64,000 nucleotides of DNA from Rhodovulum sulfidophilum DSM 1374 (lineage in GTDB: Bacteria; Pseudomonadota; Alphaproteobacteria; Rhodobacterales; Rhodobacteraceae), in the NCBI RefSeq assembly GCF_001633165.1, contig NZ_CP015418.1, positions 708,501 through 772,500 on the forward strand, written 5' to 3'. Shown piece after piece: positions 1 through 64,000 of the stretch (its first letter is position 1; the number at the start of each line of letters is the position of its first letter). The translations under genes were made by a program, and so were the position numbers. A model generated the notes under the pieces. The model was not told the origin of the DNA, did not search any database, and saw nothing but the letters and a program-made list of their open reading frames with translations.

Positions 1-817
1 TGCCCGCCCGCCCCATCGACTGCAGGATGTCGCGGCAGCGATCGGCCTGCTCGCGCAGCGTCTCGATATCCTCGCGCAGGCCGGGCTTGTCATCGACCTC
101 GTCCATGAGCTCCGAGCTGATCAGCTTGATCGTGGCCAGCGGCGTGCCGAGTTCATGCGCGGCGGCGGCGACGACGCCGCCCAGATCGGTCAGCTTCTGT
201 TCGCGGGCCAGCGCCATCTGCGTCGCCAGCAGCGCGTCGGACATCTTGTTCATCTCCGAGGTGATGCGGTCGGCATAAAGCCCGAGGAACGAGATCCCGA
301 TCACCAGCGCCGCCCAGAAGCCGAACAGGAACAGATGCGGCAGCTGCTGGATCTCTCCCGAGGCATCGACGAGCGGCACGTAGTAGAAGGTCATCATCGT
401 GATCAGCGCGAAAGCGGTATGGGCGATGAACAGCGTCGACATCCGCCCCAGCGCCGTCGCCGAGATGGTGACCGGCGTCAGCAGCATCAGCGCGAAGGGG
501 TTGTTGAGCCCGCCGGTCAGGAACAGAAGCGCCGAAAGCTGCACCACATCGAACAGCAGCGTCAGCATCGCCTCTTTTTCCGACAGGCGCCGGTTCTCGG
601 GATGGATCGCGACCGCGATCACATTGGCCAGCACGCTGGCGCCGATCACCAGCAGGCAGAGCCCCAGATCGAGCTGGATGTGGAAATAGAGATTGGCCAC
701 CGCGATGGCGACAACCTGACCGGCGATTGCGGTCCATCGCAGCAGGATCAGGGTCCGCAGGCGGATCCAGTTGCTGCGCTCGGTCGGCGGCAGCAGGCCG
801 GTTGCGATATCGGACAT
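1..817 (-). CDS. regB: Sensor histidine kinase RegB/PrrB (3' end cut by window edge)
   Basis: Membrane-bound redox sensor kinase that phosphorylates RegA/PrrA and controls photosynthesis, respiration and fixation genes in Rhodobacteraceae. The translation starts MSDIATGLLPP at 817 and runs off the left edge after about 272 residues. Several hydrophobic helices are visible. Between two of them is the GGLNNPF quinone-binding motif typical of RegB, and further on is the H-box AAAAHELGTPLATIK with the phosphorylated His. The ATPase domain lies outside the window. It is divergent from senC and regA, the usual arrangement of this regulon, which supports the assignment. Confidence 0.95.
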   Translation of the reverse strand, partial: MSDIATGLLPPTERSNWIRLRTLILLRWTAIAGQVVAIAVANLYFHIQLDLGLCLLVIGASVLANVIAVAIHPENRRLSEKEAMLTLLFDVVQLSALLFLTGGLNNPFALMLLTPVTISATALGRMSTLFIAHTAFALITMMTFYYVPLVDASGEIQQLPHLFLFGFWAALVIGISFLGLYADRITSEMNKMSDALLATQMALAREQKLTDLGGVVAAAAHELGTPLATIKLISSELMDEVDDKPGLREDIETLREQADRCRDILQSMGRAG

Positions 818-913
818 CGGACCCCCAGGTTCAGGCTTGCCCCTTGTTAATCGGGGCGGCACGGTCGATCAATGAGACATGTACCGCGAGGACGGCAAGC
901 GAAGGAGACGCGG

Positions 914-1549
914 ATGAAACGGATCGTTCTGGCGGTTGCGGCCGCCGTGGCGCTGGTCGCGGTCGCGGGTCCCGCGCTGTTCATATGGGGTCCCTGGGCG
1001 CCCGAGGACCGCTTTGCCGACTGTCGCAGCGGGGGCCCGCGCCCGGGGCTTTCCGAACTCGGCGGCCCCTTCACCCTGACCGACCAGACCGGAACCACCA
1101 TGACCGAGGCCGACGTGATCGCCGGGCCGACGCTGATCTATTTCGGCTATACCTTCTGTCCCGATGTCTGCCCGTTCGACAATGCCCGCAACGCCGATGC
1201 GGTCGATCTGCTGGAAGGCCGGGGCTACGAGGTGCGCCCGGTCTTCATCTCGGTCGATCCGGCCCGCGACACGCCCGAGGCGCTGGCGGCCTTCGCCTCG
1301 ATGATGCATCCGCGGATGCTGGCCCTGACCGGCACGCCCGAGCAGGTGCAGGCCGCAAGTCGGGCCTATCGCACCTTCTACCGCATCCGCGACCCGGACG
1401 ATGACTATTACCTGATCGACCACTCGACCTTCACCTATCTCGCCTTCCCCGGCGCGGGTGTGGTCGAGGCCTTCGAGCGGGACACCACGCCCGAGGACAT
1501 GGCCGCGCGGGTGGCCTGCTTTGTCGATCACGCCCGGACCCGGCCCTGA
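914..1549 (+). CDS. senC: SCO1/SenC family copper chaperone (PrrC)
   Basis: Membrane-anchored thioredoxin-fold protein of the SCO1/SenC/PrrC family, involved in CuA assembly of cytochrome c oxidase and in redox signalling to RegB. About 211 residues. It has an N-terminal hydrophobic anchor, the copper-binding CxxxC in GYTFCPDVCPF, and the distal conserved His in YLIDHSTF. The ATG at 914 is chosen because GAAGGAGA lies just upstream; an in-frame ATG at 872 would add 14 basic residues without family similarity. It lies between regB (divergent) and regA (same strand), as in other Rhodobacterales. Confidence 0.93.
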   Translation: MKRIVLAVAAAVALVAVAGPALFIWGPWAPEDRFADCRSGGPRPGLSELGGPFTLTDQTGTTMTEADVIAGPTLIYFGYTFCPDVCPFDNARNADAVDLLEGRGYEVRPVFISVDPARDTPEALAAFASMMHPRMLALTGTPEQVQAASRAYRTFYRIRDPDDDYYLIDHSTFTYLAFPGAGVVEAFERDTTPEDMAARVACFVDHARTRP

Positions 1550-1628
1550 GGCGAAACGAGTTAAATTGACCCTGCCGCGTTAACATTCTAGAACAACCGG
1601 AATATTACGCTCACCAGGAGGGTGTCGC

Positions 1629-2180
1629 ATGGCTGAGCAGGAGTATGAAATCGGGGAAGACCCGTCGCTATTGATTGTCGACGACGACGAGCCGTTTCTC
1701 CGGCGTCTGGCGCGGGCAATGGAAAAACGCGGGTTCCAGCCGGAAATGGCCGAAACGGTCGCAGCGGGAAAGGCCATCGCCTCGGCGCGGCCGCCGGCTT
1801 ATGCGGTCGTCGATCTCAGGCTTGAGGATGGGACCGGTCTCGACGTGGTCGAGACATTGCGCGAAAAGCGTCCCGATGCAAAGATCGTGGTGCTGACCGG
1901 TTATGGCGCCATCGCCACCGCCGTGGCGGCCGTCAAGGTCGGTGCGACCGACTATCTGTCGAAGCCCGCCGACGCCAATGACGTCACCGCGGCGCTTCTG
2001 TCGAATGGCGAGGCGCTGCCGCCGCCGCCCGAAAACCCGATGTCTGCCGACCGCGTGCGCTGGGAGCATATCCAGCGGGTCTACGAGCAATGCGACCGCA
2101 ATGTCTCGGAAACCGCGCGCCGTCTGAACATGCACCGGCGGACGCTGCAGCGGATCCTGGCCAAGCGCAGCCCGCGCTGA
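1629..2180 (+). CDS. regA: Response regulator RegA/PrrA/ActR
   Basis: DNA-binding response regulator partner of RegB, 183 residues as expected for the family. The receiver domain has the acidic pocket LLIVDDDEPF, the phosphoacceptor Asp in AVVDLRLEDG and the conserved Lys in LSKPAD. A proline stretch then links to a C-terminal Fis-type helix-turn-helix (ETARRLNMHRRTLQRIL), which is nearly invariant in RegA proteins. It follows senC after a 79-bp gap that can hold its own promoter. The start is preceded by an AGGAGGG-like ribosome binding site. Confidence 0.96.
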   Translation: MAEQEYEIGEDPSLLIVDDDEPFLRRLARAMEKRGFQPEMAETVAAGKAIASARPPAYAVVDLRLEDGTGLDVVETLREKRPDAKIVVLTGYGAIATAVAAVKVGATDYLSKPADANDVTAALLSNGEALPPPPENPMSADRVRWEHIQRVYEQCDRNVSETARRLNMHRRTLQRILAKRSPR

Positions 2181-2213
2181 AGCCAAGACCGGGGCTCCTC
2201 GGGTCGGGGGCCG

Positions 2214-3110
2214 TCAGATCCCGGCCTGCGGCCCCGCCGCCTGTCGCAGCCAGCCGATGAAGGCGCGCAGCCGGGGTGGGCGATGTCCCGGCCGGGTCAC
2301 GATGTGATAGCCGAGCCCGAGGGATTCCTGCTCGAACAGCGCGGCGAGTCGGCCCGCCCTCAGATCGTCCTCGACCAGGGTGATCGGCTGGATCGACAGC
2401 CCGTAGCCGGCGCGCGTCGCGGCCAGCGACAGGCCGGTCGTCGGGAAGGATGTCGCGCGCACCCGCGTCCAGCTCAGCCCCGTGCTTTCCGCCCATAGCG
2501 CCTGTTCCGGGGAATCCTGCGCCGTCAGCCAGGTGAAGCGGGTCAGTTCGGCAAAGCTTCCGGGCCGGGGATCGCCCGTCAGCTCGGGCGTTCCGACGAC
2601 GACGAAGCGGGTACTGGTCAGCAGTTCGGCCTCGAGCCCCGGCCATGCGCCGGAACCGTAGCGGATCGCCATGTCATAGCCGCCGGCCCGCAGATCCGCC
2701 AGCGCGGTCGAGGGGATCAGGGCCAGCTCGATCTCGGGATGCGTGGCCCAGAAGCTGCCAAGCCGGGGCATCAGCCAGTTCTCGGCAAAGGCGGGCGTCA
2801 GCGAGATCTTCAGCGGCGCGGCATCTTCGGTCGCCCGGACCTCGTCGATCCCTTCCTGGATCTTCCGGAACGCCTCGCCCAGGGCCGCGGCCAGCCGGGC
2901 GCCCTCGGGCGTTGCGGTCATGCCGCGGCTGTCGCGCCGGACCAGAGCCAGCTGCAGATGATCCTCCAGCGCCCGCACCTGCTGGGCGACGGCGGCATGG
3001 GTCACGTTCAAGGACCGCGCGGCCGCCGAAAAGCTCTCCAGCCGCGCGGTCGCCTCGAAGGCGCGCAGCGCCGTCAGGGGCGGCAGGCGGGTCCAGTCGA
3101 TATCGGTCAT
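2214..3110 (-). CDS. LysR-family transcriptional regulator (GcvA-like)
   Basis: LysR-type regulator of 298 residues, the normal family length. The N-terminal winged HTH (LTALRAFEATARLESFSAAARSL) is followed by the periplasmic-binding-protein-like effector domain. The pattern most resembles GcvA-type regulators. It is divergent from a 44-residue ORF at 3211 across a 100-bp intergenic region that is likely to hold its operator. The effector and targets cannot be read from the sequence. Confidence 0.88.
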   Translation of the reverse strand: MTDIDWTRLPPLTALRAFEATARLESFSAAARSLNVTHAAVAQQVRALEDHLQLALVRRDSRGMTATPEGARLAAALGEAFRKIQEGIDEVRATEDAAPLKISLTPAFAENWLMPRLGSFWATHPEIELALIPSTALADLRAGGYDMAIRYGSGAWPGLEAELLTSTRFVVVGTPELTGDPRPGSFAELTRFTWLTAQDSPEQALWAESTGLSWTRVRATSFPTTGLSLAATRAGYGLSIQPITLVEDDLRAGRLAALFEQESLGLGYHIVTRPGHRPPRLRAFIGWLRQAAGPQAGI

Positions 3111-3210
3111 CTGTTAGCTGGATTTACAGGGCAAAAGAATTCCTGACTCTCGGAGATTCCCTTCGAAGCGTAACAATAACAGGGTAACGCTTGAAGGAAA
3201 GGAGCCACCG

Positions 3211-3345
3211 ATGTTCGGGATCCTGTCAGATATGCTTCTGCTGGCCTCGCGCCAGGAACACCGGATCAATCACCGTCTGCCCGACCGTCCGGTGGTGCCC
3301 GAGGTGCATCTGCCGCGCCGCCCCGCCCCCCGGCGGTTGCGCTAG
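3211..3345 (+). CDS. Small basic hypothetical protein (44 aa)
   Basis: Short [18 protein letters not shown]..., with a very good AAAGGAG ribosome binding site 6-10 bases before the ATG. The C-terminal half is rich in Pro, Arg and His. It is transcribed away from the LysR gene and its TAG overlaps the stop codon of the convergent HD-domain gene. The ribosome binding site and the tight packing support translation. No family recognised; it may be a target of the adjacent LysR regulator (inference from divergence). Confidence 0.55.
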
Positions 3346-3932
3346 AGACGCGCCATCAGCGCGGCATGGCGGGCGGTATAGGCCGTGCGCACCTCGACCG
3401 GCGGGCGCAGCCGGATTTCGAGCCCCTCGATCAGATCGGGCCGGGGCCGACCGAAGAACCGGTTCGCCTCGGCGGGCGCGAAACCCGCGATCTGGGTCGC
3501 CTCGAGCCAGGCCGACAGGCTGTCGGCGCGCTTGATCCTGGCCTTCACGGTCTTCGGCACCGCGGCGGGCAGGCCGAAGCGGATATGGATTGCCGAGGCC
3601 AGCCGCTTGTCGAGCTCGCCATAACTCGGGCCAACGGCGGCCTTCACCGGCGAGATCATGTCGCCGATGACGTATTCGGGGGCGTCATGCAACAGCGCCG
3701 CCAGTCGCCAGCGCACCGGCGCCTCGGGCTGGATCCGGCAGAAGATTTCCTCGACCAGCAGCGAATGCTCGGCCACCGAATAGGGATAGTCGCCCCGGGT
3801 CTGGCCGTTCCAGCGCGCCACGAAGGCAAGCCCGTGGGCGATGTCCTCGATCTCGATGTCGACCGGCGTCGGGTCCAGCAGGTCGAGCCTGCGCCCCGAC
3901 AGCATGCGTTGCCATGCACGCGCTTGTTTCAT
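3342..3932 (-). CDS. HD-domain phosphohydrolase (YfbR-like)
   Basis: About 196 residues. HD-superfamily metal sites are visible: H in SVAEHSLLV, the HD pair in [14 protein letters not shown], and a later D in RADSLSAWL. This resembles the YfbR/5'-nucleotidase-like HD group, so hydrolysis of a nucleotide phosphate is the likely role. The start [13 protein letters not shown] at 3932 is preferred over the upstream ATG at 3980, which adds only a basic tail. Convergent with and just overlapping the small ORF at 3211. Confidence 0.82.
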
Positions 3933-4043
3933 GGTGATCCGTTTCTCCCGGGACGTCCGATTGCCACGGCGCGGCCGCATTGTCGAGCCATCCGCGTGAT
4001 GGTATGTGCCGTTCTAGCCGACAATTACGAGGAGAGTAGCGCC

Positions 4044-5438
4044 ATGGCGCCGGACTATATCGTCAAGGACATCGCGCTGGCCGGGTTCGGTCGCAAGGAA
4101 TTGGACATTGCCGAAACCGAAATGCCCGGCCTGATGGCGCTCCGCGAGGAATACGGCGAGGCCAAGCCGCTGAAGGGCGCGCGGATCGCGGGCTCGCTGC
4201 ACATGACGGTGCAGACCGCCGTGCTGATCGAGACGCTGGTGGCGCTGGGCGCCGATGTGCGCTGGGCGTCGTGCAACATCTTCTCGACCCAGGATCATGC
4301 CGCCGCCGCGATCGCCGAGGCCGGGGTGCCGGTCTTCGCCATCAAGGGCGAGACGCTGCCGGAATACTGGGATTATGCCGACAGGATCTTCCAGTTCGCC
4401 GAGGGCACGGCCAACATGATCCTCGACGATGGCGGCGATGCCACGCTTTACATCCTGCTGGGCGCGCGGGTCGAGAATGGCGAAGAGGACCTGATCGCCG
4501 TCCCGACCTCGGAAGAGGAAGAGGCGCTGTTCGCCCAGATCCGCAAGCGGATGGCCGAGACCCCCGGCTGGTTCACGAAACAGCGCGACGCCATCCAGGG
4601 CGTCTCGGAAGAGACCACGACCGGCGTGCACCGGCTTTATGACCTGCACAAGAACGGCCTGCTGCCCTTCCCGGCCTTCAACGTCAATGACAGCGTCACC
4701 AAGTCGAAATTCGACAACAAGTATGGCTGCAAGGAAAGCCTGGTCGACGGTATCCGCCGCGCCACCGACGTGATGATGGCGGGCAAGGTCGCCGTGGTCT
4801 GCGGCTATGGCGATGTCGGCAAGGGCTCGGCCGCGTCGCTTCGCGGCGCCGGTGCCCGGGTGAAGGTGACCGAGGTCGATCCGATCTGCGCCCTGCAGGC
4901 GGCGATGGACGGCTTCGAGGTGGTCGTGCTGGAGGATGTGGTGTCCTCGGCCGACATCTTCATCACCACCACCGGCAACCGCGACATCATCCGCATCGAG
5001 CATATGCGCGAGATGAAGGACATGGCCATCGTCGGCAATATCGGCCATTTCGACAATGAAATTCAGGTGGCCGCGCTGAAGAACCACAAATGGACCAATA
5101 TCAAGGACCAGGTGGACATGATCGAGATGCCCTCGGGCGCGCGGATCATCCTGTTGTCCGAAGGCCGGCTGCTGAACCTGGGCAATGCCACCGGCCACCC
5201 GTCCTTCGTGATGTCGGCCTCCTTCACCAACCAGGTTCTGGCGCAGATCGAGCTGTTCACCAAGGGCGACCAGTACGAAAATCAGGTCTATGTGCTGCCC
5301 AAGCATCTGGATGAAAAGGTCGCCCGGCTGCATCTGGACCGGATCGGCGTCAAGCTGTCGACCCTGACGCCCGAGCAGGCCGCCTATATCGGCGTGACGC
5401 CCGAAGGCCCGTTCAAGCCCGAGCATTACCGCTACTGA
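4044..5438 (+). CDS. ahcY: S-adenosylhomocysteine hydrolase
   Basis: Converts S-adenosylhomocysteine to adenosine and homocysteine and so relieves product inhibition of methyltransferases. 464 residues, typical length. The substrate region [18 protein letters not shown] and the NAD-binding loop [10 protein letters not shown] are both present, and the protein ends in the conserved KPEHYRY. The ATG at 4044 is preceded by GAGGAGAG; the open frame extends much further upstream but without similarity. ahcY close to the regA cluster is a known Rhodobacter arrangement. I looked for a SAH riboswitch in the short leader and did not see one. Confidence 0.98.
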
Positions 5439-5464
5439 TCCTCGCGCGCATGTTGCGCGCGGCT

Positions 5465-5492
5465 GGCGCCGTCCGGATATCCGGGCGGCGCC
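5465..5492 (+). terminator. Likely terminator hairpin after ahcY
   Basis: GGCGCC...GGCGCC arms enclose an inner CCGGATATCCGG palindrome, followed by TTGCTTTA. It lies between the convergent ahcY and trpB genes, so it may act in both directions. Confidence 0.6.
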
Positions 5493-5520
5493 TTGCTTTA
5501 CGGGGATCGGGCCGCCGGGC

Positions 5521-6723
5521 TCAGAGAGCCTCGCCGAAGCCGAATGTCTCGGTCACATAGTCGATATCCTTGTCGCCGCGGCCCGACATGTTGACGAGGA
5601 TCGACTTGCCCGGATTGGCCCTGGCCTCGCGCATCGCGAAGGCCACCGCATGGGCGCTTTCCAGCGCGGGAATGATGCCCTCGCGGCGCGACAGCTCGAA
5701 GAAGGCGTTCAGCGCTTCCTTGTCGTCGGCGGTGGTGTAGGTGACCCGCCCGGTCCGGTGCAGATGCGCATGTTCCGGCCCGACGCCCGGATAGTCGAGC
5801 CCCGAAGCGACGGTGTGCACCGGCGCCGGCTCGCCATTCGCGTCCTTCAGGACGATGGTGCGGAACCCGTGGATGTCGCCATCCTCACCAAAGGCAATGG
5901 AGGCGGCGTGATCGCCCAGATTGGACGAGGTGCCTGCGGGCTCGACCCCGTAAAGCGCGACGTCATCCTCGAGGAAGCCCGAGAAGATCCCCATCGCGTT
6001 CGAGCCGCCGCCGACGCAGGCCGCCACCATGTCGGGCAGCTCGCCGGTCATGTCCAGGAACTGTTCGCGCGCCTCGACACCGACCACATGCTGGAAGTCG
6101 CGCACCATCATCGGGAACGGGTGCGGCCCCACCACCGAGCCGATGGCGAAAAGCGCGTGATCGGCCTGGGCGATATAGCTTTCGAAGCAGCTGTCCACGG
6201 CCTCTTTCAGCGAGCGACCGCCAAAACCCACCGGCACCACATCGGCCCCCAGAAGCTTCATCCGGGTGACGTTGGGCGCCTCCTTGGCGATGTCGATCTC
6301 GCCCATGTGGATTTCGCACTCCATGCCGAAATAGGCCGCGGCGGTGGCCAGCGCCACGCCATGCTGGCCCGCGCCGGTTTCGGCCATCAGCTTGGTCTTG
6401 CCCATGAACCTGGCCAGAAGCCCCTCGCCCATGCAATGGTTCAGCTTGTGCGCGCCGGTATGGTTCAGATCCTCGCGCTTGGCGTAGATCTGGGCGCCGC
6501 CGCAAAGCTCGCTGAGATTCCTGAGATAGGAGACCGGCGTCGGCCGCCCCTGGAAATGGGTTCGGATATAGCGCAGCTCGCGGATGAAATCGGCCGATTT
6601 CGAGATCCGGTCATAGGCCTTGCGGATCTCGGCGAAATGCGGTTCCAGCGGTGGCGGCAGCATCGCGCCGCCATAGCTGCCGAAGAAGCCGTCTCGCGTC
6701 GGTGTGGTCTTGAGGTAGGTCAT
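5521..6723 (-). CDS. trpB: Tryptophan synthase beta chain
   Basis: PLP enzyme that condenses indole with serine. 400 residues, usual TrpB length. The PLP lysine lies in [14 protein letters not shown], the catalytic Glu region is [11 protein letters not shown], and the phosphate-binding loop is GGGSNAMG. It stands alone: neither trpA nor trpF is adjacent, and the flanking genes are ahcY and DUF2853. It may therefore be a second TrpB paralogue or an unlinked main copy; the window cannot decide between these. Confidence 0.92.
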
Positions 6724-6898
6724 GTCGTCTTTCCACTCTGTCCTGGCCGAAAGTGATCAGACACCCTGCGCCCGACGGTCTCAAGACGCGAAAGCGACAC
6801 ATCCGGCGCCGCGGCCCGGGATTTTTCTTGCCAGGCAAACGGGGGCGCCTAGGCTCGGGGGGGGCTGCGAGGCCATCGGGGAAGAAGGAGGTGGAGAG

Positions 6899-7240
6899 AT
6901 GGGCAAACGCGACGCGCTGATAGAGAAATACGCGCAGGATCTCAGGACGAAATGCGGTATGGAGCCCGACATGGATCTGCTGAGAAAGGTCACCATCGGC
7001 TGCGGTCCGGCGATCTACGATGCCGATGCCGAGCTTGTGGCGGCCCACCAGCCGGGCGAGATCGAGACGGTGCGGACCAATTTCCTGATCCGCAAGCTGG
7101 GTCTGCCGGACAGTCCCGACCTGACCGAGGCGATCCATGCCGCGATCGAGACCTATGGCGTCTCGAACCCGCACAAGTATCGCGCGGTGCTTTACTACAT
7201 GCTGACCCGCCATTTCGGCAAAGAGCAGATCTACGGCTGA
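6899..7240 (+). CDS. DUF2853 family protein
   Basis: 113-residue soluble helical protein matching the DUF2853 pattern (RDALIEKYAQDLR at the N-terminus, YRAVLYYMLTRHFGKE at the C-terminus). The start at 6899 has GGAGGTGGAGAG directly upstream. The family is common in alphaproteobacteria and its function is unknown. It is divergent from trpB. Confidence 0.82.
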   Translation: MGKRDALIEKYAQDLRTKCGMEPDMDLLRKVTIGCGPAIYDADAELVAAHQPGEIETVRTNFLIRKLGLPDSPDLTEAIHAAIETYGVSNPHKYRAVLYYMLTRHFGKEQIYG

Positions 7241-7423
7241 CAGCCTTCTGGCGGGGGCACCGGATGCGGTCTCGGCGCGCCACTGTTTCCCAAAAGTCGT
7301 ATAAAATGCCGAAGACATTGGGTTTGTACAAAGGGCGTGGTCGGCATATGGTCATCTCATGCCCGCCAGGACGGCAGGCCCTCATAGAATTCACGTGTGG
7401 TGCGCCAGGGTGCACGTGGGGTG

Positions 7424-7455
7424 ATGGAGGGTTCTGCGCTTGCGGAACCCTCCAT
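7424..7455. repeat. 11-bp perfect inverted repeat in the 7241-7576 gap
   Basis: Arms ATGGAGGGTTC and GAACCCTCCAT are separated by 10 bases. It lies in a 336-bp gap between DUF2853 and the MBL gene and is not followed by a T-run in either direction. It could be an operator or leader hairpin for the MBL gene. Nothing else is recognisable in the gap. Confidence 0.5.
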
Positions 7456-7576
7456 TCATAACCTCCCGCTCCGGCTTTGCCGCATCGTCTCCGGCGGAAC
7501 CCTCCGCCTTGTCGGTTGTTCTCGTCCATGGGGGATAATGATCCCCCGGACGCCCAGAATGACCGGAGAATTTCCC

Positions 7577-8437
7577 ATGACAGCTTCGCCCGTTGTGACA
7601 TCGTTCCACGATGAGGCCACAGGCAGCCTGCAATATGTGATCCATGACCCCGCCACCCTCGACGGCGCCGTGATCGACCCGGTGCTCGATTTCGACCCGG
7701 CCGAGGCCCGCGTCACGACCGCCAATGCCGACCGGATTCTCGACCATGTCCGGGCCGAGGGGCTCAGGATCGGCTGGGTGCTCGACACCCATCCCCATGC
7801 CGATCATTTCTCGGCGGCGCATTATCTCGGCCGGGCGCTGGGCGCGCGGCGGGGCATCGGCGCGCGGGTGATCGAGGTGCAAGCGCTCTGGCGCGAGCTT
7901 TACAACCTGCCCGACGCCTTCCCCGCCGGGGGGCGCGACTGGGACCGGCTGTTTCGCGATGGCGACGAGATCGCGCTGGGCAACCTGACGCTGCGGGTGC
8001 TGGCGACGCCGGGCCATACGCTGGCCTCTGTCAGCTATCTGGCGGGCGATGCGGCCTTCGTCGCCGATACCTTCATGCGGCCCGATGCCGGAACCGCGCG
8101 GGCGGATTTTCCGGGCGGCAGCGCTTCGGTCCTGTACGATTCGCTCGGGCGGCTCCTGTCCCTGCCGGACGAGACGCGGATCTTCATCGGCCATGATTAC
8201 CCCGAGGAGGGCGCGGCGGTTCAGCCGATGGCGACGGTGGCCGAGCAGCGCCGGAACGTGCATCTGGATGGCGCGACGCGCGAGGATTTCCTGAAGACCC
8301 GGCAGGCGCGCGATGCGACCCTGTCTCTGCCCGACCGCATGCTGGCCGCGCTGCAGGTCAACCTGCGCGGCGGTCGCCTGCCCGAGCCCGAGGATGACGG
8401 GCGGTCCTATCTCAAGATCCCGCTGAACCGGTTCTGA
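7577..8437 (+). CDS. MBL-fold hydrolase, persulfide dioxygenase-like (ETHE1/Blh type)
   Basis: Metallo-beta-lactamase-fold protein of 286 residues. The metal motif HPHADH follows VLDTH, and further metal ligands lie in ATPGHTLAS, FVADTFM and IFIGHDY. This pattern matches the ETHE1/Blh persulfide dioxygenase group, which oxidises glutathione persulfide in sulfide detoxification. The start MTASPVVTSFHDEATG at 7577 matches the family; the frame is open further upstream. No sulfide:quinone reductase or BigR is adjacent, so the substrate is inferred from fold and motif only. Confidence 0.82.
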   Translation: MTASPVVTSFHDEATGSLQYVIHDPATLDGAVIDPVLDFDPAEARVTTANADRILDHVRAEGLRIGWVLDTHPHADHFSAAHYLGRALGARRGIGARVIEVQALWRELYNLPDAFPAGGRDWDRLFRDGDEIALGNLTLRVLATPGHTLASVSYLAGDAAFVADTFMRPDAGTARADFPGGSASVLYDSLGRLLSLPDETRIFIGHDYPEEGAAVQPMATVAEQRRNVHLDGATREDFLKTRQARDATLSLPDRMLAALQVNLRGGRLPEPEDDGRSYLKIPLNRF

Positions 8438-8452
8438 GCGCCGGGCGGGCCC

Positions 8453-8866
8453 TCAGAGCCCGCCCATCTCGCAGACGATCCGCCATTCCTCCTCGGTCAC
8501 CGGCTGCACCGAGAGGCGCGAATTGTTGACCAGGACCATGTCGGCCAGCCGCGGCTCGGCCTTGCACATGTCCAGCGTGACCGGCCGGGGCAAGGGCGCG
8601 ACCGCCTTGATGTCGACGCAGTCCCAGCGCGGATCGTCGGCCTTGCTGTCGGGATGGGCCTCGGCGATCACCTCGACGATGCCGACCACGGCCTTCTCGC
8701 TGAGCGAATGGTAGAAGAAGCCGCGATCGCCGATCTTCATGGCCCGCATGTTGTTGCGGGCCTGATAGTTGCGCACGCCGTCCCATTCCTCGCCGGCCGC
8801 GCCTTTCGCGACCTGATCGTCCCAGCCCCAGGTATTGGGCTCGGATTTGAACAGCCAGAAGGCCAT
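8453..8866 (-). CDS. EVE domain (PUA-like) protein
   Basis: 137-residue protein covering a single EVE domain (MAFWLFKSEPNTWGWDDQV, then GVRNYQARNNMR, typical of thymocyte-nuclear-protein-1 homologues). EVE domains bind modified bases in nucleic acid. Its ATG overlaps the TGA of the upstream YciI-like gene, so the two are translationally coupled in a gpsA-tsaD operon. Confidence 0.9.
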   Translation of the reverse strand: MAFWLFKSEPNTWGWDDQVAKGAAGEEWDGVRNYQARNNMRAMKIGDRGFFYHSLSEKAVVGIVEVIAEAHPDSKADDPRWDCVDIKAVAPLPRPVTLDMCKAEPRLADMVLVNNSRLSVQPVTEEEWRIVCEMGGL

Positions 8867-9138
8867 CAGCCGACGACCTTCTTCCAGGCCTGCACAGAGA
8901 CGCTTTCGAACAGGCCCGCCCCGGCATAGGGGTCGTTCGCGGCCCAGGCTTCGGCCGCCGCCTTGTCCTCGACATCGAGGATCACCAGCGAGCCGCACAT
9001 CTCGCCCGCCTCATCCAGGAACGGCCCGGCCTGCGTCACGACGCCGGTCTCGGCGACATAGGCCAGATGCGCCTCGCGATTGGCCTTGCGGATCTCGAGA
9101 TGGCCGGGCTTGTCCCGGCAGATCAGCGCGAAATACAT
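8866..9138 (-). CDS. YciI-like protein
   Basis: 90-residue YciI-fold protein (MYFALICRDKPGHLEIR, later the conserved DPYAGAGLFESVSVQAW). Members are dimeric ferredoxin-like proteins of uncertain enzymology. Two in-frame ATGs exist. The one at 9138 is chosen because GGAGGA, inside the end of gpsA, sits at proper spacing for it and too close for 9144. Coupled to gpsA upstream and the EVE gene downstream. Confidence 0.88.
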   Translation of the reverse strand: MYFALICRDKPGHLEIRKANREAHLAYVAETGVVTQAGPFLDEAGEMCGSLVILDVEDKAAAEAWAANDPYAGAGLFESVSVQAWKKVVG

Positions 9139-9140
9139 GG

Positions 9141-10106
9141 TCATTCCTCCTTCAGGGGGCGGCTCAGCAGGATCTTGACCGCCTCTTCGATGCTGCGATG
9201 GCCATCGATGACCTGGGCGACGCTTTGCGTCACCGGCATGTCGATGCCGCGCGCCCGGGCGATGGCCGCGACGGCCCGGGCGGTGGCCGCGCCCTCGACC
9301 GTGATCTCGGGGTCGAACCAGGTATTCCGCCCCAGCGCCACGCCATAGCCGAAATTGCGCGATTGCTGCGAGGTGCAGGTCAGGACCAGATCGCCGAAGC
9401 CCGACAGCCCGGCCAGCGTCTCGGGCTCGGCGCCATAGCTCTGGGCAAAGCGCTGCATCTCGGCAAAGCCCCGGGTGATCAGCGCCGCCCGCGCGCTTTC
9501 GCCGAGCCCCGTGCCGATGACGATGCCCGCGGCGATGGCCATGACGTTCTTCAGCGCGCCGCCCAGCTCGGCGCCCACGGTATCGCTGCTGCGGTAAAGC
9601 CTGAGCGTCGGCGTCGACAGCCGTTCCTGCAGCGCGATACCCGCCTTTGCATCGGCGCAGGCCAGCGTCAGCGCGGTCGGCAGCCCGCGGGCGATGTCGG
9701 CGGCAAAGCTGGGGCCCGTCAGCACGGCGGGCACGACCCCGGTGCAGCTTTCGGCGATGATCGCGCTCGGGCCGCGCCCGGTGGCCAGATCGACGCCCTT
9801 GCAGCAGGCGACCATGTGGCGCGCCTTCAGCACCGGCCCATGGGTTTCGAGAACGCTTGCCAGCGCCTGCATCGGCGTGGTCAGCAGCACGAGGTCGCAC
9901 TCCGCGATATCCGCGATCTCGGAGGTGACAGAGAGGTTTTCGGGCAGGGCGACGCCGGGCAGGCGCGGGTTCTCGTTGCTGCTCCGGATCCGGTCGGCAA
10001 AAGCCGCCTGATGCGCCCAGATCGTTGCCTTGCGCCCGGATTGTGCCAGCACGACGCCAAGTGCCGTGCCGAAGGCCCCTGCCCCTGCAATTCCGATGCC
10101 TGTCAT
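9141..10106 (-). CDS. gpsA: NAD(P)-dependent glycerol-3-phosphate dehydrogenase
   Basis: Makes sn-glycerol 3-phosphate for phospholipid synthesis. 321 residues. N-terminal Rossmann loop [12 protein letters not shown], catalytic Lys region [11 protein letters not shown], and the C-terminal helical domain with [11 protein letters not shown]. It overlaps the end of tsaD by four bases (ATGA) and is followed with overlap by the YciI-like gene, so they form one operon. Confidence 0.96.
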
Positions 10107-11188
10107 GCCTTGGCTCCTTTCTTGCCGGCCCCGATCAGCGCGGGGCTTCTGCTGTCAAGCGGCCAGCGCGGCCGGGCGGCAAGCGCCATGTCGTCGCGGG
10201 CGCCGAGGCGAAAGCGCTCGAGCCCCGCCCAGGCGATCATCGCGGCATTGTCGGTGCAAAGCTTCAGCGGCGGCGCGACGAAGGGCAGCCCGGACGTCCT
10301 GGCCAGATCCTCCAGCGCGGCCCGGATCGCGCGGTTCGCCGCGACCCCGCCGGCGACGGCCAGCGCGGTCGCCTCGGGACAGGCGGAAAGCGCCCGGGAG
10401 GCCTTGCCCGCCAGCACGTCGCGCACCGCCGCCTGAAATCCGGCGCAAAGATCGGCGCGGTCCTGCACCGTGATCCCGCCCTTTTCGGCGATGATCCGGT
10501 CGCGGGCGCGCAGCAGCGCGGTCTTCAGCCCGGAAAAGGACATGTCGCAGCCCGGCCGGTCCATCAGCGGTCGCGGAAAGGCAAAGCGTGCCGGATCGCC
10601 GGTTTCGGCCGTGCGTTCGACCGCCGGGCCGCCGGGCTGGGGCAGGGCCAGCAGCTTGGCGGTCTTGTCGAAGGCTTCGCCCGGCGCGTCGTCGATGGTG
10701 CCGCCGATCCGGGCAAAATCCTCGGGGCCCGAGACCGCCAGGAACTGGCAATGCCCGCCCGAGGCCAGCAGCATCAGATAGGGAAAGTCCAGCCCGTCGG
10801 TCAGCCGCGGCGTCAGCGCATGCCCGGCCAGATGGTTGACGCCGACCAGCGGCAGCCCGGTTGCGGCGGCGATGCCCTTGGCGACCATCACCCCCGACAG
10901 CACGCCGCCGATCAGGCCCGGCCCGGCCGTGACCGCCACCGCGTCGAGATCCGGGAACCCCAGCCCGGCCTCGGCCATCGCGCGCTCGACGCAGAGATCG
11001 AGCCGTTCGGCATGGGCGCGCGCGGCAATCTCGGGCACCACGCCGCCGTAGGCTGCATGCAATGCGGTCTGGCCCTCGACCACCGAGGCCAGGATTTCGG
11101 GGCGCCCGTCCGCATTCTGGCGCACGAGGGCGGCGGCCGTATCGTCGCAGCTGCTCTCCAGCCCAAGGATCGTGAGTGTTTCCGCCAT
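10103..11188 (-). CDS. tsaD: tRNA threonylcarbamoyladenosine transferase TsaD
   Basis: Catalytic subunit for N6-threonylcarbamoyladenosine at A37 of ANN-decoding tRNAs. 361 residues. ASKHA fold with [11 protein letters not shown] at the N-terminus, the HxxxH metal site in [19 protein letters not shown], and FSFSGLKT-like DMSFSGLKT. It starts at MAETLTILG (11188); the frame is open upstream but unrelated. First gene of the tsaD-gpsA-yciI-EVE operon and divergent from hemD. Confidence 0.97.
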
Positions 11189-11266
11189 GGCTCTGCCGTT
11201 GCGTGCCTGTCGGTGGGCAGGTAACACCACGGGGACCACAGGCACAATCCCGCGAGGAGGTCCGCC

Positions 11267-11989
11267 TTGACCCAGCATCCCCCGCTGCTTCTGCTTACCC
11301 GCCCCAGGCTCCAGTCGGCCCGCTTCGCCGGGGACTTCGTCAAACGCTTCGGTTCGGGCATCGCGATCCGCACGGCGCCGGTGCTTGACATCGTGCCGCG
11401 TCCCGATCCGGTGTCGCTCGACGGTTTCGCGGGGCTGCTGTTCACCTCGGAGAACGGGGTCGCCGCGCTGGCCGCCGTCAACGAGAGGCGGGATCTGCCC
11501 GCCTATTGCGTGGGCGAGCGCACCGCCGATGCCGCCCGTTCCGTCGGGTTCCGCGCCACCGCGGCCGAGGGAACAGCGGCGTCGATGATCGCGCATTTCT
11601 CCGCCGATCCGCCGAAGGGCCCGCTTTTGCATCTGCGCGGCGAACATGCCCGGGTCGAACTGGCCGAGGCGCTCAGCGCGATCGGCATCCCGACCGAGGA
11701 ACGCATCGTCTATGCGCAGGAGGCCCTGCCCTTCCCGCCCGGCATCGCGGCCGAGATCGAGGCCGCGCCCCTGACATTGCTGCCGCTGTTCTCGCCGCGC
11801 TCGGCCCTTTTGGTCGCCGAATGGCTGCGCGGCCTGGGCGGCCGCTTCGCGCTGGTGACGATGAGCGCGGCGGTCACGGCCTCTTGGGACGGGCCCCGGC
11901 CCGAGGTCCTGATCGAGGCCGAACGGCCCGATGCCCCCGCGATGATGGACGGTCTGGCTGCGGTAATGGGTGCCGTTGGCGTGCCTTGA
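11267..11989 (+). CDS. hemD: Uroporphyrinogen-III synthase
   Basis: Cyclises hydroxymethylbilane to uroporphyrinogen III, common to heme, siroheme and bacteriochlorophyll pathways. 240 residues with [14 protein letters not shown] at the start and [15 protein letters not shown] in the second domain, as in HemD. The start is a TTG, supported by CGAGGAGG eight bases upstream; no nearby in-frame ATG fits. The order hemD-mic60-hemY is conserved in alphaproteobacteria. Confidence 0.9.
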
Positions 11990-12070
11990 GCAGGTAACGG
12001 CTAGTCTTTAATGTGTGAGACGGTGCGCGATGCGCGGTCTCAGACGAAGCGAATCGAAAGGCGGGTTCCC

Positions 12071-13300
12071 GTGGCTAAAACCGAAGACGAAACCGATTCC
12101 GAGGACACCAGGACGTCGCAACCCGAAGGCGGCGGAGAGACCGGCGAAGGTCGGCTGGAAACGGCGATCCGCACGGCGCGCGACCGCGACGAGACGGACG
12201 AGGACGTCAATACGGAGCCGCCGCGCGACGAAACGCCGAGCGAAGACGATACACCTGCCGAAGAGGTCTCTGAAACCGGGCCTTCTGAACCGGCCGTATC
12301 CCCTGCCCCGGCGGCGGCACCGGTTCCGCCGAAGCGCGGCCTTGTCGGGGCCGTCGCGCCCGTTCTGGGCGGCGTTCTGGCGGCCGGGATCGGCTTTGCC
12401 ACCGCGCAATACATCCAGCCCGAGGGCTGGTCCTTCCCCGGAACCAGCGCCGGGATCGGCGACAAGGGGATGGCGGTTCTGACCGAGACCGGCGCGCGGC
12501 TCGACCGGATCGAGGCGGCGCTGGCCGAGCGCCCCTCCGGGACCGGGGCCGATGACGCAATCGCGCCGCAGATCTCTGCCTTGCAGGAGCAGATCGGCAA
12601 GATCGCCGATCAGCTTGCCGGGATCGACGCCCGCGTGACCGAGCTTGCCGAGGCGCCTGCCGCGGCGGCCAGCGGCGAGGCGGCGGCCGCGCTCAAGGCC
12701 TATGAGGACCAGATCGCGCAGATGCGCGAACAGAATGCCGAACTCAGCGCCTCGGTGCAGGAAGTGGCCAAGAAAGCCCAGGCCGATATCGGCCAGGCGA
12801 TGGACCGTGCGGCCCAGGTCGAGGCCCGCGCGGCATTGATGCGGATCGACGCGGCGCTGGCCGATGGCGCGCCCTTCGACAGCGCCATGGGGCAGTTCGG
12901 CGCGATCGAGGTGCCCGAGGCCCTGACGGCAGTGGCCGGCAAGGGCGTCGAGACCCTGCCCGAATTGCAGGACAGTTTCCCGGCCGCGGCCCGTGACGCA
13001 CTGGAAACCGCGCTGAAGGAACAGGCGGCGGGCGGTGTCGGAGACAAGTTCGCGGCCTTCCTGCGCAGCCAGCTTGGCGTCCGCTCGCTGACCCCGAAAG
13101 AGGGCGACGATGCCGATGCGGTCCTGTCGCGGGCCGAGGCGGCGCTGCGCGAGGGCGACCTCCGGGCGGCGCTGTCCGAGCTTGACGGGCTGGATGACGG
13201 GGCCCGCGCCGAGATGGCGGGCTGGATCGACGCGGCCCGCGCCCGGGCCGATGCCGTGGAGGCCGCGCAGAGCCTCGAGCAAACGCTGAACAGCAACTGA
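12071..13300 (+). CDS. Mitofilin-like inner membrane protein (Mic60 homologue)
   Basis: 409 residues. Acidic, low-complexity N-terminus (Glu/Asp/Thr-rich), one transmembrane helix around VGAVAPVLGGVLAAGIGFA, then a long coiled coil and a C-terminal mitofilin-type domain (ALSELDGLDDGARAEMAGW). Alphaproteobacterial Mic60 shapes intracytoplasmic membranes and is found beside hemD and hemY, exactly as here. The start is a GTG at 12071 with AAAGGCGG upstream; an ATG at 12011 has no ribosome binding site. It lies 12 bp before hemY. Confidence 0.85.
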   Translation: MAKTEDETDSEDTRTSQPEGGGETGEGRLETAIRTARDRDETDEDVNTEPPRDETPSEDDTPAEEVSETGPSEPAVSPAPAAAPVPPKRGLVGAVAPVLGGVLAAGIGFATAQYIQPEGWSFPGTSAGIGDKGMAVLTETGARLDRIEAALAERPSGTGADDAIAPQISALQEQIGKIADQLAGIDARVTELAEAPAAAASGEAAAALKAYEDQIAQMREQNAELSASVQEVAKKAQADIGQAMDRAAQVEARAALMRIDAALADGAPFDSAMGQFGAIEVPEALTAVAGKGVETLPELQDSFPAAARDALETALKEQAAGGVGDKFAAFLRSQLGVRSLTPKEGDDADAVLSRAEAALREGDLRAALSELDGLDDGARAEMAGWIDAARARADAVEAAQSLEQTLNSN

Positions 13301-13312
13301 GGACGCGCGAAC

Positions 13313-14701
13313 ATGCTCTGGTCTCTTCTCAAGATCCTTTTCTTCGTGGTCCTCGTCGCGGCGCTGGCTTATGGCGCCGGTCTCCTGATGGAGACCGGGT
13401 CGGGCCTGCGGGTGTCGGTCGCGGATATGGAATTCGTGCTGGGCCCGGTCCAGGCGGTGATCCTGGCGCTGCTCACGCTGGTTGGCGTCTGGCTTCTGCT
13501 CAGGGTCGCGGGGTTCCTGGTGGCGCTGGTGCGCTTTCTCAATGGCGACGAGACCGCGATCAGCCGCTATTTCAGCCGCTCGCGCGAGCGGCGCGGTTTC
13601 CAGGCGCTGGCGGATGGCATGCTGGCTTTGGCCTCGGGCGAGGCCCGGCTGGCGATGTCGAACGCGGCCAAGGCCGAGCGCTTCCTGCGCCGGCCCGACC
13701 TGACCAACCTGCTTTCGGCTCAGGCGGCCGAGATGCTGGGCGACAAGAGCCGGGCGCGCGACATCTACAAGAAGCTTCTGGGCGATGACCGCACCCGTTT
13801 CGTCGGCGTGCGTGGGCTGATGAAGCAGAAGCTGGCCGAGGGCGACAGCGAGACCGCGCTGAAACTGGCCGAGAAGGCCTTCGCGCTGAAACCGCGCCAT
13901 GCCGAGACCCAGACCGCGCTGTTGCAGCTGCAGGCCAGCGCCGAGGACTGGAAGGGTGCCCGCAAGACCCTGAACGCCAAGCTGCGGCATGGCAACATTC
14001 CGCGCGATCTGCACCGCCGGCGCGACGCGATCCTGGCGCTTTGCGAAGCGCGCGACCTCATGGTCGATGGCGACGAGCCGCGCGCGCGCGACCTGGCGAT
14101 GGAGTCCAACAAGCTGTCGCCCGATCTGGTGCCCGCCGCGGTAATGGCGGCGCGGGCCTATAATGTGCAGGGCCGCGACAAGCAGGCGGTGCGGGTGCTG
14201 CGCCGCGCCTGGGAGGCACAGCCGCATCCCGATCTCGCGGCCGCCTTCGCAGAGCTTGTGCCCGAAGAGACGCCGCAGGACCGTATCCAGCGTTTCGTGG
14301 CGCTGACGGAGGTGCGTCCTGACGATCCCGAGACCCGGATGCTGTCGGCGGAACTTGCGATTGCCGCCGAGGATTTCCCGGCCGCGCGCAAGGCGCTGGG
14401 CGATCTGGCCGAGACGGCGCCGACGGCGCGTGCGCTGGCGCTGATGGCGGCGATCGAGCGCGGGCTCGGCGCCGATGACGAGGTGGTGCGCGGTTATCTG
14501 GCCAAGGCCATCGGCGCGCCGCAGGGCCCGCAATGGGTCTGCGAGAGCTGCGGCACGGTGCATTCGGCCTGGACGCCGGTCTGCGGGCATTGCAGCGGCT
14601 TTGACACGCTGGCCTGGAAAACGGCCGCTGCGGGGCTTGGCGGCGCTTCGGACATGCTGCCGCTTCTGGTCGGCGGCGGGTTCCAAAAGTCGGCGGAATA
14701 G
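13313..14701 (+). CDS. hemY: HemY-like TPR membrane protein
   Basis: 462 residues. Two N-terminal membrane helices (WSLLKILFFVVLVAALAYGA and AVILALLTLVGVWLLLRV) carry the HemY_N signature, followed by tetratricopeptide repeats. The C-terminus carries a zinc-ribbon-like CxxC...CxxC (WVCESCGTVH...VCGHCSGFD). The role in heme metabolism is known only by association. Alphaproteobacterial members sit in an operon with mic60, as here. Confidence 0.9.
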   Translation: MLWSLLKILFFVVLVAALAYGAGLLMETGSGLRVSVADMEFVLGPVQAVILALLTLVGVWLLLRVAGFLVALVRFLNGDETAISRYFSRSRERRGFQALADGMLALASGEARLAMSNAAKAERFLRRPDLTNLLSAQAAEMLGDKSRARDIYKKLLGDDRTRFVGVRGLMKQKLAEGDSETALKLAEKAFALKPRHAETQTALLQLQASAEDWKGARKTLNAKLRHGNIPRDLHRRRDAILALCEARDLMVDGDEPRARDLAMESNKLSPDLVPAAVMAARAYNVQGRDKQAVRVLRRAWEAQPHPDLAAAFAELVPEETPQDRIQRFVALTEVRPDDPETRMLSAELAIAAEDFPAARKALGDLAETAPTARALALMAAIERGLGADDEVVRGYLAKAIGAPQGPQWVCESCGTVHSAWTPVCGHCSGFDTLAWKTAAAGLGGASDMLPLLVGGGFQKSAE

Positions 14702-14710
14702 AACGGAGCG

Positions 14711-14742
14711 GGGCTGCCCTCCTTTCGGGGAGGGTGGAGCCC
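14711..14742 (+). terminator. Hairpin downstream of hemY
   Basis: Two-part stem: outer GGGCT/AGCCC and inner CCCTCC/GGAGGG around TTTCGG. There is no T-run, so termination is only suggested by its position 10 bp after the hemY stop. Confidence 0.4.
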
Positions 14743-15428
14743 GTCAAACTGCCGGTGTCGCCCGGCATGCGTAATAGGATTCGCCCGTTGGTGTGACACG
14801 GCGCTGTTGCAGGACGTGACCGTAGAGTGTCGCATTGTGAAACCTTGCGGTCAGGCGGCCGACAGCGGTAATCCATCACGCGCCCGCTACCGTAGGACGA
14901 ACTTGTCCGGCCAGTCTGCTTTTCGCCGCATGACGGCCGCCCGGGCCGCACTACGGCGTTCTCGGATGCAGCAAACAGGTTCCGTCTGTCGATCGAGGGC
15001 CTGCCCGACCTGCGGCTCGGTGAGACTGTTGGAAGGCTCTCGAGCCTGCTGCGTCTGGCTGGGCCGAGTGGCTGGCCCTTCCTGTTTGGGACCATGCTCG
15101 CCTGCCCATAACGTCGGCGTCGTCCGAAGACGATGGCTAAGGGGGCTCAAGTCATCGCTATGCGACAACACCTAGCTCGGATCGTATGGGCTTATGTTCG
15201 ACGGGCCGCCGGAAAGGCCAGCCATGTCCGCTCGGGGATTATGGCACACATTCGGCGTCGCGCTCTTTGAGCAGGCAAATACCGACCGCTTCACGAGACG
15301 TCGAGACGGACGAAAACCGCGCCTTGATGGCCTTATAGCGGCAGCCTTTGACGTATCGGCGCTTCCGTTTTCCTGTCCAGTTCGGGGAATAACCCGCAAC
15401 AATCGGATGGTTTTGCGAAGCAGGGGAG
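14743..15428. other. Gene-poor stretch before tRNA-Thr(CGT)
   Basis: About 690 bp with no convincing gene on either strand. The open frames lack ribosome binding sites and family motifs. Base composition is less GC-biased than the hem block, which fits decayed mobile DNA, but I recognise no specific element. Confidence 0.4.
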
Positions 15429-15504
15429 TGGTGCCTCAAGAGGGACTCGAACCCCCGACCTTGTCCTTACGAAGGACCTGCTCTACCAGCTGAGCTATTG
15501 AGGC
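15429..15504 (-). tRNA. tRNA-Thr (anticodon CGT)
   Basis: Complementary strand folds as a full cloverleaf: GCCTCAA acceptor, TAGCTC D-arm, anticodon loop TTCGTAA (anticodon CGT, reads ACG), TTCGAGT T-loop, TTGAGGC acceptor, discriminator A and encoded CCA. One G-A mismatch at the top of the anticodon stem. Confidence 0.95.
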
Positions 15505-15781
15505 GGACCGACCGTGCGTTTAAACGTATCGGTCGAGCCGATCAAGCGGAAACAGGAAGGGATGTCCTGTTCCGTACGGAACAGGGCGGCGAGTTCTTTT
15601 TCGCGAGACCTGAGGCTCTCCGCGTCGGCGATATGGCCTCGGTTGCCCCGCCCCCCTGGGTCATATTCCAAGTAATGGCATGCTCGGGACCCGTGATCAT
15701 AACGCGAATCCGCAGTTGGATCGGCCGTCTGGCGGGGCGGTCGGAGCGCGTGCATTGCACAGGCGGTTGATCTGCTTCAGG

Positions 15782-15915
15782 GGCTTTGTTGGACAGTCGA
15801 AGGATCTTGCGTAGCCGAGCGGCTTTCGAGGCAGGATATTACGCTGCTTGGCAAGCAAGAAGTTCTTCCTACAAGCCGCTGCAGTCTCTGATTTCTTCGA
15901 TTATGCAACAACGCC
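15782..15915. mobile_element. Possible IS5-type end-to-end relic
   Basis: GGCTTTGTTG at the left and TTATGCAACAACGCC at the right resemble the inverted terminal repeats of IS5-family elements, with only about 110 bp between. This suggests an internally deleted copy abutting the IS3 fragment that follows. The surrounding 15,505-15,919 stretch has no gene I can support. Confidence 0.4.
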
Positions 15916-15919
15916 TGGC

Positions 15920-16606
15920 TCAGGCCTGCTCACCGATGACGCGCATCGCGTGCTGGATGGTCTCAAAACGGTGGCGATGCACGCATTGCTCCTTCAGCGT
16001 CCGGATGAAGCGTTCGACCATGCCGTTCTGGTGGGGACAGTGTGGGGTGATGAACTCCTGCTTCAGACCGTAGCTGCGGGCGATCTTGGTGAAGTGGTGG
16101 CTGGTGAAGACCAGACCGTTGTCCGACCTCAGCAGGAACTCTTTCTCGACCTTGCCCAAAGTGCCGAACCTGGCGATCAGGGCGTGCTCGAGGGCGGCGC
16201 TGGCGGTCGTGGCTTTGCCGGACTTCGACAGATGCCAGCCCAGCAACTCTCGGTTGTGGCAGTCGATCACCAACGCCAAGGAAGCCCAGCCGTCCTTGCC
16301 CGTCCAGATACGGGCGAGATCCGTCGACCAGCGCTCGTTCGGCGCAGCCGCAACCGACGGCACGGCCTGGATGCGAGGCCGCATGCCCACGGCACGCTTG
16401 CGCACCTGCCAGCCCTTGATCTGGAAGATCCGCTGCACGGTGTTCTTGTTGAACCCCAGGAGCCAAGCCACGGTCCGATAGCCAAAGGACGGCTCTTCCT
16501 CGATCAGCTTCTTGATCGGCTCGGAAAAGCGGGCCTCGACCTTAGGCGCAGCCTTCACCGGCTTGTAGTAGACCGTCCGCCTCGGGATGGGAGCGAGCCC
16601 GTATCT
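15920..16606 (-). pseudogene. IS3-family transposase OrfB, truncated
   Basis: The frame encodes most of an IS3-type OrfB with integrase-core motifs: WSTDLARIW (first Asp), LLRSDNGLVF (second Asp), NGMVERFIRTLKEQ (Glu). The family's C-terminal stretch, with a YN..RPHQAL motif, is missing: the frame runs QHAMRVIGEQA and stops. The N-terminal side merges with unrelated sequence above about 16606, and no orfA is seen. Dead remnant, probably cut on the left by the IS5-like relic. Confidence 0.85.
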
Positions 16607-16665
16607 ATCATTGGCGATGATGCGCGTCGGGCCTAACTTCGGATCAAAATGCGTAAGGGAACAGT

Positions 16666-17172
16666 ATGGGCGTGCCGGTATCGAAAGCCGAACTTCTGGA
16701 TGCGATTTCAACGACATTCGGCAACCTGATATACGACCTAGAGCGTGTGCCACCGGAGCTTGCACGCACGGCCTCCATGGAGGGCCATGCCGCTGGAACG
16801 ATGATGAGCCCCGCCGATCTGGTGGCCTATCTGCTTGGCTGGAATGAACTCGTTTTGAAATGGTTGGATCGGGATGATCGTGGCGAGGCCTTGGAGCTTC
16901 CCGAAACCGGTTTCAAGTGGAATCAACTCGGCTCACTGGCCCAGAAATTCTATGCGGATTACCAGCATCTCGACTGGCATGAGCTCCTGACCGGCCTTGC
17001 GGCAACCAATCTCAGGCTGGTCGAAACGATTTCATCCCGGACGAACGACGAGCTTTATGGCCACCCTTGGTATGGCAAGTGGACGAAGGGGCGGATGGTC
17101 CAGTTCAATACCTCGTCGCCCTACGCGAATGCGCGCGTGCGCATCAGGAAATGGTTGAAGGTTGTAAGCTAG
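16666..17172 (+). CDS. ClbS/DfsB family protein
   Basis: 168 residues, full length for the ClbS/DfsB (DUF1706) family. Recognisable blocks are GHAAGTMMSPADLVAYLLGW, LPETGFKWNQLGSLAQKFY, HPWYGKWTKGRMVQFNTSS and the end ARVRIRKWLK. ClbS protects colibactin producers by opening the genotoxin cyclopropane; most homologues are unstudied four-helix-bundle proteins in accessory DNA. No colibactin-like genes are nearby, so self-protection against a local product is unlikely. It stands alone next to an IS fragment, suggesting horizontal gain. Confidence 0.88.
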   Translation: MGVPVSKAELLDAISTTFGNLIYDLERVPPELARTASMEGHAAGTMMSPADLVAYLLGWNELVLKWLDRDDRGEALELPETGFKWNQLGSLAQKFYADYQHLDWHELLTGLAATNLRLVETISSRTNDELYGHPWYGKWTKGRMVQFNTSSPYANARVRIRKWLKVVS

Positions 17173-17589
17173 GCGAACGGCCACTTCGTCCCGCACTGCC
17201 GACGCTCGCGCCAGTCGTAGGGAGTGACCGCTTCGGCGTAGAGCGCCCGGTCAGAGGCAACGCCTCTGACGAATAGGGCAGAGCTATGTGATACCGTCCA
17301 AACGCACCGGGGACCGTCACCCGCAGGGCCGAGACCTGGGCCGCTGCCCGACCATTCGGCCGCAGCGGCGGTTGGCTCCGGAGGAGACGGCCGACGCCGA
17401 ACTAGGCCGAAGGGATGGCAGGGAGCCAGTGCTCGGGGAGGCCGGCGCGAAGCGTGGGCCGAGTAGGGCGCCAAGCGCACGGCGGAGACCGTGCGAGGAG
17501 GGGCCAACAAGCTCTATTGCGAGGAATTTTGAATTTTCACCGTTCGCGTCGATACTTCTGGAATCGAAGCTAGGAAGAGGCAGAACACT
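17173..17589. other. Intergenic stretch with a 9-bp inverted repeat
   Basis: 417 bp without a supported gene. A hairpin GTCAGAGGC / GCCTCTGAC with a 3-base loop lies at 17,250-17,270 and may terminate the clbS-like transcript, though no T-run follows. Confidence 0.4.
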
Positions 17590-17985
17590 GTGAACGACAA
17601 CGAACAGAATAGCGGCGAAGCGCCTAGCAGATACGAGCTGAAGCCCTTGGTCGAAGTGAACGCCGCTGGCTACACCAAGATAATCTCCCGGGTCCTTCTC
17701 GGGGCCGGTGCCTTGGGCGTAGCCGGCAAGCTGGGAGAATTGGCTTTGCTGGGGCTCGGATGGGGAAACGGATGGACGATTTTCCTTGGGGTGATCCTCG
17801 GTGCAGCCGCCATTGGCATGTTCACCATCTCGGTCCCGGTCTTCATCTTCGCTTTTGCAGGGTGGATTGGCGAAGACCGATTCCACGGCCGACAGGGGTT
17901 GAAAGACCCATACGGAGTGGTGTTCGCGATCGCGATGATACTGATCTTCGTGGCTCTCACGCAGATGCTCGTGATGAGCGCGTAA
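17590..17985 (+). CDS. Small membrane protein, unknown function
   Basis: 131 residues from a GTG start with AGAGG upstream. Hydrophilic N-terminus, then about three hydrophobic helices (LLGAGALGVAGKLGELALLGL; WTIFLGVILGAAAIGMFTI with VFIFAFAGWI; VVFAIAMILIFVALTQML). No family recognised. It sits among accessory genes with no close partner. Confidence 0.6.
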   Translation: MNDNEQNSGEAPSRYELKPLVEVNAAGYTKIISRVLLGAGALGVAGKLGELALLGLGWGNGWTIFLGVILGAAAIGMFTISVPVFIFAFAGWIGEDRFHGRQGLKDPYGVVFAIAMILIFVALTQMLVMSA

Positions 17986-18500
17986 ACGAGGGGAGAGTGG
18001 GTCGCCAGCCTCGGCCGGCGCCGCGCGTCAGGGCGACGGGCGGGCCCGAAGGCCACCCCGCCGATCAGCCGTCGATCGGCGGCTGGTCGCCTTTCCACGG
18101 GTCGTTTGCGGGAGAGTGTGAAGTCCTACGCTAAGCCGACAGCGGTCGTTCGGACAGCGCGTAGCGAACGGCTGGAAGGAGCCCGACCTTCGCATTCGAC
18201 AGGCTGCAGCGAACGGCCGCTCTCTCGAGCAGCCAAAAACGTGCGAGAACACGTGGGTTTTGCCTTGGGGTTCTGTCCCGGCGAACCTTCTGAAGACGCA
18301 GGCCCGCTTAGGGAGGAACAGAAACCACCGTTTTGGGCGTTCAAGCACCTCGTCGGCCGAATGCAAGGAAGTTCTTACGCTCACAGCCTACGGCACTCTC
18401 CATATAGGAGAATTTTATCGCAAGCTTGAAAACGCCGGCGAAAAGCGTAATGCTCCTCACAATACTGATTTACTTGGGAAGCTGCTGGCAAGGACATCAT
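17986..18500. other. Non-coding accessory stretch
   Basis: 515 bp between a membrane protein and a lipoprotein. Contains scattered near-repeats of a GCGAACGGCCGCT-like sequence and no supported gene. From about 18,380 it becomes AT-richer, marking the start of the lipoprotein segment. Confidence 0.35.
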
Positions 18501-19259
18501 ATGAAATACACGATTTTGGCCGCTGGTGCATTGGCGTTTCTTTCCGCTTGCAATCCAGCACAACTTGGCGTTTCGGGGTCATTGACCTCCAAAGGTTACA
18601 TTAACAGGAGTGAAGTTTCTCTCGGGAATGTCTATTTGTGGGACAGGTCAAGTGAGACAGCTCGCCGAGTCAATTTTGTTGATCCAGACAAACACCCCTT
18701 GATACCACGTTCTGCGGAGCGTGACGAAACCGTTACCTTTAAACAAGGTGCTGAAGTCTCAGGGAACGTAGAACTGACCGAAGCAGAGATATCGAACCTC
18801 AGCCTGGAGGTCGCACGTCGCTCAAGTGTTGCGGGCAAAGCACTTTCGTCGGAAGGTTTCCGAGATCCCCTGGCAGCACTACTCAACGAAATTCGCGCTG
18901 ACAAAGAACGCTGGTACCGCTCACTTGAACTGGACGAGAACTTTAGGCTTGAAGATAACGTAGTATTGGTCCTGGTCTCCGAGGTGACAATTGGAAATTC
19001 GCTGAGAGTAGAGGTTGACAAGACGGCAGCTGCTGGAGCGACATTTTCTTCGAGAACTGTTTCCACTGCCCGTGGCGATCTTAAATTCGAAATCAGCGAC
19101 ACCAATCAGATTGATGTGACTAATGCGGACGGCTCCGTTCTTTTCGCTAGAATGATTCCATATACGGCTTCTCAGGGCCCAAATGGTGTCCGATTTGCAA
19201 CGGTAAGAGACAAGGAGGCGGTAGCTGATCTGGCCGAAGTTCTTGCTTCAGGGCTCTAA
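18501..19259 (+). CDS. Putative lipoprotein, unknown function
   Basis: 252 residues. Signal peptide MKYTILAAGALAFLSAC with a lipobox ending at Cys 17, so it is probably lipid-anchored. The mature part is mixed alpha/beta with no family recognised. The start at 18501 has AAGGA upstream; the frame is open 75 bases further back, but that extension is not signal-like. Clearly AT-richer than the core genes, which suggests foreign origin. Confidence 0.65.
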   Translation: MKYTILAAGALAFLSACNPAQLGVSGSLTSKGYINRSEVSLGNVYLWDRSSETARRVNFVDPDKHPLIPRSAERDETVTFKQGAEVSGNVELTEAEISNLSLEVARRSSVAGKALSSEGFRDPLAALLNEIRADKERWYRSLELDENFRLEDNVVLVLVSEVTIGNSLRVEVDKTAAAGATFSSRTVSTARGDLKFEISDTNQIDVTNADGSVLFARMIPYTASQGPNGVRFATVRDKEAVADLAEVLASGL

Positions 19260-19363
19260 TATTATCCCTGCTAAACAACGACAATTACGAGCCAGCAGAG
19301 CTGATCTATTTCTCTCAACCCTCATCTTCAAAAACTTGCGAGAATTTCATGGACTCAAAGGAG

Positions 19364-19394
19364 GGCAGTTCAACGGCTAAGCCGTTGAACTGCC
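19364..19394. repeat. 31-bp near-perfect palindrome
   Basis: 15-base arms starting GGCAGTTCAACGG and their exact complement flank a single central A. It lies about 100 bp after the lipoprotein stop, within a gene-free stretch (19,260-19,790). Could be a terminator stem without T-run, a protein-binding site, or an element end. Confidence 0.55.
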
Positions 19395-19789
19395 AATGTT
19401 TGCCTCAAGAGTTCAAAAGCGACGGTTTTTGTCCAGATCGGTAGCTGCCGTTCGTCGAAGGTCAGCTTCGTCCCGGATTGTGTTGAAAAACTCCGGCCGC
19501 GGTTGAGAGGTCGTCTGAGTTTGGAACGCCGTTCTTCACAGGGGCAGCAAAGGTCCATTTACGAGGCTGGATCGCAGAAAAGCGGAACCATGTCCCGTGA
19601 GCTTGTGCTCTGCGGCCCCGCAAGCGAGTTTTTCAATACAATCTCCCGCATAGCGGACCTTCCCCTGTCCAGCGTCCAAGGTCCGGTCTGGGTCGAAAAT
19701 GCTCGGCGGTTGGGTCGGGATTGCTTGCCACAACACGCTGTCGCAACCCAGAAAACCGGAGCTTCGAGTCGCTTTCGCACGACATTCGA

Positions 19790-19903
19790 CACCTGTCCGC
19801 GCTGCAACTTGGCGTTCTTAAACTGTTCCTGCCATTCGGGCGTCGACAGGTCCGGGATGTCGCCATCGAATTCATGAGGCGACGGCTGTTTCGCGCGGGA
19901 CAT
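19790..19903 (-). pseudogene. BrnA-like antitoxin, N-terminal fragment
   Basis: From ATG 19903, with AGAGGA upstream, the peptide MSRAKQPSPHEFDGDIPDLS then STPEWQEQFKNAKLQRG matches the start of BrnA antitoxins (the DIPDLSTPEW block). After about 37 residues the similarity ends and the rest of the frame is unrelated, so the ribbon-helix-helix DNA-binding part is lost. No BrnT toxin gene is present. Remnant of a toxin-antitoxin locus. Confidence 0.55.
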
Positions 19904-19945
19904 CTTTGTTCCTCTTGATGTGCATTTGCCAGCCCGAGCAAAGGA

Positions 19946-20070
19946 TTGACAGCGAATCCAGCGCGTGCCAGATTGGCATCATCGTCAGGGGTTTGCGGGA
20001 ACGCGAGCCCCTGTTTTCGTTTCAGGCCGCGCCTCGACCTTCAAGGTCAGCCCGAGTGCCCTGGTCACGC
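19946..20070. repeat. Direct repeat, copy 1 (125 bp)
   Basis: Starts TTGACAGCGAATCC and ends CCCTGGTCACGC. It matches copy 2 at 30,119-30,244 with a handful of substitutions near the left end and one 1-base gap. In copy 2 the right half is the 3' end of a HigA-type antitoxin gene, so copy 1 is a truncated antitoxin tail plus its downstream sequence. Confidence 0.85.
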
Positions 20071-20182
20071 GCTGACGCGGGACTGGTCGCCCTCTGGGGA
20101 CAGCAGGTCGCCACGCTCTCTCAGCCCGATGGATACCACGCCGTCAGCGCAAAAATGACAGGAGAAACGACATGGCCGACTC

Positions 20183-20320
20183 CTACCCGGGAATGAGCGT
20201 GGGATCGACCAGCCCCGCCGGTGCCTCGTACCGATCAGCGTCCCCCCGGTTATAAGGCGAGCCGCTTCGCCGGTTCGGGACGGCAGCCTCGGCGGTGGAG
20301 GCACGAAAGGCTGCGGTCAT
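20183..20320 (-). CDS. Small hypothetical protein (45 aa)
   Basis: Starts MTAAFRASTAEAAV at 20320; its ATG shares a base with the TGA of the preceding 41-residue membrane protein (TGATG), implying coupled translation. Pro/Ala/Gly-rich with no recognised family. Likely part of the prophage-borne operon controlled from the operator region at about 20,480-20,530. Confidence 0.4.
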   Translation of the reverse strand: MTAAFRASTAEAAVPNRRSGSPYNRGDADRYEAPAGLVDPTLIPG

Positions 20321-20445
20321 CACATCGCCTCCCGCAGGGACGCGAAGAAATGGAAAGCCGATGCGATCAGCCCGAGCTGGGTCCCGGCGATGAACAGCGC
20401 GAGGGCGAAGCCGCGCCAGGTCAGCGGATATTCGGTGTTGCTCAT
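20320..20445 (-). CDS. Small single-pass membrane protein (41 aa)
   Basis: MSNTEYPLTWRGFALALFIAG continues into a hydrophobic segment (TQLGLIASAFHFFA) and ends LREAM. A GGGGG ribosome binding site precedes the ATG. It is the first gene downstream of two palindromes that match those in the repressor/cro interval, so it is probably repressed by the S24 repressor. Function unknown; small membrane proteins under phage repressors can be superinfection-exclusion or lysis factors (inference). Confidence 0.5.
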   Translation of the reverse strand: MSNTEYPLTWRGFALALFIAGTQLGLIASAFHFFASLREAM

Positions 20446-20478
20446 GGGAACCCCCTTGCTGTTGTTGCAAGAAGATAT

Positions 20479-20495
20479 GTAGCGATAATCGCTAC
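20479..20495. promoter_or_regulatory. Operator-like palindrome O1
   Basis: GTAGCGATAATCGCTAC, the best of four copies of GTAGC-N7-GCTAC in this prophage. 33 bp upstream of the 41-residue membrane protein gene. Confidence 0.7.
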
Positions 20496-20512
20496 CTTTG
20501 GCAACATGGTTT

Positions 20513-20529
20513 GTAGCTTTTTCCGCTAC
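20513..20529. promoter_or_regulatory. Operator-like palindrome O2
   Basis: GTAGCTTTTTCCGCTAC, 34 bp centre-to-centre from O1, in the same promoter region. Confidence 0.6.
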
Positions 20530-20532
20530 AAC

Positions 20533-20567
20533 ATGCTGTCACCCAATCAGCGCCGGGGTGACAGCAT
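20533..20567. repeat. 12-bp perfect inverted repeat
   Basis: ATGCTGTCACCC and GGGTGACAGCAT are separated by 11 bases, next to operator O2 on one side and the terminator stem on the other. It could be part of a tandem terminator or a further binding site. Confidence 0.55.
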
Positions 20568-20568
20568 G

Positions 20569-20590
20569 AAAAACCCCGCGTGAGGCGGGG
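20569..20590 (-). terminator. Rho-independent terminator (minus strand)
   Basis: On the minus strand a CCCCGC/GCGGGG stem is followed by a run of five T. It ends transcription coming from the ptuA/ptuB-like remnants and insulates the operator region. Confidence 0.7.
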
Positions 20591-20702
20591 CCGGGATGGC
20601 CGCGGAGTGCGGCTTTCTGCGTGGTAGCGTCTTGCCGTTGGCCTGCAGCCGTGCGCCCCCTGCCGAGAACGGCCGCTCGACGCATGGTGTAGAGAGAGAC
20701 GC

Positions 20703-21163
20703 CTAATTCACGGGCGCAGGGTAATCCTCCGGTCGAGCAATCAATTCAGGCGCCCCTAGTTCGATCAATCGGCTTCTGGCTGCCAACGCGTATGGGCTGT
20801 TCGGCATAGTCCTTGCAGTTATCAGGTCTGCTTGTTGTGGCACTGGCAAACGATCAGCGGCAGGCGGAAACTCATTTGCCGTAGTTACTGTATCCAGTAG
20901 AGCTTCAAACAGCCCTTGAACTTCCCGCATTACCTGCAGCCTTGCCTCCTTCAATGCAGGTAGATCGGGCTTTCGGAATACCAGCATTTTCCGTAGGACA
21001 TCCTGGACAAGTATTTTTTGAAACCGGTCCAAACGTGCGACTTCTTTTTGATGAAGGCTACTCGCTCATCAGGCGGTAAGGTTTCAAGAGTCGCCTGAGC
21101 ACGCTCAGCAACCTTTAGAACCTTCTCGGGAATGAGAGCGGGATCACGGCGAACGTAGATCAA
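20703..21163 (-). pseudogene. PtuB-like HNH nuclease, internally deleted
   Basis: The N-terminal part (MIYVRRDPALIPEKVLKVAER ... MSYGKCWYSE, at 21163 going down) is the start of the HNH protein that pairs with an AAA ATPase in Septu-type systems. Just after CWYSE, where the HNH core with its DxDHFRPK-type motif should begin, the frame reads SPIYLH and stops. A C-terminal part (LPALKEARLQVMREVQGLFE ... ARPEDYPAPVN) continues in another frame down to 20703. The nuclease core is missing, so this is a dead gene. It overlaps the end of the ATPase remnant by four bases, as in intact pairs. Confidence 0.65.
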
Positions 21164-21600
21164 TGTGACTGCTCCGCTTTACTCGTTAACTGCCTTATCA
21201 AGTCTTTCATTGCTTCATGCCGTTTCGCTATTGCTTCAGGCGTCAAAGGAGGTCGATCTGCATAGCGCACGTCTTGCCAGGCACTTAAGAACTCCTGGTA
21301 CAAGGGTTCGCGGCTTTCATTCATGAAGCCCAGCCTATTCAGCTTCTCGTTGATGGCGATCAGCTCCTTCTGCTGTGCGTCGCTGCGCTGCTCGATGCGA
21401 GCAAGCGCGTTCCGATCATCTATCTGCTGCTGCGTCGCCAGATCCAAGGTCGTGGAAAGACCGAAAACCTGTGTCAGAGTAGCAGTGAACCCCATTCCGC
21501 GCGGATCTGCGAATGGCTCCGAAATGACCAGCCGAGCGGCGTCGCTTTTCTGCATCACACGGACCTCTTGTTTGGTCAGCGACGCTATGCGCCGCAACAT
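21160..21600 (-). pseudogene. PtuA-like AAA ATPase, C-terminal fragment
   Basis: 146 residues corresponding only to the C-terminal helical part of the ATPase found with PtuB-like HNH proteins (LRRIASLTKQEVRVM, then MGFTATLTQVFGLSTTLDLA, ending RQLTSKAEQSH). No Walker A or B motif is present, and the sequence upstream of 21600 is unrelated. With the downstream HNH remnant this is the scar of a Septu-like defence locus next to the prophage repressor. Confidence 0.6.
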
Positions 21601-21787
21601 GCCTCAAGGTCCTCTTTGCACGGTGACGTGCTCTGATCTTGCGCCCGCGGCGAACTTCCGCTTCCGCCCTGAGTGCCAAGGTCCGCCGCGCGAGGGTTGC
21701 GTTGCGATGAAGGTCCGGTTCAGGTCAGTTCAGCCGATGCTTGGGAACGGTCTCGAACGGCAGCTCACCGCCCATCGGTACCAACGC

Positions 21788-22474
21788 TTAGACCTTGCGC
21801 GCTAGCTCGGCCGGCCAGTGCAGCTTAATCGGTGCCGCCCACTTGAGCCGGACCCCGTACATCGTCGGCGTCTGGTCGTTGAAGCTGTGAAGGTCGAAGG
21901 TGCCATGGTCTCGTCCTGGGCGAACAACCTTCACCCAGCCTAGCCCCTCTTCGCACTCGCAAACGCATCGCTTGCCTACCGCCTCGCTGGGCACGCTTCC
22001 GTCCGACCAGCGGGTGTAGAACAGCAGATCGCCGGCCGAATAGACCGGCTCCATGCTGTCGCCCTCGATTTCCACCGCCACGATGTTGTGTGGCGACAGA
22101 CCCAGCGGACACTCGACCTGCGGCCCGTCTCCCTTCTCGTAGGTGTCGAAGACGGGCACCCGCGCGCCTGCGCCGACCTTCCCTGCGATGGCTATGGTAG
22201 CGATCCGAGCCGTATCGCTAGGAAGGTCAAAGCCAGTGATCTCAGAGATCAACAGCATTTCTTCGGCCGAGATCGTTCGCTTGCCCAGTGTCATCTTGTT
22301 GATGATCGAGCGGTCGATCTTCTTCTGCACGCGCGCGTCAAGAAGTTCGGCCAAAGCCGACTGGCTCAGCCCGGAGTGATCCAGAGCTTGAATGAGCCAC
22401 TCGTTAAGGGGCGCTGATATCGGGGTTCGCGGAGCCATGTCAGCGAACAGCATATCCGCGGCGCCAACCATCAT
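21788..22474 (-). CDS. Prophage repressor, XRE HTH plus S24 peptidase-like domain
   Basis: 228 residues. N-terminal HTH (LNEWLIQALDHSGLSQSALAELL), linker, then a LexA/CI-type S24 domain with the serine in VEIEGDSMEPVYSAGDLLFY and the lysine region in GKRCVCECEEGLGWVKVV. Such repressors self-cleave after DNA damage. It is divergent from a Cro-like gene with two operator palindromes between them, the classic lysogeny switch. Confidence 0.88.
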   Translation of the reverse strand: MMVGAADMLFADMAPRTPISAPLNEWLIQALDHSGLSQSALAELLDARVQKKIDRSIINKMTLGKRTISAEEMLLISEITGFDLPSDTARIATIAIAGKVGAGARVPVFDTYEKGDGPQVECPLGLSPHNIVAVEIEGDSMEPVYSAGDLLFYTRWSDGSVPSEAVGKRCVCECEEGLGWVKVVRPGRDHGTFDLHSFNDQTPTMYGVRLKWAAPIKLHWPAELARKV

Positions 22475-22476
22475 CT

Positions 22477-22493
22477 GTAACGAAAATCGCTAC
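22477..22493. promoter_or_regulatory. Operator-like palindrome O3
   Basis: GTAACGAAAATCGCTAC begins 2 bp upstream of the repressor start; one mismatch to the GTAGC-N7-GCTAC consensus. Suits autorepression. Confidence 0.65.
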
Positions 22494-22510
22494 AAGCCAT
22501 ATTGCGGCAG

Positions 22511-22527
22511 GTAGCTAAAATCGCTAC
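22511..22527. promoter_or_regulatory. Operator-like palindrome O4
   Basis: GTAGCTAAAATCGCTAC ends 9 bp before the Cro-like start codon; likely controls the early operon. Confidence 0.7.
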
Positions 22528-22536
22528 ATCGGATAT

Positions 22537-22770
22537 ATGGAACCGGCTAGCACCATCATTTCGGCCCTCGGCGGCCCCTCCGCAGTAGCGAAAGTCATTG
22601 GCATTCACCGAACGCGGGTGTCGATGTGGCAGGCATCGCGCGAGCGGGGCGGCACGGACGGCCTCGTGCCATACAGGCACATTCCGAAGCTTCTTGAACT
22701 CGCCGCCGAGAGGGGCGTCCCCCTCTCCCCTGCGGACTTCATCCCAACGCCCACCGGGGACGCCGCCTGA
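22537..22770 (+). CDS. Cro-like HTH regulator
   Basis: 77 residues with a YdaS/Cro-type helix-turn-helix (IISALGGPSAVAKVIGIHRT then VSMWQ), followed by HIPKLLELAAERGVPLSPADF. Divergent from the S24 repressor across an operator-containing interval, so it is the first gene of the early lytic-type operon. Confidence 0.85.
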   Translation: MEPASTIISALGGPSAVAKVIGIHRTRVSMWQASRERGGTDGLVPYRHIPKLLELAAERGVPLSPADFIPTPTGDAA

Positions 22771-22871
22771 TGCCGCGCCCCCGGTCCCCCATTCCTCAAA
22801 TGAACGATGAAAACGGCTTTGCTCCATGCGCCGAGAGTGCGTGTGGGGCGGCTGAACAGCAATCGAAATAG
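22770..22871 (+). CDS. Small prophage ORF (33 aa)
   Basis: MPRPRSPIPQMNDENGFAPC... begins at a TGATG junction with the cro-like gene and stops 17 bp before the next gene. Coupled start and compact fit support translation; no function recognised. Confidence 0.35.
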   Translation: MPRPRSPIPQMNDENGFAPCAESACGAAEQQSK

Positions 22872-22888
22872 ACCCGAGGTTTTTCGGC

Positions 22889-23356
22889 ATGGCCCGCAAC
22901 AACCCCCACGACAGTATCCAAGATGCGGTCTACCGCGCCTACGAGGCGGCGGGCGGCCTGAAAACGTCGTCGAGCATTCTCAACCTGGCCATGTCGACGC
23001 TTTCCTCTTTCAGCGAGTTGCCCCGCAGCGGAAAGCGGTCGGGCGGTCTCGGGCTCAACTACGCCCACGCGCTTTCGGAGGCCCGCCCCGAGGCCGCCGC
23101 CGTCTTCGCGCACCATTTCGCGGCGCTGGCGGGCGGAGTGTTCCAGCCGATCCATGCCGATCCGAAGGTCACCAGCTTGCTTTCCCACTGCAGCATCGTC
23201 GCGAAGGAATGCGGCGAGGCACAGTCCGCGATGATCCGGGCGGCCGCGAACGCGAGCGCCAAGAATTTCGAAGAGGCTGAGAAGGAATGCGCGGAAGCAC
23301 GCGACGTTGTCGACGCTGCGATCGCGATCCTTCGCAAGCAGCGGGGGGCGGCATGA
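22889..23356 (+). CDS. Prophage early protein, possible CII-like regulator
   Basis: 155 residues, largely helical. Pattern: short N-terminal region that could be an HTH (GGLKTSSSILNLAMSTLSSF), then a helical dimerisation-like tail ending AEKECAEARDVVDAAIAILRKQ. Its position right after cro suggests a CII-type or other early regulator, but I do not recognise a named family with certainty. Its stop overlaps the next small ORF. Confidence 0.6.
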   Translation: MARNNPHDSIQDAVYRAYEAAGGLKTSSSILNLAMSTLSSFSELPRSGKRSGGLGLNYAHALSEARPEAAAVFAHHFAALAGGVFQPIHADPKVTSLLSHCSIVAKECGEAQSAMIRAAANASAKNFEEAEKECAEARDVVDAAIAILRKQRGAA

Positions 23357-23439
23357 CGCCCCGTATCGAATCCACTCGCGGCACGGCCCCCGGCTCTGCG
23401 CCATTTCGCGCGGCGGCCGGGGGCAAGGGGGCGGCATGA
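23353..23439 (+). CDS. Very small coupled ORF (28 aa)
   Basis: ATGA overlaps at both ends join it to the preceding gene and to the methylase gene that follows. Composition is Pro/Ala/Gly-rich. It may serve only for translational coupling. Confidence 0.3.
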   Translation: MTPRIESTRGTAPGSAPFRAAAGGKGAA

Positions 23440-24122
23440 CAGTCGCATCTGCGAAATCCCTGTTCCGTGCCACAAAGCCAAAGGCGCGGATCGATCTCCG
23501 GCAGGCGGAAGCATTTGTCGACCTGCCGATCCAGCGCGTTCCCGAAGAAGGGCGCGATCCGCTGGACTATGACCCCACACCTCCGGACGCGACTGCCGCA
23601 TTTCTCGCGGTCGAGGGCGCGCGCATTCGACAACTCGGCGGGCACATCTGGGAACCGGCGGCAGGCGGCGGCCATATGGTGCGGGAAATGCGCCGGTGGG
23701 GCTTCGATGTCACGGCATCCGATTTGGTCGGCCGGGGCTTCCCGGGCGTTTCCCTGCGCAGCTTCTATGACTTCGATACGGCCCCCGCGCCGGTCATCGT
23801 GACCAACCCGCCCTATTGCGAGGTCAACGCGCGCGACGGTGGCGGCCGGTGGCTTCGGCACACCATGTCCCTGCGCCCGCGCTACACCGCCATGCTGCTG
23901 AACGCGGACTGGCCTGCTGCTCGGATCAACGGGATGGATGCCCTGCACGAGCAGTTTCCCATGTCCCGCGTCTACATCTGCTGCTGGAAGATCGACTTTC
24001 GCGGCGGCGGCAGCCCGCCCCAGCGCAACATCTGGGCGGTCTGGGATGCAGATTGGCAAGGCGAGACCGTTTATCGGCGCCTGTTCCGCGAAGGCGGGGA
24101 ACAGCAGGAGGCGCTGCTGTAA
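23436..24122 (+). CDS. Phage DNA adenine methyltransferase-like protein
   Basis: 228 residues. SAM-binding motif I region HIWEPAAGGGHMVREM and catalytic motif IV VTNPPYC, as in N6-adenine methylases of phages. Target specificity unknown; it may protect phage DNA or modify host DNA. The start at 23436 overlaps the previous ORF's TGA, and its TAA overlaps the next ATG (TAATG). Confidence 0.82.
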   Translation: MTVASAKSLFRATKPKARIDLRQAEAFVDLPIQRVPEEGRDPLDYDPTPPDATAAFLAVEGARIRQLGGHIWEPAAGGGHMVREMRRWGFDVTASDLVGRGFPGVSLRSFYDFDTAPAPVIVTNPPYCEVNARDGGGRWLRHTMSLRPRYTAMLLNADWPAARINGMDALHEQFPMSRVYICCWKIDFRGGGSPPQRNIWAVWDADWQGETVYRRLFREGGEQQEALL

Positions 24123-24319
24123 TGACCACACGCACCCTCAAGGTCAGCATCGAGAACGCCGAAGCCGTGATCCGCATGCCTCTGGACGAGGTGCACGGGC
24201 TGCGCGTGGCGCTGCACCCGCGGCTTGCGGGCGAGCCCGAGAGCAACTCCACAAAGGCGATCCGCGAGGCTTTCGACAAGGCCCTCGCCCGGGCGCAGAT
24301 CAGGGCGGGCCGGGTATGA
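24122..24319 (+). CDS. Prophage hypothetical protein (65 aa)
   Basis: MTTRTLKVSIENAEAVIRMP ... FDKALARAQIRAGRV. Coupled to the methylase by TAATG. Its own end overlaps a 15-codon ORF at 24,316-24,363 that leads into the nuclease gene. No family recognised. Confidence 0.5.
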   Translation: MTTRTLKVSIENAEAVIRMPLDEVHGLRVALHPRLAGEPESNSTKAIREAFDKALARAQIRAGRV

Positions 24320-24359
24320 GCCTGCACCGCCACGAGCATTTCAGACAGGAGGTGTCCAG

Positions 24360-24830
24360 ATGAAGGACCGATCCGCCATCGGCCGGCGCAACCGCGCCAA
24401 GGGGGCCGAGCTCGAGCGCGAGGTCGCCGCGGCCCTGCTCGATCTGACCGGCATCGCGTTCCGCCGCAACCTGCGCCAGTGCCAGGAATCCGGCTGGGGC
24501 GATCTGGTGACGGACGATCCGGCCTGGCCGTTCTCGATCGAGTGCAAGCGCCGATCCGCAGGGACCGGCTGCGCTGACGACTGGCGCACTCAGGCGGCGG
24601 CCAGTGCCCGGAAGGCCGGGCAACTGCCCGTGGTGGTCTATCGCTTCGATCGCCGCCCGATCCGCTGCGCCTTGCCGCTGGGCGCGATCCGCGCGGCCTT
24701 TGGCGACGGGGGCGCAGCACCACCCGAGGAATGGGTCGAGTGCAGCCTGGACGGGCTCGCCTATCTCGCCCGCGAAATCATGGCCGGGCCGGGCGCCGCC
24801 GAGATCGAGATCAGGGGGACAGTGAGATGA
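24360..24830 (+). CDS. PD-(D/E)XK-type phage nuclease or resolvase
   Basis: 156 residues. [20 protein letters not shown], then [21 protein letters not shown] with the D...ExK active-site spacing of PD-(D/E)XK enzymes, as in phage Holliday-junction resolvase-like or putative PDDEXK proteins. Good AGGAGG upstream. It ends with an ATGA overlap to the next gene, within the early operon that also carries ssb. Confidence 0.75.
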
Positions 24831-25177
24831 GCGACCCCTGGCTGAAATTCTACACTTCGGATTGGAGGTCGGATCCCGGCCTTCGCATGTGCGGACTGGC
24901 AGCCCGCGGCCTGTGGGTCGAGATGATCTGCCTGATGCACGAGGCCACCCTCGAGGGCGACATCGCCGAGCGCTGCCGCATCGAAATGCGGGCCGTCCGC
25001 GCGGCCAGGGTCCGGGCGCGCAGCGGGTGGGCCGGGACCGAGGCCCCCGAGGACCGCGAGCGCTGCAGCCCCGAGGCCGCAGCCCGGGCCATGCGGGCCG
25101 CCGGTTTCAGCCCGGCGGAAGATTTCACCGGGCCGAAGCGGTTCGGCGGGGCCGCGGATCAGCGGGGGGCTGCCTGA
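24827..25177 (+). pseudogene. Phage replication-initiator-like protein, truncated
   Basis: The first 40 residues ([33 protein letters not shown]) match the N-terminus of long phage replication proteins (DUF1376-like). After HEATLEGD the sequence becomes Arg/Ala-rich and unrelated, and the ORF ends at 116 residues. An internal deletion has probably joined the start of the gene to its far end. The reading frame is open and coupled on both sides, so a short product may still be made. Confidence 0.55.
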
Positions 25178-25644
25178 TGGCCGGAACTGTCAACAAGGTG
25201 ATCCTGATCGGGCATCTGGGGCGCGACCCCGAGGTGCGCAGCTTCCAGAGTGGCGGCAAGGTCTGCAACCTGCGGATCGCCACTTCCGAGACCTGGAAGG
25301 ACCGCAACACCGGCGAGCGTCGCGAGCGGACCGAATGGCATTCGGTCTCGATCTGGGCCGAGGGCTTGGTCCGGCTCGCGGAGCAATACCTGCGCAAGGG
25401 CTCCAAGGTCTATGTGGAGGGCAAGCTCGAAACCCGCAAGTGGCAGGATCAGACGGGGCAGGACCGTTACACGACCGAAATCGCCGTGCGCCCGTTCAAG
25501 GGCGAACTGACGCTTCTGGACAAGCGCGATGGCGACGGCGGCTACGGTGGCGGGGCCAATCAGGGTGGGGGCTACGGTGCTGGCGGGCGGCCAAGCGGTG
25601 ATTTCGACGACGAGATCCCGTTCGCAGCAGAGAGCCGGATCTGA
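25177..25644 (+). CDS. ssb: Single-stranded DNA-binding protein (phage copy)
   Basis: 155 residues. OB fold from [21 protein letters not shown], with [11 protein letters not shown] and [16 protein letters not shown]. Gly-rich linker, then an acidic tip DDEIPF. Unusually, six extra residues (AAESRI) follow the tip; in most bacterial SSBs the tip is the exact C-terminus. Part of the prophage early operon. Confidence 0.93.
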
Positions 25645-25680
25645 TGGCCAATCAATTCACACAACAGCACGGGACAGGAC

Positions 25681-26370
25681 ATGGGCAAGGGCAGCAAGAC
25701 CCGCGCGCGGGCAGTGAAACTGGCGAAGAAGGCCGAGCTGGCGGGCATGCCGGGGTTGGCGCCGGTCGAGAGGCGCGAGAAGGACGGGCGCATCCGGCGA
25801 TCGACAAAGCCGGGCTACGAGCGCACCGAGGCCGACGTCGCGCTGCGGGCGCGGTGCCGCCAGATGGGCTGGAAGGCGAGGCCGGAGGACATGGCCAAGG
25901 CGCGGGCGCAGAGCCTCGAATGCGATGCGGGTCGCGTGCTGCACCTGTTGTGCGACAGGCCCGATGAGGTCGCCCGCCTCTGGTCCGCGTTCGCCGGGCT
26001 CTGCGGGGCACATGCGGCCTATGCGAGGCGCTACCTCGGCGTCCGGCTCCACCCGAAGACGGCCAAGATCGAGATGCTGATCGAGCGGTTCGAGATCAGC
26101 GGCGACGATGACCTGGACCTGCGGAGCGAGGAGGAAAAGGCCCGCGCCGCCGTCAACAACTGGATGCGCTGGCAAGGCTACCTCGGCCACCTCGACCGCT
26201 GGCAGCAGGCGGCGATCTGCGGCGCCGTGCGCGAGCAAACCGCCCTGATCCGGGACCGGGTTGTGACCGGCGGGGACGGTAGAGACCGCATCGAGCACCA
26301 AGCCACCGACGAAGGGCGGGGCTACGTGCAGGCCTTGCGCAAGCTGGCTGACGTGGTGGAGCGCCGATAG
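25681..26370 (+). CDS. Prophage hypothetical protein (229 aa)
   Basis: Basic N-terminus (MGKGSKTRARAVKLAKKAEL), then a helical protein with ECDAGRVLHLLCDRPDEVARLW and YLGVRLHPKTAKIEML. Similar ORFs occur in Rhodobacteraceae prophages near ssb, but no function is known to me. Last gene of the early operon before the cargo insert. Confidence 0.6.
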   Translation: MGKGSKTRARAVKLAKKAELAGMPGLAPVERREKDGRIRRSTKPGYERTEADVALRARCRQMGWKARPEDMAKARAQSLECDAGRVLHLLCDRPDEVARLWSAFAGLCGAHAAYARRYLGVRLHPKTAKIEMLIERFEISGDDDLDLRSEEEKARAAVNNWMRWQGYLGHLDRWQQAAICGAVREQTALIRDRVVTGGDGRDRIEHQATDEGRGYVQALRKLADVVERR

Positions 26371-26379
26371 CGGGCGGCA

Positions 26380-26610
26380 TCACCTCGGGCGGCAATATCC
26401 CGGCATGGCTCCCCGATAGCGCCCGGCATGCCTCTGGGCTGTGACGTAGGTCCGCTGGGGGTCGTACCGGGCGCAGCGGCCGCAATATCCTTCGGAGATC
26501 AGGATCTCGGCGATGTCGCGCCCGTCCGGAAGATAGCAGCGCCCGACCTGCCGGTCATAAGAGCGTTCCCTGTTGTCGGCACAGCGCTGGGGGCACGGCG
26601 ACCGGCCCAC
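26380..26610 (-). pseudogene. Thermonuclease (SNase-like) C-terminal fragment
   Basis: The translation YDRQVGRCYLPDGRDIAEIL then ISEGYCGRCARYDP matches the C-terminal part of SNase-fold thermonucleases. The N-terminal barrel and catalytic residues are missing because the sequence joins the 3' end of the NACHT gene three bases upstream. The break point dates the NACHT segment as an insertion into, or deletion through, this gene. Confidence 0.5.
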
Positions 26611-26613
26611 GCA

Positions 26614-29478
26614 TCAGCGGCTTTGCCGACGTTGCCGCAGCCATATTTCATAGTCGGCTCGGAAGGCATCCTGCAAATCCTTGCTGTCTTCCTCTGCTTC
26701 ATCGGCCACATGCCAGTGGTCGGGGTAGGAAACGCCCGGAGGCAGGTGGACGAGCCCGAAACCGGCGCGCACACCGAAGGATGATTTGACAACTTCGCTG
26801 TCGATGTCGGACGCTACACTTAAATCCACCAACCTGAAGCGCGTGGCGGCGAATGTGCAGCGCTTCAGGTTGGTGGATTGATCGAGGTTCACCTCGCTGA
26901 GGTTCACCTCGCTGAGGTTCGCCCCGCTGAGGTCCGCCCCGAAGAGGTTCGCCTCGATGAGGTTCGCCCCGCTGAGGTGCGCCCCGCTGAGGTGCGCCCC
27001 GAAGAGGTGCGCCCTGCTGAGGTTCGCCCCGCTGAGGTCCGCCCCGAAGAGGTTCGCCTCGATGAGGTTCGCCCCGCTAAAATTGCTGCCCGCAAACAGC
27101 AAGCGGTTCAACCCGCCATAGGTGGCCTGAAGCCGATCGATAATGTCTCGGGCACCGGTAGCGCGCCAATTGAGTTGGAGGGTTCGAGCCGGTTCGGCGT
27201 CGTTGTTTCGGGCTTCATCCTGAAGCGCGCCCACCATCGTTGAAGCAACAAGAAAGAGTGCCGCTTCGGCGCTGCGCTGCCGTGTCTCAAGCTGCCGGTA
27301 ACTGCCAGGCTCCCGGATTTCGTGAACCGGCATGCCGTTAAGCAGAACCCAGTTAAGCACAGCCTCCACCGATGCCTTCGTTTCGGATAGATCTTGGCCC
27401 TTTTCAAGGAGAAGGCGCGCCTCGTCACGGGTGAAGCGGACCACTTCTTCCGTCAATTTGGCATCGAAGATCATTCTGGCCCAGTCCTGCGCGAGGCGGC
27501 CCTCTTCGACCGGATCTTCGTCTTGCGTAAAGCGCCGGTGCAGTCGCATGGCCTCGGATATCAGTCCGCGGCCTGCAAGGTATTCGCCGAAGCTCTTGTG
27601 GATAAACTCAAATCCCGGATCCAAGCCGTCGGTCCGCCGCGCATGGGTAAGCAGAACCACGCTATCGAGATCCTGCGGCAAGGGAACCCTTTCCTTCCTG
27701 AACTTGTGTGCGGCGTGCACCTCGCGCAGCTTGTCGAAGGTTGCCTCGTCGCTGCCCCGGCCCCCGCCGCGCCACGCCGCCAATCCGAGGCATTCCATCA
27801 GCAGGAAAAACTGCCCTTCGGTGTATGCCGGGACGGCGCTTGCATTCGGCTTCTTCAGGTTTCTCTTTTGGATCTTGCGCAGGATGTCCTCGTAGACCCG
27901 GTTCCGGTTTTCCGCCGCTTCCTGCCAGCGCTCGCCGCAATAGTCGGACAGGATGAACAGATGCAGCAGTAGCGGCTCGACATTCAGGTCCTTCAGGTCG
28001 TCATGGGTGATGCCTTCGGGCAGCGGAGCGTGCAGGTCCTGGCTCCGGCACCACCTTGCCCAATAGTCTTTCCTCTGGTCCCCGGTCAGGTTCTTGGGTA
28101 GGTCTTCCAGGTCCGGGACCTCGACCTTCGTCTTCCGGTCTTCCATGTGTCTTGCGTCGGCGGACCGCAATTCCAGATCCTCGCGCCCCAGTTCGCGGAT
28201 CGGTGCGACATTCAACAACAGGTTCCTGGGCAGCGCCGCCGCTTCCATGCCCCGCTGAATCGCGAGATTCCGGCCGAGGATGAGCGCCCTGACTGGCGTG
28301 CCGTCGCTGTTCAGCCGACCCAGCATCCGGCTGGCATTCTGGATGAAGCTCCGCGTTAGCTCATCGGCTCGTGGTTCGATGAATCTCATTTCGTCGAGTC
28401 CGTCAAAGATCAGCAGTGTCGGCTGAGACCCGTGCTTGATCCAGTCAAGCGCGTTTTCGGGGAAGCCCGGCGAGCCCGCTGATCCGGAGGGGCTGTATCG
28501 GCGTTTCAGGTAGGTTCCGATATCCGCCTCGAGGTCTCTGGTCAGGTGCATGTGCTGAAGTTCGACAAACAGAACCCGGTGCGTTCCTGCAGCAATGGTC
28601 TCGGCCGCGAACGCCTTGGCGAAGGACGACTTGCCAGATCCGGGGCCACCGGCGATCAGGCGCATGTGGTAGCGGTCGGTCATGTCTGCGAGCCAGTCCT
28701 TCGCCGTCTCGTGCAGGTCCTGGACGTGGGCTTGGAACCGGGGCGGTTCATTTTCCTTTTCCTGAGGAAGTTCTTCGTGCCAGTAGCAGCGCAGCCGGAG
28801 GTACAGCTCGCACAGCGGGGTCTTGACGTCGCCTTCGGGCGAGAAGACCGGTTCCATCCGGAACTTGCGCGTGATCCAGTCGTAGTGCCGTGCCCAGGCC
28901 ATGTCTTTTTGCATCTCAAGTGCGGCAGGACCGGCGACCAGCGTTTCGAGCGGTTTGAGAGCGTCGAAATTCGACGAAAACACGTAGGCCGAGGCACGGT
29001 GAAGGCAGCGGCCGAACTCCTGTTCGTAGTAAGCCTGTCCGTGGCCCTCCGGCAAAACCGCAAGCCCGGTCAGATCGAGCGTGAAGCCCAGTACCGCCTG
29101 ACGCGCGTCGGCAAATGCCTGATGGCTCGACGGATGCAGGAGCGCGTTGCGATCGAAGGTGGCGGTGGGCTCATCAGGCAGAGCCGCTTCAAGGAAGGCG
29201 GCAGTGGCGCGGCCCTTGTCTCCGTCTAGGAGGTGGTTCCGGCGAACGCTTATTACGAACTCGGCCGCGGCGAACGTGATTCTCTGGGTCCACCACGACC
29301 ATGCAAGGTTTTCGGGCGTTGCCGTTTTCGTGCCGCGGAGGGCTTCGATCAATTCCACGATTCTGACCGGTGCGGTGTAGGGATTTTGAGCCGCGGCATC
29401 GGCCACGGCGGTGAGTCCGGTCTTGATGGCCCCGAGATAATCCGGGCGGCGTTTGGGCGCAACAAATCGGATCGTCAT
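26614..29478 (-). CDS. NACHT-like STAND NTPase with C-terminal pentapeptide repeats
   Basis: 954 residues from ATG 29478, which has GGAGG eight bases upstream; the frame is open 255 bases further but without signal. Residues 1-270 form a mainly helical N-terminal region with no recognised domain. Walker A is GGPGSGKSS (about 277-285) and the Walker B-type motif is LLIFDGLDEM (about 355-364), with two acidic residues spaced as in NACHT ATPases. A conserved NACHT-family segment FEFIHKSFGEYLAGRGL follows near 623. Residues 798-866 are about 14 tandem A(N/D/H)LSG-type pentapeptide repeats, then a 90-residue tail. Architecture matches bacterial NLR-like (bNACHT/Avs-like) immune sensors: sensing by the repeats, oligomerisation by NACHT, effector at the N-terminus (inference). 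Sits as cargo in a decayed prophage, reverse to the phage operon. Confidence 0.82.
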   Translation of the reverse strand: MTIRFVAPKRRPDYLGAIKTGLTAVADAAAQNPYTAPVRIVELIEALRGTKTATPENLAWSWWTQRITFAAAEFVISVRRNHLLDGDKGRATAAFLEAALPDEPTATFDRNALLHPSSHQAFADARQAVLGFTLDLTGLAVLPEGHGQAYYEQEFGRCLHRASAYVFSSNFDALKPLETLVAGPAALEMQKDMAWARHYDWITRKFRMEPVFSPEGDVKTPLCELYLRLRCYWHEELPQEKENEPPRFQAHVQDLHETAKDWLADMTDRYHMRLIAGGPGSGKSSFAKAFAAETIAAGTHRVLFVELQHMHLTRDLEADIGTYLKRRYSPSGSAGSPGFPENALDWIKHGSQPTLLIFDGLDEMRFIEPRADELTRSFIQNASRMLGRLNSDGTPVRALILGRNLAIQRGMEAAALPRNLLLNVAPIRELGREDLELRSADARHMEDRKTKVEVPDLEDLPKNLTGDQRKDYWARWCRSQDLHAPLPEGITHDDLKDLNVEPLLLHLFILSDYCGERWQEAAENRNRVYEDILRKIQKRNLKKPNASAVPAYTEGQFFLLMECLGLAAWRGGGRGSDEATFDKLREVHAAHKFRKERVPLPQDLDSVVLLTHARRTDGLDPGFEFIHKSFGEYLAGRGLISEAMRLHRRFTQDEDPVEEGRLAQDWARMIFDAKLTEEVVRFTRDEARLLLEKGQDLSETKASVEAVLNWVLLNGMPVHEIREPGSYRQLETRQRSAEAALFLVASTMVGALQDEARNNDAEPARTLQLNWRATGARDIIDRLQATYGGLNRLLFAGSNFSGANLIEANLFGADLSGANLSRAHLFGAHLSGAHLSGANLIEANLFGADLSGANLSEVNLSEVNLDQSTNLKRCTFAATRFRLVDLSVASDIDSEVVKSSFGVRAGFGLVHLPPGVSYPDHWHVADEAEEDSKDLQDAFRADYEIWLRQRRQSR
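26823..26879. repeat. 20-bp perfect inverted repeat inside the NACHT gene
   Basis: Arms at 26,823-26,842 and 26,860-26,879 (first arm begins AATCCACCAACCTG) with a 17-base spacer, just 3' of the pentapeptide-coding repeats on the coding strand. Coding constraint alone does not require it. Possibly an mRNA hairpin, or a gene-conversion product. Confidence 0.6.
26880..27090. repeat. 15-bp tandem repeats coding for pentapeptides
   Basis: About 14 degenerate units of GAGGTTCGCCCCGCT type (plus strand), one per pentapeptide. Two longer near-identical blocks inside suggest recent internal duplication, so the array length may vary between strains. Confidence 0.8.
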
Positions 29479-29724
29479 GGGAAATACCTCCATAGGCGAT
29501 ACGCTATCTGCGGAAGTGCCTAGGTAAAAGTCCGCAGATCCCGGCCGGGGCCGAAAATTTCTCCTGGCGCCACCCGTCGCATCCAAGCGCTTGAAGGCGG
29601 GCAGGCACCTCAGACATTTCGGATTTTCTGCGATGATTTTAAATGCATTTCGCGGATTTGGTGGAGACCCGCAGAAAGCATCTATGGCTGGGAAGAAGCT
29701 CCAAGCGGCCTTTGCCGAGGCCTC

Positions 29725-30069
29725 GTGAACCAAGCGTTAACACTTGCTGTGCTCAGCTTTCTTCACCGAAACATACGGACCATTGATCCAGATATAGGGA
29801 GCAGATGGGTGTACAAGCGGCTGAAACCATTCGTCATGGACACGTGGACCTGGTTCCGCTCGAAATCGGTATTCGTCCAGTGCCTGCTTGTCGTGCCCGT
29901 AACTTGCGCCTTAGCTTTTACGCTTCTGGTGGGGAATATGGGGTTGGCTCTCATGGGCACCGCGATCGCTCTCAACAGTGTGGTCGTTGGGGGGCTCGCA
30001 GGACTGGTTATGACGATCTTTGGGAAGGCCGCTGCAATCATCCTTCGGGACAAGCATCGGACACGCTGA
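29725..30069 (+). CDS. Small membrane protein beside the NACHT gene
   Basis: 114 residues from a GTG start with GAGG upstream. Two C-terminal hydrophobic helices (FVQCLLVVPVTCALAFTLLV; ALMGTAIALNSVVVGGLAGL). Divergent from the NACHT gene across 246 bp, which must hold both promoters. No family recognised. A functional link with the NACHT protein is possible but unproven. Confidence 0.5.
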   Translation: MNQALTLAVLSFLHRNIRTIDPDIGSRWVYKRLKPFVMDTWTWFRSKSVFVQCLLVVPVTCALAFTLLVGNMGLALMGTAIALNSVVVGGLAGLVMTIFGKAAAIILRDKHRTR

Positions 30070-30118
30070 ATTAAATGTGCATTCACGTTCTTGGCGAGTG
30101 CCGTATTTCGTATCCCGC

Positions 30119-30244
30119 TTGACGCCGAATCCGACGCGTGCCAGATTGGCACCATCGTCAGGGGTTTGCGGGAACGCGAGCCCCTGTTTTCGTTTCAGGC
30201 CGACGCCTCGACCTTCAAGGTCAGCCCGAGTGCCCTGGTCACGC
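30119..30244. repeat. Direct repeat, copy 2 (126 bp)
   Basis: Partner of copy 1 at 19,946-20,070. Here the right half codes for the last residues (TRALGLTLKVEASA) of the antitoxin gene, and the left half is its downstream region. About 10 kb separates the copies. Confidence 0.85.
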
Positions 30245-30482
30245 CGAGGATAGTAGACAGCCTCGGGTTTCCCTTCTCACCCAAGGCGCGGTGCAGCGCC
30301 TCCCGCGTGATCCCGGCGGCCTCGGCCGTGTCCTTGATCCCGCGCGCCCTGGCGACGATCCCGATGGCGTGCTTGATGTAGGCGGCGTCACCCGTCTCGA
30401 AGGCGTCGGAGAGCAGCATGGCTTGCGCTTCCGGCGTGTCGAGATATTCGGCCGCGTCGAAGCGGGTAGTTTCGATAGGCAT
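30195..30482 (-). CDS. HigA-like antitoxin (addiction module antidote, HTH)
   Basis: 95 residues. N-terminal ETTRFDAAEYLDTPEAQAML is typical of the addiction-module antidote family that follows a RelE-like killer. Then an HTH (TAEAAGITREALHRALGEKG) for operator binding. It starts nine bases after the toxin stop on the same strand; toxin-first order is the rule for this type. The 3' end lies in the direct repeat. Confidence 0.88.
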   Translation of the reverse strand: MPIETTRFDAAEYLDTPEAQAMLLSDAFETGDAAYIKHAIGIVARARGIKDTAEAAGITREALHRALGEKGNPRLSTILGVTRALGLTLKVEASA

Positions 30483-30491
30483 GGTTGCCTC

Positions 30492-30782
30492 CTAAAGTTC
30501 CTTGGCCATGGTCTTGGCCTTTTCGATGTCCCGGCGCTGGGAGCCTTTGTCGCCGCCGCAGAGCAGGATGATGATCGTCTCGCCCTGCTGGACGAAGTAG
30601 ACGCGGTATCCCGGGCCGTAGGTGATCCGAAGTTCACCGATGCCGTCGAAGAACTTGGCGTCGCCCATGAGGCCAGCTTCAAGCCGGGCGATCCTGATCG
30701 CGATGCGGGCTTGCGCCGTGCGGTCTTTCAGCTTGCGAAGCCATTTCGAGAACTCGGCGGACTGGTGAATTTCGTAACGCAT
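30492..30782 (-). CDS. RelE/HigB-type toxin (addiction module killer protein)
   Basis: 96 residues from ATG 30782 (MRYEIHQSAEFSKWLRKLKD). RelE-fold features: IRIARLEAGLMGDAKFFDGI, GELRITYGPGYRVYFVQQGE, then IILLCGGDKGSQRRDI. Members cleave mRNA or otherwise block translation when freed from the antitoxin. An upstream in-frame ATG (30821) is less likely. It forms a two-gene operon with the HTH antitoxin and may stabilise the accessory region. Confidence 0.9.
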   Translation of the reverse strand: MRYEIHQSAEFSKWLRKLKDRTAQARIAIRIARLEAGLMGDAKFFDGIGELRITYGPGYRVYFVQQGETIIILLCGGDKGSQRRDIEKAKTMAKEL

Positions 30783-30964
30783 GAGTGAAATATAGATCAC
30801 GCGCTCGGGCCATGCAAGCATAAAGTGATCTAAATGTCACATGCGCGCTCGCCCATACCTCGCCCGTTTCGTCCCCCTCATTCCGAAGGGCGAGCAGGCC
30901 CGACCTGCGGCAATGCCAGAGTCTGGCCGCCAACCATGCACCCCGATCAGACCGGGAGACCGAA

Positions 30965-31147
30965 ATGACCGGAAGCAAGTGCGAATGCGGCGGGCTGATG
31001 GTCCTGGTGAGACGTCATCCGTTCAGCAGCATATGGCGGGAGGAGTGCGCCTGCGGTCGCTGCGGGCCTTGGCGGTTCCGAGAGCCGATGGTCATCCCGG
31101 GTGGCAGAAGGCAGCCTGACAGGCGCGTCACCGGCGACATGGGCTGA
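30965..31147 (+). CDS. Cys-rich small prophage protein (60 aa)
   Basis: MTGSKCECGGLMVLVRRHP ... ECACGRCGPW: two Cys clusters that could bind zinc. GGGAG ribosome binding site six bases before the ATG. It lies just upstream of the HNH gene on the same strand, so it belongs to the interrupted prophage operon. No named family recognised. Confidence 0.5.
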   Translation: MTGSKCECGGLMVLVRRHPFSSIWREECACGRCGPWRFREPMVIPGGRRQPDRRVTGDMG

Positions 31148-31161
31148 GCCATGGCAGGCCA

Positions 31162-31968
31162 GTGGCGCAACACCGACCGAGCGCGTCGGAGCGGGGCTAC
31201 GGCAGGGGCTGGAAGGCGCTGCGCAAGCGGGTGATGCAGCGGGACAGCTGGCTGTGCCAGCCCTGCCTGCGCAGGGGGCGCGTCACGCCCGCCACCGAGT
31301 GCGATCACGTGGTGCCCAAGGCGCAATATGCCGATCCGGAGAACGAGCATGTCGTGACCGACCTGCCGGTGCTCGACAGCGCCACCTATATCGCCGCCGA
31401 CAATGGCGAGCCGCTGGTGCTCGACATGGGCGAGCTGCCGGGCGAGACCGGCGTTGCCCGCGGCCAGCGGCTGATGAAGCTGGCGCTCCTGAAGGGCCGC
31501 CGCCAGAAGCAGGTCACGCTGCCCTGTTCGCTTGCCGCCTGGCCGGTGCGGCTCGGCGACACTATCCGGGTCTCGCTGCCGCGCCGGGGCTGGACGGCGA
31601 AGACCTTCGAGGTCACCGGCCGCACCGTCCATATCGGCGAGGACGGGGTCCGCGTGACGCTCAGTTGCATCGAGACCGGCCCCGCCATCTTCGACTGGCG
31701 GACCTCGGAGGAGATGCCCAAGCCCGCGGGCGGCGTGCCCACCCTGCCCTCGCCGACCGCAAAACCGGTGGTCTCGGCGCCGACTATGACCGAGGAATTG
31801 TACGAGACCCGCGGCGGCGGCGGGGTGAAGACGCGGGTCCGGCTGGCGGCCACGACCGACAATCCCTTCATTGACGCCTGGCAGTTCGCCTGTGCGGTAC
31901 CGCCCGGTGCAATGCCGGGCGGATCGAGGGCATCGCGGAAGCGGCGGGTTAACTTGACACTGATCTAA
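31162..31968 (+). pseudogene. HNH endonuclease fused to a phage tail-protein fragment
   Basis: GTG-initiated frame of 268 residues. Residues 1-60 are a phage HNH endonuclease (YGRGWKALRKRVMQRDSWLC, then CDHVVPKAQYADPE), normally next to the small terminase gene. From about residue 66 (VVTDLPVLDSATYIAADNGE onward) it is a piece of a large tail or host-specificity protein (RLMKLALLKGRRQKQVTLPC; VRLGDTIRVSLPRRGW). The in-frame junction near 31,350 is a deletion that removed the terminase, head and most tail genes. The 3' end is also abnormal, ending in a short unrelated tail. Product unlikely to be functional. Confidence 0.75.
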
Positions 31969-32134
31969 GCAGGCGTGATCGGATCAGGCGGTCAGATGTC
32001 CGCTGTGGCTTCGCCTTCGTTCCCAATTCAACTTGCCAATTTCTTGCCACTAGGCGACGCAAATTCATGCTTCGTTCTGCATGATGTGCGGCTTTAGGTT
32101 TCTTGGGGAAATATCGGGTTTTCAGTGGTTTAGG

Positions 32135-32209
<75 letters not shown>

Positions 32210-32333
32210 ACTCTGACGGTACCGCCGGACCCTGAGGTCCGTCATGTCCCGGTGGGCGGCTCATTAGACGCAAATTCCGGAGGACGCAAGCGGTATCTGG
32301 ACGGTTTTTGGCCCCTGCGCTACTAGGGACGCC

Positions 32334-32486
32334 ATGACAGGCAAAACCCCCAAGACGGGCGGGCGCGAGCCGTCCGGGACGCGCGAAGAGCGCCTCAAGC
32401 AGGCGCTGAAAGCCAACCTCGCACGCCGCAAGGCCCAGGCCCGGGCCCGCGAAGACAAGCCCAAAGGGCAGGAAGAGCAGAACTGA
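32334..32486 (+). CDS. Small basic protein upstream of murA (50 aa)
   Basis: [21 protein letters not shown] followed by a Lys/Arg/Ala-rich helix. Its TGA overlaps the murA ATG (TGATG), so translation is coupled. Similar short ORFs precede murA in other Rhodobacterales; function unknown. Confidence 0.65.
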
Positions 32487-33754
32487 TGGACCAGATCATG
32501 ATCCGGGGCGGGGCGCCGCTGACTGGCGAGATCCCGATCGCAGGCGCCAAGAATGCCTGTCTCGCGCTGATGCCGGCGACGTTGCTGACCGACGAGCCCC
32601 TGACCCTGACCAATGCGCCGCGGCTGTCGGATATCCGCACCATGACCACGCTGCTGCAGTCGCTGGGCGCAGAGGTCTCGGCGCTGCATCGGGGCAAGGT
32701 GCTGGCGCTGTCGAGCCACCGGCTGACCAGCCACCGCGCCGATTACGACATCGTCCGCAAGATGCGGGCCTCGATCCTGGTGCTGGGCCCTCTGCTGGCC
32801 CGCCACGGCCGGGCCGAGGTCTCGCTGCCGGGCGGCTGCGCCATCGGCGCGCGGCCGGTCGACCTGCATCTGAGGGCGCTCGAGGCGATGGGCGCGCAGC
32901 TGGAACTGCGCGAGGGCTATGTCCATGCCGAGGCGCCGGGCGGGCTGAAGGGCGCGGTTTTCGAGTTTCCCAAGGTCTCGGTCGGGGCAACCGAGAATGC
33001 GCTGATGGCGGCGACGCTGGCCAGGGGCACGACGGTCTTGAAGAATGCCGCGCGCGAGCCCGAAATCGTCGATCTGGCCCGTTGTCTGCGCGCGATGGGC
33101 GCCCGGATCGAGGGCGAGGGCAGCGACACCATCACCATCGAGGGCGTCACGGCTCTTGGCGGTGCCACCCACCGGGTCGTCACCGACCGGATCGAGCTTG
33201 GCACCTACATGCTGGCGCCCGCGATCACCGGCGGCGACGTCACCTGTCTTGGTGGCCGGATCGAGCTTTTGCCCGCCTTCGCCGAGACGCTCGATGCCGC
33301 GGGCATCACGGTCGAGGAGACCGGGCGCGGCCTCCGTGTCGCGCGGAAGAACGGCCGGGTCTCGGCGGTCGATGTCACCACCGAACCCTTCCCCGGCTTT
33401 CCGACCGATCTTCAGGCGCAGATGATGGCGCTTTTGTGCACCGCCGAGGGCATCAGCCGCCTCGAGGAGACGATCTTCGAGAACCGCTTCATGCATGCGC
33501 CCGAGCTGATCCGGATGGGGGCGCGAATCGATGTCTCGGGCGGGACCGCCACGGTGACCGGGGTCGAACGGCTGCGCGGCGCGCCGGTGATGGCCACCGA
33601 CCTCAGGGCCAGCGTCTCGCTGATCCTGGCCGGGCTTGCCGCCGAGGGAGAGACCGTTGTCAGCCGGGTCTATCATCTCGACCGCGGCTACGAGAAAGTG
33701 GAGCAGAAGCTGAGCGCCTGCGGGGCGCATATCGAACGGATGAGTGCAGAATGA
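32486..33754 (+). CDS. murA: UDP-N-acetylglucosamine 1-carboxyvinyltransferase
   Basis: First committed step of peptidoglycan synthesis: transfers enolpyruvate from PEP to UDP-GlcNAc. 422 residues, [20 protein letters not shown] start, with the fosfomycin-reactive Cys retained in [16 protein letters not shown]. Overlaps by ATGA with the DUF2948 gene downstream. Confidence 0.98.
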
Positions 33755-34227
33755 CGGAAGATGCCCGGTTCGAGGACGGCGCTGAGGCGCCGCTCCATCT
33801 GATGGCGGTGACGGAAGCCGATCTGGAGGTGATCTCGACGCTGGCGCAGGATGCGATCCTGCCCGCGACGGAAATGCGCTGGGACCGGCCAAGGCGCCGT
33901 TTCGCGGCCCTGGTCAACCGGTTCCGCTGGGAAGACCGCGATGCGGCCGAGCGCTGCGGTCGCCCGTTCGAGCGGGTGCAGGCGGTGCTGACCGTCGAGG
34001 ACGTGACCCATGTCGCAAGCCAGGGCATCGACCGGACCGATCGCGATCTGGTGCTGTCGCTTCTGTCGGTCGGCTTCGAGCCGGGCGCGGATGGCACCGG
34101 CCGGGTGGTTCTGACGCTGGCGGGCGACGGCGCGGTCGCGCTCGATGTCGAATGTCTCGAAGTGACGCTGACCGACGTGACCCGGCCCTATGCCGCGCCC
34201 TCGGGCAAGGCACCGCGCCACAGCTGA
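33751..34227 (+). CDS. DUF2948 family protein
   Basis: 158 residues ([40 protein letters not shown]; ending [15 protein letters not shown]). Family of unknown function conserved between murA and hisD in Rhodobacterales, as here. Starts inside the murA stop (ATGA). Confidence 0.88.
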
Positions 34228-34312
34228 CACAGTCCGGCGCTCGTATATTTGGGGAGGTTCACCCGCCGTCAAAATGCGGCTATGCAGCATTGTGAAGCTT
34301 GCGAGGACCACA

Positions 34313-35623
34313 ATGCCGGTATTCCTGGACACCACATCCGCCGATTTCGATGCGCAATTCTCGGCTCTGCTCGGCGCCAAGCGCGAGGACAGCCCCGATG
34401 TGGACGACGCCGTCGCGGCGATCATTGCCGATGTGAAGGCGCGTGGCGATGCGGCGGTGATCGAGCTGACCGCGAAATTCGACCGGCTGGAGCTGACCCC
34501 CGAGACGCTGGCCTTCACCTCCGACGAGATCGACGCCGCCTGCGCCGCCGTCAGCCGCGAGGAACGCGCGGCGCTGGAGCTCGCGGCCGAGCGCATCCGG
34601 GCCTATCACGTCCGCCAGATGCCCGAGAACGCGCAATGGACCGATCCCGAGGGTGCGACTCTGGGCTGGCGCTGGACCCCGGTCTCGGCGGCGGGGCTTT
34701 ACGTGCCGGGCGGTCTTGCCTCCTACCCGTCCTCGGTCCTGATGAACGCGATCCCGGCCCAGGTGGCGGGGGTCGAGCGGCTGGTGATCTGCGCGCCGAC
34801 CCCGGACGGTAAGTCCAACCCGCTGGTCCTGATGGCGGCGCGGCTGTCTGGGGTCGAGAAGGTCTACCGGATCGGCGGCGCGCAGGCGATCGCGGCCATG
34901 GCCCATGGCACCGAGACCATCGCCCCGGTCGACAAGATCACCGGACCCGGCAATGCCTATGTCGCGGCGGCCAAGCGGCGGGTCTTCGGCAAGGTCGGCA
35001 TCGACATGATTGCGGGCCCGTCCGAGATCCTGGTCATTGCCGACCGCGACAACGACCCCGACTGGATCGCCATCGACCTGCTGTCGCAGGCCGAACATGA
35101 CGAAAGCGCGCAAGCGCTTCTGCTGACCGACGATGCCGAATTCGGCCGCGCCGTGGCGGCGGCGGTCGAGCGCCGGCTCGAGACGCTCGAGCGGCGGGCC
35201 ATCGCGGGCGCGAGCTGGCGCGATTTCGGCGCCGTGATCACGGTGCGCGATCTCGACGAGGCGGCCTGCCTCTCGAACCGGGTCGCGCCCGAGCATCTTG
35301 AACTCTGCGTGGCCGATCCCGACGCGCTGGCGAGAAAGATCACCCATGCCGGCGCGATCTTCCTCGGCCAGTGGACGCCCGAGGCCATCGGCGATTATAT
35401 CGGCGGACCGAACCACGTCCTGCCGACCGCGCGCTCGGCCCGGTTCTCGTCGGGTCTCGGCGTGCATGACTTCATCAAGCGGACGACACTGGCCAAGATG
35501 ACGCCGCAGGCGCTGAAGGCCATCGGCCCCGCGGCCGAGCGGCTGGCGATCTCGGAAAGCCTCGAGGCGCATGGCCTGTCCATCCGTACCCGGCTCGACC
35601 GTCTGAACGAGGATGCACCATGA
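34313..35623 (+). CDS. hisD: Histidinol dehydrogenase
   Basis: Last two steps of histidine synthesis, NAD- and zinc-dependent. 436 residues, MPVFLDTTSADFDAQFSALL start. Motifs are GLYVPGGLASYPSSVLMNAI, TGPGNAYVAAAKR, LLSQAEHDESAQALL (zinc/base region) and APEHLELC. The ATG at 34313 fits the family length; the frame is open 41 codons further upstream. No other his genes are in the window. Confidence 0.98.
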   Translation: MPVFLDTTSADFDAQFSALLGAKREDSPDVDDAVAAIIADVKARGDAAVIELTAKFDRLELTPETLAFTSDEIDAACAAVSREERAALELAAERIRAYHVRQMPENAQWTDPEGATLGWRWTPVSAAGLYVPGGLASYPSSVLMNAIPAQVAGVERLVICAPTPDGKSNPLVLMAARLSGVEKVYRIGGAQAIAAMAHGTETIAPVDKITGPGNAYVAAAKRRVFGKVGIDMIAGPSEILVIADRDNDPDWIAIDLLSQAEHDESAQALLLTDDAEFGRAVAAAVERRLETLERRAIAGASWRDFGAVITVRDLDEAACLSNRVAPEHLELCVADPDALARKITHAGAIFLGQWTPEAIGDYIGGPNHVLPTARSARFSSGLGVHDFIKRTTLAKMTPQALKAIGPAAERLAISESLEAHGLSIRTRLDRLNEDAP

Positions 35624-36105
35624 TGACGGCCCGCCTCTGCCATGTGGAACTCGACGATTCGAACATGCCGCCGCCGACGCCCGAGATCGAGCAGGAACGG
35701 AAGGTGGCGCTGTTCGACCTGATGGAGGACAATTCCTTCGCCCTGCCCGGGCGCGAGGACCGGCCGGCCCCGGCGGGCCCGTTCCGGCTGACGCTGTCGA
35801 TCCGGGAAAAGCGGCTGGTCTTCGACGTCCGGACCGAGACCAGCGACCCGGCGGCCGAATTCCATCTGTCGCTGTCGCCGTTCCGGCAGGCGGTGAAGGA
35901 TTACTGGCAGATCTGCGAAAGCTATTTCGACGCGGTGAAGCGCCTGCCGCCCAGCCAGATCGAGGCTATCGACATGGCCCGTCGCGGCATCCATAACGAG
36001 GGGGCCCGGCTGTTGCAGGAACGGCTGGAGGGCAAGGCGGATCTCGATATCGACACGGCAAGACGACTTTTCACCCTGATCTGCGTTCTGCATCACGGGG
36101 GATGA
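35620..36105 (+). CDS. UPF0262 family protein
   Basis: 161 residues (LCHVELDDSNMPPPTPEIEQ; FRLTLSIREKRLVFDVRTE; ARRGIHNEGARLLQERLEGK). Conserved alphaproteobacterial family of unknown function, typically just after hisD. Its start overlaps the hisD TGA. Confidence 0.92.
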   Translation: MMTARLCHVELDDSNMPPPTPEIEQERKVALFDLMEDNSFALPGREDRPAPAGPFRLTLSIREKRLVFDVRTETSDPAAEFHLSLSPFRQAVKDYWQICESYFDAVKRLPPSQIEAIDMARRGIHNEGARLLQERLEGKADLDIDTARRLFTLICVLHHGG

Positions 36106-36106
36106 G

Positions 36107-36574
36107 GTGACCGGGCAGCTGCCCTCCTCGGTACTTTTCTGTTGCGACCACAATTCCGTCCGCTCGCCGATGGCCGAGGGGCTGATGAAGAAATTCTATG
36201 GCCAGCGCGCCTATGTGCAGTCGGTCGGCGTCCATAACGACCGCGAGATCGACGGCTTCACCGTCAGCGTCTGCGACGAGATGGGGGTGAAGCTCGACCG
36301 CCACCGGGTGCGCTCCTTCGACGAGATGGAAGACTGGGGCGACGATCTGTCGGGCTTCGATCTGATCATCGCGCTCAGCCCCGCCAGCCTGCGCCGGGCG
36401 CAGGAGCTGACGCGCTATTACCATCTCGAGGTCGAATACTGGCCGGTGCTCGACCCGACCGGGCTGGGCGAGAGCCGGCCCGACAAGCTTGCGGCCTATC
36501 GCCAGACCCGCGACCAGATCGTGGACCGGCTGACCGGCCGTTTCGGCCCGCCGCGCAGAGGAGACGCGCCATGA
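36107..36574 (+). CDS. Low molecular weight protein tyrosine phosphatase-like
   Basis: 155 residues from a GTG start. P-loop CDHNSVRSPMAEG (C-x5-R-S) near the N-terminus and the general-acid Asp in WPVLDPTG, as in low-molecular-weight tyrosine phosphatases and arsenate reductases. The family Cys two before Arg is replaced by Val, which does not remove catalysis in this fold. Coupled to UPF0262 upstream. Confidence 0.85.
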   Translation: MTGQLPSSVLFCCDHNSVRSPMAEGLMKKFYGQRAYVQSVGVHNDREIDGFTVSVCDEMGVKLDRHRVRSFDEMEDWGDDLSGFDLIIALSPASLRRAQELTRYYHLEVEYWPVLDPTGLGESRPDKLAAYRQTRDQIVDRLTGRFGPPRRGDAP

Positions 36575-36978
36575 CCCGTGACGTGACCCGCGACACCATC
36601 GCCCGCTATTTCGTCGCCTTCAATGCGGGCGATACCGAGGCCATGCTGGCCGAACTGACCGAGGATGTCGAACATCATGTGAACGAAGGCCGGATCCGGC
36701 GCGGCAAGGCGCTGTTCGCCGAGTTCTGCGCCCACATGTCGCGCTGTTACCGCGAGACCCTGACCGATCTGGTGATTTTCACCGGCGACGAGGGCGACCG
36801 CGCCGCCGCCGAATTCGTCGTGAACGGCACCTATCTGGAAATCGATGCGGGCCTGCCCGAGGCCCGGGGCCAGAGCTACCGGCTGCCCGCCGGGTCCTTC
36901 TTCACCCTGCGGCAGGGCCGCATCGCCCGGATCACCACCTATTACAACCTCGCCGACTGGCTGGGGCAGGTGCGATGA
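36571..36978 (+). CDS. NTF2-like / SnoaL-type protein
   Basis: 135 residues with an NTF2-like cone fold pattern (TIARYFVAFNAGDTEAMLAEL; VEHHVNEGRIRRGKALFAEF; SFFTLRQGRIARITTYYNLA). Members are isomerases, hydrolases or ligand carriers; the substrate is not predictable. Linked by ATGA overlaps to genes on both sides. Confidence 0.8.
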   Translation: MTRDVTRDTIARYFVAFNAGDTEAMLAELTEDVEHHVNEGRIRRGKALFAEFCAHMSRCYRETLTDLVIFTGDEGDRAAAEFVVNGTYLEIDAGLPEARGQSYRLPAGSFFTLRQGRIARITTYYNLADWLGQVR

Positions 36979-37586
36979 GCCCCGAGATGAGCCCCGGGAT
37001 GAGCCTCGGGATCCGGACCCTGACCGGCGCCGGGATCGAGGCCGCGCTGGACGATCTCGCCCGGCTCCGGATCGCGGTCTTCCGCGACTGGCCCTATCTC
37101 TATGACGGCGATCGCGACTACGAACGGCGCTACATGGCCAGCTATCGCGACAATCCGCGCGCGATCCTTGTCGGGGCCTTTGCCGGGGAACAGCTGGTCG
37201 GTGCAGCCACCGGCACGCCGATGGAGGATCATGCCGAGGGCTTTGCCGGTGCCTTCGCGGACAGCGGGCTTGATCTGTCCGACATCTTCTACTGTGCCGA
37301 AAGCGTGCTGTTGCCGGATTGGCGCGGCCAGGGCGCGGGCCATGCCTTCTTCGAGGCGCGCGAGGCACAGGGTCGCAGGCTCGGCCGCCGCTACAGCGCC
37401 TTCTGTTCCGTGATCCGCCCCGAAGACCATCCGCGCCGCCCCGAAGGGTACCGGCCGCTTGACGGGTTCTGGCGCAAGCGCGGCTATGCGCCCCTGCCCG
37501 GCGTCGTTGCCGAATTCGACTGGAAGGATATCGACGACGAGGCCCCGACCCGCCACCGGCTGCAATTCTGGATCCGGGAGCTATGA
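36975..37586 (+). CDS. GNAT-family N-acetyltransferase
   Basis: 203 residues. Acetyl-CoA loop region VLLPDWRGQGAGHAFF and C-terminal GYAPLPGVVAEFDWKDID. The N-terminus has three in-frame ATGs inside a 12-base tandem repeat (MSPEMSPGMSLG), so the exact start is ambiguous; the first is taken because it overlaps the previous TGA. Substrate unknown. Confidence 0.82.
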   Translation: MSPEMSPGMSLGIRTLTGAGIEAALDDLARLRIAVFRDWPYLYDGDRDYERRYMASYRDNPRAILVGAFAGEQLVGAATGTPMEDHAEGFAGAFADSGLDLSDIFYCAESVLLPDWRGQGAGHAFFEAREAQGRRLGRRYSAFCSVIRPEDHPRRPEGYRPLDGFWRKRGYAPLPGVVAEFDWKDIDDEAPTRHRLQFWIREL

Positions 37587-38491
37587 CGGCGGGCGCCATC
37601 AAGATCGCCGCCGCCGCCTATCCCATCGACCGGCTCGACAGCTGGGCGGGATATGAGGACAAGCTGACCGCCTGGGTCGCCGAGGCCGCCGGGGCAGGCG
37701 CCGATCTGCTGGTCTTTCCCGAATATGGCGCGATGGAACTGGCCATGCTCGACGGCGCGGCCGCAGCGGCCGATCTCGAGGCCTCGCTGGTCGCGGTCTC
37801 GGCCCGGTGTGAGCAGGCCTCGGCCCTTCACGCCCGGCTGGCAAGCGAACATGGCGTCCATATCCTCGGCGCCAGCGCCCCGGTCTGGCAGGGCACGCGC
37901 CCGGTGAACCGGGCCCGGCTGTTCGGGCCGCGGGGCGAGGCCGGGCATCAGGACAAGCAGATCATGACCCGCTTCGAGCGCGAGGACTGGAACGTCCATC
38001 CGGGCGGGCCGCTGGCGCTGTTCGATACCGCGCTGGGGCGGATCGGCGTGCTGATCTGCTATGACTGCGAATTCCCGCTGCTGGCCCGTGCGCTGGTCGA
38101 GGCCGGGGCCGAGATCCTGCTTGTGCCCTCCTGCACCGACACGCTGGCGGGTTACTGGCGGGTCAGGATCGGTGCCATGGCCCGCGCGCTGGAAGGACAA
38201 TGCGTCGTGGTCCAGTCGCCGATCCTGGGCGAGGCGCCCTGGTGCCCGGCGGTCGACGTCAATATCGGTGCCGCCGCCATCTATGGCCCGCCCGATACCG
38301 GCTTTCCCCCGACCGGCATTCTGGCCGAAGGCGCGCTGAATGCGCCGGGCTGGGTCTATGCCGAAATCGACCGCGCGGAGATCGCCCGGGTCCGTACCGC
38401 CGGGCAGGTCCTGAACCGCGCCCACTGGCCTGAACAGAGCCTTTTCAGCGACACGGTGGTCCGGGTTCCGTTTCACGCATTTACGACTTGA
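37583..38491 (+). CDS. Carbon-nitrogen hydrolase (nitrilase superfamily)
   Basis: 302 residues. Catalytic triad visible: Glu in LLVFPEYGAMEL, Lys in GHQDKQIMTRFE, Cys in VLICYDCEFPLLAR. Likely an omega-amidase or aliphatic amidase type enzyme; the exact substrate is not predictable. The tight operon with a GNAT upstream suggests action on an amine or amide metabolite (inference). Confidence 0.88.
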   Translation: MTAGAIKIAAAAYPIDRLDSWAGYEDKLTAWVAEAAGAGADLLVFPEYGAMELAMLDGAAAAADLEASLVAVSARCEQASALHARLASEHGVHILGASAPVWQGTRPVNRARLFGPRGEAGHQDKQIMTRFEREDWNVHPGGPLALFDTALGRIGVLICYDCEFPLLARALVEAGAEILLVPSCTDTLAGYWRVRIGAMARALEGQCVVVQSPILGEAPWCPAVDVNIGAAAIYGPPDTGFPPTGILAEGALNAPGWVYAEIDRAEIARVRTAGQVLNRAHWPEQSLFSDTVVRVPFHAFTT

Positions 38492-38507
38492 ATTATTGCC
38501 TGATCGG

Positions 38508-38523
38508 GCGCATGTACATGCGC
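38508..38523. promoter_or_regulatory. 16-bp perfect palindrome upstream of infA
   Basis: GCGCATGTACATGCGC, 17 bp after the nitrilase-family stop codon and next to the terminator stem. Could be a protein-binding site or a cruciform. Confidence 0.5.
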
Positions 38524-38555
38524 GCCCGGAACCCTTCCGGGCTTGCCCCTTTTTG
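38524..38555 (+). terminator. Terminator or attenuator before infA
   Basis: GCCCGGAA-CCC-TTCCGGGC perfect 8-bp stem, then TTGCCCCTTTTT. The T-run ends in the infA ribosome binding site (TTGGAGTG), so it may end the upstream operon and also act as a leader structure for infA. Confidence 0.7.
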
Positions 38556-38563
38556 GAGTGACC

Positions 38564-38782
38564 ATGGCCAAGGAAGAAATGCTCGAATTTCCCGGCGTCG
38601 TGAAGGAACTCCTGCCGAATGCGACGTTTCGGGTCGAGCTGGAAAACGGCCATGAGATTATCGCGCATACGGCGGGAAAGATGCGCAAGAACCGCATCCG
38701 TGTTCTGGCCGGCGACCGGGTTCAAGTCGAAATGACCCCTTACGATCTGACCAAGGGTCGGATCAATTACCGCTTCAAGTAA
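38564..38782 (+). CDS. infA: Translation initiation factor IF-1
   Basis: 72 residues, full length. [20 protein letters not shown] start and [16 protein letters not shown] end are near-invariant. Single OB fold binding the ribosomal A site. Start at 38564 with GGAG upstream. Followed after 3 bp by maf. Confidence 0.99.
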
Positions 38783-38785
38783 GCC

Positions 38786-39364
38786 TTGAGGCTGATCCTA
38801 GGCTCTCAGAGCCCGCGCCGGAAACAGCTTCTGGCGCAGATCGGGGTGGTCCCCGATGACGTGCGTCCCGCCGATATCGACGAAACGCCCCATCGGGGTG
38901 AGCTTCCCCGTCCCTATTGCATCCGGCTGGCGGCCGAGAAGGCCCGCGCGGTTGCCGCCGCCAGTGACGAACTGGTGCTGTCCGCCGATACCACCGTGGC
39001 GCTGGGACGGCGCATTCTCGGGAAGCCCGCAGATGCGGGCGAGGCGGCGGCCTTCCTCTATGCGATGTCGGGCCGGCGGCACCGGGTGGTGACCGCCGTC
39101 GCGCTGCGTCTGGGCGACCGGATCTGGGAGCGCGACGTCGTGACCCAGGTCCGCATGAAGCAGCTGACCGATGCCGAGATCAACGCCTATCTCGCCTCGG
39201 GCGAGTGGCAGGGCAAGGCGGGCGGCTACGGCATTCAGGGCCGTGCCGGGGCCTTCGTGCCCTGGATCGGCGGGTCGTTCACGGCTGTTGTCGGCCTGCC
39301 TTTGGCCGAAACCGCGACGCTTCTGCGCGCCGCGGGCTATCCTCTGGACGCGGAGCGCATATGA
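38786..39364 (+). CDS. maf: Maf-like nucleoside triphosphate pyrophosphatase
   Basis: 192 residues. [18 protein letters not shown] start, [18 protein letters not shown] and [19 protein letters not shown] are Maf hallmarks. Hydrolyses non-canonical or excess NTPs. The start is a TTG three bases after infA, so translation is probably coupled. ATGA overlap with the next gene. Confidence 0.95.
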
Positions 39365-40401
39365 ACGGACGCAGCATCCTGCTTGACGAGATCGGCGGCC
39401 GGAAGGCCGCGGCCCTGCTCGAGGACGGCCGGCTTGCCGATCTGCTGATCGATCCGCCGGACGAGCGCCCGATGCCGGGCGCGATCCTCCGCGGCGTCGT
39501 CGACCGCCAGATGAAGGGCCAGGGCGGGGTCTTCCTGCGCCTGCCCGACGGCGCCCGCGCCTTCCTGAAACAGGCCCGCGGTCTGCGCCCGGGCCAGGGC
39601 CTGCTGGTGCAGGTCACCGGCTATGCCGAAGAAAGCAAGGCGGTGCCGGTCACGCCGCGTTTCCTGTTCAAGAGCCGCTACGCGATCCTCACCCCCGAGG
39701 CGCCCGGGCTGAACGTCTCGCGCGCGATCCGCGACGAGGACGCCCGCGACCGGCTGCTGGAGCTTTTGCATGACGGCATGGCGGGCGCACCCGACGGGCT
39801 TGGCGCGATCCTGCGCTCGGCCGCCGAGCTCGCCGATCCCGAGGCTGTCGCCGAGGACATCGCCGCGCAGCTGGCGCTGGCCACCGCGATCCTTGCCGAA
39901 CCCGCCGATGGTGCGCCCGAGCTTTTCCTCGACGGACCCGATGCCCATACGCTGGCCTGGCGCGACTGGCCCGGCCCGGATGAGCTGGACGACAGCGCCG
40001 GATGTTTCGCCACCCGCGGGGTTCTCGAGGCGATTGACGCGCTTTCCGGTCCCGAAACCTTGCCGGGCGGGGGCAGCGTCCATGTCGAGCCCACCCGTGC
40101 GCTGACAGCGGTCGATGTGAATACCGGTTCCGACAGTTCGCCCGCGGCCGGGCTCAAGGCCAATATCGCCGCCGCCCGCGCTCTGCCGCGCCTGCTGCGT
40201 CTGCGCGGCCTTGCAGGCCAGGTCGTGGTCGATTTCGCGCCGATGCCCAAGAAGGACCGGGTGGCGCTGGAACAGGTTATGAAGGCCGCCTTCCGCGCCG
40301 ATGCGGTCGAGACGACCTTTGTCGGCTGGACCCCGCTCGGCCATGCCGAACTGACCCGCAAGCGCGAACGCCTGCCTCTGACCGAGACGCTGCCGAGATG
40401 A
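39361..40401 (+). CDS. Ribonuclease E/G family protein (short form)
   Basis: 346 residues, shorter than RNase E or typical RNase G. N-terminal S1-like region ([20 protein letters not shown]), catalytic Asp pair in [14 protein letters not shown] and [14 protein letters not shown]. The zinc-link Cys motif and scaffold tail are absent. Conserved infA-maf-RNase-yacG order in Rhodobacterales. Confidence 0.9.
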
Positions 40402-40577
40402 CCTGTCCCGTCTGCAAGAAGCCCACCGACCCGGCCTACCGCCCGTTCTGCTCGCGCCGCTGTGCCGATGTCGATCTGGGCCGCTGGCTGACCGGTGGCT
40501 ATGCCCTTCCCGGCGATCCCGCCGAACCGACCGAGCCCGATGACGAGCCCCCGCCATCCCCGTCATGGCGGCATTGA
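40398..40577 (+). CDS. yacG: DNA gyrase inhibitor YacG-like zinc protein
   Basis: 59 residues with the Cys4 zinc site CPVCKKP...[15 protein letters not shown], followed by an acidic tail. YacG binds and inhibits gyrase in E. coli. Coupled by ATGA to the RNase gene. Confidence 0.92.
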
Positions 40578-40690
40578 GCCCGGTCGGTCGGAGGTTGCGA
40601 AAAAATACCCCGAAATCGTTTCGGACCCTCTGGACAGCCCCCCGGCTGTCGCCTAAACACCTGCCACCCGAAGCCGCGCGCTTCACCCAT

Positions 40691-40765
40691 GCCCGGGTAG
40701 CTCAGGGGTAGAGCAGTGGATTGAAAATCCTCGTGTCGGTGGTTCGATTCCGCCCCCGGGCACCA
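40691..40765 (+). tRNA. tRNA-Phe (anticodon GAA)
   Basis: GCCCGGG acceptor, TAGCTC D-arm, anticodon loop TTGAAAA (GAA), TTCGATT T-loop, CCCGGGC acceptor, A and encoded CCA. Its 3' end is the likely integration target of the island that follows. Confidence 0.97.
40750..40765. other. Putative attL (3' end of tRNA-Phe)
   Basis: CCGCCCCCGGGCACCA, matched with one change at 55,061-55,076. The integrase gene starts about 145 bp downstream, the usual layout for tRNA-site integrases. Confidence 0.6.
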
Positions 40766-40908
40766 TTCCAAAACGCACACACGCGCATAGTTGCGCAAAA
40801 CCCCGCAAACAAAGGGCCGCGACGGTCCCCACGCCATACCCATACTTGCCCATGCGCGCCGGTTTCGCGCATCTTGCTCCCCACGGACTACGCATGTGGG
40901 GAATGGCG

Positions 40909-41874
40909 GTGGCGAGTATAACCCGGTACAAGGCTGGCTGGCGCGCGCAGGTCGCGCGCGACGGGATTCGGCGATCCAAGGTATTCGAGATCAAGCGCGA
41001 GGCACAGGACTGGGCCGCCCGGCAAGAATATCTGATCAAGAACGCAGAGAAAGAGGCAAGCGCGCAGCCCTTCGGCGACGTTTTGATCCGGTATGCGCGA
41101 GAGGTCAGCCCGACCAAGCGCGGCGAACGCTGGGAGGTGCTGCGCCTGAAGAGCATCGCGGCGGATCGGCTAGGCCAGGTCCGCCTGCGGGACCTGACAG
41201 CGACCAGCCTTGCCGACTGGCGGGACCGGCGTCTGCGCGAGGTCGCCCCCTCCTCTGTGCGGCGGGAAATGAACCTGCTCGGCGCAGTTCTGACACGGGC
41301 GCGTAAAGAGTGGGGATTGCTATCCGCGAACCCCATCGAGGACGTGCGCAAACCGGCCGAGCCGCCGCCGCGCGATAGGCTGCCGACGCAGGATGAAATC
41401 GACCGGCTGGCCCATGTGGCTGGCGACGACCTGTCCACGGCCCAGGGGCGAACCTTCCATGCGTTCCGGTTCGCGTGCGAGACAGCCATGAGGGCCGGAG
41501 AGATCGCCAGCCTCGAATGGGACCGGATCGACCTCAAGGCGCGTGTGGCGCGCCTGCCGATGACGAAGAACGGGCATGCGCGGGACGTGCCGCTTTCTTC
41601 TGAGGCCGTCGCGCTGCTTGAGGCGCTGCCCAAGATGTCACCGGTGTTCGGACTGACGCCCCGACAAATCGACGCGCTTTGGCGCAAGGTCAGGGGCAAG
41701 GCCGCGGTCGAGGGGCTGAGGTTCCACGACAGCCGTGCGTTCGCCCTCACGCGATTATCGGCGAAAGTCGACGCGCTGACGCTCGCCAAGATCTCTGGGC
41801 ACCGCGATTTGTCCATCTTGCTCAATGCCTATTACCGTGAGACGGCGGCCGATATTGCGAAGAAGCTGGGCTAG
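40909..41874 (+). CDS. int: Tyrosine recombinase / phage-type integrase
   Basis: 321 residues. N-terminal DNA-binding part (ASITRYKAGWRAQVARDGI), core-binding domain, then catalytic residues: Arg in AMRAGEIASLEWD, Lys in TKNGHARDV, HxxR-type FHDSRAFALTRL, His in SGHRDLSILLNAYYR with the final Tyr. A GTG at 40909 is chosen with GGGGA upstream; in-frame ATGs at 40894 and 40903 are alternatives. Directly follows tRNA-Phe, so it probably inserted this island there. Confidence 0.9.
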   Translation: MASITRYKAGWRAQVARDGIRRSKVFEIKREAQDWAARQEYLIKNAEKEASAQPFGDVLIRYAREVSPTKRGERWEVLRLKSIAADRLGQVRLRDLTATSLADWRDRRLREVAPSSVRREMNLLGAVLTRARKEWGLLSANPIEDVRKPAEPPPRDRLPTQDEIDRLAHVAGDDLSTAQGRTFHAFRFACETAMRAGEIASLEWDRIDLKARVARLPMTKNGHARDVPLSSEAVALLEALPKMSPVFGLTPRQIDALWRKVRGKAAVEGLRFHDSRAFALTRLSAKVDALTLAKISGHRDLSILLNAYYRETAADIAKKLG

Positions 41875-42098
41875 TCCAGGCGGACGCGCCGGGCCTTGCC
41901 GACGCCACGGGCTTCCACGCGTCCGTCCGAGATCCAGCGGCGCACCGTGCTGTCCGTGACGCGGTAGTGCCGGGCCGCCTCGCTGACTGTGCCCCATTCG
42001 CGTTTCGGCGGCTCGGGCCGTTTCAGGGCTTCGCGCAGCATTTCCTCGATGCGGTCGAGGCGGCTCTGGTCAATGACGATCAGTTGCGGTTCAGCCAT
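41871..42098 (-). CDS. Excisionase-like HTH protein
   Basis: 75 residues. MAEPQLIVIDQSRLDRIEEM, then a MerR/Xis-type winged HTH (TVSEAARHYRVTDSTVRRWI). Convergent with, and overlapping, the integrase stop by four bases. Likely directionality factor for the island or a phage regulator. Confidence 0.75.
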   Translation of the reverse strand: MAEPQLIVIDQSRLDRIEEMLREALKRPEPPKREWGTVSEAARHYRVTDSTVRRWISDGRVEARGVGKARRVRLD

Positions 42099-42318
42099 CG
42101 TCCTGGCCCTCCACACGCTCGATGTGAACGATCCGGCCGGTCCTGTCCGTGAACCAGCGAATGCGTGGCCCGCCGCGGACTGTTGCCTCGCTTACCAGCG
42201 GATCAGTGTCGGTTAACGCCCGGATAATTCGCCCGCCACACTCCCATCCGATGCGGGCGAGGACTGCAAAACCAAAAGCGCCTGCGATTGCCCAAAGCGT
42301 CCGAAACACGTCAGGCAT
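42091..42318 (-). CDS. Small membrane protein (75 aa)
   Basis: One N-terminal hydrophobic helix (LWAIAGAFGFAVLARIG) then a soluble basic tail. Overlaps the HTH gene start by eight bases and the upstream gene's end by eight, so the three form a minus-strand operon. No family recognised. Confidence 0.55.
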   Translation of the reverse strand: MPDVFRTLWAIAGAFGFAVLARIGWECGGRIIRALTDTDPLVSEATVRGGPRIRWFTDRTGRIVHIERVEGQDDG

Positions 42319-42838
42319 CGGCCTTTCCCTCCTTCATGGCGCAATCGACCAGCTCGGCGACGGCTTCGCGGAACGCCTTGTCCGCGGGATCTTCGACCGG
42401 CTTCGGAAAGGCGTCCGAGGCCCGGCAGATACCGCCGCCGCATCCCAGGCTGTCAGTCACCAGCTCGCCACAGGCGGGGCAGATCCGGGGCTCGGCTGGC
42501 GGTTGCCCGGCCTCCGGATCGCCCAGCAGAAGCCGCTCCGCGCGGCGTGGATCGTCGGCCAGGCGCAGCCGCCAGCAGAGCTTGACGGCGGCCATCACGC
42601 CCGCGCGATAGCGCAGATCCTCGCCGAGCTCGGCCTCGATCCGGTCGAGCCCCCAGCGCAGCGCGCGCTTGATGTCCGGTGCCCAGCTGCCGCCCAGAAG
42701 CGCGCTGCGGATCAGGTCGCGGCCGAAGAGCCGGATCACGTCCTTGCCGTCATCGCGGACGATCAGCCGGGCCTCGGCCGGGGTCGCTTCAGCCTCGAAC
42801 CGGCCGAAGCTGCGGGTGAGGGTCTCAGACGGCATCAT
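42311..42838 (-). CDS. Phage-related hypothetical protein with Cys cluster
   Basis: 175 residues from ATG 42838. Helical N-terminal half (DVIRLFGRDLIRSALLGGSW), C-terminal Cys cluster CPACGELVTDSLGCGGGIC that could bind zinc. Overlaps the end of the methylase remnant by 14 bases. Unknown function. Confidence 0.55.
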   Translation of the reverse strand: MMPSETLTRSFGRFEAEATPAEARLIVRDDGKDVIRLFGRDLIRSALLGGSWAPDIKRALRWGLDRIEAELGEDLRYRAGVMAAVKLCWRLRLADDPRRAERLLLGDPEAGQPPAEPRICPACGELVTDSLGCGGGICRASDAFPKPVEDPADKAFREAVAELVDCAMKEGKADA

Positions 42839-43508
42839 GGGCCTCCTCTGCTTGCCGGGGCGCGGCCAGGTGGGGACAATTGGCGGCGATGATCGCGGCC
42901 GCGACGGGCGGGCAGACCGAGTTGCCGCAGCAGCTGATCTGCACATCCTTGGAAAACGGGCGGAAGGTGGGCTCGTCACTGTCGAGCCCCTCCCAGGTGC
43001 CCTCGATCACGTAGTCGGGCGGGAAGCCTTGCGCGTTGAACAGCTCGCGCGGGCTCAGCATCCGCATGCCGATATCGATCACGACGAAGCTCTGCCCGTC
43101 GATCTCGAGCGTGACGAATTCGCCGCCGTCCCAGGCACCATGGGCGCGCAGGAACTCGGCTACCTCGCGCGCCCTCGCCTCGTGTTCCCGGGCGAAGGGT
43201 GGCGCGGCCAGATCGGCCTGCATGTGCCCCAAGCGGTCCTTGACCGTCACCGTGTGGCAGGGCGCGTCCATCCGGGCGCCGTCGCCGGTGCCGTAGTATT
43301 TCGCGAACCAGGCCGCGACCGGCGTCTGGTGGCTGCCGCTGGCGGCCACCGTCGACAGGGGCGCGCGCGGGTCATGCCCGGCATGGGCGGCCATGCGCGG
43401 CCCGCCGTTCTGCTGCGCGAGGAAGGCCGCCACCGGGTATTGCTTCACGCCGCCCGCGACCACGGTGTTCAGCGGCGCGCCGATGTCGAGCGCGCGCGGC
43501 GCCTGAAG
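42825..43508 (-). pseudogene. DNA cytosine methyltransferase, C-terminal part only
   Basis: The minus-strand translation shows the C-terminal region of a phage-type cytosine-5 methylase: three PLNTVVA / PLSTVAA / PCHTVTV repeats, MRMLSPRELFNAQGFPPDYV, and FSKDVQISCCGNSVCPPVAA (motifs IX-X). The N-terminal half with the PCQ catalytic loop and SAM motif I is absent. The similarity stops near 43,505, exactly where the lysozyme gene on the other strand also loses its start. Not functional. Confidence 0.75.
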
Positions 43509-43940
43509 ACAGAGGCCTATCTCGACATCGTGGGCGTGCCGACCGTCTGTTTCGGCGAAACCCGCGGCGTGGAGATCGGCGACAGCTACACGCCCGCCGA
43601 GTGCCGGGCGATGTTCGCCGGGCGGCTCGCGGAGGTCGAGGCCGGGCTCGACCGGCTGATCGCGGATCCCCTCGAGGACCGGATCCCGGACCGGAGCTAT
43701 GTGGGCATTCTGGACTGGGCCTATAATGTGGGCCTTGGGGCGGCGGCGCGCTCGACCCTGATCCGGAAGCTCAATGCGGGCGATCTGCGCGGCGCCTGCA
43801 ATGAGCTCCCGCGCTGGCGTTTTGCGGGCGGCAAGGGCATTCGCGGCCTCCTGATCCGCCGCAACAAGGCCCGCCAGCTCTGCCATGAGGGGCTCGACGG
43901 GATCCCGGCCGAGGTGCCGTTCCGCTGGGGCGGCGCATGA
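43503..43940 (+). pseudogene. GH24 phage lysozyme lacking its N-terminus
   Basis: From about 43,505 the translation LKTEAYLDIVGVPTVCFGET is the T4-type endolysin core; it continues YVGILDWAYNVGLGAAARST and ends at 43,940. The start and the EG(L/C) segment that carries the catalytic Glu are missing, replaced by methylase sequence of the opposite strand. The remaining frame is intact but should be inactive. Coupled by ATGA to the spanin-like gene. Confidence 0.8.
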
Positions 43941-44266
43941 GGGTGCTCCTCGCGGCGCTGCTGCTGGCCGGATGCGGCGGGCTGCCGGTCCCGCTCGGCC
44001 CCAACGTCGCCGCGAATGTCCAGGCCGGGGCCGAGAACGTCCAGGGGCAGAAGGTCGAGAACGCGCCTTCCATCCTTCGGCCCCGCGCCCGCGAGATCCG
44101 CCAGGAGCAATCCGAGAACCGCCTCCGCGCCGACCGCGTCGAGACCGTCATCGTCAATGTCATCCCGCCCTGGATCGTCCTGGTCGCGCTGATCGGATGG
44201 ATCGCCCCCTCGCCGGGCGAGATCGGGCGGCGGATCGCGGAAGCGATCACGCGCCGCCGGACCTGA
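43937..44266 (+). CDS. Candidate unimolecular spanin (u-spanin)
   Basis: 109 residues. N-terminal lipoprotein signal MRVLLAALLLAGC with Cys 13, a coiled, charged middle (REIRQEQSENRLRADRVETV) and a C-terminal transmembrane helix (VIPPWIVLVALIGWIAP). This layout, outer-membrane lipid anchor plus inner-membrane anchor in one chain, is that of u-spanins, which fuse the two membranes in phage lysis. Position directly after an endolysin supports the role. Topology is predicted only. Confidence 0.6.
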   Translation: MRVLLAALLLAGCGGLPVPLGPNVAANVQAGAENVQGQKVENAPSILRPRAREIRQEQSENRLRADRVETVIVNVIPPWIVLVALIGWIAPSPGEIGRRIAEAITRRRT

Positions 44267-44429
44267 GAGCTTCGCCAGGGCGGACATTCACCCCACCTCG
44301 GAACCGTTTCAGCAGGATCCTGGAAGTTTGGGCGGACTACTGACGTTCGTGCTCGACGCCGCGGATTGCGCGGTTTCCCTGTAGCAGCCGTTCAGCAGCT
44401 CGCCGCGCCGTCTGGAAGGGATTGATCGC

Positions 44430-44754
44430 TCGGGGCGGAAAGCGTGACTGTCCGCTCCGTCACCGATGAACACATCGCCCGAACCTGGGCCGCTTTGCCT
44501 CCGCAGTTGATCGCATCGCCGATGCGCCCAGCAGGCTTGCCGTTGATGAATATCGTGCCCGAGCCAATTCACCGCGCGCGCCCGTGCGGCGGTTGCGGGC
44601 AGACACCTCAGGTATGCGGCCCATAAGCATCACCCTGCCGTACCGCGCCGATGCCGTTGACGAAGACATCGCTCGAGGCCCCGGTGGCCGGGCTCGGCTG
44701 AAAGTGGCAACCGTGGCCGGAGCCGATGTCACCAAGGCGGGTCGCTGCTGGCAT
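44430..44754 (-). pseudogene. T6SS PAAR-repeat protein, broken
   Basis: From ATG 44754 the translation reads MPAATRLGDIGSGHGCHF and continues to GDAYGPHT as in PAAR spike-tip proteins. Then come two in-frame TGA codons (after PHT and after HGRAR), and further on a one-base deletion after CGGKAAQ, beyond which the GSGDVFIGDGADSHAF-like end continues in another frame. All parts of a ~100-residue PAAR protein are present but cannot be read as one chain. Last gene of the vgrG cassette. Confidence 0.8.
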
Positions 44755-44776
44755 AGCGTTTCCTTGACTTCTCGGG

Positions 44777-45028
44777 TCAGTCCTGTCCGGCTCCATCTGG
44801 CCCGGACGCGTCGCGATTACGGCCGATTTTCTTGCGGTAATCGAAGGCAAACTGGGTGAGGTAGAGACCGAGCAGAGTGAAGCCGAGCAGGGCAATGCCA
44901 TTGAGATAGTCGTGGTCCCACAGCGCAAAGGCCCCGAACACGAGGGTGACCGGGAGCACGACCCCGGCGACCACCGACAGGATCGCAAGAAATACGAAGT
45001 AACCGCCCTTGCTGATGAACCGCATCAT
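44777..45028 (-). CDS. Small two-helix membrane protein in vgrG cassette
   Basis: 83 residues: MMRFISKGGYFVFLAILSVV, with two hydrophobic helices and a charged, hydrophilic end (DYRKKIGRNRDASGPDGAGQ). It lies four bases after the 268-residue unknown and 22 bases before the PAAR gene. The position between a possible effector and PAAR suits an immunity protein for a membrane-active effector (inference only). Confidence 0.6.
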   Translation of the reverse strand: MMRFISKGGYFVFLAILSVVAGVVLPVTLVFGAFALWDHDYLNGIALLGFTLLGLYLTQFAFDYRKKIGRNRDASGPDGAGQD

Positions 45029-45032
45029 CGGC

Positions 45033-45839
45033 TCATTCCTCCACCTTGTCGGTAAAGCCTGCCGGATCCTCCAGCGCATCGAATACCCAGTTGATCGCCT
45101 TCTGCACGAGACGTAACTCGGTATCCTCAAGCTGGATCGCCTCGGGATGGTCGCGCAGGTAATTTCGGATCTCAAAATAGCTGTCGATGCCGATCTCGCG
45201 GGCGAGATGGAATATGCGTTCCTCGCCCGAGATGATTGCCGCGAGGAATGGGTAGGGGCCGGTATCCATCACCGACAGCTTGGCCTCGTACATTCTCATA
45301 CTCATGCGGTAGACCGCTCCCAATGTCGCCAACGCGAAGGTGGCTGCCCCGCGGGCGAGAGCATAGCCTTTCACCCGCCCGCCAAGCGAGAATATCCACG
45401 GGGTCACCGTCATGCCGGTTGCAATGCGCGTGCCGCTCGCCAGCAGCATCCGGCCGCGCAGGTCGGTCTGCTGGTAGACCAGCAGCATCTGCAATTCTAG
45501 CCGCAACTGTCTCCAATCACGGCGCAGCATTCCGAAAGCCTCGACTGGCAGGCTCATCACCGCGCGCGCGTTGCGGGAGCCTTGCGGTGCAATCCCGTCG
45601 AAGGTGCCGCCGAGGGTGGCGAGCAGGAACGCTCCGGTGGTCACGTCGGTGGGCTGGTGCCAGATCGACGAGGCAATTGTGCCGGCATATTCTTGCGCCT
45701 GCCGTACCAAAGGCGCCGGCCTTGCGCGCGCAGCGGAGAGCACGAAATCCGTTCCATCGATAGTAATCGTAATCTGTCCCCCGAGGTCGTTCTCGTAGGT
45801 TACGGTCACGTCGCTTACGGGTGCATGGTCCTGCGCCAT
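45033..45839 (-). CDS. Unknown protein after vgrG (possible T6SS cargo)
   Basis: 268 residues. A beta-rich start (VTVTYENDLGGQITITIDGT) is followed by a helical body with moderately hydrophobic stretches (GYALARGAATFALATLGAVY). No enzyme motif recognised. It is 10 bp downstream of vgrG and 4 bp upstream of the small membrane protein, so the three are one operon. Could be an effector, an adaptor or a chaperone; position is the only clue. Confidence 0.6.
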   Translation of the reverse strand: MAQDHAPVSDVTVTYENDLGGQITITIDGTDFVLSAARARPAPLVRQAQEYAGTIASSIWHQPTDVTTGAFLLATLGGTFDGIAPQGSRNARAVMSLPVEAFGMLRRDWRQLRLELQMLLVYQQTDLRGRMLLASGTRIATGMTVTPWIFSLGGRVKGYALARGAATFALATLGAVYRMSMRMYEAKLSVMDTGPYPFLAAIISGEERIFHLAREIGIDSYFEIRNYLRDHPEAIQLEDTELRLVQKAINWVFDALEDPAGFTDKVEE

Positions 45840-45849
45840 CGCCGCCCTC

Positions 45850-47946
45850 CTAGTTCAGATCGATACGCGCAGCCGAGAGACGGATCTCATTTCCGGCCCG
45901 GATGTCGACCTTGTCGTCGGCATGAATCTCGATATTTGTGCCGCGTAGCCGGGCGCAACCGTCCTTCGAGATGGTGAGCGATACCCCTGCCACTTCGATC
46001 TTGATGAAGTCGGCGGCGGCGCCCACGAGGCTGCGGGTGGCGGTGAGATCAAGGTTGCGCCCCGCGTTCACGTCGAAGTCGCGGGCTGCCTCCAGCCGCA
46101 AGGTCTGATCGGATTCTATATGAGTGCTGTCCTTGGCGCGCAGGGTGAAGGTCGACTGCGTGGTCTGGGTGATCGTGCCTTTCACGTTCAGCCGGTAGTC
46201 GCCCGTTTCGCCCAGATCGAAGCCCTTGGAATCGTATCCGAAAATGGATTTTTGCAAGCCATCGTCGCCGAGATTGTGATAACCGAAGCTGCCACCGAAG
46301 TCGCGTTCGAAACCAACGTCGATGTTGTAGTCCTTGCCGACCCTGAGGGTATGCGCGTTGCCGATCATCTCCCACTTGTCCTTGTCGATGTTTTCTACGC
46401 TGAGGCCGCCGATATTGGACACCGCGTTGTCGCGCACCCGGAGGCTCAGGTCTTTCTCGGCCCTGAGGTAGACCTCCTCGCGGCCGTTCTCGTCTTCAAA
46501 GCGCAGTTCGTTGAAACCGGTGCCTTGGTGGGTATCTGTCTTGAGTGTCGCGCGCGTTTTATTCTCGGGCAAGTCGTAGGGAACCTTATTTCGCCCGTTA
46601 TAGACGCAGCCCGTGACCAGCGGCTTGTCCGGGTCGCCGTCGAGGAACTCGACCACCACCTCCATGCCGATCCGCGGGATCACCATCCCGCCCCAGCCCG
46701 CGCCGGCCCAGCTTTGCGACACCCGGCAGCGCATAGACCAGGCCTCGTCGAGATCCCAGTGGAACCGCACCAGAATCCGGCCGTATTCGTCGCAGTCGAT
46801 CTCGCCCTCGCCGACTACCGTCGCGGTCTGCGGCCCCCTCACATCGGCGCGCGCGGTCTTCTGTTCGGGCAGAAGCGGCGCCTCGACCGGCATCAGGACG
46901 TATTGCCCGTCATAGGCGCGGCCGTCGCCATCGTCCGACCCGCCTGACCCATAGTTGTCGGCGGTGTAGGAGTGCCGCGCGCTCAGGCACATGTACTCGC
47001 CACCGGTCCCGGGCACCGGATCGCCCGAAAGCGTCACCCGGAGACCCGCGCCGAGCGCCGCGATATCGCCCTCGGCCTCAAAGCGCCGGTCCTGGCCGCG
47101 TTCGCCTGCGGCGCGCAGCTCGGCCACCACCCGGCCGCGGCCCTGGTCGAGGTAATCGCCCGGCCAGTCGAAGCTCTCGATCTGGCCCTGTTCGTAGGCG
47201 GCATCGCCCAGGTGGTCGGTCTCCATCGCCGCCACCGGGGTCTTGAAATTGTAGTCCGTCAGCCGGATGGCGCCGGTCGTGATCCGTCGCGCGGGCCGCC
47301 AGGCGCGGAAATGCGAGACCTCCTCCTGATGGTGGCCCTCGGCGGGCCGGAACGGCCGCGCGCCGATGCTGTCATGGGCCTCGACCTGGTCGGTCAGCAC
47401 CATCTCATGACCGCCATCCGCGTGGCGGAAGTGATAGGAAATCCCGTGCCGCTCCATCATCCGGCAGGCGAAGGCCAGATCGCTCTCGCGGTATTGCACG
47501 GTGTATTCGAGCTCGGGGTAATCGTTCGCGAGTTCCACCGTCAGCGCGCCCGCATCCGCATAGGCCGAGAGCAGCTCGGTCAGGATCTCGACCACGGTCT
47601 TGTTGTGGAAGATCCGCTGGTTACGCCTCAAGCTCGCGAGGAAAGCCCAGGGCCGGAGCCGCAGCCGGTAGCGATGGCCATTGTCGCCCGAGCCCAGCCA
47701 GCGCGCCTCGGTGACGATGCCGTCGAAGGGGCGTTCGCCTTCCTTCGTGGTGAGGGTGACAGTGGCATGCGTCCCGATCAGCCGGTCGAAATCGACATCG
47801 GCCGTGGCAGCGAGGCAATCGGCCGAATAGTCGAACAGCGCGTTCAGGTGATCCGTGCCTTCGAACCGGCGCAACACCAGGACGTCCTGCCCCAGCACCG
47901 TGGAAATCCGGCCCATGCGGGCGTCCTGACGGAAGAAGCCACTCAT
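45850..47946 (-). CDS. vgrG: Type VI secretion tip protein VgrG
   Basis: 698 residues. N-terminal gp27/gp44-like domain (DVLVLRRFEGTDHLNALFDY; VQYRESDLAFACRMMERHGI), then a gp5 OB fold with the VgrG signature (YGRILVRFHWD; MRCRVSQSWAGAGWGGMVIP; GMEVVVEFLDGDPDKPLVTG), and a repeat-rich C-terminal needle ending in DUF2345-like sequence (EIHADDKVDIRAGNEIRLSA). GAGAGGG precedes the ATG at 47946. No other T6SS structural genes are in the window, so this is an orphan vgrG cassette that depends on an apparatus elsewhere. Confidence 0.95.
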   Translation of the reverse strand: MSGFFRQDARMGRISTVLGQDVLVLRRFEGTDHLNALFDYSADCLAATADVDFDRLIGTHATVTLTTKEGERPFDGIVTEARWLGSGDNGHRYRLRLRPWAFLASLRRNQRIFHNKTVVEILTELLSAYADAGALTVELANDYPELEYTVQYRESDLAFACRMMERHGISYHFRHADGGHEMVLTDQVEAHDSIGARPFRPAEGHHQEEVSHFRAWRPARRITTGAIRLTDYNFKTPVAAMETDHLGDAAYEQGQIESFDWPGDYLDQGRGRVVAELRAAGERGQDRRFEAEGDIAALGAGLRVTLSGDPVPGTGGEYMCLSARHSYTADNYGSGGSDDGDGRAYDGQYVLMPVEAPLLPEQKTARADVRGPQTATVVGEGEIDCDEYGRILVRFHWDLDEAWSMRCRVSQSWAGAGWGGMVIPRIGMEVVVEFLDGDPDKPLVTGCVYNGRNKVPYDLPENKTRATLKTDTHQGTGFNELRFEDENGREEVYLRAEKDLSLRVRDNAVSNIGGLSVENIDKDKWEMIGNAHTLRVGKDYNIDVGFERDFGGSFGYHNLGDDGLQKSIFGYDSKGFDLGETGDYRLNVKGTITQTTQSTFTLRAKDSTHIESDQTLRLEAARDFDVNAGRNLDLTATRSLVGAAADFIKIEVAGVSLTISKDGCARLRGTNIEIHADDKVDIRAGNEIRLSAARIDLN

Positions 47947-48498
47947 GAAATACCCTCTCGAATTCCCGCCAAGGTAGTGAGGCTGCCCTCGATCTGGCAA
48001 CCCCAGGCTGCTCTCGGCGTACGTGGACGCAAGGTCGTTGGCAGAATTATGCCGGTATCCTTGACGCCACTACGCAGAAGCGGCGGAGAGACGACCTTCG
48101 CTGTGCCCTCAACGAACGGCAGCGATGCGCAGATTGCAGGCATCACTTGCTGAGGAACAATGCCCGTTCCGATCGACGCACCCGGCCCTAAGCCGACCTA
48201 CATCGAGATAGCATCCGCGGCACCGCGGCTACCCCGATGCCGCCGTTCGCATCAGCGGGCAGCATCGCTCGGGTTCTCGAGCTCGGATCCGCGGACATTC
48301 CAACCGGTCGTCGTGGACGCACGGTCTTCGCATCACCTGCAAGCCTTTGCAGATGTAGCCATACGCTCTTTCGCTCGACTAACATGGGTGGCGTTGACCG
48401 GCATAGGCGCGGTGTCAGGCCGCAAACGCGAGTTTCTGGTGTTCAATTGACCTCGGTTGGATGTATGTAGAGAGCAAGGCGAAAAAAGGCTCTTGACG
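47947..48498. other. Junction between vgrG cassette and ParA cassette
   Basis: 552 bp with no supported gene. Composition changes from GC-rich on the vgrG side to clearly AT-richer toward 48,450, marking a mosaic boundary. Promoters for the divergent vgrG and parA operons must lie here. Confidence 0.45.
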
Positions 48499-49353
48499 AT
48501 GTTGGCTCCGGTAATATCGATTCTGAACATGAAAGGTGGTGTCGGCAAGACTACCACGTCTGCTCATGTGATGCGCGTTCTATATCAACGACTACAGAAG
48601 AAGGTTCTTCTGGTAGATTTAGACGCTCAATACAACCTCACACAATCGGTAATTACGCAGTCGAAGTATGATGAGGTGATTGAAGAGGGCAATACGGTTA
48701 TGTCGTGCTTCGAGCCGCTGCCGTCGCAAGATTTCTTCAAGGTAAAGAAGTCAGATCAGCCGCCACCTAAGGCCGCAGATGTTGCTACTGTGCTGAGGGG
48801 AATTGGGAAAGGGAAAAAGGCACGGATCGATCTGCTGGCTGGGTCATTCGAGCTGGTAAAATACTCGATGATTGACAGCGCCAGCCAGCTGAAGAGTGCA
48901 GGAAGCTACTTCAAGCGGTTCATTTCCCAAGCTCGAAAGGACTACGACCTAATTGTCCTCGATTGCAACCCGAGCAGCTCGTTCGTAACGAAGTGCGCAC
49001 TTGAGAACTCCACAAGCGTTCTATCTCCGGTGAAGTTGGACAAATTTTCGGTTCTCGGTGTTGGCTTGGTGGACCAACTATTTGACCATCTTGGATTGTC
49101 GCCAGATCATATGATCCTGATAAATGGGGTGCAGCGTCACGACCCAGCATCCCCGGTAGAAGTAGAGCTAAGAGCACATGAGAAATTTGGCCCCAAGGTC
49201 CTCGTAAATCGCCTGGTTCAAAGTAAACACCTTACGGCTGACCCGAGCTACACAGGTTTTGCTACTGATCGAGGGGGGCCCTATTCGGGAGTTCTAAAGA
49301 CGGAAATTGGAAAGATTGTATCGGAGATCTCAAACCGAGTTTGGGGTAATTAG
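48499..49353 (+). CDS. ParA/MinD-family ATPase
   Basis: 284 residues. Deviant Walker A SILNMKGGVGKTTTSAHVMR, then LLVDLDAQYNLTQSVI (Walker A') and YDLIVLDCNPSSSF (Walker B). The start at 48499 is preferred over a longer frame from 48457. Low GC compared with neighbours. No ParB or parS-like site is next to it; instead two unknown genes follow in a tight operon, so partitioning is not the obvious role. Similar ParA-like ATPases occur in accessory operons, including defence islands. Confidence 0.85.
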   Translation: MLAPVISILNMKGGVGKTTTSAHVMRVLYQRLQKKVLLVDLDAQYNLTQSVITQSKYDEVIEEGNTVMSCFEPLPSQDFFKVKKSDQPPPKAADVATVLRGIGKGKKARIDLLAGSFELVKYSMIDSASQLKSAGSYFKRFISQARKDYDLIVLDCNPSSSFVTKCALENSTSVLSPVKLDKFSVLGVGLVDQLFDHLGLSPDHMILINGVQRHDPASPVEVELRAHEKFGPKVLVNRLVQSKHLTADPSYTGFATDRGGPYSGVLKTEIGKIVSEISNRVWGN

Positions 49354-49354
49354 A

Positions 49355-49831
49355 ATGGCACAAAAGGGTGTTGGCAGAGCACTTTCTGCAATTGCGATGG
49401 CCCGCCTCAGCGAAAGAGACATCAGATCACTTCATGATCTGGTAAGCGATACCGATCCAACTACATTTATAGACATAATCCGGGATATCGAGGATGAGGT
49501 AGAGAATTCCATATCGTTGATATTGGAGAGCTCCCGTGAGCGATCAAGTTATGATGTCAATTCCGAAGGTCTTTATAGAGAACTTGATCGAATCAGGAAG
49601 GGAGAGCTTCGGCTGACTGTCCAGCAGTTTGTGGATGCACTCACGGAAAGTATTTCCCAGAACGGCGCGCGAGAACCTTCGCAGGTTCCGAGCTTTGATT
49701 CCCGGAGAGGTCTTCAAGTCTGGCTGAAAAGAATGTCAGAGCGCTTTTCTGAATCTGAGATCTACCATGCAGCAATGAAGATCAGGCATGAGCGTTACGA
49801 GGGAAAAGGCTCTGATTGGAAGCTACGGTGA
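49355..49831 (+). CDS. Unknown protein, second gene of ParA cassette
   Basis: 158 residues, largely helical and charged (SERDIRSLHDLVSDTDPTTF; LTVQQFVDALTESISQNGAR; MSERFSESEIYHAAMKIRHE). One base after the ParA stop, and its own TGA overlaps the next start. No family recognised. Could be an adaptor for the ATPase. Confidence 0.65.
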   Translation: MAQKGVGRALSAIAMARLSERDIRSLHDLVSDTDPTTFIDIIRDIEDEVENSISLILESSRERSSYDVNSEGLYRELDRIRKGELRLTVQQFVDALTESISQNGAREPSQVPSFDSRRGLQVWLKRMSERFSESEIYHAAMKIRHERYEGKGSDWKLR

Positions 49832-50517
49832 CTCAACAACAGTATGAAGCTTTTGCTGAAACGGTTTCGGGCCAAGTCAGCACGAATGCTCCTCTGGCCG
49901 ACGAATGCAAACGTCATATGACTTTGTCCCTAACTTGGGCTGCATTGCATCTTGAAGACAGCGATAACAGGCACTGCGATCTGTTGTTGAAAGGGGCATA
50001 TGGCACGGCTGTAGAAGCAGTGTCTCTTTTGGCGATTGGCCTGGTTCGACCGGCCATCCTCTCTCTTCGCGCGCACTACGAATTAAGCCTACAGTTTCTC
50101 TATTATAAAGATCATCCCGTGGAGTGGCGCGGAGTGAAGAGTTTCAGGAATCAACCGAATCTCCCTGGAGTGAACAAGAAATACCTTAAAGACTTCTATC
50201 CTGAGTTCGAGAATCGTTTCAAGACACTAACGTCGCACAAAAGTCGCCGGAATGAAGATTGCTACGTCATTCTCTCGGGCGTTGCCCACGGGACTGCACT
50301 TCACTCGATAACATCCGCTACCGTCCCCGAGGAATTGGTCGAAGATATAGATACCGTTGGGTCGGCCGTGGAAGTCTTCCATGACACGGCTGAAAACATC
50401 AACGATATCAACATCAGCTGCTTCCAAGGAAACTGGATTTCCTTGCCTGAGGCAATCAAGACAGATTTAATATATAGATTTAAGGATAAGCAACCAGCAG
50501 TAGAGCTTGACCTATGA
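49828..50517 (+). CDS. Unknown helical protein, third gene of ParA cassette (DUF5677-like?)
   Basis: 229 residues from a GTG that overlaps the preceding TGA. Central helices AVSLLAIGLVRPAILSLRAH and YELSLQFLYYKDHPVEWRGV resemble DUF5677-type proteins in which an R...E helix pair is typical, but I am not sure of the family. Also GVAHGTALHSIT with a His that could be functional. AT-rich. With the two genes before it, forms a compact three-gene unit. Confidence 0.6.
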   Translation: MTQQQYEAFAETVSGQVSTNAPLADECKRHMTLSLTWAALHLEDSDNRHCDLLLKGAYGTAVEAVSLLAIGLVRPAILSLRAHYELSLQFLYYKDHPVEWRGVKSFRNQPNLPGVNKKYLKDFYPEFENRFKTLTSHKSRRNEDCYVILSGVAHGTALHSITSATVPEELVEDIDTVGSAVEVFHDTAENINDINISCFQGNWISLPEAIKTDLIYRFKDKQPAVELDL

Positions 50518-50900
50518 AACTGCGTTTAGTTGGGCTTGAGGTGACGAAGGTTAGTTTACTTTTTGATTACTCCTTTGGTGAAATTGCGCATTAAGGGCGC
50601 CCGTTGAGAATGGCCGCTGTCCGCTCTTTGTCCATCAAGCGGGTCCGGCCCGGGTTCCCGGCTGGATGTCCGCTTCCTGGAGACGGCCGGGGTGCCTACG
50701 CGCCTGCAACGAACGACCGCTTTCCGCCCGTACCAAGGGTCGCCAGGTAAGACGGAAGGGTGAAGCCGTCGTCCACTTCGGGCTGGTCGTATGGTTAGCC
50801 TCATGACTTTCACAGGGGGCGTTGAGGCTCGTGGCGGTTGAAACCCGACACCACCAGAATGTTGAGGCCACGCCAGAATGGGTCTGGCGCGGCTAGTCTG
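50518..50900. other. Intergenic stretch between two convergent cassettes
   Basis: 383 bp, GC-rich again. Contains GAATGGCCGCTGTCCGCTC-like sequence similar in kind to the repeats near 18.1 kb. No gene supported. Confidence 0.35.
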
Positions 50901-51977
50901 TTATCTCACCAAGCGCAGCGAGGGGGCCTCTGGGCGCGATGGCATGTGCCCTGCCAAATCGAAAATTAGCGTTTCGACCTCTTCCCAAGGGAGGTTCAGT
51001 TTCTGCGCAATTTCAGACCGAGTGATCCCATTCTTCCAGAGCGCCGCCAAAACCTTTCGTAGAACCGTGGACGTCTCACGCTCCACACCTACAGGTTCGC
51101 CCTTCCTGTATCCTCGCTGCCCAAGTTCGATTATGATCGATCGGTAGTTCCAATCGCTCAGCATCCCTAGGCCGTGCAGCCGTGTCGCCAAAGCCATAGC
51201 GGACACCTTCCAGCGGTGCTTGGCCTTGATGATCTGCGAAACGCTGTAGACGTGTCCCAAAAGGCTCTTTACGTCAGCTTCCGGCATCAAGAAGGCAGAC
51301 GCAAACTGGTCCGCCTGCTTTTCAGCATCATCTATCTGCGCCGACTGCCGCGCTGCGTGGAAGTGAAGAACAAGATGCCCCAGTTCGTGCGCGGAGTCGA
51401 AGTTCGAGCGCTCCGCCGTCTTGCGCTGGTTCAGGAACATGTAGGGGCGTTCCGCATGCCAGAATGAGTAGGCGTCAACGTTTGGTGTATTCTCCGACAA
51501 GGAAAGAACCCTGACACCCTTCGATTCGTAGAGTTTGAGTAGGCTCCCTATCGGGCGATCACCAAGCCCCCAATGTTGGCGCAAAAGACGTGCGGCGACC
51601 TCAGGCCGGTCACGTTCCTTGCTCAGGTCGATCAGGTCCGGTGCTGGCAGGTTGAAGTGTTGTTCGATCCAGTCATAGAAAGCGATCCCAATCGACCCCG
51701 CCGCCAAGGACGCGTTGCGCTCTGCGGCGCTCATCTTCTTGAGACTCCGGAATGAGACTGCTTTCGTTTCGAGGGTTTCCGGGGCTTCCATGAAAAAGAA
51801 GTCGACGGGGTAGTCTAACGCGTCCGCGAGTTTCTGCACCGTGGCTTCGTCGGGCTGGTGCCCGTTCTCTGCCTTAGACACAGTAACAGGAGTGAGGCCC
51901 GCAGCTTCTGCGAGTCCCTTCCCGGACAGCTTCCGCCTAAAGCGGGCCATCCTAAGTCTTTCTGCGCTGAACATCAT
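50901..51977 (-). CDS. XRE HTH regulator fused to ImmA/IrrE metallopeptidase
   Basis: 358 residues. N-terminal XRE HTH (RMARFRRKLSGKGLAEAAGL; TPVTVSKAENGHQPDEATV), middle linker, then the ImmA/IrrE zinc site in SNFDSAHELGHLVLHFHAAR and the third-ligand region AEKQADQFASAFLMPEADV. Such proteins cleave a repressor or act as the antitoxin half of modules. Its ATG overlaps the TGA of the partner gene upstream (ATGA). Confidence 0.9.
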   Translation of the reverse strand: MMFSAERLRMARFRRKLSGKGLAEAAGLTPVTVSKAENGHQPDEATVQKLADALDYPVDFFFMEAPETLETKAVSFRSLKKMSAAERNASLAAGSIGIAFYDWIEQHFNLPAPDLIDLSKERDRPEVAARLLRQHWGLGDRPIGSLLKLYESKGVRVLSLSENTPNVDAYSFWHAERPYMFLNQRKTAERSNFDSAHELGHLVLHFHAARQSAQIDDAEKQADQFASAFLMPEADVKSLLGHVYSVSQIIKAKHRWKVSAMALATRLHGLGMLSDWNYRSIIIELGQRGYRKGEPVGVERETSTVLRKVLAALWKNGITRSEIAQKLNLPWEEVETLIFDLAGHMPSRPEAPSLRLVR

Positions 51978-52633
51978 GTCTTGTCTTTAATGCTTACCGG
52001 CACGTCAAAGTCGTCGAGGGGCTCGCTATCAGGTTCAATCCGGTCTTCCCAGTCTTCGTCTAGGCGATCCACAAAGATGCGTTCCCGGAAGTCCGAGTAC
52101 CTCCGATTAGCAATGATGGGGCTGGACAGCTCGACGCTTCCGTCTTCACCCACCATTACAAAGTACGTCGTTACCTGATCGCCGTGGGGGTCTTTTACAT
52201 CATCGCGGGGAACCCTGTCATGGTCGGTTTCGAGAGTCATTCCGTAGTAGTCAAAGAGGGGAAAGCTGCACATCTTTTCAGAGGCAGGACCTTTCACCGA
52301 ACGCGGTATCGGCTTGAAAACAAGATCGCATGCCTTGTCGACGTTCTGGTAACCGATGCGGATTCCAAGTTCGCGATTGATCACTGCTTCGACGCCAAGG
52401 GTACGGTCTATCACCCATTCACCATCCAGCAACTGAGCACGTAGGGCTTCCACCCCACGGATGTAGGCCAGTGTGCCCGGAGCGTTCAGGGGCATGAGCG
52501 GGCTTGCATCGTCTGCGGCTGCACGGGCAGAGTCTCGAATGGTGAGAATTTGCATTGGTGTCAGACCAAAGTCGGCGAGACGCACTTCGGCGTCGTGTGG
52601 GTTGTCTGTGATCGCGGTGTTGAAAGCTGCCAT
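51974..52633 (-). CDS. Unknown partner of the XRE-ImmA protein
   Basis: 219 residues. Soluble, acidic C-terminus (EDWEDRIEPDSEPLDDFDVP). Blocks: FGLTPMQILTIRDSARAAAD, VEALRAQLLDGEWVIDRTLG, FKPIPRSVKGPASEKMCSFP. No family recognised. First gene of the two-gene operon, directly downstream of a 12-bp palindrome, and translationally coupled to the protease gene, so it may be its substrate or the toxic partner (inference). Confidence 0.65.
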   Translation of the reverse strand: MAAFNTAITDNPHDAEVRLADFGLTPMQILTIRDSARAAADDASPLMPLNAPGTLAYIRGVEALRAQLLDGEWVIDRTLGVEAVINRELGIRIGYQNVDKACDLVFKPIPRSVKGPASEKMCSFPLFDYYGMTLETDHDRVPRDDVKDPHGDQVTTYFVMVGEDGSVELSSPIIANRRYSDFRERIFVDRLDEDWEDRIEPDSEPLDDFDVPVSIKDKT

Positions 52634-52641
52634 GCCTGCAT

Positions 52642-52685
52642 CGTTTAATATTTACCCTCACATTAGAGGGGGGAAATATTAAACG
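52642..52685. promoter_or_regulatory. 12-bp inverted repeat upstream of the ImmA operon
   Basis: CGTTTAATATTT and AAATATTAAACG with 20 bases between, ending 8 bp before the partner gene start. AT-rich perfect arms in a promoter position suggest an operator, perhaps for the XRE domain of the operon's own protein. The rest of 52,634-52,937 shows no gene. Confidence 0.6.
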
Positions 52686-52937
52686 CAAGAGCAACCTTCC
52701 GGGTTATGCGCGCTGAGGCACATCGCAGCTGCAGTCGCACGGGCCGCCTGCTGCCGCGCCGCAACATATAAGAATCAGGAACTCGGCGCCGTCCTCGGTG
52801 CGGAGCCAGTGGCAGCGGTTGGGTGGGGGAAACAGACATGGTTGCGCCCCAACCGCGAATCCCTCATAAATACCCCGCAAATTTGAATATCCGTTACATA
52901 ATATAGTCTTAGTTTTCCCTCTTGATGTACCACTTCG

Positions 52938-53426
52938 CTATTCGACATCGTTCGATTTTGCGCATCCGCTCTCAGGGAGCGCGTTGGCAGTGTCCTTGGT
53001 GAGAAAAGCGCACCACACCTCGTCAGCGAGGCGTGCAAGCAACTTAGCTTCCTCCGGGGCGATACCATAGATGCCTGCGTGCGCGTCGTTGTCCCCTTCA
53101 GGATGGTACACAGCTCGACCGTTGCTGCCCGCGTCGTCTATGGCCGCAAGTACATCGGTTGTATTTGCTAAGCAGAAGCACGCCTTTGGTCTGACATCCA
53201 TGTTGCTGCTCCGGATTGCCTCAACGGAACACCGAAGCTGCTCGTCGTCCGAACCGACGAAGTACTCGCACCAAGTCACGGAGAGGTAGTCATCCACCGC
53301 ACGCTCTTCGAAAGCCGAAGGATACGGGCCAAGGAAATTATCATCCTCGTCCTTGCGCATCCTGCCATATGGCACGTAGCGAACCACCCGGCTGGGGCCT
53401 GGAAGATCGTCGCCGTCAGCCGTCAA
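52938..53426 (-). CDS. Unknown protein, third gene of TIGR04255 cassette
   Basis: 162 residues, probably from a TTG with GAGG upstream. Pattern: VVRYVPYGRMRKDEDDNFLG, AVDDYLSVTWCEYFVGSDDE, then KACFCLANTTDVLAAI and VYHPEGDNDAHAGIYGI. The LSVTWCEYF block recalls uncharacterised proteins in accessory loci, but no function is known to me. Overlaps the end of the second gene by 11 bases. Confidence 0.6.
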   Translation of the reverse strand: MTADGDDLPGPSRVVRYVPYGRMRKDEDDNFLGPYPSAFEERAVDDYLSVTWCEYFVGSDDEQLRCSVEAIRSSNMDVRPKACFCLANTTDVLAAIDDAGSNGRAVYHPEGDNDAHAGIYGIAPEEAKLLARLADEVWCAFLTKDTANALPESGCAKSNDVE

Positions 53427-53994
53427 ACCAAACCTCGGGATGGAAAGGTGCTAGAACATCGCTCACACGCTCTGGGCGCATCGGGTCGAAGGCGGCACGC
53501 TCGATTTCTCCGTTGTCACATCCACGCGACAATACCAAGCTGACCCGCTTGGTTGGCAGGCATTCGATTGTGAGTCGATTATCACCTTCGGTCCAAGATG
53601 CGGTGATTGAGCCCCGACCATTGGTACCTATGCCCGGCCGTCGACTCGTCTTGGTGCTGAGTAGCACTAGAATGAAGGTCGCCAGCGCATTTGGGCTGAC
53701 TAGTTCGTCTTCGTTTTCCCACGCATCCTCGTCCATCAGGTTCGCGAACTGCCGGTTCAACCCAGCGGTAAAACCCTTCGGCAAGTGCATTGAAATCTCG
53801 GAGATCTTGTGTTGGACGTACCGAAGTCGTTGTTCCAGCAGACTCAGATGGGAGGAAGCCAGGGATTCTTGAGCCTCAATCTGTTCGGCCCCGCCTCTCT
53901 GCCCGAGCAGCCCGAAGAACTCATTGATTCGGTCAAAGGCGCGCCCAGAAACCAGTGGTCCTCTGGGGGAAACTCCCATGTCGACGTAGGTCAT
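53416..53994 (-). CDS. Unknown protein, second gene of TIGR04255 cassette
   Basis: 192 residues. Helical first half (GAEQIEAQESLASSHLSLLE; LRYVQHKISEISMHLPKGF), beta second half (GRGSITASWTEGDNRLTIEC; VSLVLSRG). Its ATG overlaps the TGA of the TIGR04255-like gene (ATGA). No enzyme motif seen. The three genes are clearly one transcription unit. Confidence 0.6.
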   Translation of the reverse strand: MTYVDMGVSPRGPLVSGRAFDRINEFFGLLGQRGGAEQIEAQESLASSHLSLLEQRLRYVQHKISEISMHLPKGFTAGLNRQFANLMDEDAWENEDELVSPNALATFILVLLSTKTSRRPGIGTNGRGSITASWTEGDNRLTIECLPTKRVSLVLSRGCDNGEIERAAFDPMRPERVSDVLAPFHPEVWFDG

Positions 53995-54722
53995 TCTTCC
54001 ACTCCTCCAAACAGCGCTCGCGCCTCATCGGTGAGGCACTCCTCAAATATCTCATTCTTCTCGTTCCGAATTTCACCTAGCGTGCGCATCAATTTTTCGT
54101 CGTCGGCGGGCACTGGTCGGCGCGTAAAGACGTCAATATCCAGCAAAATGCTGGAGTGACCGGGTAGCGGAGATGCCGTCGTCGCAAGGACAAGAGCGTA
54201 GTGAATCCCTTCCTTCTCGGTGGGTTTCACCACCCTCATCTGGAATTCCTCTATGACCCCACGATCATGACGAGGACCGTCGAAACTGACCGTCACATAC
54301 TCGTCGGTGTTGATTGACGGCTTGGGAATGTCGATGCGGTTAACAAACCGCAGGCCCACCCGCGAAAATTCGTCGACCCTCAAGGCTGAGACGGTTGGGG
54401 AGAGCAATGCTAATGCGCGCTGAGAGAAATGCTCCCAACGGTCATAGGGCGCTCGTTGTACGAAGACGAGCCGTTGTTCTTCCAAAAAGACTATCTCAGA
54501 ACCGTTCCGAAGAGCGATCTCAAAGCCGACCCGCCGCTGACGGTGCGAAAACGCACCTTCATCGACATTGACCGTAGCGTCGATCTGGAACCTCGACTTC
54601 GGTTCTTCAAAATCCTCAAAGGCAGGGGACGAAAGCACCGCCTCCAGTTCGTCTAGCGACTTCGAAGGCGACCAGCTGAACTGGAGCACCGCCTCCAAGA
54701 TAGGCGCCTTTTTGTAGCGCAA
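53991..54722 (-). CDS. TIGR04255-like family protein
   Basis: 243 residues. MRYKKAPILEAVLQFSWSPS at the start, RVGFEIALRNGSEIVFLEEQ, VDEFSRVGLRFVNRIDIPKP in the middle and an end at EECLTDEARALFGGVEE fit the sporadically distributed TIGR04255 pattern of unknown function. The start appears to be a TTG at 54722 with GAGGG upstream. First gene of a three-gene overlapping operon inside the tRNA-Phe island. Confidence 0.72.
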   Translation of the reverse strand: MRYKKAPILEAVLQFSWSPSKSLDELEAVLSSPAFEDFEEPKSRFQIDATVNVDEGAFSHRQRRVGFEIALRNGSEIVFLEEQRLVFVQRAPYDRWEHFSQRALALLSPTVSALRVDEFSRVGLRFVNRIDIPKPSINTDEYVTVSFDGPRHDRGVIEEFQMRVVKPTEKEGIHYALVLATTASPLPGHSSILLDIDVFTRRPVPADDEKLMRTLGEIRNEKNEIFEECLTDEARALFGGVEE

Positions 54723-55060
54723 TCAGCCCTCCCGGCGGCTCGGTTCGCAGCCTCAGAAAATCTCCTAAGTTCTTGCCATTGAATCGAAAAGTTCATTCTG
54801 ATTCAACAGGATAAAACGATTCCCGCTCAATGGCTTGCCTCGGTCTCGCTCCAGTAGAGTCCCTTCCTCCCCGAATCATCCTGCGAAAAGCGCGGTGCGC
54901 ACGACTTGCACATCTGGATCAGGATCTGGGCACCACCCCCTGTGCGTAGCCGTTGTCAGCGGATCGGTGTGGGTTCCTCACACATGGGCGCGGCCCTTCT
55001 GCGTCACCCAAAAATCCCCCACAACCTGCATTAATAATTTTGAATCAGTTATTTAGGTTG

Positions 55061-55076
55061 CCGCCCCCAGGCACCA
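55061..55076. other. Putative attR of the tRNA-Phe island
   Basis: CCGCCCCCAGGCACCA differs from the tRNA-Phe 3' end at one base. It lies in the 527-bp gap between the TIGR04255 cassette and the flagellar operon, just where AT-rich foreign sequence gives way to core sequence. The rest of the gap (54,723-55,249) holds no supported gene. Confidence 0.6.
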
Positions 55077-55249
55077 CCTTTCAGGACGGCGTCCACGAGC
55101 GTCCTTTGCCGTTGCACGAGCCGCATGGCATCTGTTTCGGTCGGCGCCAGGACGTGCGGCCTTTTACCCGATTTATGCCACTTTTCCGGATTAATCCCCT
55201 GTTCATGTCCGCGCTCTAAAGCTGGGGGTGGGTGAATCGAGGTGGTGCT

Positions 55250-56122
55250 ATGGCCGTTGGAACCAACGCGCCAGTCATCATCAAACGGAAGAAGGTTGTC
55301 GGAGGCGACGGGCACCATGGTGGTGCCTGGAAAGTTGCCTATGCCGACTTCGTGACGGCCATGATGGCCTTCTTTCTGCTGATGTGGCTGCTGAACGCGA
55401 CGACAGAAAAGCAACGCAAGGGGATCGCGGATTACTTCAATCCGACGATTCCGGTGAACCGCGTGTCCGGCGGAGGAGAAGGCGCGTTCGGCGGCGATTC
55501 GATCTTTTCGGAGGATACGCTTGTCCAGCAGGGTACCGGCGCGACCCGGCCCAGCCCCTCGCCCGACCGTCAGGCCAAGGGCGAAATCGGCAGCGGTCCG
55601 CAGGTGCAGAAGGACGATGAGGGCGGGGCGTCGGCCAATGCCGAGGCCGAGATCCAGGCGCTCGAGCAAGTCGCGGAGATGCTCAATGGCAAGAGCGGCG
55701 AGACGCTCCTGAGCGAGCAGATGATGCGCCATATCGTGACCCGGCTCACCGATGAGGGCCTCGTTATCGAGCTGTTCGATATCGAGGGCGTGCCGCTTTT
55801 CGACGATCGCGACCGCCCGACCGAGGTTCTCGACGAGTTGATGGAGGTGATCGGGGCCGCCTTTTCCATCGTGCGCAACAAGGTGTCGGTGGCCGGTCAT
55901 GTCAGCGCCCGGCCCGTCGTTCTGGTCGACAATCCGGTCTGGGACATTTCCACCCTTCATGCCCAGATCGCCCGCAAGATGCTTGAGGATATCGGCGTGG
56001 CGCCTGCGCGGATCGAGCGGGTCACCGGATATGCCGACCGCAAACCCGCGATCTCGCGGCCGATGGCGGTCCGCAACAACCGGCTCGAACTGACGCTCCT
56101 GAGGTCCGATCTGAGAAACTAG
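55250..56122 (+). CDS. motB: Flagellar motor protein MotB
   Basis: 290 residues. N-terminal GGDGHHGGAWKVAYADFVTA followed by one membrane helix (MMAFFLLMWLLNAT) with the proton-relay Asp in YADFVT, as in MotB. Low-complexity linker, then an OmpA-like peptidoglycan-binding domain (VSVAGHVSARPV, ENR-type ending RNNRLELTLL). No motA is adjacent. First gene of the flagellar run motB-flgE-flgK-flgL-flgI. Confidence 0.93.
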   Translation: MAVGTNAPVIIKRKKVVGGDGHHGGAWKVAYADFVTAMMAFFLLMWLLNATTEKQRKGIADYFNPTIPVNRVSGGGEGAFGGDSIFSEDTLVQQGTGATRPSPSPDRQAKGEIGSGPQVQKDDEGGASANAEAEIQALEQVAEMLNGKSGETLLSEQMMRHIVTRLTDEGLVIELFDIEGVPLFDDRDRPTEVLDELMEVIGAAFSIVRNKVSVAGHVSARPVVLVDNPVWDISTLHAQIARKMLEDIGVAPARIERVTGYADRKPAISRPMAVRNNRLELTLLRSDLRN

Positions 56123-56207
56123 CGAAAATTTTGAATGTTAGGGCCGCGTTAAAGACAAAGGCCTTACCTCTGGTGCAACGGGAACAGCAGCAAAGAGGCG
56201 CCCCCAT

Positions 56208-57521
56208 ATGACGATTTCTTCCTCGCTCAACGCAAGCGTGGCCGGTCTCGCGGCAAACGCCACCCGCCTGGCGACGATTTCCGACAATATCGCGAACTCC
56301 TCGACCTACGGCTACAAGTCGGCCGAGGCCGATTTCCATTCGATGGTCATCAACTCGTCGCGGGGGACCTATTCCGCCGGCGGTGTCCGTCCCACGACCA
56401 CGCGGTTGATCGACCAGCCCGGCGCGCTGCTGACCACCGCGAATGCCACCGACCTTGCCGTTCGCGGCCGCGGTTTCCTGCCGGTGATGACCGAATCCGA
56501 GCTCATCTCGAATGTCGGCAACTACACCATGTACATGACCACCACCGGATCGTTCCGGACCGATGAAGACGGCTTTCTGAAGACCAAGACCGGCCTCGTG
56601 CTGATGGGCTGGCCCGCGGATGCAGATGGATCGATCCCGTCCTATTCGCGCGATACCACCGACGATCTGGTGCCGATCCAGATCCAGACCAACCAGTTCG
56701 CGACCGAACCGACGACCGAAATGACGATCGGCGTCAACCTGCCCGCCACCGAGACGGCCTACGATTCCGCCTCGGCCACCGGTAATCCGCTGACCTTGTC
56801 GGTCGAGTATTTCGACAATCTCGGGACGTCGCAGAGCATCGAGATCTCCTATACTCCCGACACATCGGTCGCGGGCCTGTCGAACAGCTGGAACATGACG
56901 TTGACCGACTCGTCGACCGGGGCGGTCGTCGGAGATTACGATCTCGTCTTCTCCGACACCCAGCAATATGGAGGGACGCTGGAAAGCGTCGCGACCAATT
57001 CGGGCGGCGCCTGGGATTCGGCGACCGGGATTCTGACGGTGCAGGTCGGCCCCAACTCGGACACGATGTCGATCAATATCGGTGCCCAGCACAGCCGGTC
57101 GGTCATGACCCAGCTCTCGGACAGCTACGGCCCGACCACCATCTCCAAGAACGGCTTCCCGGTCGGCAACATGACCTCGATCGAGATCGACTCGAACGGC
57201 TTCGTCAGGGCAAACTTCGACACCGGGATCACCCGTACCCTCTACCAGGTGCCGATTGTCGATGTGTCGAACCCGAACGGTCTCTATGCCCATGACAACC
57301 AGTGCTACAGCCCGTCGGATACCAGCGGCTCGTTCTTCATGTGGGATGCCGGCGACGGGCCGACCGGCGATGTCGTGAGCTTCGCGCTCGAAGAATCGGC
57401 AACGGATGTGGCCGGGGAACTCACCGAACTGATCCAGACCCAAAGGGCCTATTCGTCGAACGCGAAGGTCATCCAGACCGTCGACGAGATGCTTCAGGAA
57501 ACCACCAATATCAAAAGGTAA
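56208..57521 (+). CDS. flgE: Flagellar hook protein FlgE
   Basis: 437 residues. Rod/hook N-terminal signature SSSLNASVAGLAANATRLAT then ISDNIANSSTYGYKSAEADF. Domain with ATDLAVRGRGFLPVM, and C-terminal helix ELTELIQTQRAYSSNAKVIQ then TVDEMLQETTNIKR. Forms the flexible hook. 85-bp leader after motB, 32 bp before flgK. Confidence 0.96.
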   Translation: MTISSSLNASVAGLAANATRLATISDNIANSSTYGYKSAEADFHSMVINSSRGTYSAGGVRPTTTRLIDQPGALLTTANATDLAVRGRGFLPVMTESELISNVGNYTMYMTTTGSFRTDEDGFLKTKTGLVLMGWPADADGSIPSYSRDTTDDLVPIQIQTNQFATEPTTEMTIGVNLPATETAYDSASATGNPLTLSVEYFDNLGTSQSIEISYTPDTSVAGLSNSWNMTLTDSSTGAVVGDYDLVFSDTQQYGGTLESVATNSGGAWDSATGILTVQVGPNSDTMSINIGAQHSRSVMTQLSDSYGPTTISKNGFPVGNMTSIEIDSNGFVRANFDTGITRTLYQVPIVDVSNPNGLYAHDNQCYSPSDTSGSFFMWDAGDGPTGDVVSFALEESATDVAGELTELIQTQRAYSSNAKVIQTVDEMLQETTNIKR

Positions 57522-57553
57522 TCCGTCCCGGCAGCGGGAAGAGGAGGTGACAT

Positions 57554-59023
57554 ATGAGCCTGAGCGCCAGCCTGGCCAACGCCCTATCCGGCCTCAATGC
57601 CGCTTCCCGCGGTGCCCAGGTCGTTTCGTCGAACGTGTCCAACGCGCTGACCGAAGGCTACGGACGGCGCGTTCTGGAAACGACGCCCAACACCGTGTCC
57701 ACTTCGGGCAGCGGTGTGCAGGTGGTCGGCGTAAGACGCGATGTGAACCATCAGTTGATCGCCGACCGGCGCCTTGCCGATGCGGCTTCGGCCGAGGCCG
57801 AAACGCGCGCCGACGGTCTGTCGAAACTCGAGGCGGCCTTCGGGATATCGGATAGTGCCGACTCGATTTCCGGCGCCATTTCCGCCTTCGAATCGGCTCT
57901 GGTCGCGGCAGCCAGCCGACCCGACAGTGATGCGCGGCTTGCCGATGTTCTGGCGACCACGCAGACCTTGGTCGGGCGGATCAATGAGGCGGCAGATGAC
58001 ATCCAGCAGTCGCGGATGGATGCCGAAGCGGGCATTGTCTCGAATGTCCGGACCCTCAACGAGACGCTTCAGCAGGTCGCGGAACTCAACACCGAAATCC
58101 GCAAGCAGCGTTCCTATAACAACGATGCCAGTGCCCTTGTCGATCAGCGTCAGATCCTGATCGACAAGATCGCGGGGATCGTTCCGGTCCGCGAGATCGC
58201 GCGCGACAACGGCATGGTCGCCCTCTACACCGAAAACGGTGCCGCGCTGATCGACGGTCCGCCGGCGGAGTTCGAATTCGTCAGTGCCGGGGTGATCGTT
58301 CCAGAGATGACGGTCGAAGGCGGTGCGCTGAGCGGTCTGACCATGAATGGCAGACCGGTTCGGGTTTCGGGCACATATGCTGCGATGGGGGGAGGCAGTC
58401 TCGAAGCCCTTTTCGGGCAACGTGACATCGCTGCGGTCGACGCGCAGACCGATCTCGACGCGCTTGCCCGCGACCTGATTGAGCGATTCCAGGATCCGGC
58501 AGTCGATGCCTCGCTTGGAGCAGGCGACGCGGGACTGTTCACTAATTTCGGGGCGGCTTTCGATCTCGTCTCCGATCCTGACGCCGAAACCGGGCTGTCC
58601 ACCCGGATCGGGGTGAACCTCCTTGCCGACCCGGATCAAGGCGGTGCGCTTTGGCGCCTTCGCAGCGGGCTTATGGCGGGGGCGTCCGGCCCGGTCGGAG
58701 ATGCGAGCCTTCTCAATTCCATGGGCGACGCCTTGACCGCCAGTCGGGCTCCGAGTTCGGGATCCTATACCACTCAAGCCTTCACCATGGCTGATCTCGC
58801 TTCCGAAGTGGTCTCCGGAATTTCGGTTCGGTCGCAGACTGCAATCGAGCAGTCCAGTTTCAGCTCTGCCCGCGCTTCGGCTCTCAGCGAGGCCGAACTC
58901 GCCGAGGGTGTCGATACCGATTACGAGTTGCAGATGCTGATGCTGTTCGAGGAGGCCTATGCCGCCAACGCGAAAGTGATGAAGACGATCGACGAGCTGA
59001 TTAACATGTTGCTGGAGATCTAG
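57554..59023 (+). CDS. flgK: Hook-associated protein 1, FlgK
   Basis: 489 residues. LSASLANALSGLNAASRGAQ at the start, SNVSNALTEGYGRRVLETTP, and the C-terminal coiled part ELQMLMLFEEAYAANAKVMK then TIDELINMLLEI. Strong GAGGAGGTGA ribosome binding site. Junction protein between hook and filament. Confidence 0.95.
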   Translation: MSLSASLANALSGLNAASRGAQVVSSNVSNALTEGYGRRVLETTPNTVSTSGSGVQVVGVRRDVNHQLIADRRLADAASAEAETRADGLSKLEAAFGISDSADSISGAISAFESALVAAASRPDSDARLADVLATTQTLVGRINEAADDIQQSRMDAEAGIVSNVRTLNETLQQVAELNTEIRKQRSYNNDASALVDQRQILIDKIAGIVPVREIARDNGMVALYTENGAALIDGPPAEFEFVSAGVIVPEMTVEGGALSGLTMNGRPVRVSGTYAAMGGGSLEALFGQRDIAAVDAQTDLDALARDLIERFQDPAVDASLGAGDAGLFTNFGAAFDLVSDPDAETGLSTRIGVNLLADPDQGGALWRLRSGLMAGASGPVGDASLLNSMGDALTASRAPSSGSYTTQAFTMADLASEVVSGISVRSQTAIEQSSFSSARASALSEAELAEGVDTDYELQMLMLFEEAYAANAKVMKTIDELINMLLEI

Positions 59024-59026
59024 GTC

Positions 59027-60037
59027 ATGTCTTTAATTTCCATGGGAGATCTTGCTCAGGGACTTGGACTTCGCATCCGCAATGCCGAAGTCAAGGCACA
59101 GTTTACGCGCCTTACGGAAGAGCTCGTCAGCGGGGTCACCGCCGATCCGGCCGCCCGTGTACGGGGCGATTTCCGCCCGCTTGGGGCCATCGACCGCAGC
59201 CTTACGCTGCTCGATGCTTATGACCTTGCGACATCCGAGACCAAATCGACCGCCCAGGTGATGCAGGCCGCGCTCGGAGTGGTCAGCGATACCGCGAAGG
59301 AAATCGGTTCGAGCCTGATCAATGGGTCGTCGGGACAGCATGGAAACATGATTGCCGCGGCGGGGCAGGAGGCTGAAGAACAGTTCCGTCAGGTCGTCGC
59401 GGCGCTGAACACCCGCTTCGCCGGCCGGAGCCTGTTCGCGGGCGAGGCCACCGATTCTCCAGCGCTCGCCAGCGCCGATACGATCCTCTCTGCTTTGGGT
59501 ACGACGGTCAGCGGTTTGACGAGTGTCACCGATATCGAGACCGCCATCGACGACTGGTTCAACACACCCGGTGGTTTCGACACTGTTGCCTATCAGGGAT
59601 CGACGGCCTCGGTCGGACCGGTTCGCCTCAGCGAGACGGAAACCGTCCGTATCGATATCACCGCGCTGGATCCGGCGGTTCGCGATGTCTTGAAATCACT
59701 GGCCACCGGGGCGTTGCTGGCCGATGAGACGGTCTTGTCGGGGAATCCGGTACTTCGGTCTCTGCTGGCCGAATCCGCAGGCGAGGGGCTTCTCACTGCC
59801 CGTAGCTCGATCACCGAGCTACAAGCGTTGCTAGGGGTGCGCCAGGAAAAGATCGAAACGATCGAGACCGAGAACGGCGCGAACCGGACGATGCTGGTGC
59901 TCGCCCGCGAGGGTGTCCTCGGCGTGGATCCCTATGAAACCGTAACAGAGATGGATGCTGTCGAGGCACAGATCGAAACGCTCTACAAGGTCACCGCGCG
60001 CCTGGCGCGCCTTAGCTTCACGAACTATATGCCATGA
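59027..60037 (+). CDS. flgL: Hook-associated protein 3, FlgL
   Basis: 336 residues; flagellin-like N- and C-terminal helices (AEVKAQFTRLTEELVSGVTA; VEAQIETLYKVTARLARLSF then TNYMP). Three bases after flgK and overlapping flgI by ATGA, so it is co-translated in the hook operon. Confidence 0.9.
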   Translation: MSLISMGDLAQGLGLRIRNAEVKAQFTRLTEELVSGVTADPAARVRGDFRPLGAIDRSLTLLDAYDLATSETKSTAQVMQAALGVVSDTAKEIGSSLINGSSGQHGNMIAAAGQEAEEQFRQVVAALNTRFAGRSLFAGEATDSPALASADTILSALGTTVSGLTSVTDIETAIDDWFNTPGGFDTVAYQGSTASVGPVRLSETETVRIDITALDPAVRDVLKSLATGALLADETVLSGNPVLRSLLAESAGEGLLTARSSITELQALLGVRQEKIETIETENGANRTMLVLAREGVLGVDPYETVTEMDAVEAQIETLYKVTARLARLSFTNYMP

Positions 60038-61137
60038 TCCGTCGTCTGACCCTCCTTCTCGCCGTTTTGCTTGTCGCATTTCCGGCATTCGCAGCCCCGA
60101 TCCGCATCAAGGATCTGGTGGAGTTCGACGGCGTCCGCGGCAACGATCTCGTCGGATACGGCCTGGTCGTCGGCCTTAACGGGACCGGTGACGGCATCCG
60201 GAACGCGCCCTTCACCGAAGAGATCATGTCCAACATTCTCGAGCGGCTCGGTGTCAACGTTACCGGAGAGCAATTCCGTCCCAAGAATGTTGCAGCCGTT
60301 CTGGTGACGGCCAGCTTGCCGCCTTTTGCGCGGTCGGGTTCCCAGATTGACGTGACCGTCTCGGCGATTGGCGACGCAAAAAGCCTGCTGGGCGGAACGC
60401 TTGTCATGACGCCGCTCAACGCCGCCGATGGACAGATTTACGCCGTCTCACAGGGAACGGTGATTGCCGGAGGCGCGTCGGCAGAGGGTGACGGGGCAAG
60501 GGTCGTGGAAGGTGTTCCCACATCCGGTGTTATCCCCTCCGGCGCACGGGTCGAGCGCGAGATCGATTTCGACTTCTCATCGCTTCGGCGGCTTCGTTTG
60601 GCGCTGCGTAATCCCGACTTTACCACTGCGGGGCGGATCGAGGCGGCGATCAACAACGATTACGGCCGCGGGGTCGCACGCATGCTCGATTCCGGCACTG
60701 TCATGCTGGACATCGCTGCTACTCGCGCGCCGTCGCCTGCGCATGCGCTTCAACGGATCGAAGGTATTATGGTCGAGCCTCAGCAGAAGGCCAGAGTCGT
60801 GGTCGATCAGAGGTCGGGTACGATTGTGATGGGCGAAGATGTGCGAATTTCGCGGGTGGCGGTGTCTCAGGGCAATCTGACACTGCGGGTTCAGGAAGAA
60901 CCTCTCGTTATACAGCCGAATCCCTTTGCGCAGGGTCAGACGGTGGTCGTTCCGCGAACACGGGCCGCGATTGAAGAAGAGCCGGGGACCGGCCTTGCCG
61001 AGATCAACGAGGGTACCTCGCTTTCCGAAGTTGTGGCCGGTCTCAATGCACTCGGGGTTTCGCCGCGCGATATGATTGACATTCTGAAAAGCATCAAGGC
61101 CGCCGGTGCGCTGCACGCTGATTTTCTAGTTCGCTGA
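60034..61137 (+). CDS. flgI: Flagellar P-ring protein FlgI
   Basis: 367 residues. Cleavable signal peptide (LTLLLAVLLVAFPAFA), then RIKDLVEFDGVRGNDLVGYG, GLVVGLNGTGDG and the C-terminal TSLSEVVAGLNALGVSPRDM then IDILKSIKAAGALHADF. Forms the periplasmic P ring in the peptidoglycan layer. Last gene of the operon. Confidence 0.97.
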   Translation: MIRRLTLLLAVLLVAFPAFAAPIRIKDLVEFDGVRGNDLVGYGLVVGLNGTGDGIRNAPFTEEIMSNILERLGVNVTGEQFRPKNVAAVLVTASLPPFARSGSQIDVTVSAIGDAKSLLGGTLVMTPLNAADGQIYAVSQGTVIAGGASAEGDGARVVEGVPTSGVIPSGARVEREIDFDFSSLRRLRLALRNPDFTTAGRIEAAINNDYGRGVARMLDSGTVMLDIAATRAPSPAHALQRIEGIMVEPQQKARVVVDQRSGTIVMGEDVRISRVAVSQGNLTLRVQEEPLVIQPNPFAQGQTVVVPRTRAAIEEEPGTGLAEINEGTSLSEVVAGLNALGVSPRDMIDILKSIKAAGALHADFLVR

Positions 61138-61288
61138 AGGTTCTCAGGTCGCTCCCGCTACCTGGTGGGTGTCCTACTTTTATTGGGCGGGGCATGACCT
61201 TCACGCTATCGGTTCCTCAGTCTGCAGGCCCGGCCCGGTGAGACGTCATGGTTCTTTATCACCCGGAGCGCAGCCTCTCGTTGCCTGG

Positions 61289-61453
61289 TCAATGTCGTCC
61301 AGTCTTGCGCAGCAAATACTTCAGCATGATCCCTGCCATTGTCTCTCGGACCAATGGCGTTCCAGTAGCTCGATCCAGCATGGTGCCGACCAGCAGGCGT
61401 ATGAGCTTCGCGTTAGGTCGTGTCTGCTGCACATCTCCGTTCTGGGCATTCAT
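61289..61453 (-). CDS. Small basic hypothetical protein (54 aa)
   Basis: MNAQNGDVQQTRPNAKLIRL continues through ATGTPLVRETMAGIMLKYLL to KTGRH. AGGAG ribosome binding site seven bases before the ATG. Convergent with flgI and ending 150 bp from it. A part of its coding sequence (the PLVRETM region) recurs in two places inside the adjacent transposase pseudogene. Real or relic is uncertain. Confidence 0.4.
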   Translation of the reverse strand: MNAQNGDVQQTRPNAKLIRLLVGTMLDRATGTPLVRETMAGIMLKYLLRKTGRH

Positions 61454-61469
61454 GTTTCCTGCTCCTTGT

Positions 61470-62594
61470 GGCTCTGTTGCACAAATCCTGTGAGGGATTC
61501 ACCTTTTGAATCCAGTGCGGTAGCTGGGATGCATGAGCAGACCCACATCCCCGACCTACAGGACCAGGAACTGGCCAGCCTACAGTAAGCCGGTGAGGGC
61601 GCCATTGGTCCGAGCCCACCGGCGCACCCGCTCAAGCGCCGGGGCTCGCTGACGATCTGGTTCGCCCCCGAGATGAGCTGGGATGCCGCTCCGACAGGCA
61701 GGCGTGGCCGCCAGCAGACCTACAGCGATGCTGCCATTCAGACATGCCTTTCGATGAAGGTGCTATTCGGCATGGCGCTCAGGCAGACGACCGGCTTCGT
61801 CGAGAGCCTGCTGCAGCTGGTTGGCCTCGACTGGACGGCGCCTGACTTCAGCACCCTGTCCCGCCGCCAGAAGACCCTGACTGTGAACATACCGTATCGC
61901 GGGTTCAAGGGGCCGCTGCACCTGCTGTTCGACAATGAGGCATTGACCGCCATTGGTCCGAGGACAATGCCGAATGGCATCAAGGTCGAGGGTGAAGGCG
62001 AGTGGCACGCCCGCAAGCATGGCGGCCCGAAACGGCGCGTCTGGCGCAAGATCCATCTGGGGATTGATGAGGAAACGCTGGAGGTTCGGGCCGTGGAGAT
62101 CACAGGTAGCCACATCGGCGATGCGCCGGTGTTAGCCGACCTGCTCAAACAGATCCCGGCGCACGAGCAGATCGGCAGCGTCACCGCCGACGGTGCCTGA
62201 GACACCCGCAAATGCCACGATGCCATTGCTGACCGCGGCGCCCACGCTGTCATTCCGCCCCGCAAGAACGCCAAACCGTGGAAGACAGTCACCGCCGGCG
62301 CGGTCGCTCGAAACGAAGCACTGCGGGCATCGAAATACCTCGGTCGTGCCCTCTGGCGACGATGGAGCGGATACCACCGCCGAAGCCGTGTCGAGACGAA
62401 GATGCACTGTGTGAAACTGCTGGGACAGCGCCTCATGGCACGGGACTTCGACCGACAGGTCGCCGAGCTTCAGGTCCGTATCGCCGTTCTGAACCGCTAC
62501 ACCGCGCTCGGCATCCCTGTCACAGAGGCCGTGGGATAGGTCTGTCCGCGGAAAGGGAAACCACCGCCATCAGCTCTTTTGTGTAACAGAGTCC
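61470..62594 (+). mobile_element. IS5-family insertion sequence, inactive
   Basis: About 1.1 kb. Left end GGCTCTGTTGCACAAATC; right end, read inverted, GGACTCTGTTACACAAAAG, matching as imperfect terminal repeats. Encodes one broken transposase. Inserted between flgI and the next chemotaxis-type genes. Confidence 0.75.
61533..62539 (+). pseudogene. IS5-family transposase with several lesions
   Basis: Blocks in order: MSRPTSPTYRTRNWPAYS, a shift and an insertion, then SLTIWFAPEMSWDAAPTGRR, LFGMALRQTTGFVESLLQLV, VWRKIHLGIDEETLEVRAVE, a TGA at 62,198 where a Tyr codon is expected (ADGA-stop-DTRKCHDAIADRG), and the end WRRWSGYHRRSRVETKMHC... A 15-residue insert (NEALTAIGPRTMPNG) also disrupts the region of the first catalytic Asp (LLFD). 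Not functional. Confidence 0.88.
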
Positions 62595-63105
62595 CTGCAG
62601 CCCATATGCAAATTTTCGCAACAACGCCGAGGCAGGCCGCAGGTCAAAATTTTGTAAATTTTTATCGGATTTTTTCAAGAATAGCTCAGTTTCTCCCGGG
62701 CTCCCATCTATTTGCTCGTTCCGTGGGCTGTGGCCGCAAAAAGGACGTAGCGGAGGCAACCCGTTTCGGTCGAATTTTAGGCAGCTAATCCTGTGCAGAG
62801 GAAATACTGCGAGCGGCCGCTGCAAGCTGGCCCGCCATGTGCCGCGCTGTCTCGATCGGGGAAGACGGGGCCCGTTTCGGTTATGCATCAGGATGTTACG
62901 GAAAACGTCCGGTGCTCAAATCGGGGGGCTTCGGTGCGCCGGAAGCGAAAAGATGGATGGTCGGGCCGCTCCGGCGTCGCAGCTGGAAATCGGTTATGCG
63001 AAACGAGGTCGTTTAAGAAACGCTCAGCGATTTTGGGGTAACGCTGCGTAAGGTGCCGCCAGGGGCTTCCGGCCGTGGCCGATGTCTCCATCGATGAGGT
63101 TTCCC
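62595..63105. other. Non-coding stretch after the IS
   Basis: 511 bp. An AT-rich patch lies at about 62,610-62,690. No gene, RNA or repeat recognised; probably holds the promoter of the two genes that follow. Confidence 0.4.
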
Positions 63106-63684
63106 ATGCTCGCACTTCGTGTCGTGTGTCTTGTGCTCTTGGGCGGAGGCTATGCCTGCGCCGTCCAGGCCGGTGAGTTCGATTCCCAGATGCGGGCCTT
63201 CTACGAGGCCTCCGTCACGTCTTGGTCCGGTGCTCCGCAGATCCTCGATGCGGTTGCCGCACAGAATGCGCGGACTGCCGACATGACACAGGACGATATC
63301 GACCGGCTCGACAGGCAATGGGTCGCCGAAATCGGCGCCGTTTCGGAGCCATTGATCGAATCTGTAACCCGCAATCCGGTGTCGGATTTTTTGCGTGAGC
63401 AGCTGATGGCTCTGGAAGGGGCGGTGACAGAGATCATCGTGATGGATGCCCGCGGTCTGAATGTGGCGACATCGAGCGTTCCATCCGACTACTGGCAGGG
63501 CGACGAGGCCAAATACCAGAAGACGTTCGGTGTCGGCCCGGATGGCATGCATTTCGGTGAGGTCGAATTCGACGAGTCGAGCATGAAATATCAGGCACAG
63601 ATCTCTTTCACGCTTGTCGACCCGGCATCCGGAAGACCCATCGGCGCGATGACTGTCGCGGTCGATGCGGAAGAGTTCCTCTGA
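63106..63684 (+). CDS. Periplasmic sensor-domain-like protein
   Basis: About 192 residues. Signal peptide (LRVVCLVLLGGGYACAVQA), then a PDC/Cache-like domain: ALEGAVTEIIVMDARGLNVA, SSVPSDYWQGDEAKYQKTFG, ISFTLVDPASGRPIGAMTVA. The start at 63106 has GAGG upstream; 63082 is an alternative. It is 18 bp before a probable chemoreceptor gene and may deliver ligand information to it (inference). Confidence 0.7.
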   Translation: MLALRVVCLVLLGGGYACAVQAGEFDSQMRAFYEASVTSWSGAPQILDAVAAQNARTADMTQDDIDRLDRQWVAEIGAVSEPLIESVTRNPVSDFLREQLMALEGAVTEIIVMDARGLNVATSSVPSDYWQGDEAKYQKTFGVGPDGMHFGEVEFDESSMKYQAQISFTLVDPASGRPIGAMTVAVDAEEFL

Positions 63685-63702
63685 TCCGCCTTTCGAAGGA
63701 GA

Positions 63703-64000
63703 ATGAAGGTGCAAGCCACTTCCCCCAGCACCCGTACGAAGTCTCTCGGTTCGTCGGTTTTCGTCCGGATCGCCGGTTTGATTGCCCTGACAATTGCTAT
63801 CGTCGCGGCGCTCCTCATCACCTTGTCGGTACGTTCGACCCTGCAACTCGTGGACCGGTCGGTCGACCGGCTGATGACGCAGGTGACTCAGGCCAGTTCC
63901 GAAGCTCTCGGCGGTCATATCGCATTTCGCAACGAGGCCGAGATCGAGGCCGAGATGGCGCAATATATTGATGGGGCGGGCGAGGAACTGGTCCTGGTGG
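63703..64000 (+). CDS. Probable methyl-accepting chemotaxis protein (3' end cut by window edge)
   Basis: First 99 residues only. Start MKVQATSPSTRTKSLGSS with AAGGAGA upstream; one membrane helix (IAGLIALTIAIVAALLITL), then a periplasmic stretch. The adjacent Cache-like gene and nearby flagellar operon favour a chemoreceptor, but a histidine kinase or a diguanylate cyclase would start similarly. Confidence 0.55.
   Translation, partial: MKVQATSPSTRTKSLGSSVFVRIAGLIALTIAIVAALLITLSVRSTLQLVDRSVDRLMTQVTQASSEALGGHIAFRNEAEIEAEMAQYIDGAGEELVLV

Follow-up and report, generated by a model that had tools for sequence, protein, structure and literature searches.

A single-protein switch of the NLR type (STAND/NACHT), carried as phage cargo and protecting the lysogen against other phages, is the reading we favour, at a probability of just under 0.6, for a 954-codon gene in the window, i.e. 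the whole stretch of 64,000 nucleotides of Rhodovulum sulfidophilum DSM 1374 that was analysed. Alignment and structure modelling together show a tripartite architecture, with a divergent NNH3-family helical N-terminus, a NACHT module and a predicted pentapeptide beta-helix. That the protein senses phage and acts in anti-phage defence may reasonably be inferred.

Prophage setting and cargo slot

The gene lies among the following features (positions on the window):

21788–22474, minus strand: phage repressor, CI-like, with S24 peptidase (profile matches)
23307–25644, plus strand: phage early genes for a DNA methyltransferase, a RusA-like/PDDEXK nuclease and SSB (profile matches)
25681–26370, plus strand: conserved 229-aa phage gene that bounds the slot on the left (the Paracoccus phages Pkon1 and Pyei1 have relatives)
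26380–26610, minus strand: shortened SNase-like relative, 76 aa (full form of 148–158 aa in two sister prophages)
26575–30114, no strand assigned: cargo cassette without counterpart in five compared sister prophages (limits approximate, set where homology ends)
26614–29478, minus strand: NNH3-NACHT-pentapeptide (NLR-like STAND) gene, 954 aa (ORF, Pfam, relatives, structure model)
29809–30069, plus strand: gene for an 86-aa membrane protein conserved in alphaproteobacteria, divergent from the NACHT gene
30159–30186, plus strand: terminator-like hairpin that bounds the slot on the right (another copy lies near 19986–20013)
30195–30821, minus strand: toxin-antitoxin pair (antitoxin PF21716, 30195–30482; toxin PF05973/phrog_3445, 30492–30821)
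31162–31968, plus strand: start of an HNH endonuclease joined in frame with part of a tail fibre, which points to internal loss from the prophage
32135–32209, minus strand: tRNA-Thr(GGT), probable integration site (shared chromosomal DNA begins at its 3′ end)

On the minus strand, the reading frame begins with ATG 29478, ends at the 26614 stop codon and has no stop in between. Upstream of this ATG it stays open as far as TTG 29733, and the residue equivalent to ATG 29478 is the first residue of full-length relatives. The length of the gene, its motifs and the 68 relatives found at E≤0.001 exclude a chance origin. It runs antisense to the plus-strand early genes and has phage genes on both sides, in agreement with a preliminary description of this DNA, which had it reversed relative to the phage operon and inserted between phage genes. 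No sigma-70-like promoter was found by a simple scan of positions 26300–30400.

Comparison of the slot, which is bounded by the 229-aa gene and the hairpin, covered the window prophage, five sister prophages (of which L080 and L081 are nearly alike) and two named phages; the slot measures 3.8 kb in the window prophage and 0.6–3.8 kb across the compared prophages. The NACHT gene is missing from all five sister segments, three of which carry other genes while the rest are almost empty, and the homology of the 76-aa SNase-like relative to the sisters ends at the cassette start. Sister cargo includes a 382-aa protein, an S17-like fusion and an SDH-type protease pair; none of five sister cargo proteins had a convincing PADLOC match (the lowest E, 8.4e-4, was for a portion of a CARF-PDDEXK model). 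A sixth segment (L098), with a partial flanking gene, is likewise without the NACHT gene. The proposal that the gene is prophage cargo was borne out by the different filling of the slot in the sisters and by the presence of the flanking 229-aa gene in two named Paracoccus phages.

Synteny of the core chromosome is supported in 14 of 15 other genomes. No integrase or terminase family was found among the scanned prophage ORFs, and the core sequence at the tRNA end occurs once within the window. A 125-nt direct repeat (19946–20070 and 30119–30244) was considered as a pair of attachment sites and rejected, as it contains the terminator-like hairpin common to sister prophages. Judged by these comparisons, the NACHT gene is cargo of a temperate phage that is now a cryptic, incomplete prophage.

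Domain architecture of the encoded protein

The protein can be divided as follows, all parts being encoded on the minus strand:

28930–29478: N-terminal helical domain, divergent NNH3, residues 1–183, predicted effector or adaptor (hhalign, model)
28669–28929: conserved helix with the linker that leads to the NTPase, residues 184–270 (alignment and model; boundary approximate)
28189–28668: NACHT nucleotide-binding domain, residues 271–430, including R403 (Pfam, alignment, model; boundaries approximate)
27559–28188: HD1 and winged-helix region with H627, residues 431–640 (model, NLRC4 alignment; boundaries approximate)
27109–27558: helical HD2-like region, residues 641–790 (model, structure match; boundaries approximate)
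26878–27087: 14 pentapeptide repeats, residues 798–867, predicted sensor beta-helix (Pfam, repeat count)

The intact gene with Walker A, a DGLDE-type Walker B and a post-NACHT motif that had been described is fully present by reading frame and motif position: Walker A (GGPGSGKSS) corresponds to residues 277–285, Walker B (LLIFDGLDE) to residues 355–363 and the post-NACHT stretch FEFIHKSFGEYLA to residues 623–635, and the motif FIHKSFGEYLA is found in the protein. In an alignment of 61 sequences, the window protein included, G277, G280, G282, K283, S284 and S285 are invariant, as are D359, G360, D362, E363, H627 and K628. The Pfam NACHT model (PF05729) matches the window protein at E 1.2e-4 and 22.4 bits, below the cut-off of 26.7; it matches 49/49 sequences at E≤0.01 (window protein included), and its gathering score is passed by the relatives P0024 (30.8 bits) and P0139 (29.2 bits). 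The full-length model (pLDDT 89.8) matches NLRC4, NLRP3 and NOD2 across the NACHT-WHD-HD2 region, and fold comparison finds in it the NBD-HD1-WHD-HD2 fold of NLRs, with NLR structures aligning from about residue 185 on. His627 was aligned with His443 of NLRC4, the winged-helix histidine that contacts ADP, in a sequence match that is by itself weak (E 0.012–0.08). The earlier assignment to the NACHT/STAND proteins is supported by the Pfam match, the NLR structures and this histidine alignment, and the window protein is, on alignment and model, a NACHT-clade STAND protein with a predicted intact nucleotide site.

For the N-terminus, residues 2–232 (218 columns) aligned with NNH3-bearing relatives at an hhalign probability of 99.4%, in one comparison of a 52-row with a 7-row profile, from both of which P0060 was excluded and from which one short row was dropped. 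The window protein is not listed at E≤1 by the Pfam NNH3 model (PF22735; gathering score 27 bits), which at E≤0.01 finds 4/49 members of the alphaproteobacterial branch. P0139, with 39% identity to the window protein over 957 columns, reaches E 1.2e-4 and 22.6 bits, and all five distant relatives scanned (P0061, P0063, P0066, P0067 and P0068) pass the gathering score. By profile comparison, residues 1–230 are thus a divergent member of the NNH3 family and not a new effector class. The preliminary description had found no match to any effector and suggested such a class; the family was already in Pfam, while the absence of a known activity or solved fold stood. The fold search it had proposed, made with residues 1–233, was based on a confident model (pLDDT 89.5) and matched no solved fold, and no function of NNH3 was found described in the literature searched. 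An enzymatic N-terminus was rejected, there being no recognisable conserved catalytic set (conserved are W60, W195, H198, W201, F212, Y226 and R230), as was a membrane-spanning one (top 19-residue hydropathy 1.07). Helix 14–31 is fairly hydrophobic, yet weakly amphipathic. In the linker region (184–270), W195, R197, H198, W201, F212, Y226 and R230 are conserved.

The C-terminus, previously described as of repeat type with about 14 pentapeptides, carries exactly 14 regular units in tandem (SNFSG through VNLDQ), encoded by 15-nt DNA repeats similar to each other, with a Pfam Pentapeptide match at E 2.9e-19. This region is highly variable (7 to 52 units). A DNA-mimic helix of the Qnr/MfpA type was rejected, residues 791–890 carrying 8 acidic and 6 basic residues. 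The relatives closest by identity, P0002 and P0011, stop short of the repeats, which hints at decay or cost. This loss, and the incompleteness of the prophage (HNH-tail fusion, no integrase or terminase found, a single tRNA-end core in the window), would suit a recent acquisition stranded in a dead prophage, heading for decay and with no present role. The intact 954-codon frame, the retained invariant sites and the complete, confident model argue against such a passenger, which we consider quite improbable.

Proposed function and alternatives

A single search, in which the best 7992 candidates were scored, gave at least 213 members of the NACHT family at E≤0.001; the distribution of this family is patchy, with 3 of 394 genomes in the family sample. 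A pattern scan of 600 stretches of viral contigs gave zero relatives, and no phage record contains 80% of the protein. Consistent housekeeping surroundings of the homologues, which the preliminary description held would refute its reading, were not seen in that form: seven close-family loci fall into six distinct contexts (one is common to L007 and L010; L008 stops at a contig edge). Judged by eye, however, their flanks are mostly ordinary chromosomal genes and not defence islands. The one defence neighbour seen at the seven loci, a type IV restriction enzyme, is at L016, the locus covered by the profile scan.

The position of close-family homologues mostly outside defence islands would also fit a NACHT switch timing lysis, lysogeny or another stress response for prophage or host, and in an alphaproteobacterium LypABC was co-opted for release of the gene transfer agent, according to the portion of the source available (PMC13236601). 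Such a role appears improbable to us, as patchy distribution, a variable cargo slot and a highly variable repeat sensor suit conflict genes better than regulators, and the sister prophages manage without the gene.

Under the defence reading, the resting protein would be closed and ADP-bound. A phage product, or a host protein altered by infection, would bind the pentapeptide helix and HD2 surface, and exchange of ADP for ATP would open the protein and allow oligomerisation via the NACHT domains. Clustered NNH3 domains would then arrest the cell, i.e. abortive infection, which is the least certain step. Counted against this reading were the NACHT score below the cut-off, the lack of a significant PADLOC match, the mostly ordinary flanks and the sister cargo without recognised defence proteins, as well as the repeat loss in P0002 and P0011, the lack of viral relatives and the lack of a detected promoter.

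Alternatively, NNH3 itself may be harmless and act as an adaptor that recruits a separate effector, either a host protein or the 86-aa membrane protein. The gene for the latter lies inside the same cassette, its start about 330 bp away from that of the NACHT gene. Its protein family is conserved (63 proteins among the matches listed, the window's own included), with TLLVGNMGLALMGTA invariant across 13 aligned proteins, and at 2/198 genomes of the family sample (own included) it equals the NACHT family in rarity. In the excerpt available, LypA-LypB of Caulobacter offers the precedent of an NLR-like protein working through a partner (PMC13236601). This reading is nevertheless unlikely: no relatives of the 86-aa protein were found in 72 loci searched, neighbourhoods of NACHT homologues included; a second copy in the same genome and one in another genome (G135) sit among other genes; and no partner-like gene recurs beside NACHT homologues in the 40 largest neighbour clusters. 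Because no transmembrane segment, catalytic signature or recurrent partner was seen, NNH3 is more likely a self-acting effector driven by oligomerisation than an enzyme.

If the defence reading is true, this would be an immune protein of NLR plan with a pentapeptide beta-helix as sensor and NNH3 as output, neither of which was found characterised in such a protein in the literature searched. The role of NNH3 is a well-posed question, which the large family and the confident model allow to be addressed with one gene, and comparison of the cargo slot offers a way to discover further phage-borne genes of similar sort in alphaproteobacteria. A bolder combination of these ideas is tentative and, taken as a whole, somewhat doubtful: NNH3 could be a functionally new fold in wide use, unlike any solved, that serves as an immune effector or in oligomeric signalling and is triggered in bacterial and archaeal NLR-type proteins by a pentapeptide beta-helix whose repeat number (7 to 52) is quickly retuned so that new phage cues are recognised; the slot from the 229-aa gene to the early terminator could be a defence hotspot, not described before, in temperate phages of Rhodobacterales; and its other cargo (the 382-aa protein, S17-like fusion and SDH-type protease pair) could represent further new systems.

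Comparison with known systems

The nearest counterparts are NNH3-NACHT-pentapeptide proteins of cyanobacteria, Stygiobacter, Pseudoalteromonas and the archaeon Methanothrix, which have the same three parts in identical order and homologous N-termini (99.4%), at 20–29% identity in the eight most distant alignment rows and 25–28% in the best segments of five loci. These distant relatives form a single open frame in 5/5 genomes chosen for test, and no characterised member was found. The alphaproteobacterial branch differs from them in an N-terminus mostly missed by the Pfam NNH3 model, an extra SPD-containing stretch ahead of the NTPase and a C-terminal cap (consensus LT..Q...FG...T.LP..L..P..W).

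The bNACHT proteins, as far as the available part of the source describes them, share a central NACHT module flanked by N- and C-terminal regions, and clade 14, too, is without readily discernible effector domains (PMC12169576). By the same descriptions, bNACHT25 has an N-terminal PD-(D/E)XK nuclease and NCH1, and clade 14 has SNaCT, which sets both apart from the NNH3 and pentapeptide helix of the window protein. Avs/AVAST proteins resemble it as single-protein STAND sensors with an N-terminal effector and a repeat-type C-terminus; in the excerpts at hand, characterised Avs bind phage proteins by C-terminal sensors such as TPRs (PMC10907252), Avs1–3 recognising terminase and Avs4 portal (PMC12724215). 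Unlike these, the C-terminus of the window protein is a predicted beta-helix, and PADLOC 2.0 gave no significant match to it (best E 0.009, TRIP13) and listed no Avs model.

The P2/P4 prophage defence hotspots are, in the available portion of the report, high-turnover slots of 1–5 kb between two conserved genes (PMC9122126). The slot described here belongs to another group, temperate phages of Rhodovulum and Paracoccus, and a defence role of its cargo would be putative; the slot is similarly variable, with 0.6–3.8 kb from the 229-aa gene to the terminator-like hairpin.

In its predicted NACHT, winged-helix and HD2 fold, the window protein resembles the animal NLRs NLRC4, NOD2 and NLRP3, at about 11–17% identity in structure alignments, and it has in common with NLRC4 the stretch FHKSFxEY(L/T)AGR with His443. 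Animal NLRs begin with a CARD or PYD and end in leucine-rich repeats; in these positions the window protein, unlike them, has NNH3 and pentapeptides, respectively.

A variable cargo slot in related prophages

The prophage of the window has flanking DNA in common with five related segments, namely L079, L080, L081 (from G400, another genome of the genus), L082 (from G398, likewise) and L083 (a second segment in the own genome). None of the five encodes a relative of residues 1-780 of the NACHT protein, and neither does a sixth, L098, in which the flanking gene is partial. In the window the slot spans 3793 bp, against 605 bp in both L080 and L081, 2541 bp in L082 and 2261 bp in L083; in L079 the hairpin is absent and the flanking gene is partial.

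Features of the window and cargo of the related segments
25681-26370: 229-aa phage gene, left border of the slot
26614-29478 (-): NACHT gene
29809-30069 (+): gene of an 86-aa membrane protein
30159-30186: terminator-like hairpin, right border of the slot
32135-32209: tRNA-Thr gene, apparent prophage boundary
L079:5334-6482: 382-aa protein
L082:6033-7356: 230-aa protein and ribosomal S17-like fusion (E 3.2e-21)
L083:10879-12149: SDH-type ClpP-like protease and 134-aa protein

No convincing cargo was found in the slots of L080 and L081. The 382-aa protein has no Pfam or PADLOC match, and the other eight sequences compared encode none of the five cargo proteins of L079, L082 and L083; these are candidates for unknown defence genes. 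The NACHT cassette truncates an SNase-like gene, of which L082 and L083 have a longer version. Since the slot holds differing cargo, or none, in sister prophages with common flanks, the preliminary description of the NACHT gene as prophage cargo is borne out on grounds beyond position alone.

Two named Paracoccus phages encode relatives of the 229-aa gene: in Pkon1 the relative lies directly before the terminase (433-bp gap), in Pyei1 a histidine kinase gene and a hypothetical gene stand between it and the terminase. The hairpin has the longest stem (12 pairs) among terminator-like sites, of which the scan gave 5 against 4.1 expected, and its stretch is more stably folded than shuffled versions (z -3.3). 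It is included in a 125-nt direct repeat (19946-20070 and 30119-30244), whose second copy sits 10 kb upstream of the slot border; the repeat with its hairpin is present at the right border in four of the five sister prophages.

Prophage boundary and completeness

Among the matches listed, DNA from the tRNA-Thr gene onward is matched in 14 of the 15 other genomes of the genus, ending at most 16 bases from the tRNA 3′ end in 13 of them and extending 154 bases further in the fourteenth (G398). Because the matches stop there in 13 of 14, this tRNA gene is, judged by genome comparison, the prophage boundary. The tRNA 3′ end recurs in G400, among the matches listed, beside DNA resembling the prophage end (97% over 31890-32182), as would be expected of an attachment site. 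A 48-nt core of the tRNA end occurs once in the window, so the other prophage end is not seen. An HNH start runs in frame into a tail piece, and the ORFs scanned (part of the ORF set) yielded neither an integrase nor a terminase family, which marks the prophage, on its gene content, as incomplete. Copies of a tail-fibre piece (31318-31892), 94-96% identical, lie at six other genomic sites, which points to many related prophages or their remnants; a 660-bp transposase-gene piece (15930-16589) likewise has six other copies in the genome, at 100% identity.

The early region comprises a CI-like repressor, a Cro-like protein, a methyltransferase, a RusA-like/PDDEXK nuclease and SSB, and the NACHT gene is oriented opposite to it. 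That the protein regulates lysis, in the manner of LypABC (PMC13236601), seems improbable.

The NACHT protein and its neighbours

It is quite doubtful that the gene is a passenger in decay within this incomplete prophage. It is a single open frame of 954 codons with an ATG start; the frame stays open upstream as far as a TTG at 29733, and comparison places the start of relatives at the ATG-equivalent residue. Walker A (GGPGSGKSS, residues 277-285) and Walker B (LLIFDGLDE, 355-363) are followed by FEFIHKSFGEYLA (623-635), and no variation is seen in the P-loop, the Walker B acidic residues or H627-K628 among 61 aligned sequences, this one included. The Pfam NACHT match (E 1.2e-4, 22.4 bits) lies below the cut-off of 26.7, and Pentapeptide matches at E 2.9e-19. 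GC3 is 0.746, against 0.779-0.870 in four phage and core genes. The nearest protein in the search, from Rhodovulum sp. BSW8, is 88% identical over two thirds.

Fourteen pentapeptides run without break from SNFSG to VNLDQ (residues 798-867) over similar 15-nt DNA repeats. Regular runs span 7 to 52 units (median 20) in 53 sequences including this one, by a strict pattern that ends a run at any irregular unit. By the plan of other STAND proteins, this region is the predicted sensor. In P0002 and P0011, the relatives with the highest identity, similarity fades near residue 650-670 and the end has no pentapeptide repeats.

Counting the own genome in each sample, relatives at E<=1e-40 occur in 1 of 16 genomes of the genus, 3 of 394 of the family and 2 of 385 of the class. 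Hwanghaeella has two paralogues (P0007, P0012), apparently on one contig. A separate effector beside the NACHT protein is conceivable, if unlikely. At L016, the one close-family locus covered by the profile scan of neighbours, the gene of a type IV restriction enzyme (PADLOC E 1.4e-67) stops 66 bp short of the homologue's longest predicted frame. Across 63 neighbourhoods (ORFs of at least 90 aa clustered), no partner-like gene was seen in the 40 largest clusters, the largest after the NACHT family itself being, by eye, ABC-transporter ATPases (14 loci). The seven close-family loci fall into six contexts, with mostly ordinary chromosomal neighbours by eye. A single gene at differing sites with no recurrent partner suggests a self-contained system.

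The adjacent 86-aa membrane protein has a family of 63 listed proteins and no Pfam, PHROG or PADLOC match; TLLVGNMGLALMGTA is invariant across the 13 sequences aligned. Another copy lies in the own genome (G000:C1:109746-109994), and an R. sulfidophilum protein matches with 97% identity across 65% of the query. Together with the Rhodovulum sp. BSW8 match to the NACHT protein, this suggests Rhodovulum as the host genus.

Proposed mode of action and known systems

We favour an NLR-type anti-phage role with NNH3, the predicted N-terminal domain (PF22735), as output, at a probability of roughly 0.58; any particular NNH3 activity is much less probable. Most likely, the protein would rest in a closed ADP form until a cue is recognised by the pentapeptide helix, whereupon nucleotide exchange would lead to oligomerisation and this to arrest driven by NNH3. 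The steps beyond the architecture are modelled on animal NLRs and on bacterial NACHT/STAND proteins (PMC12169576, PMC10907252, PMC13092281, PMC12724215). Within the open-access literature, to which the survey was confined, we recognised no experimental study of a NACHT/STAND-pentapeptide or NNH-NACHT architecture. Defence hotspots in prophages and satellites are described in PMC9122126, and two eLife papers (PMC8195603, PMC7159879) mention pentapeptide repeats in related conflict systems.
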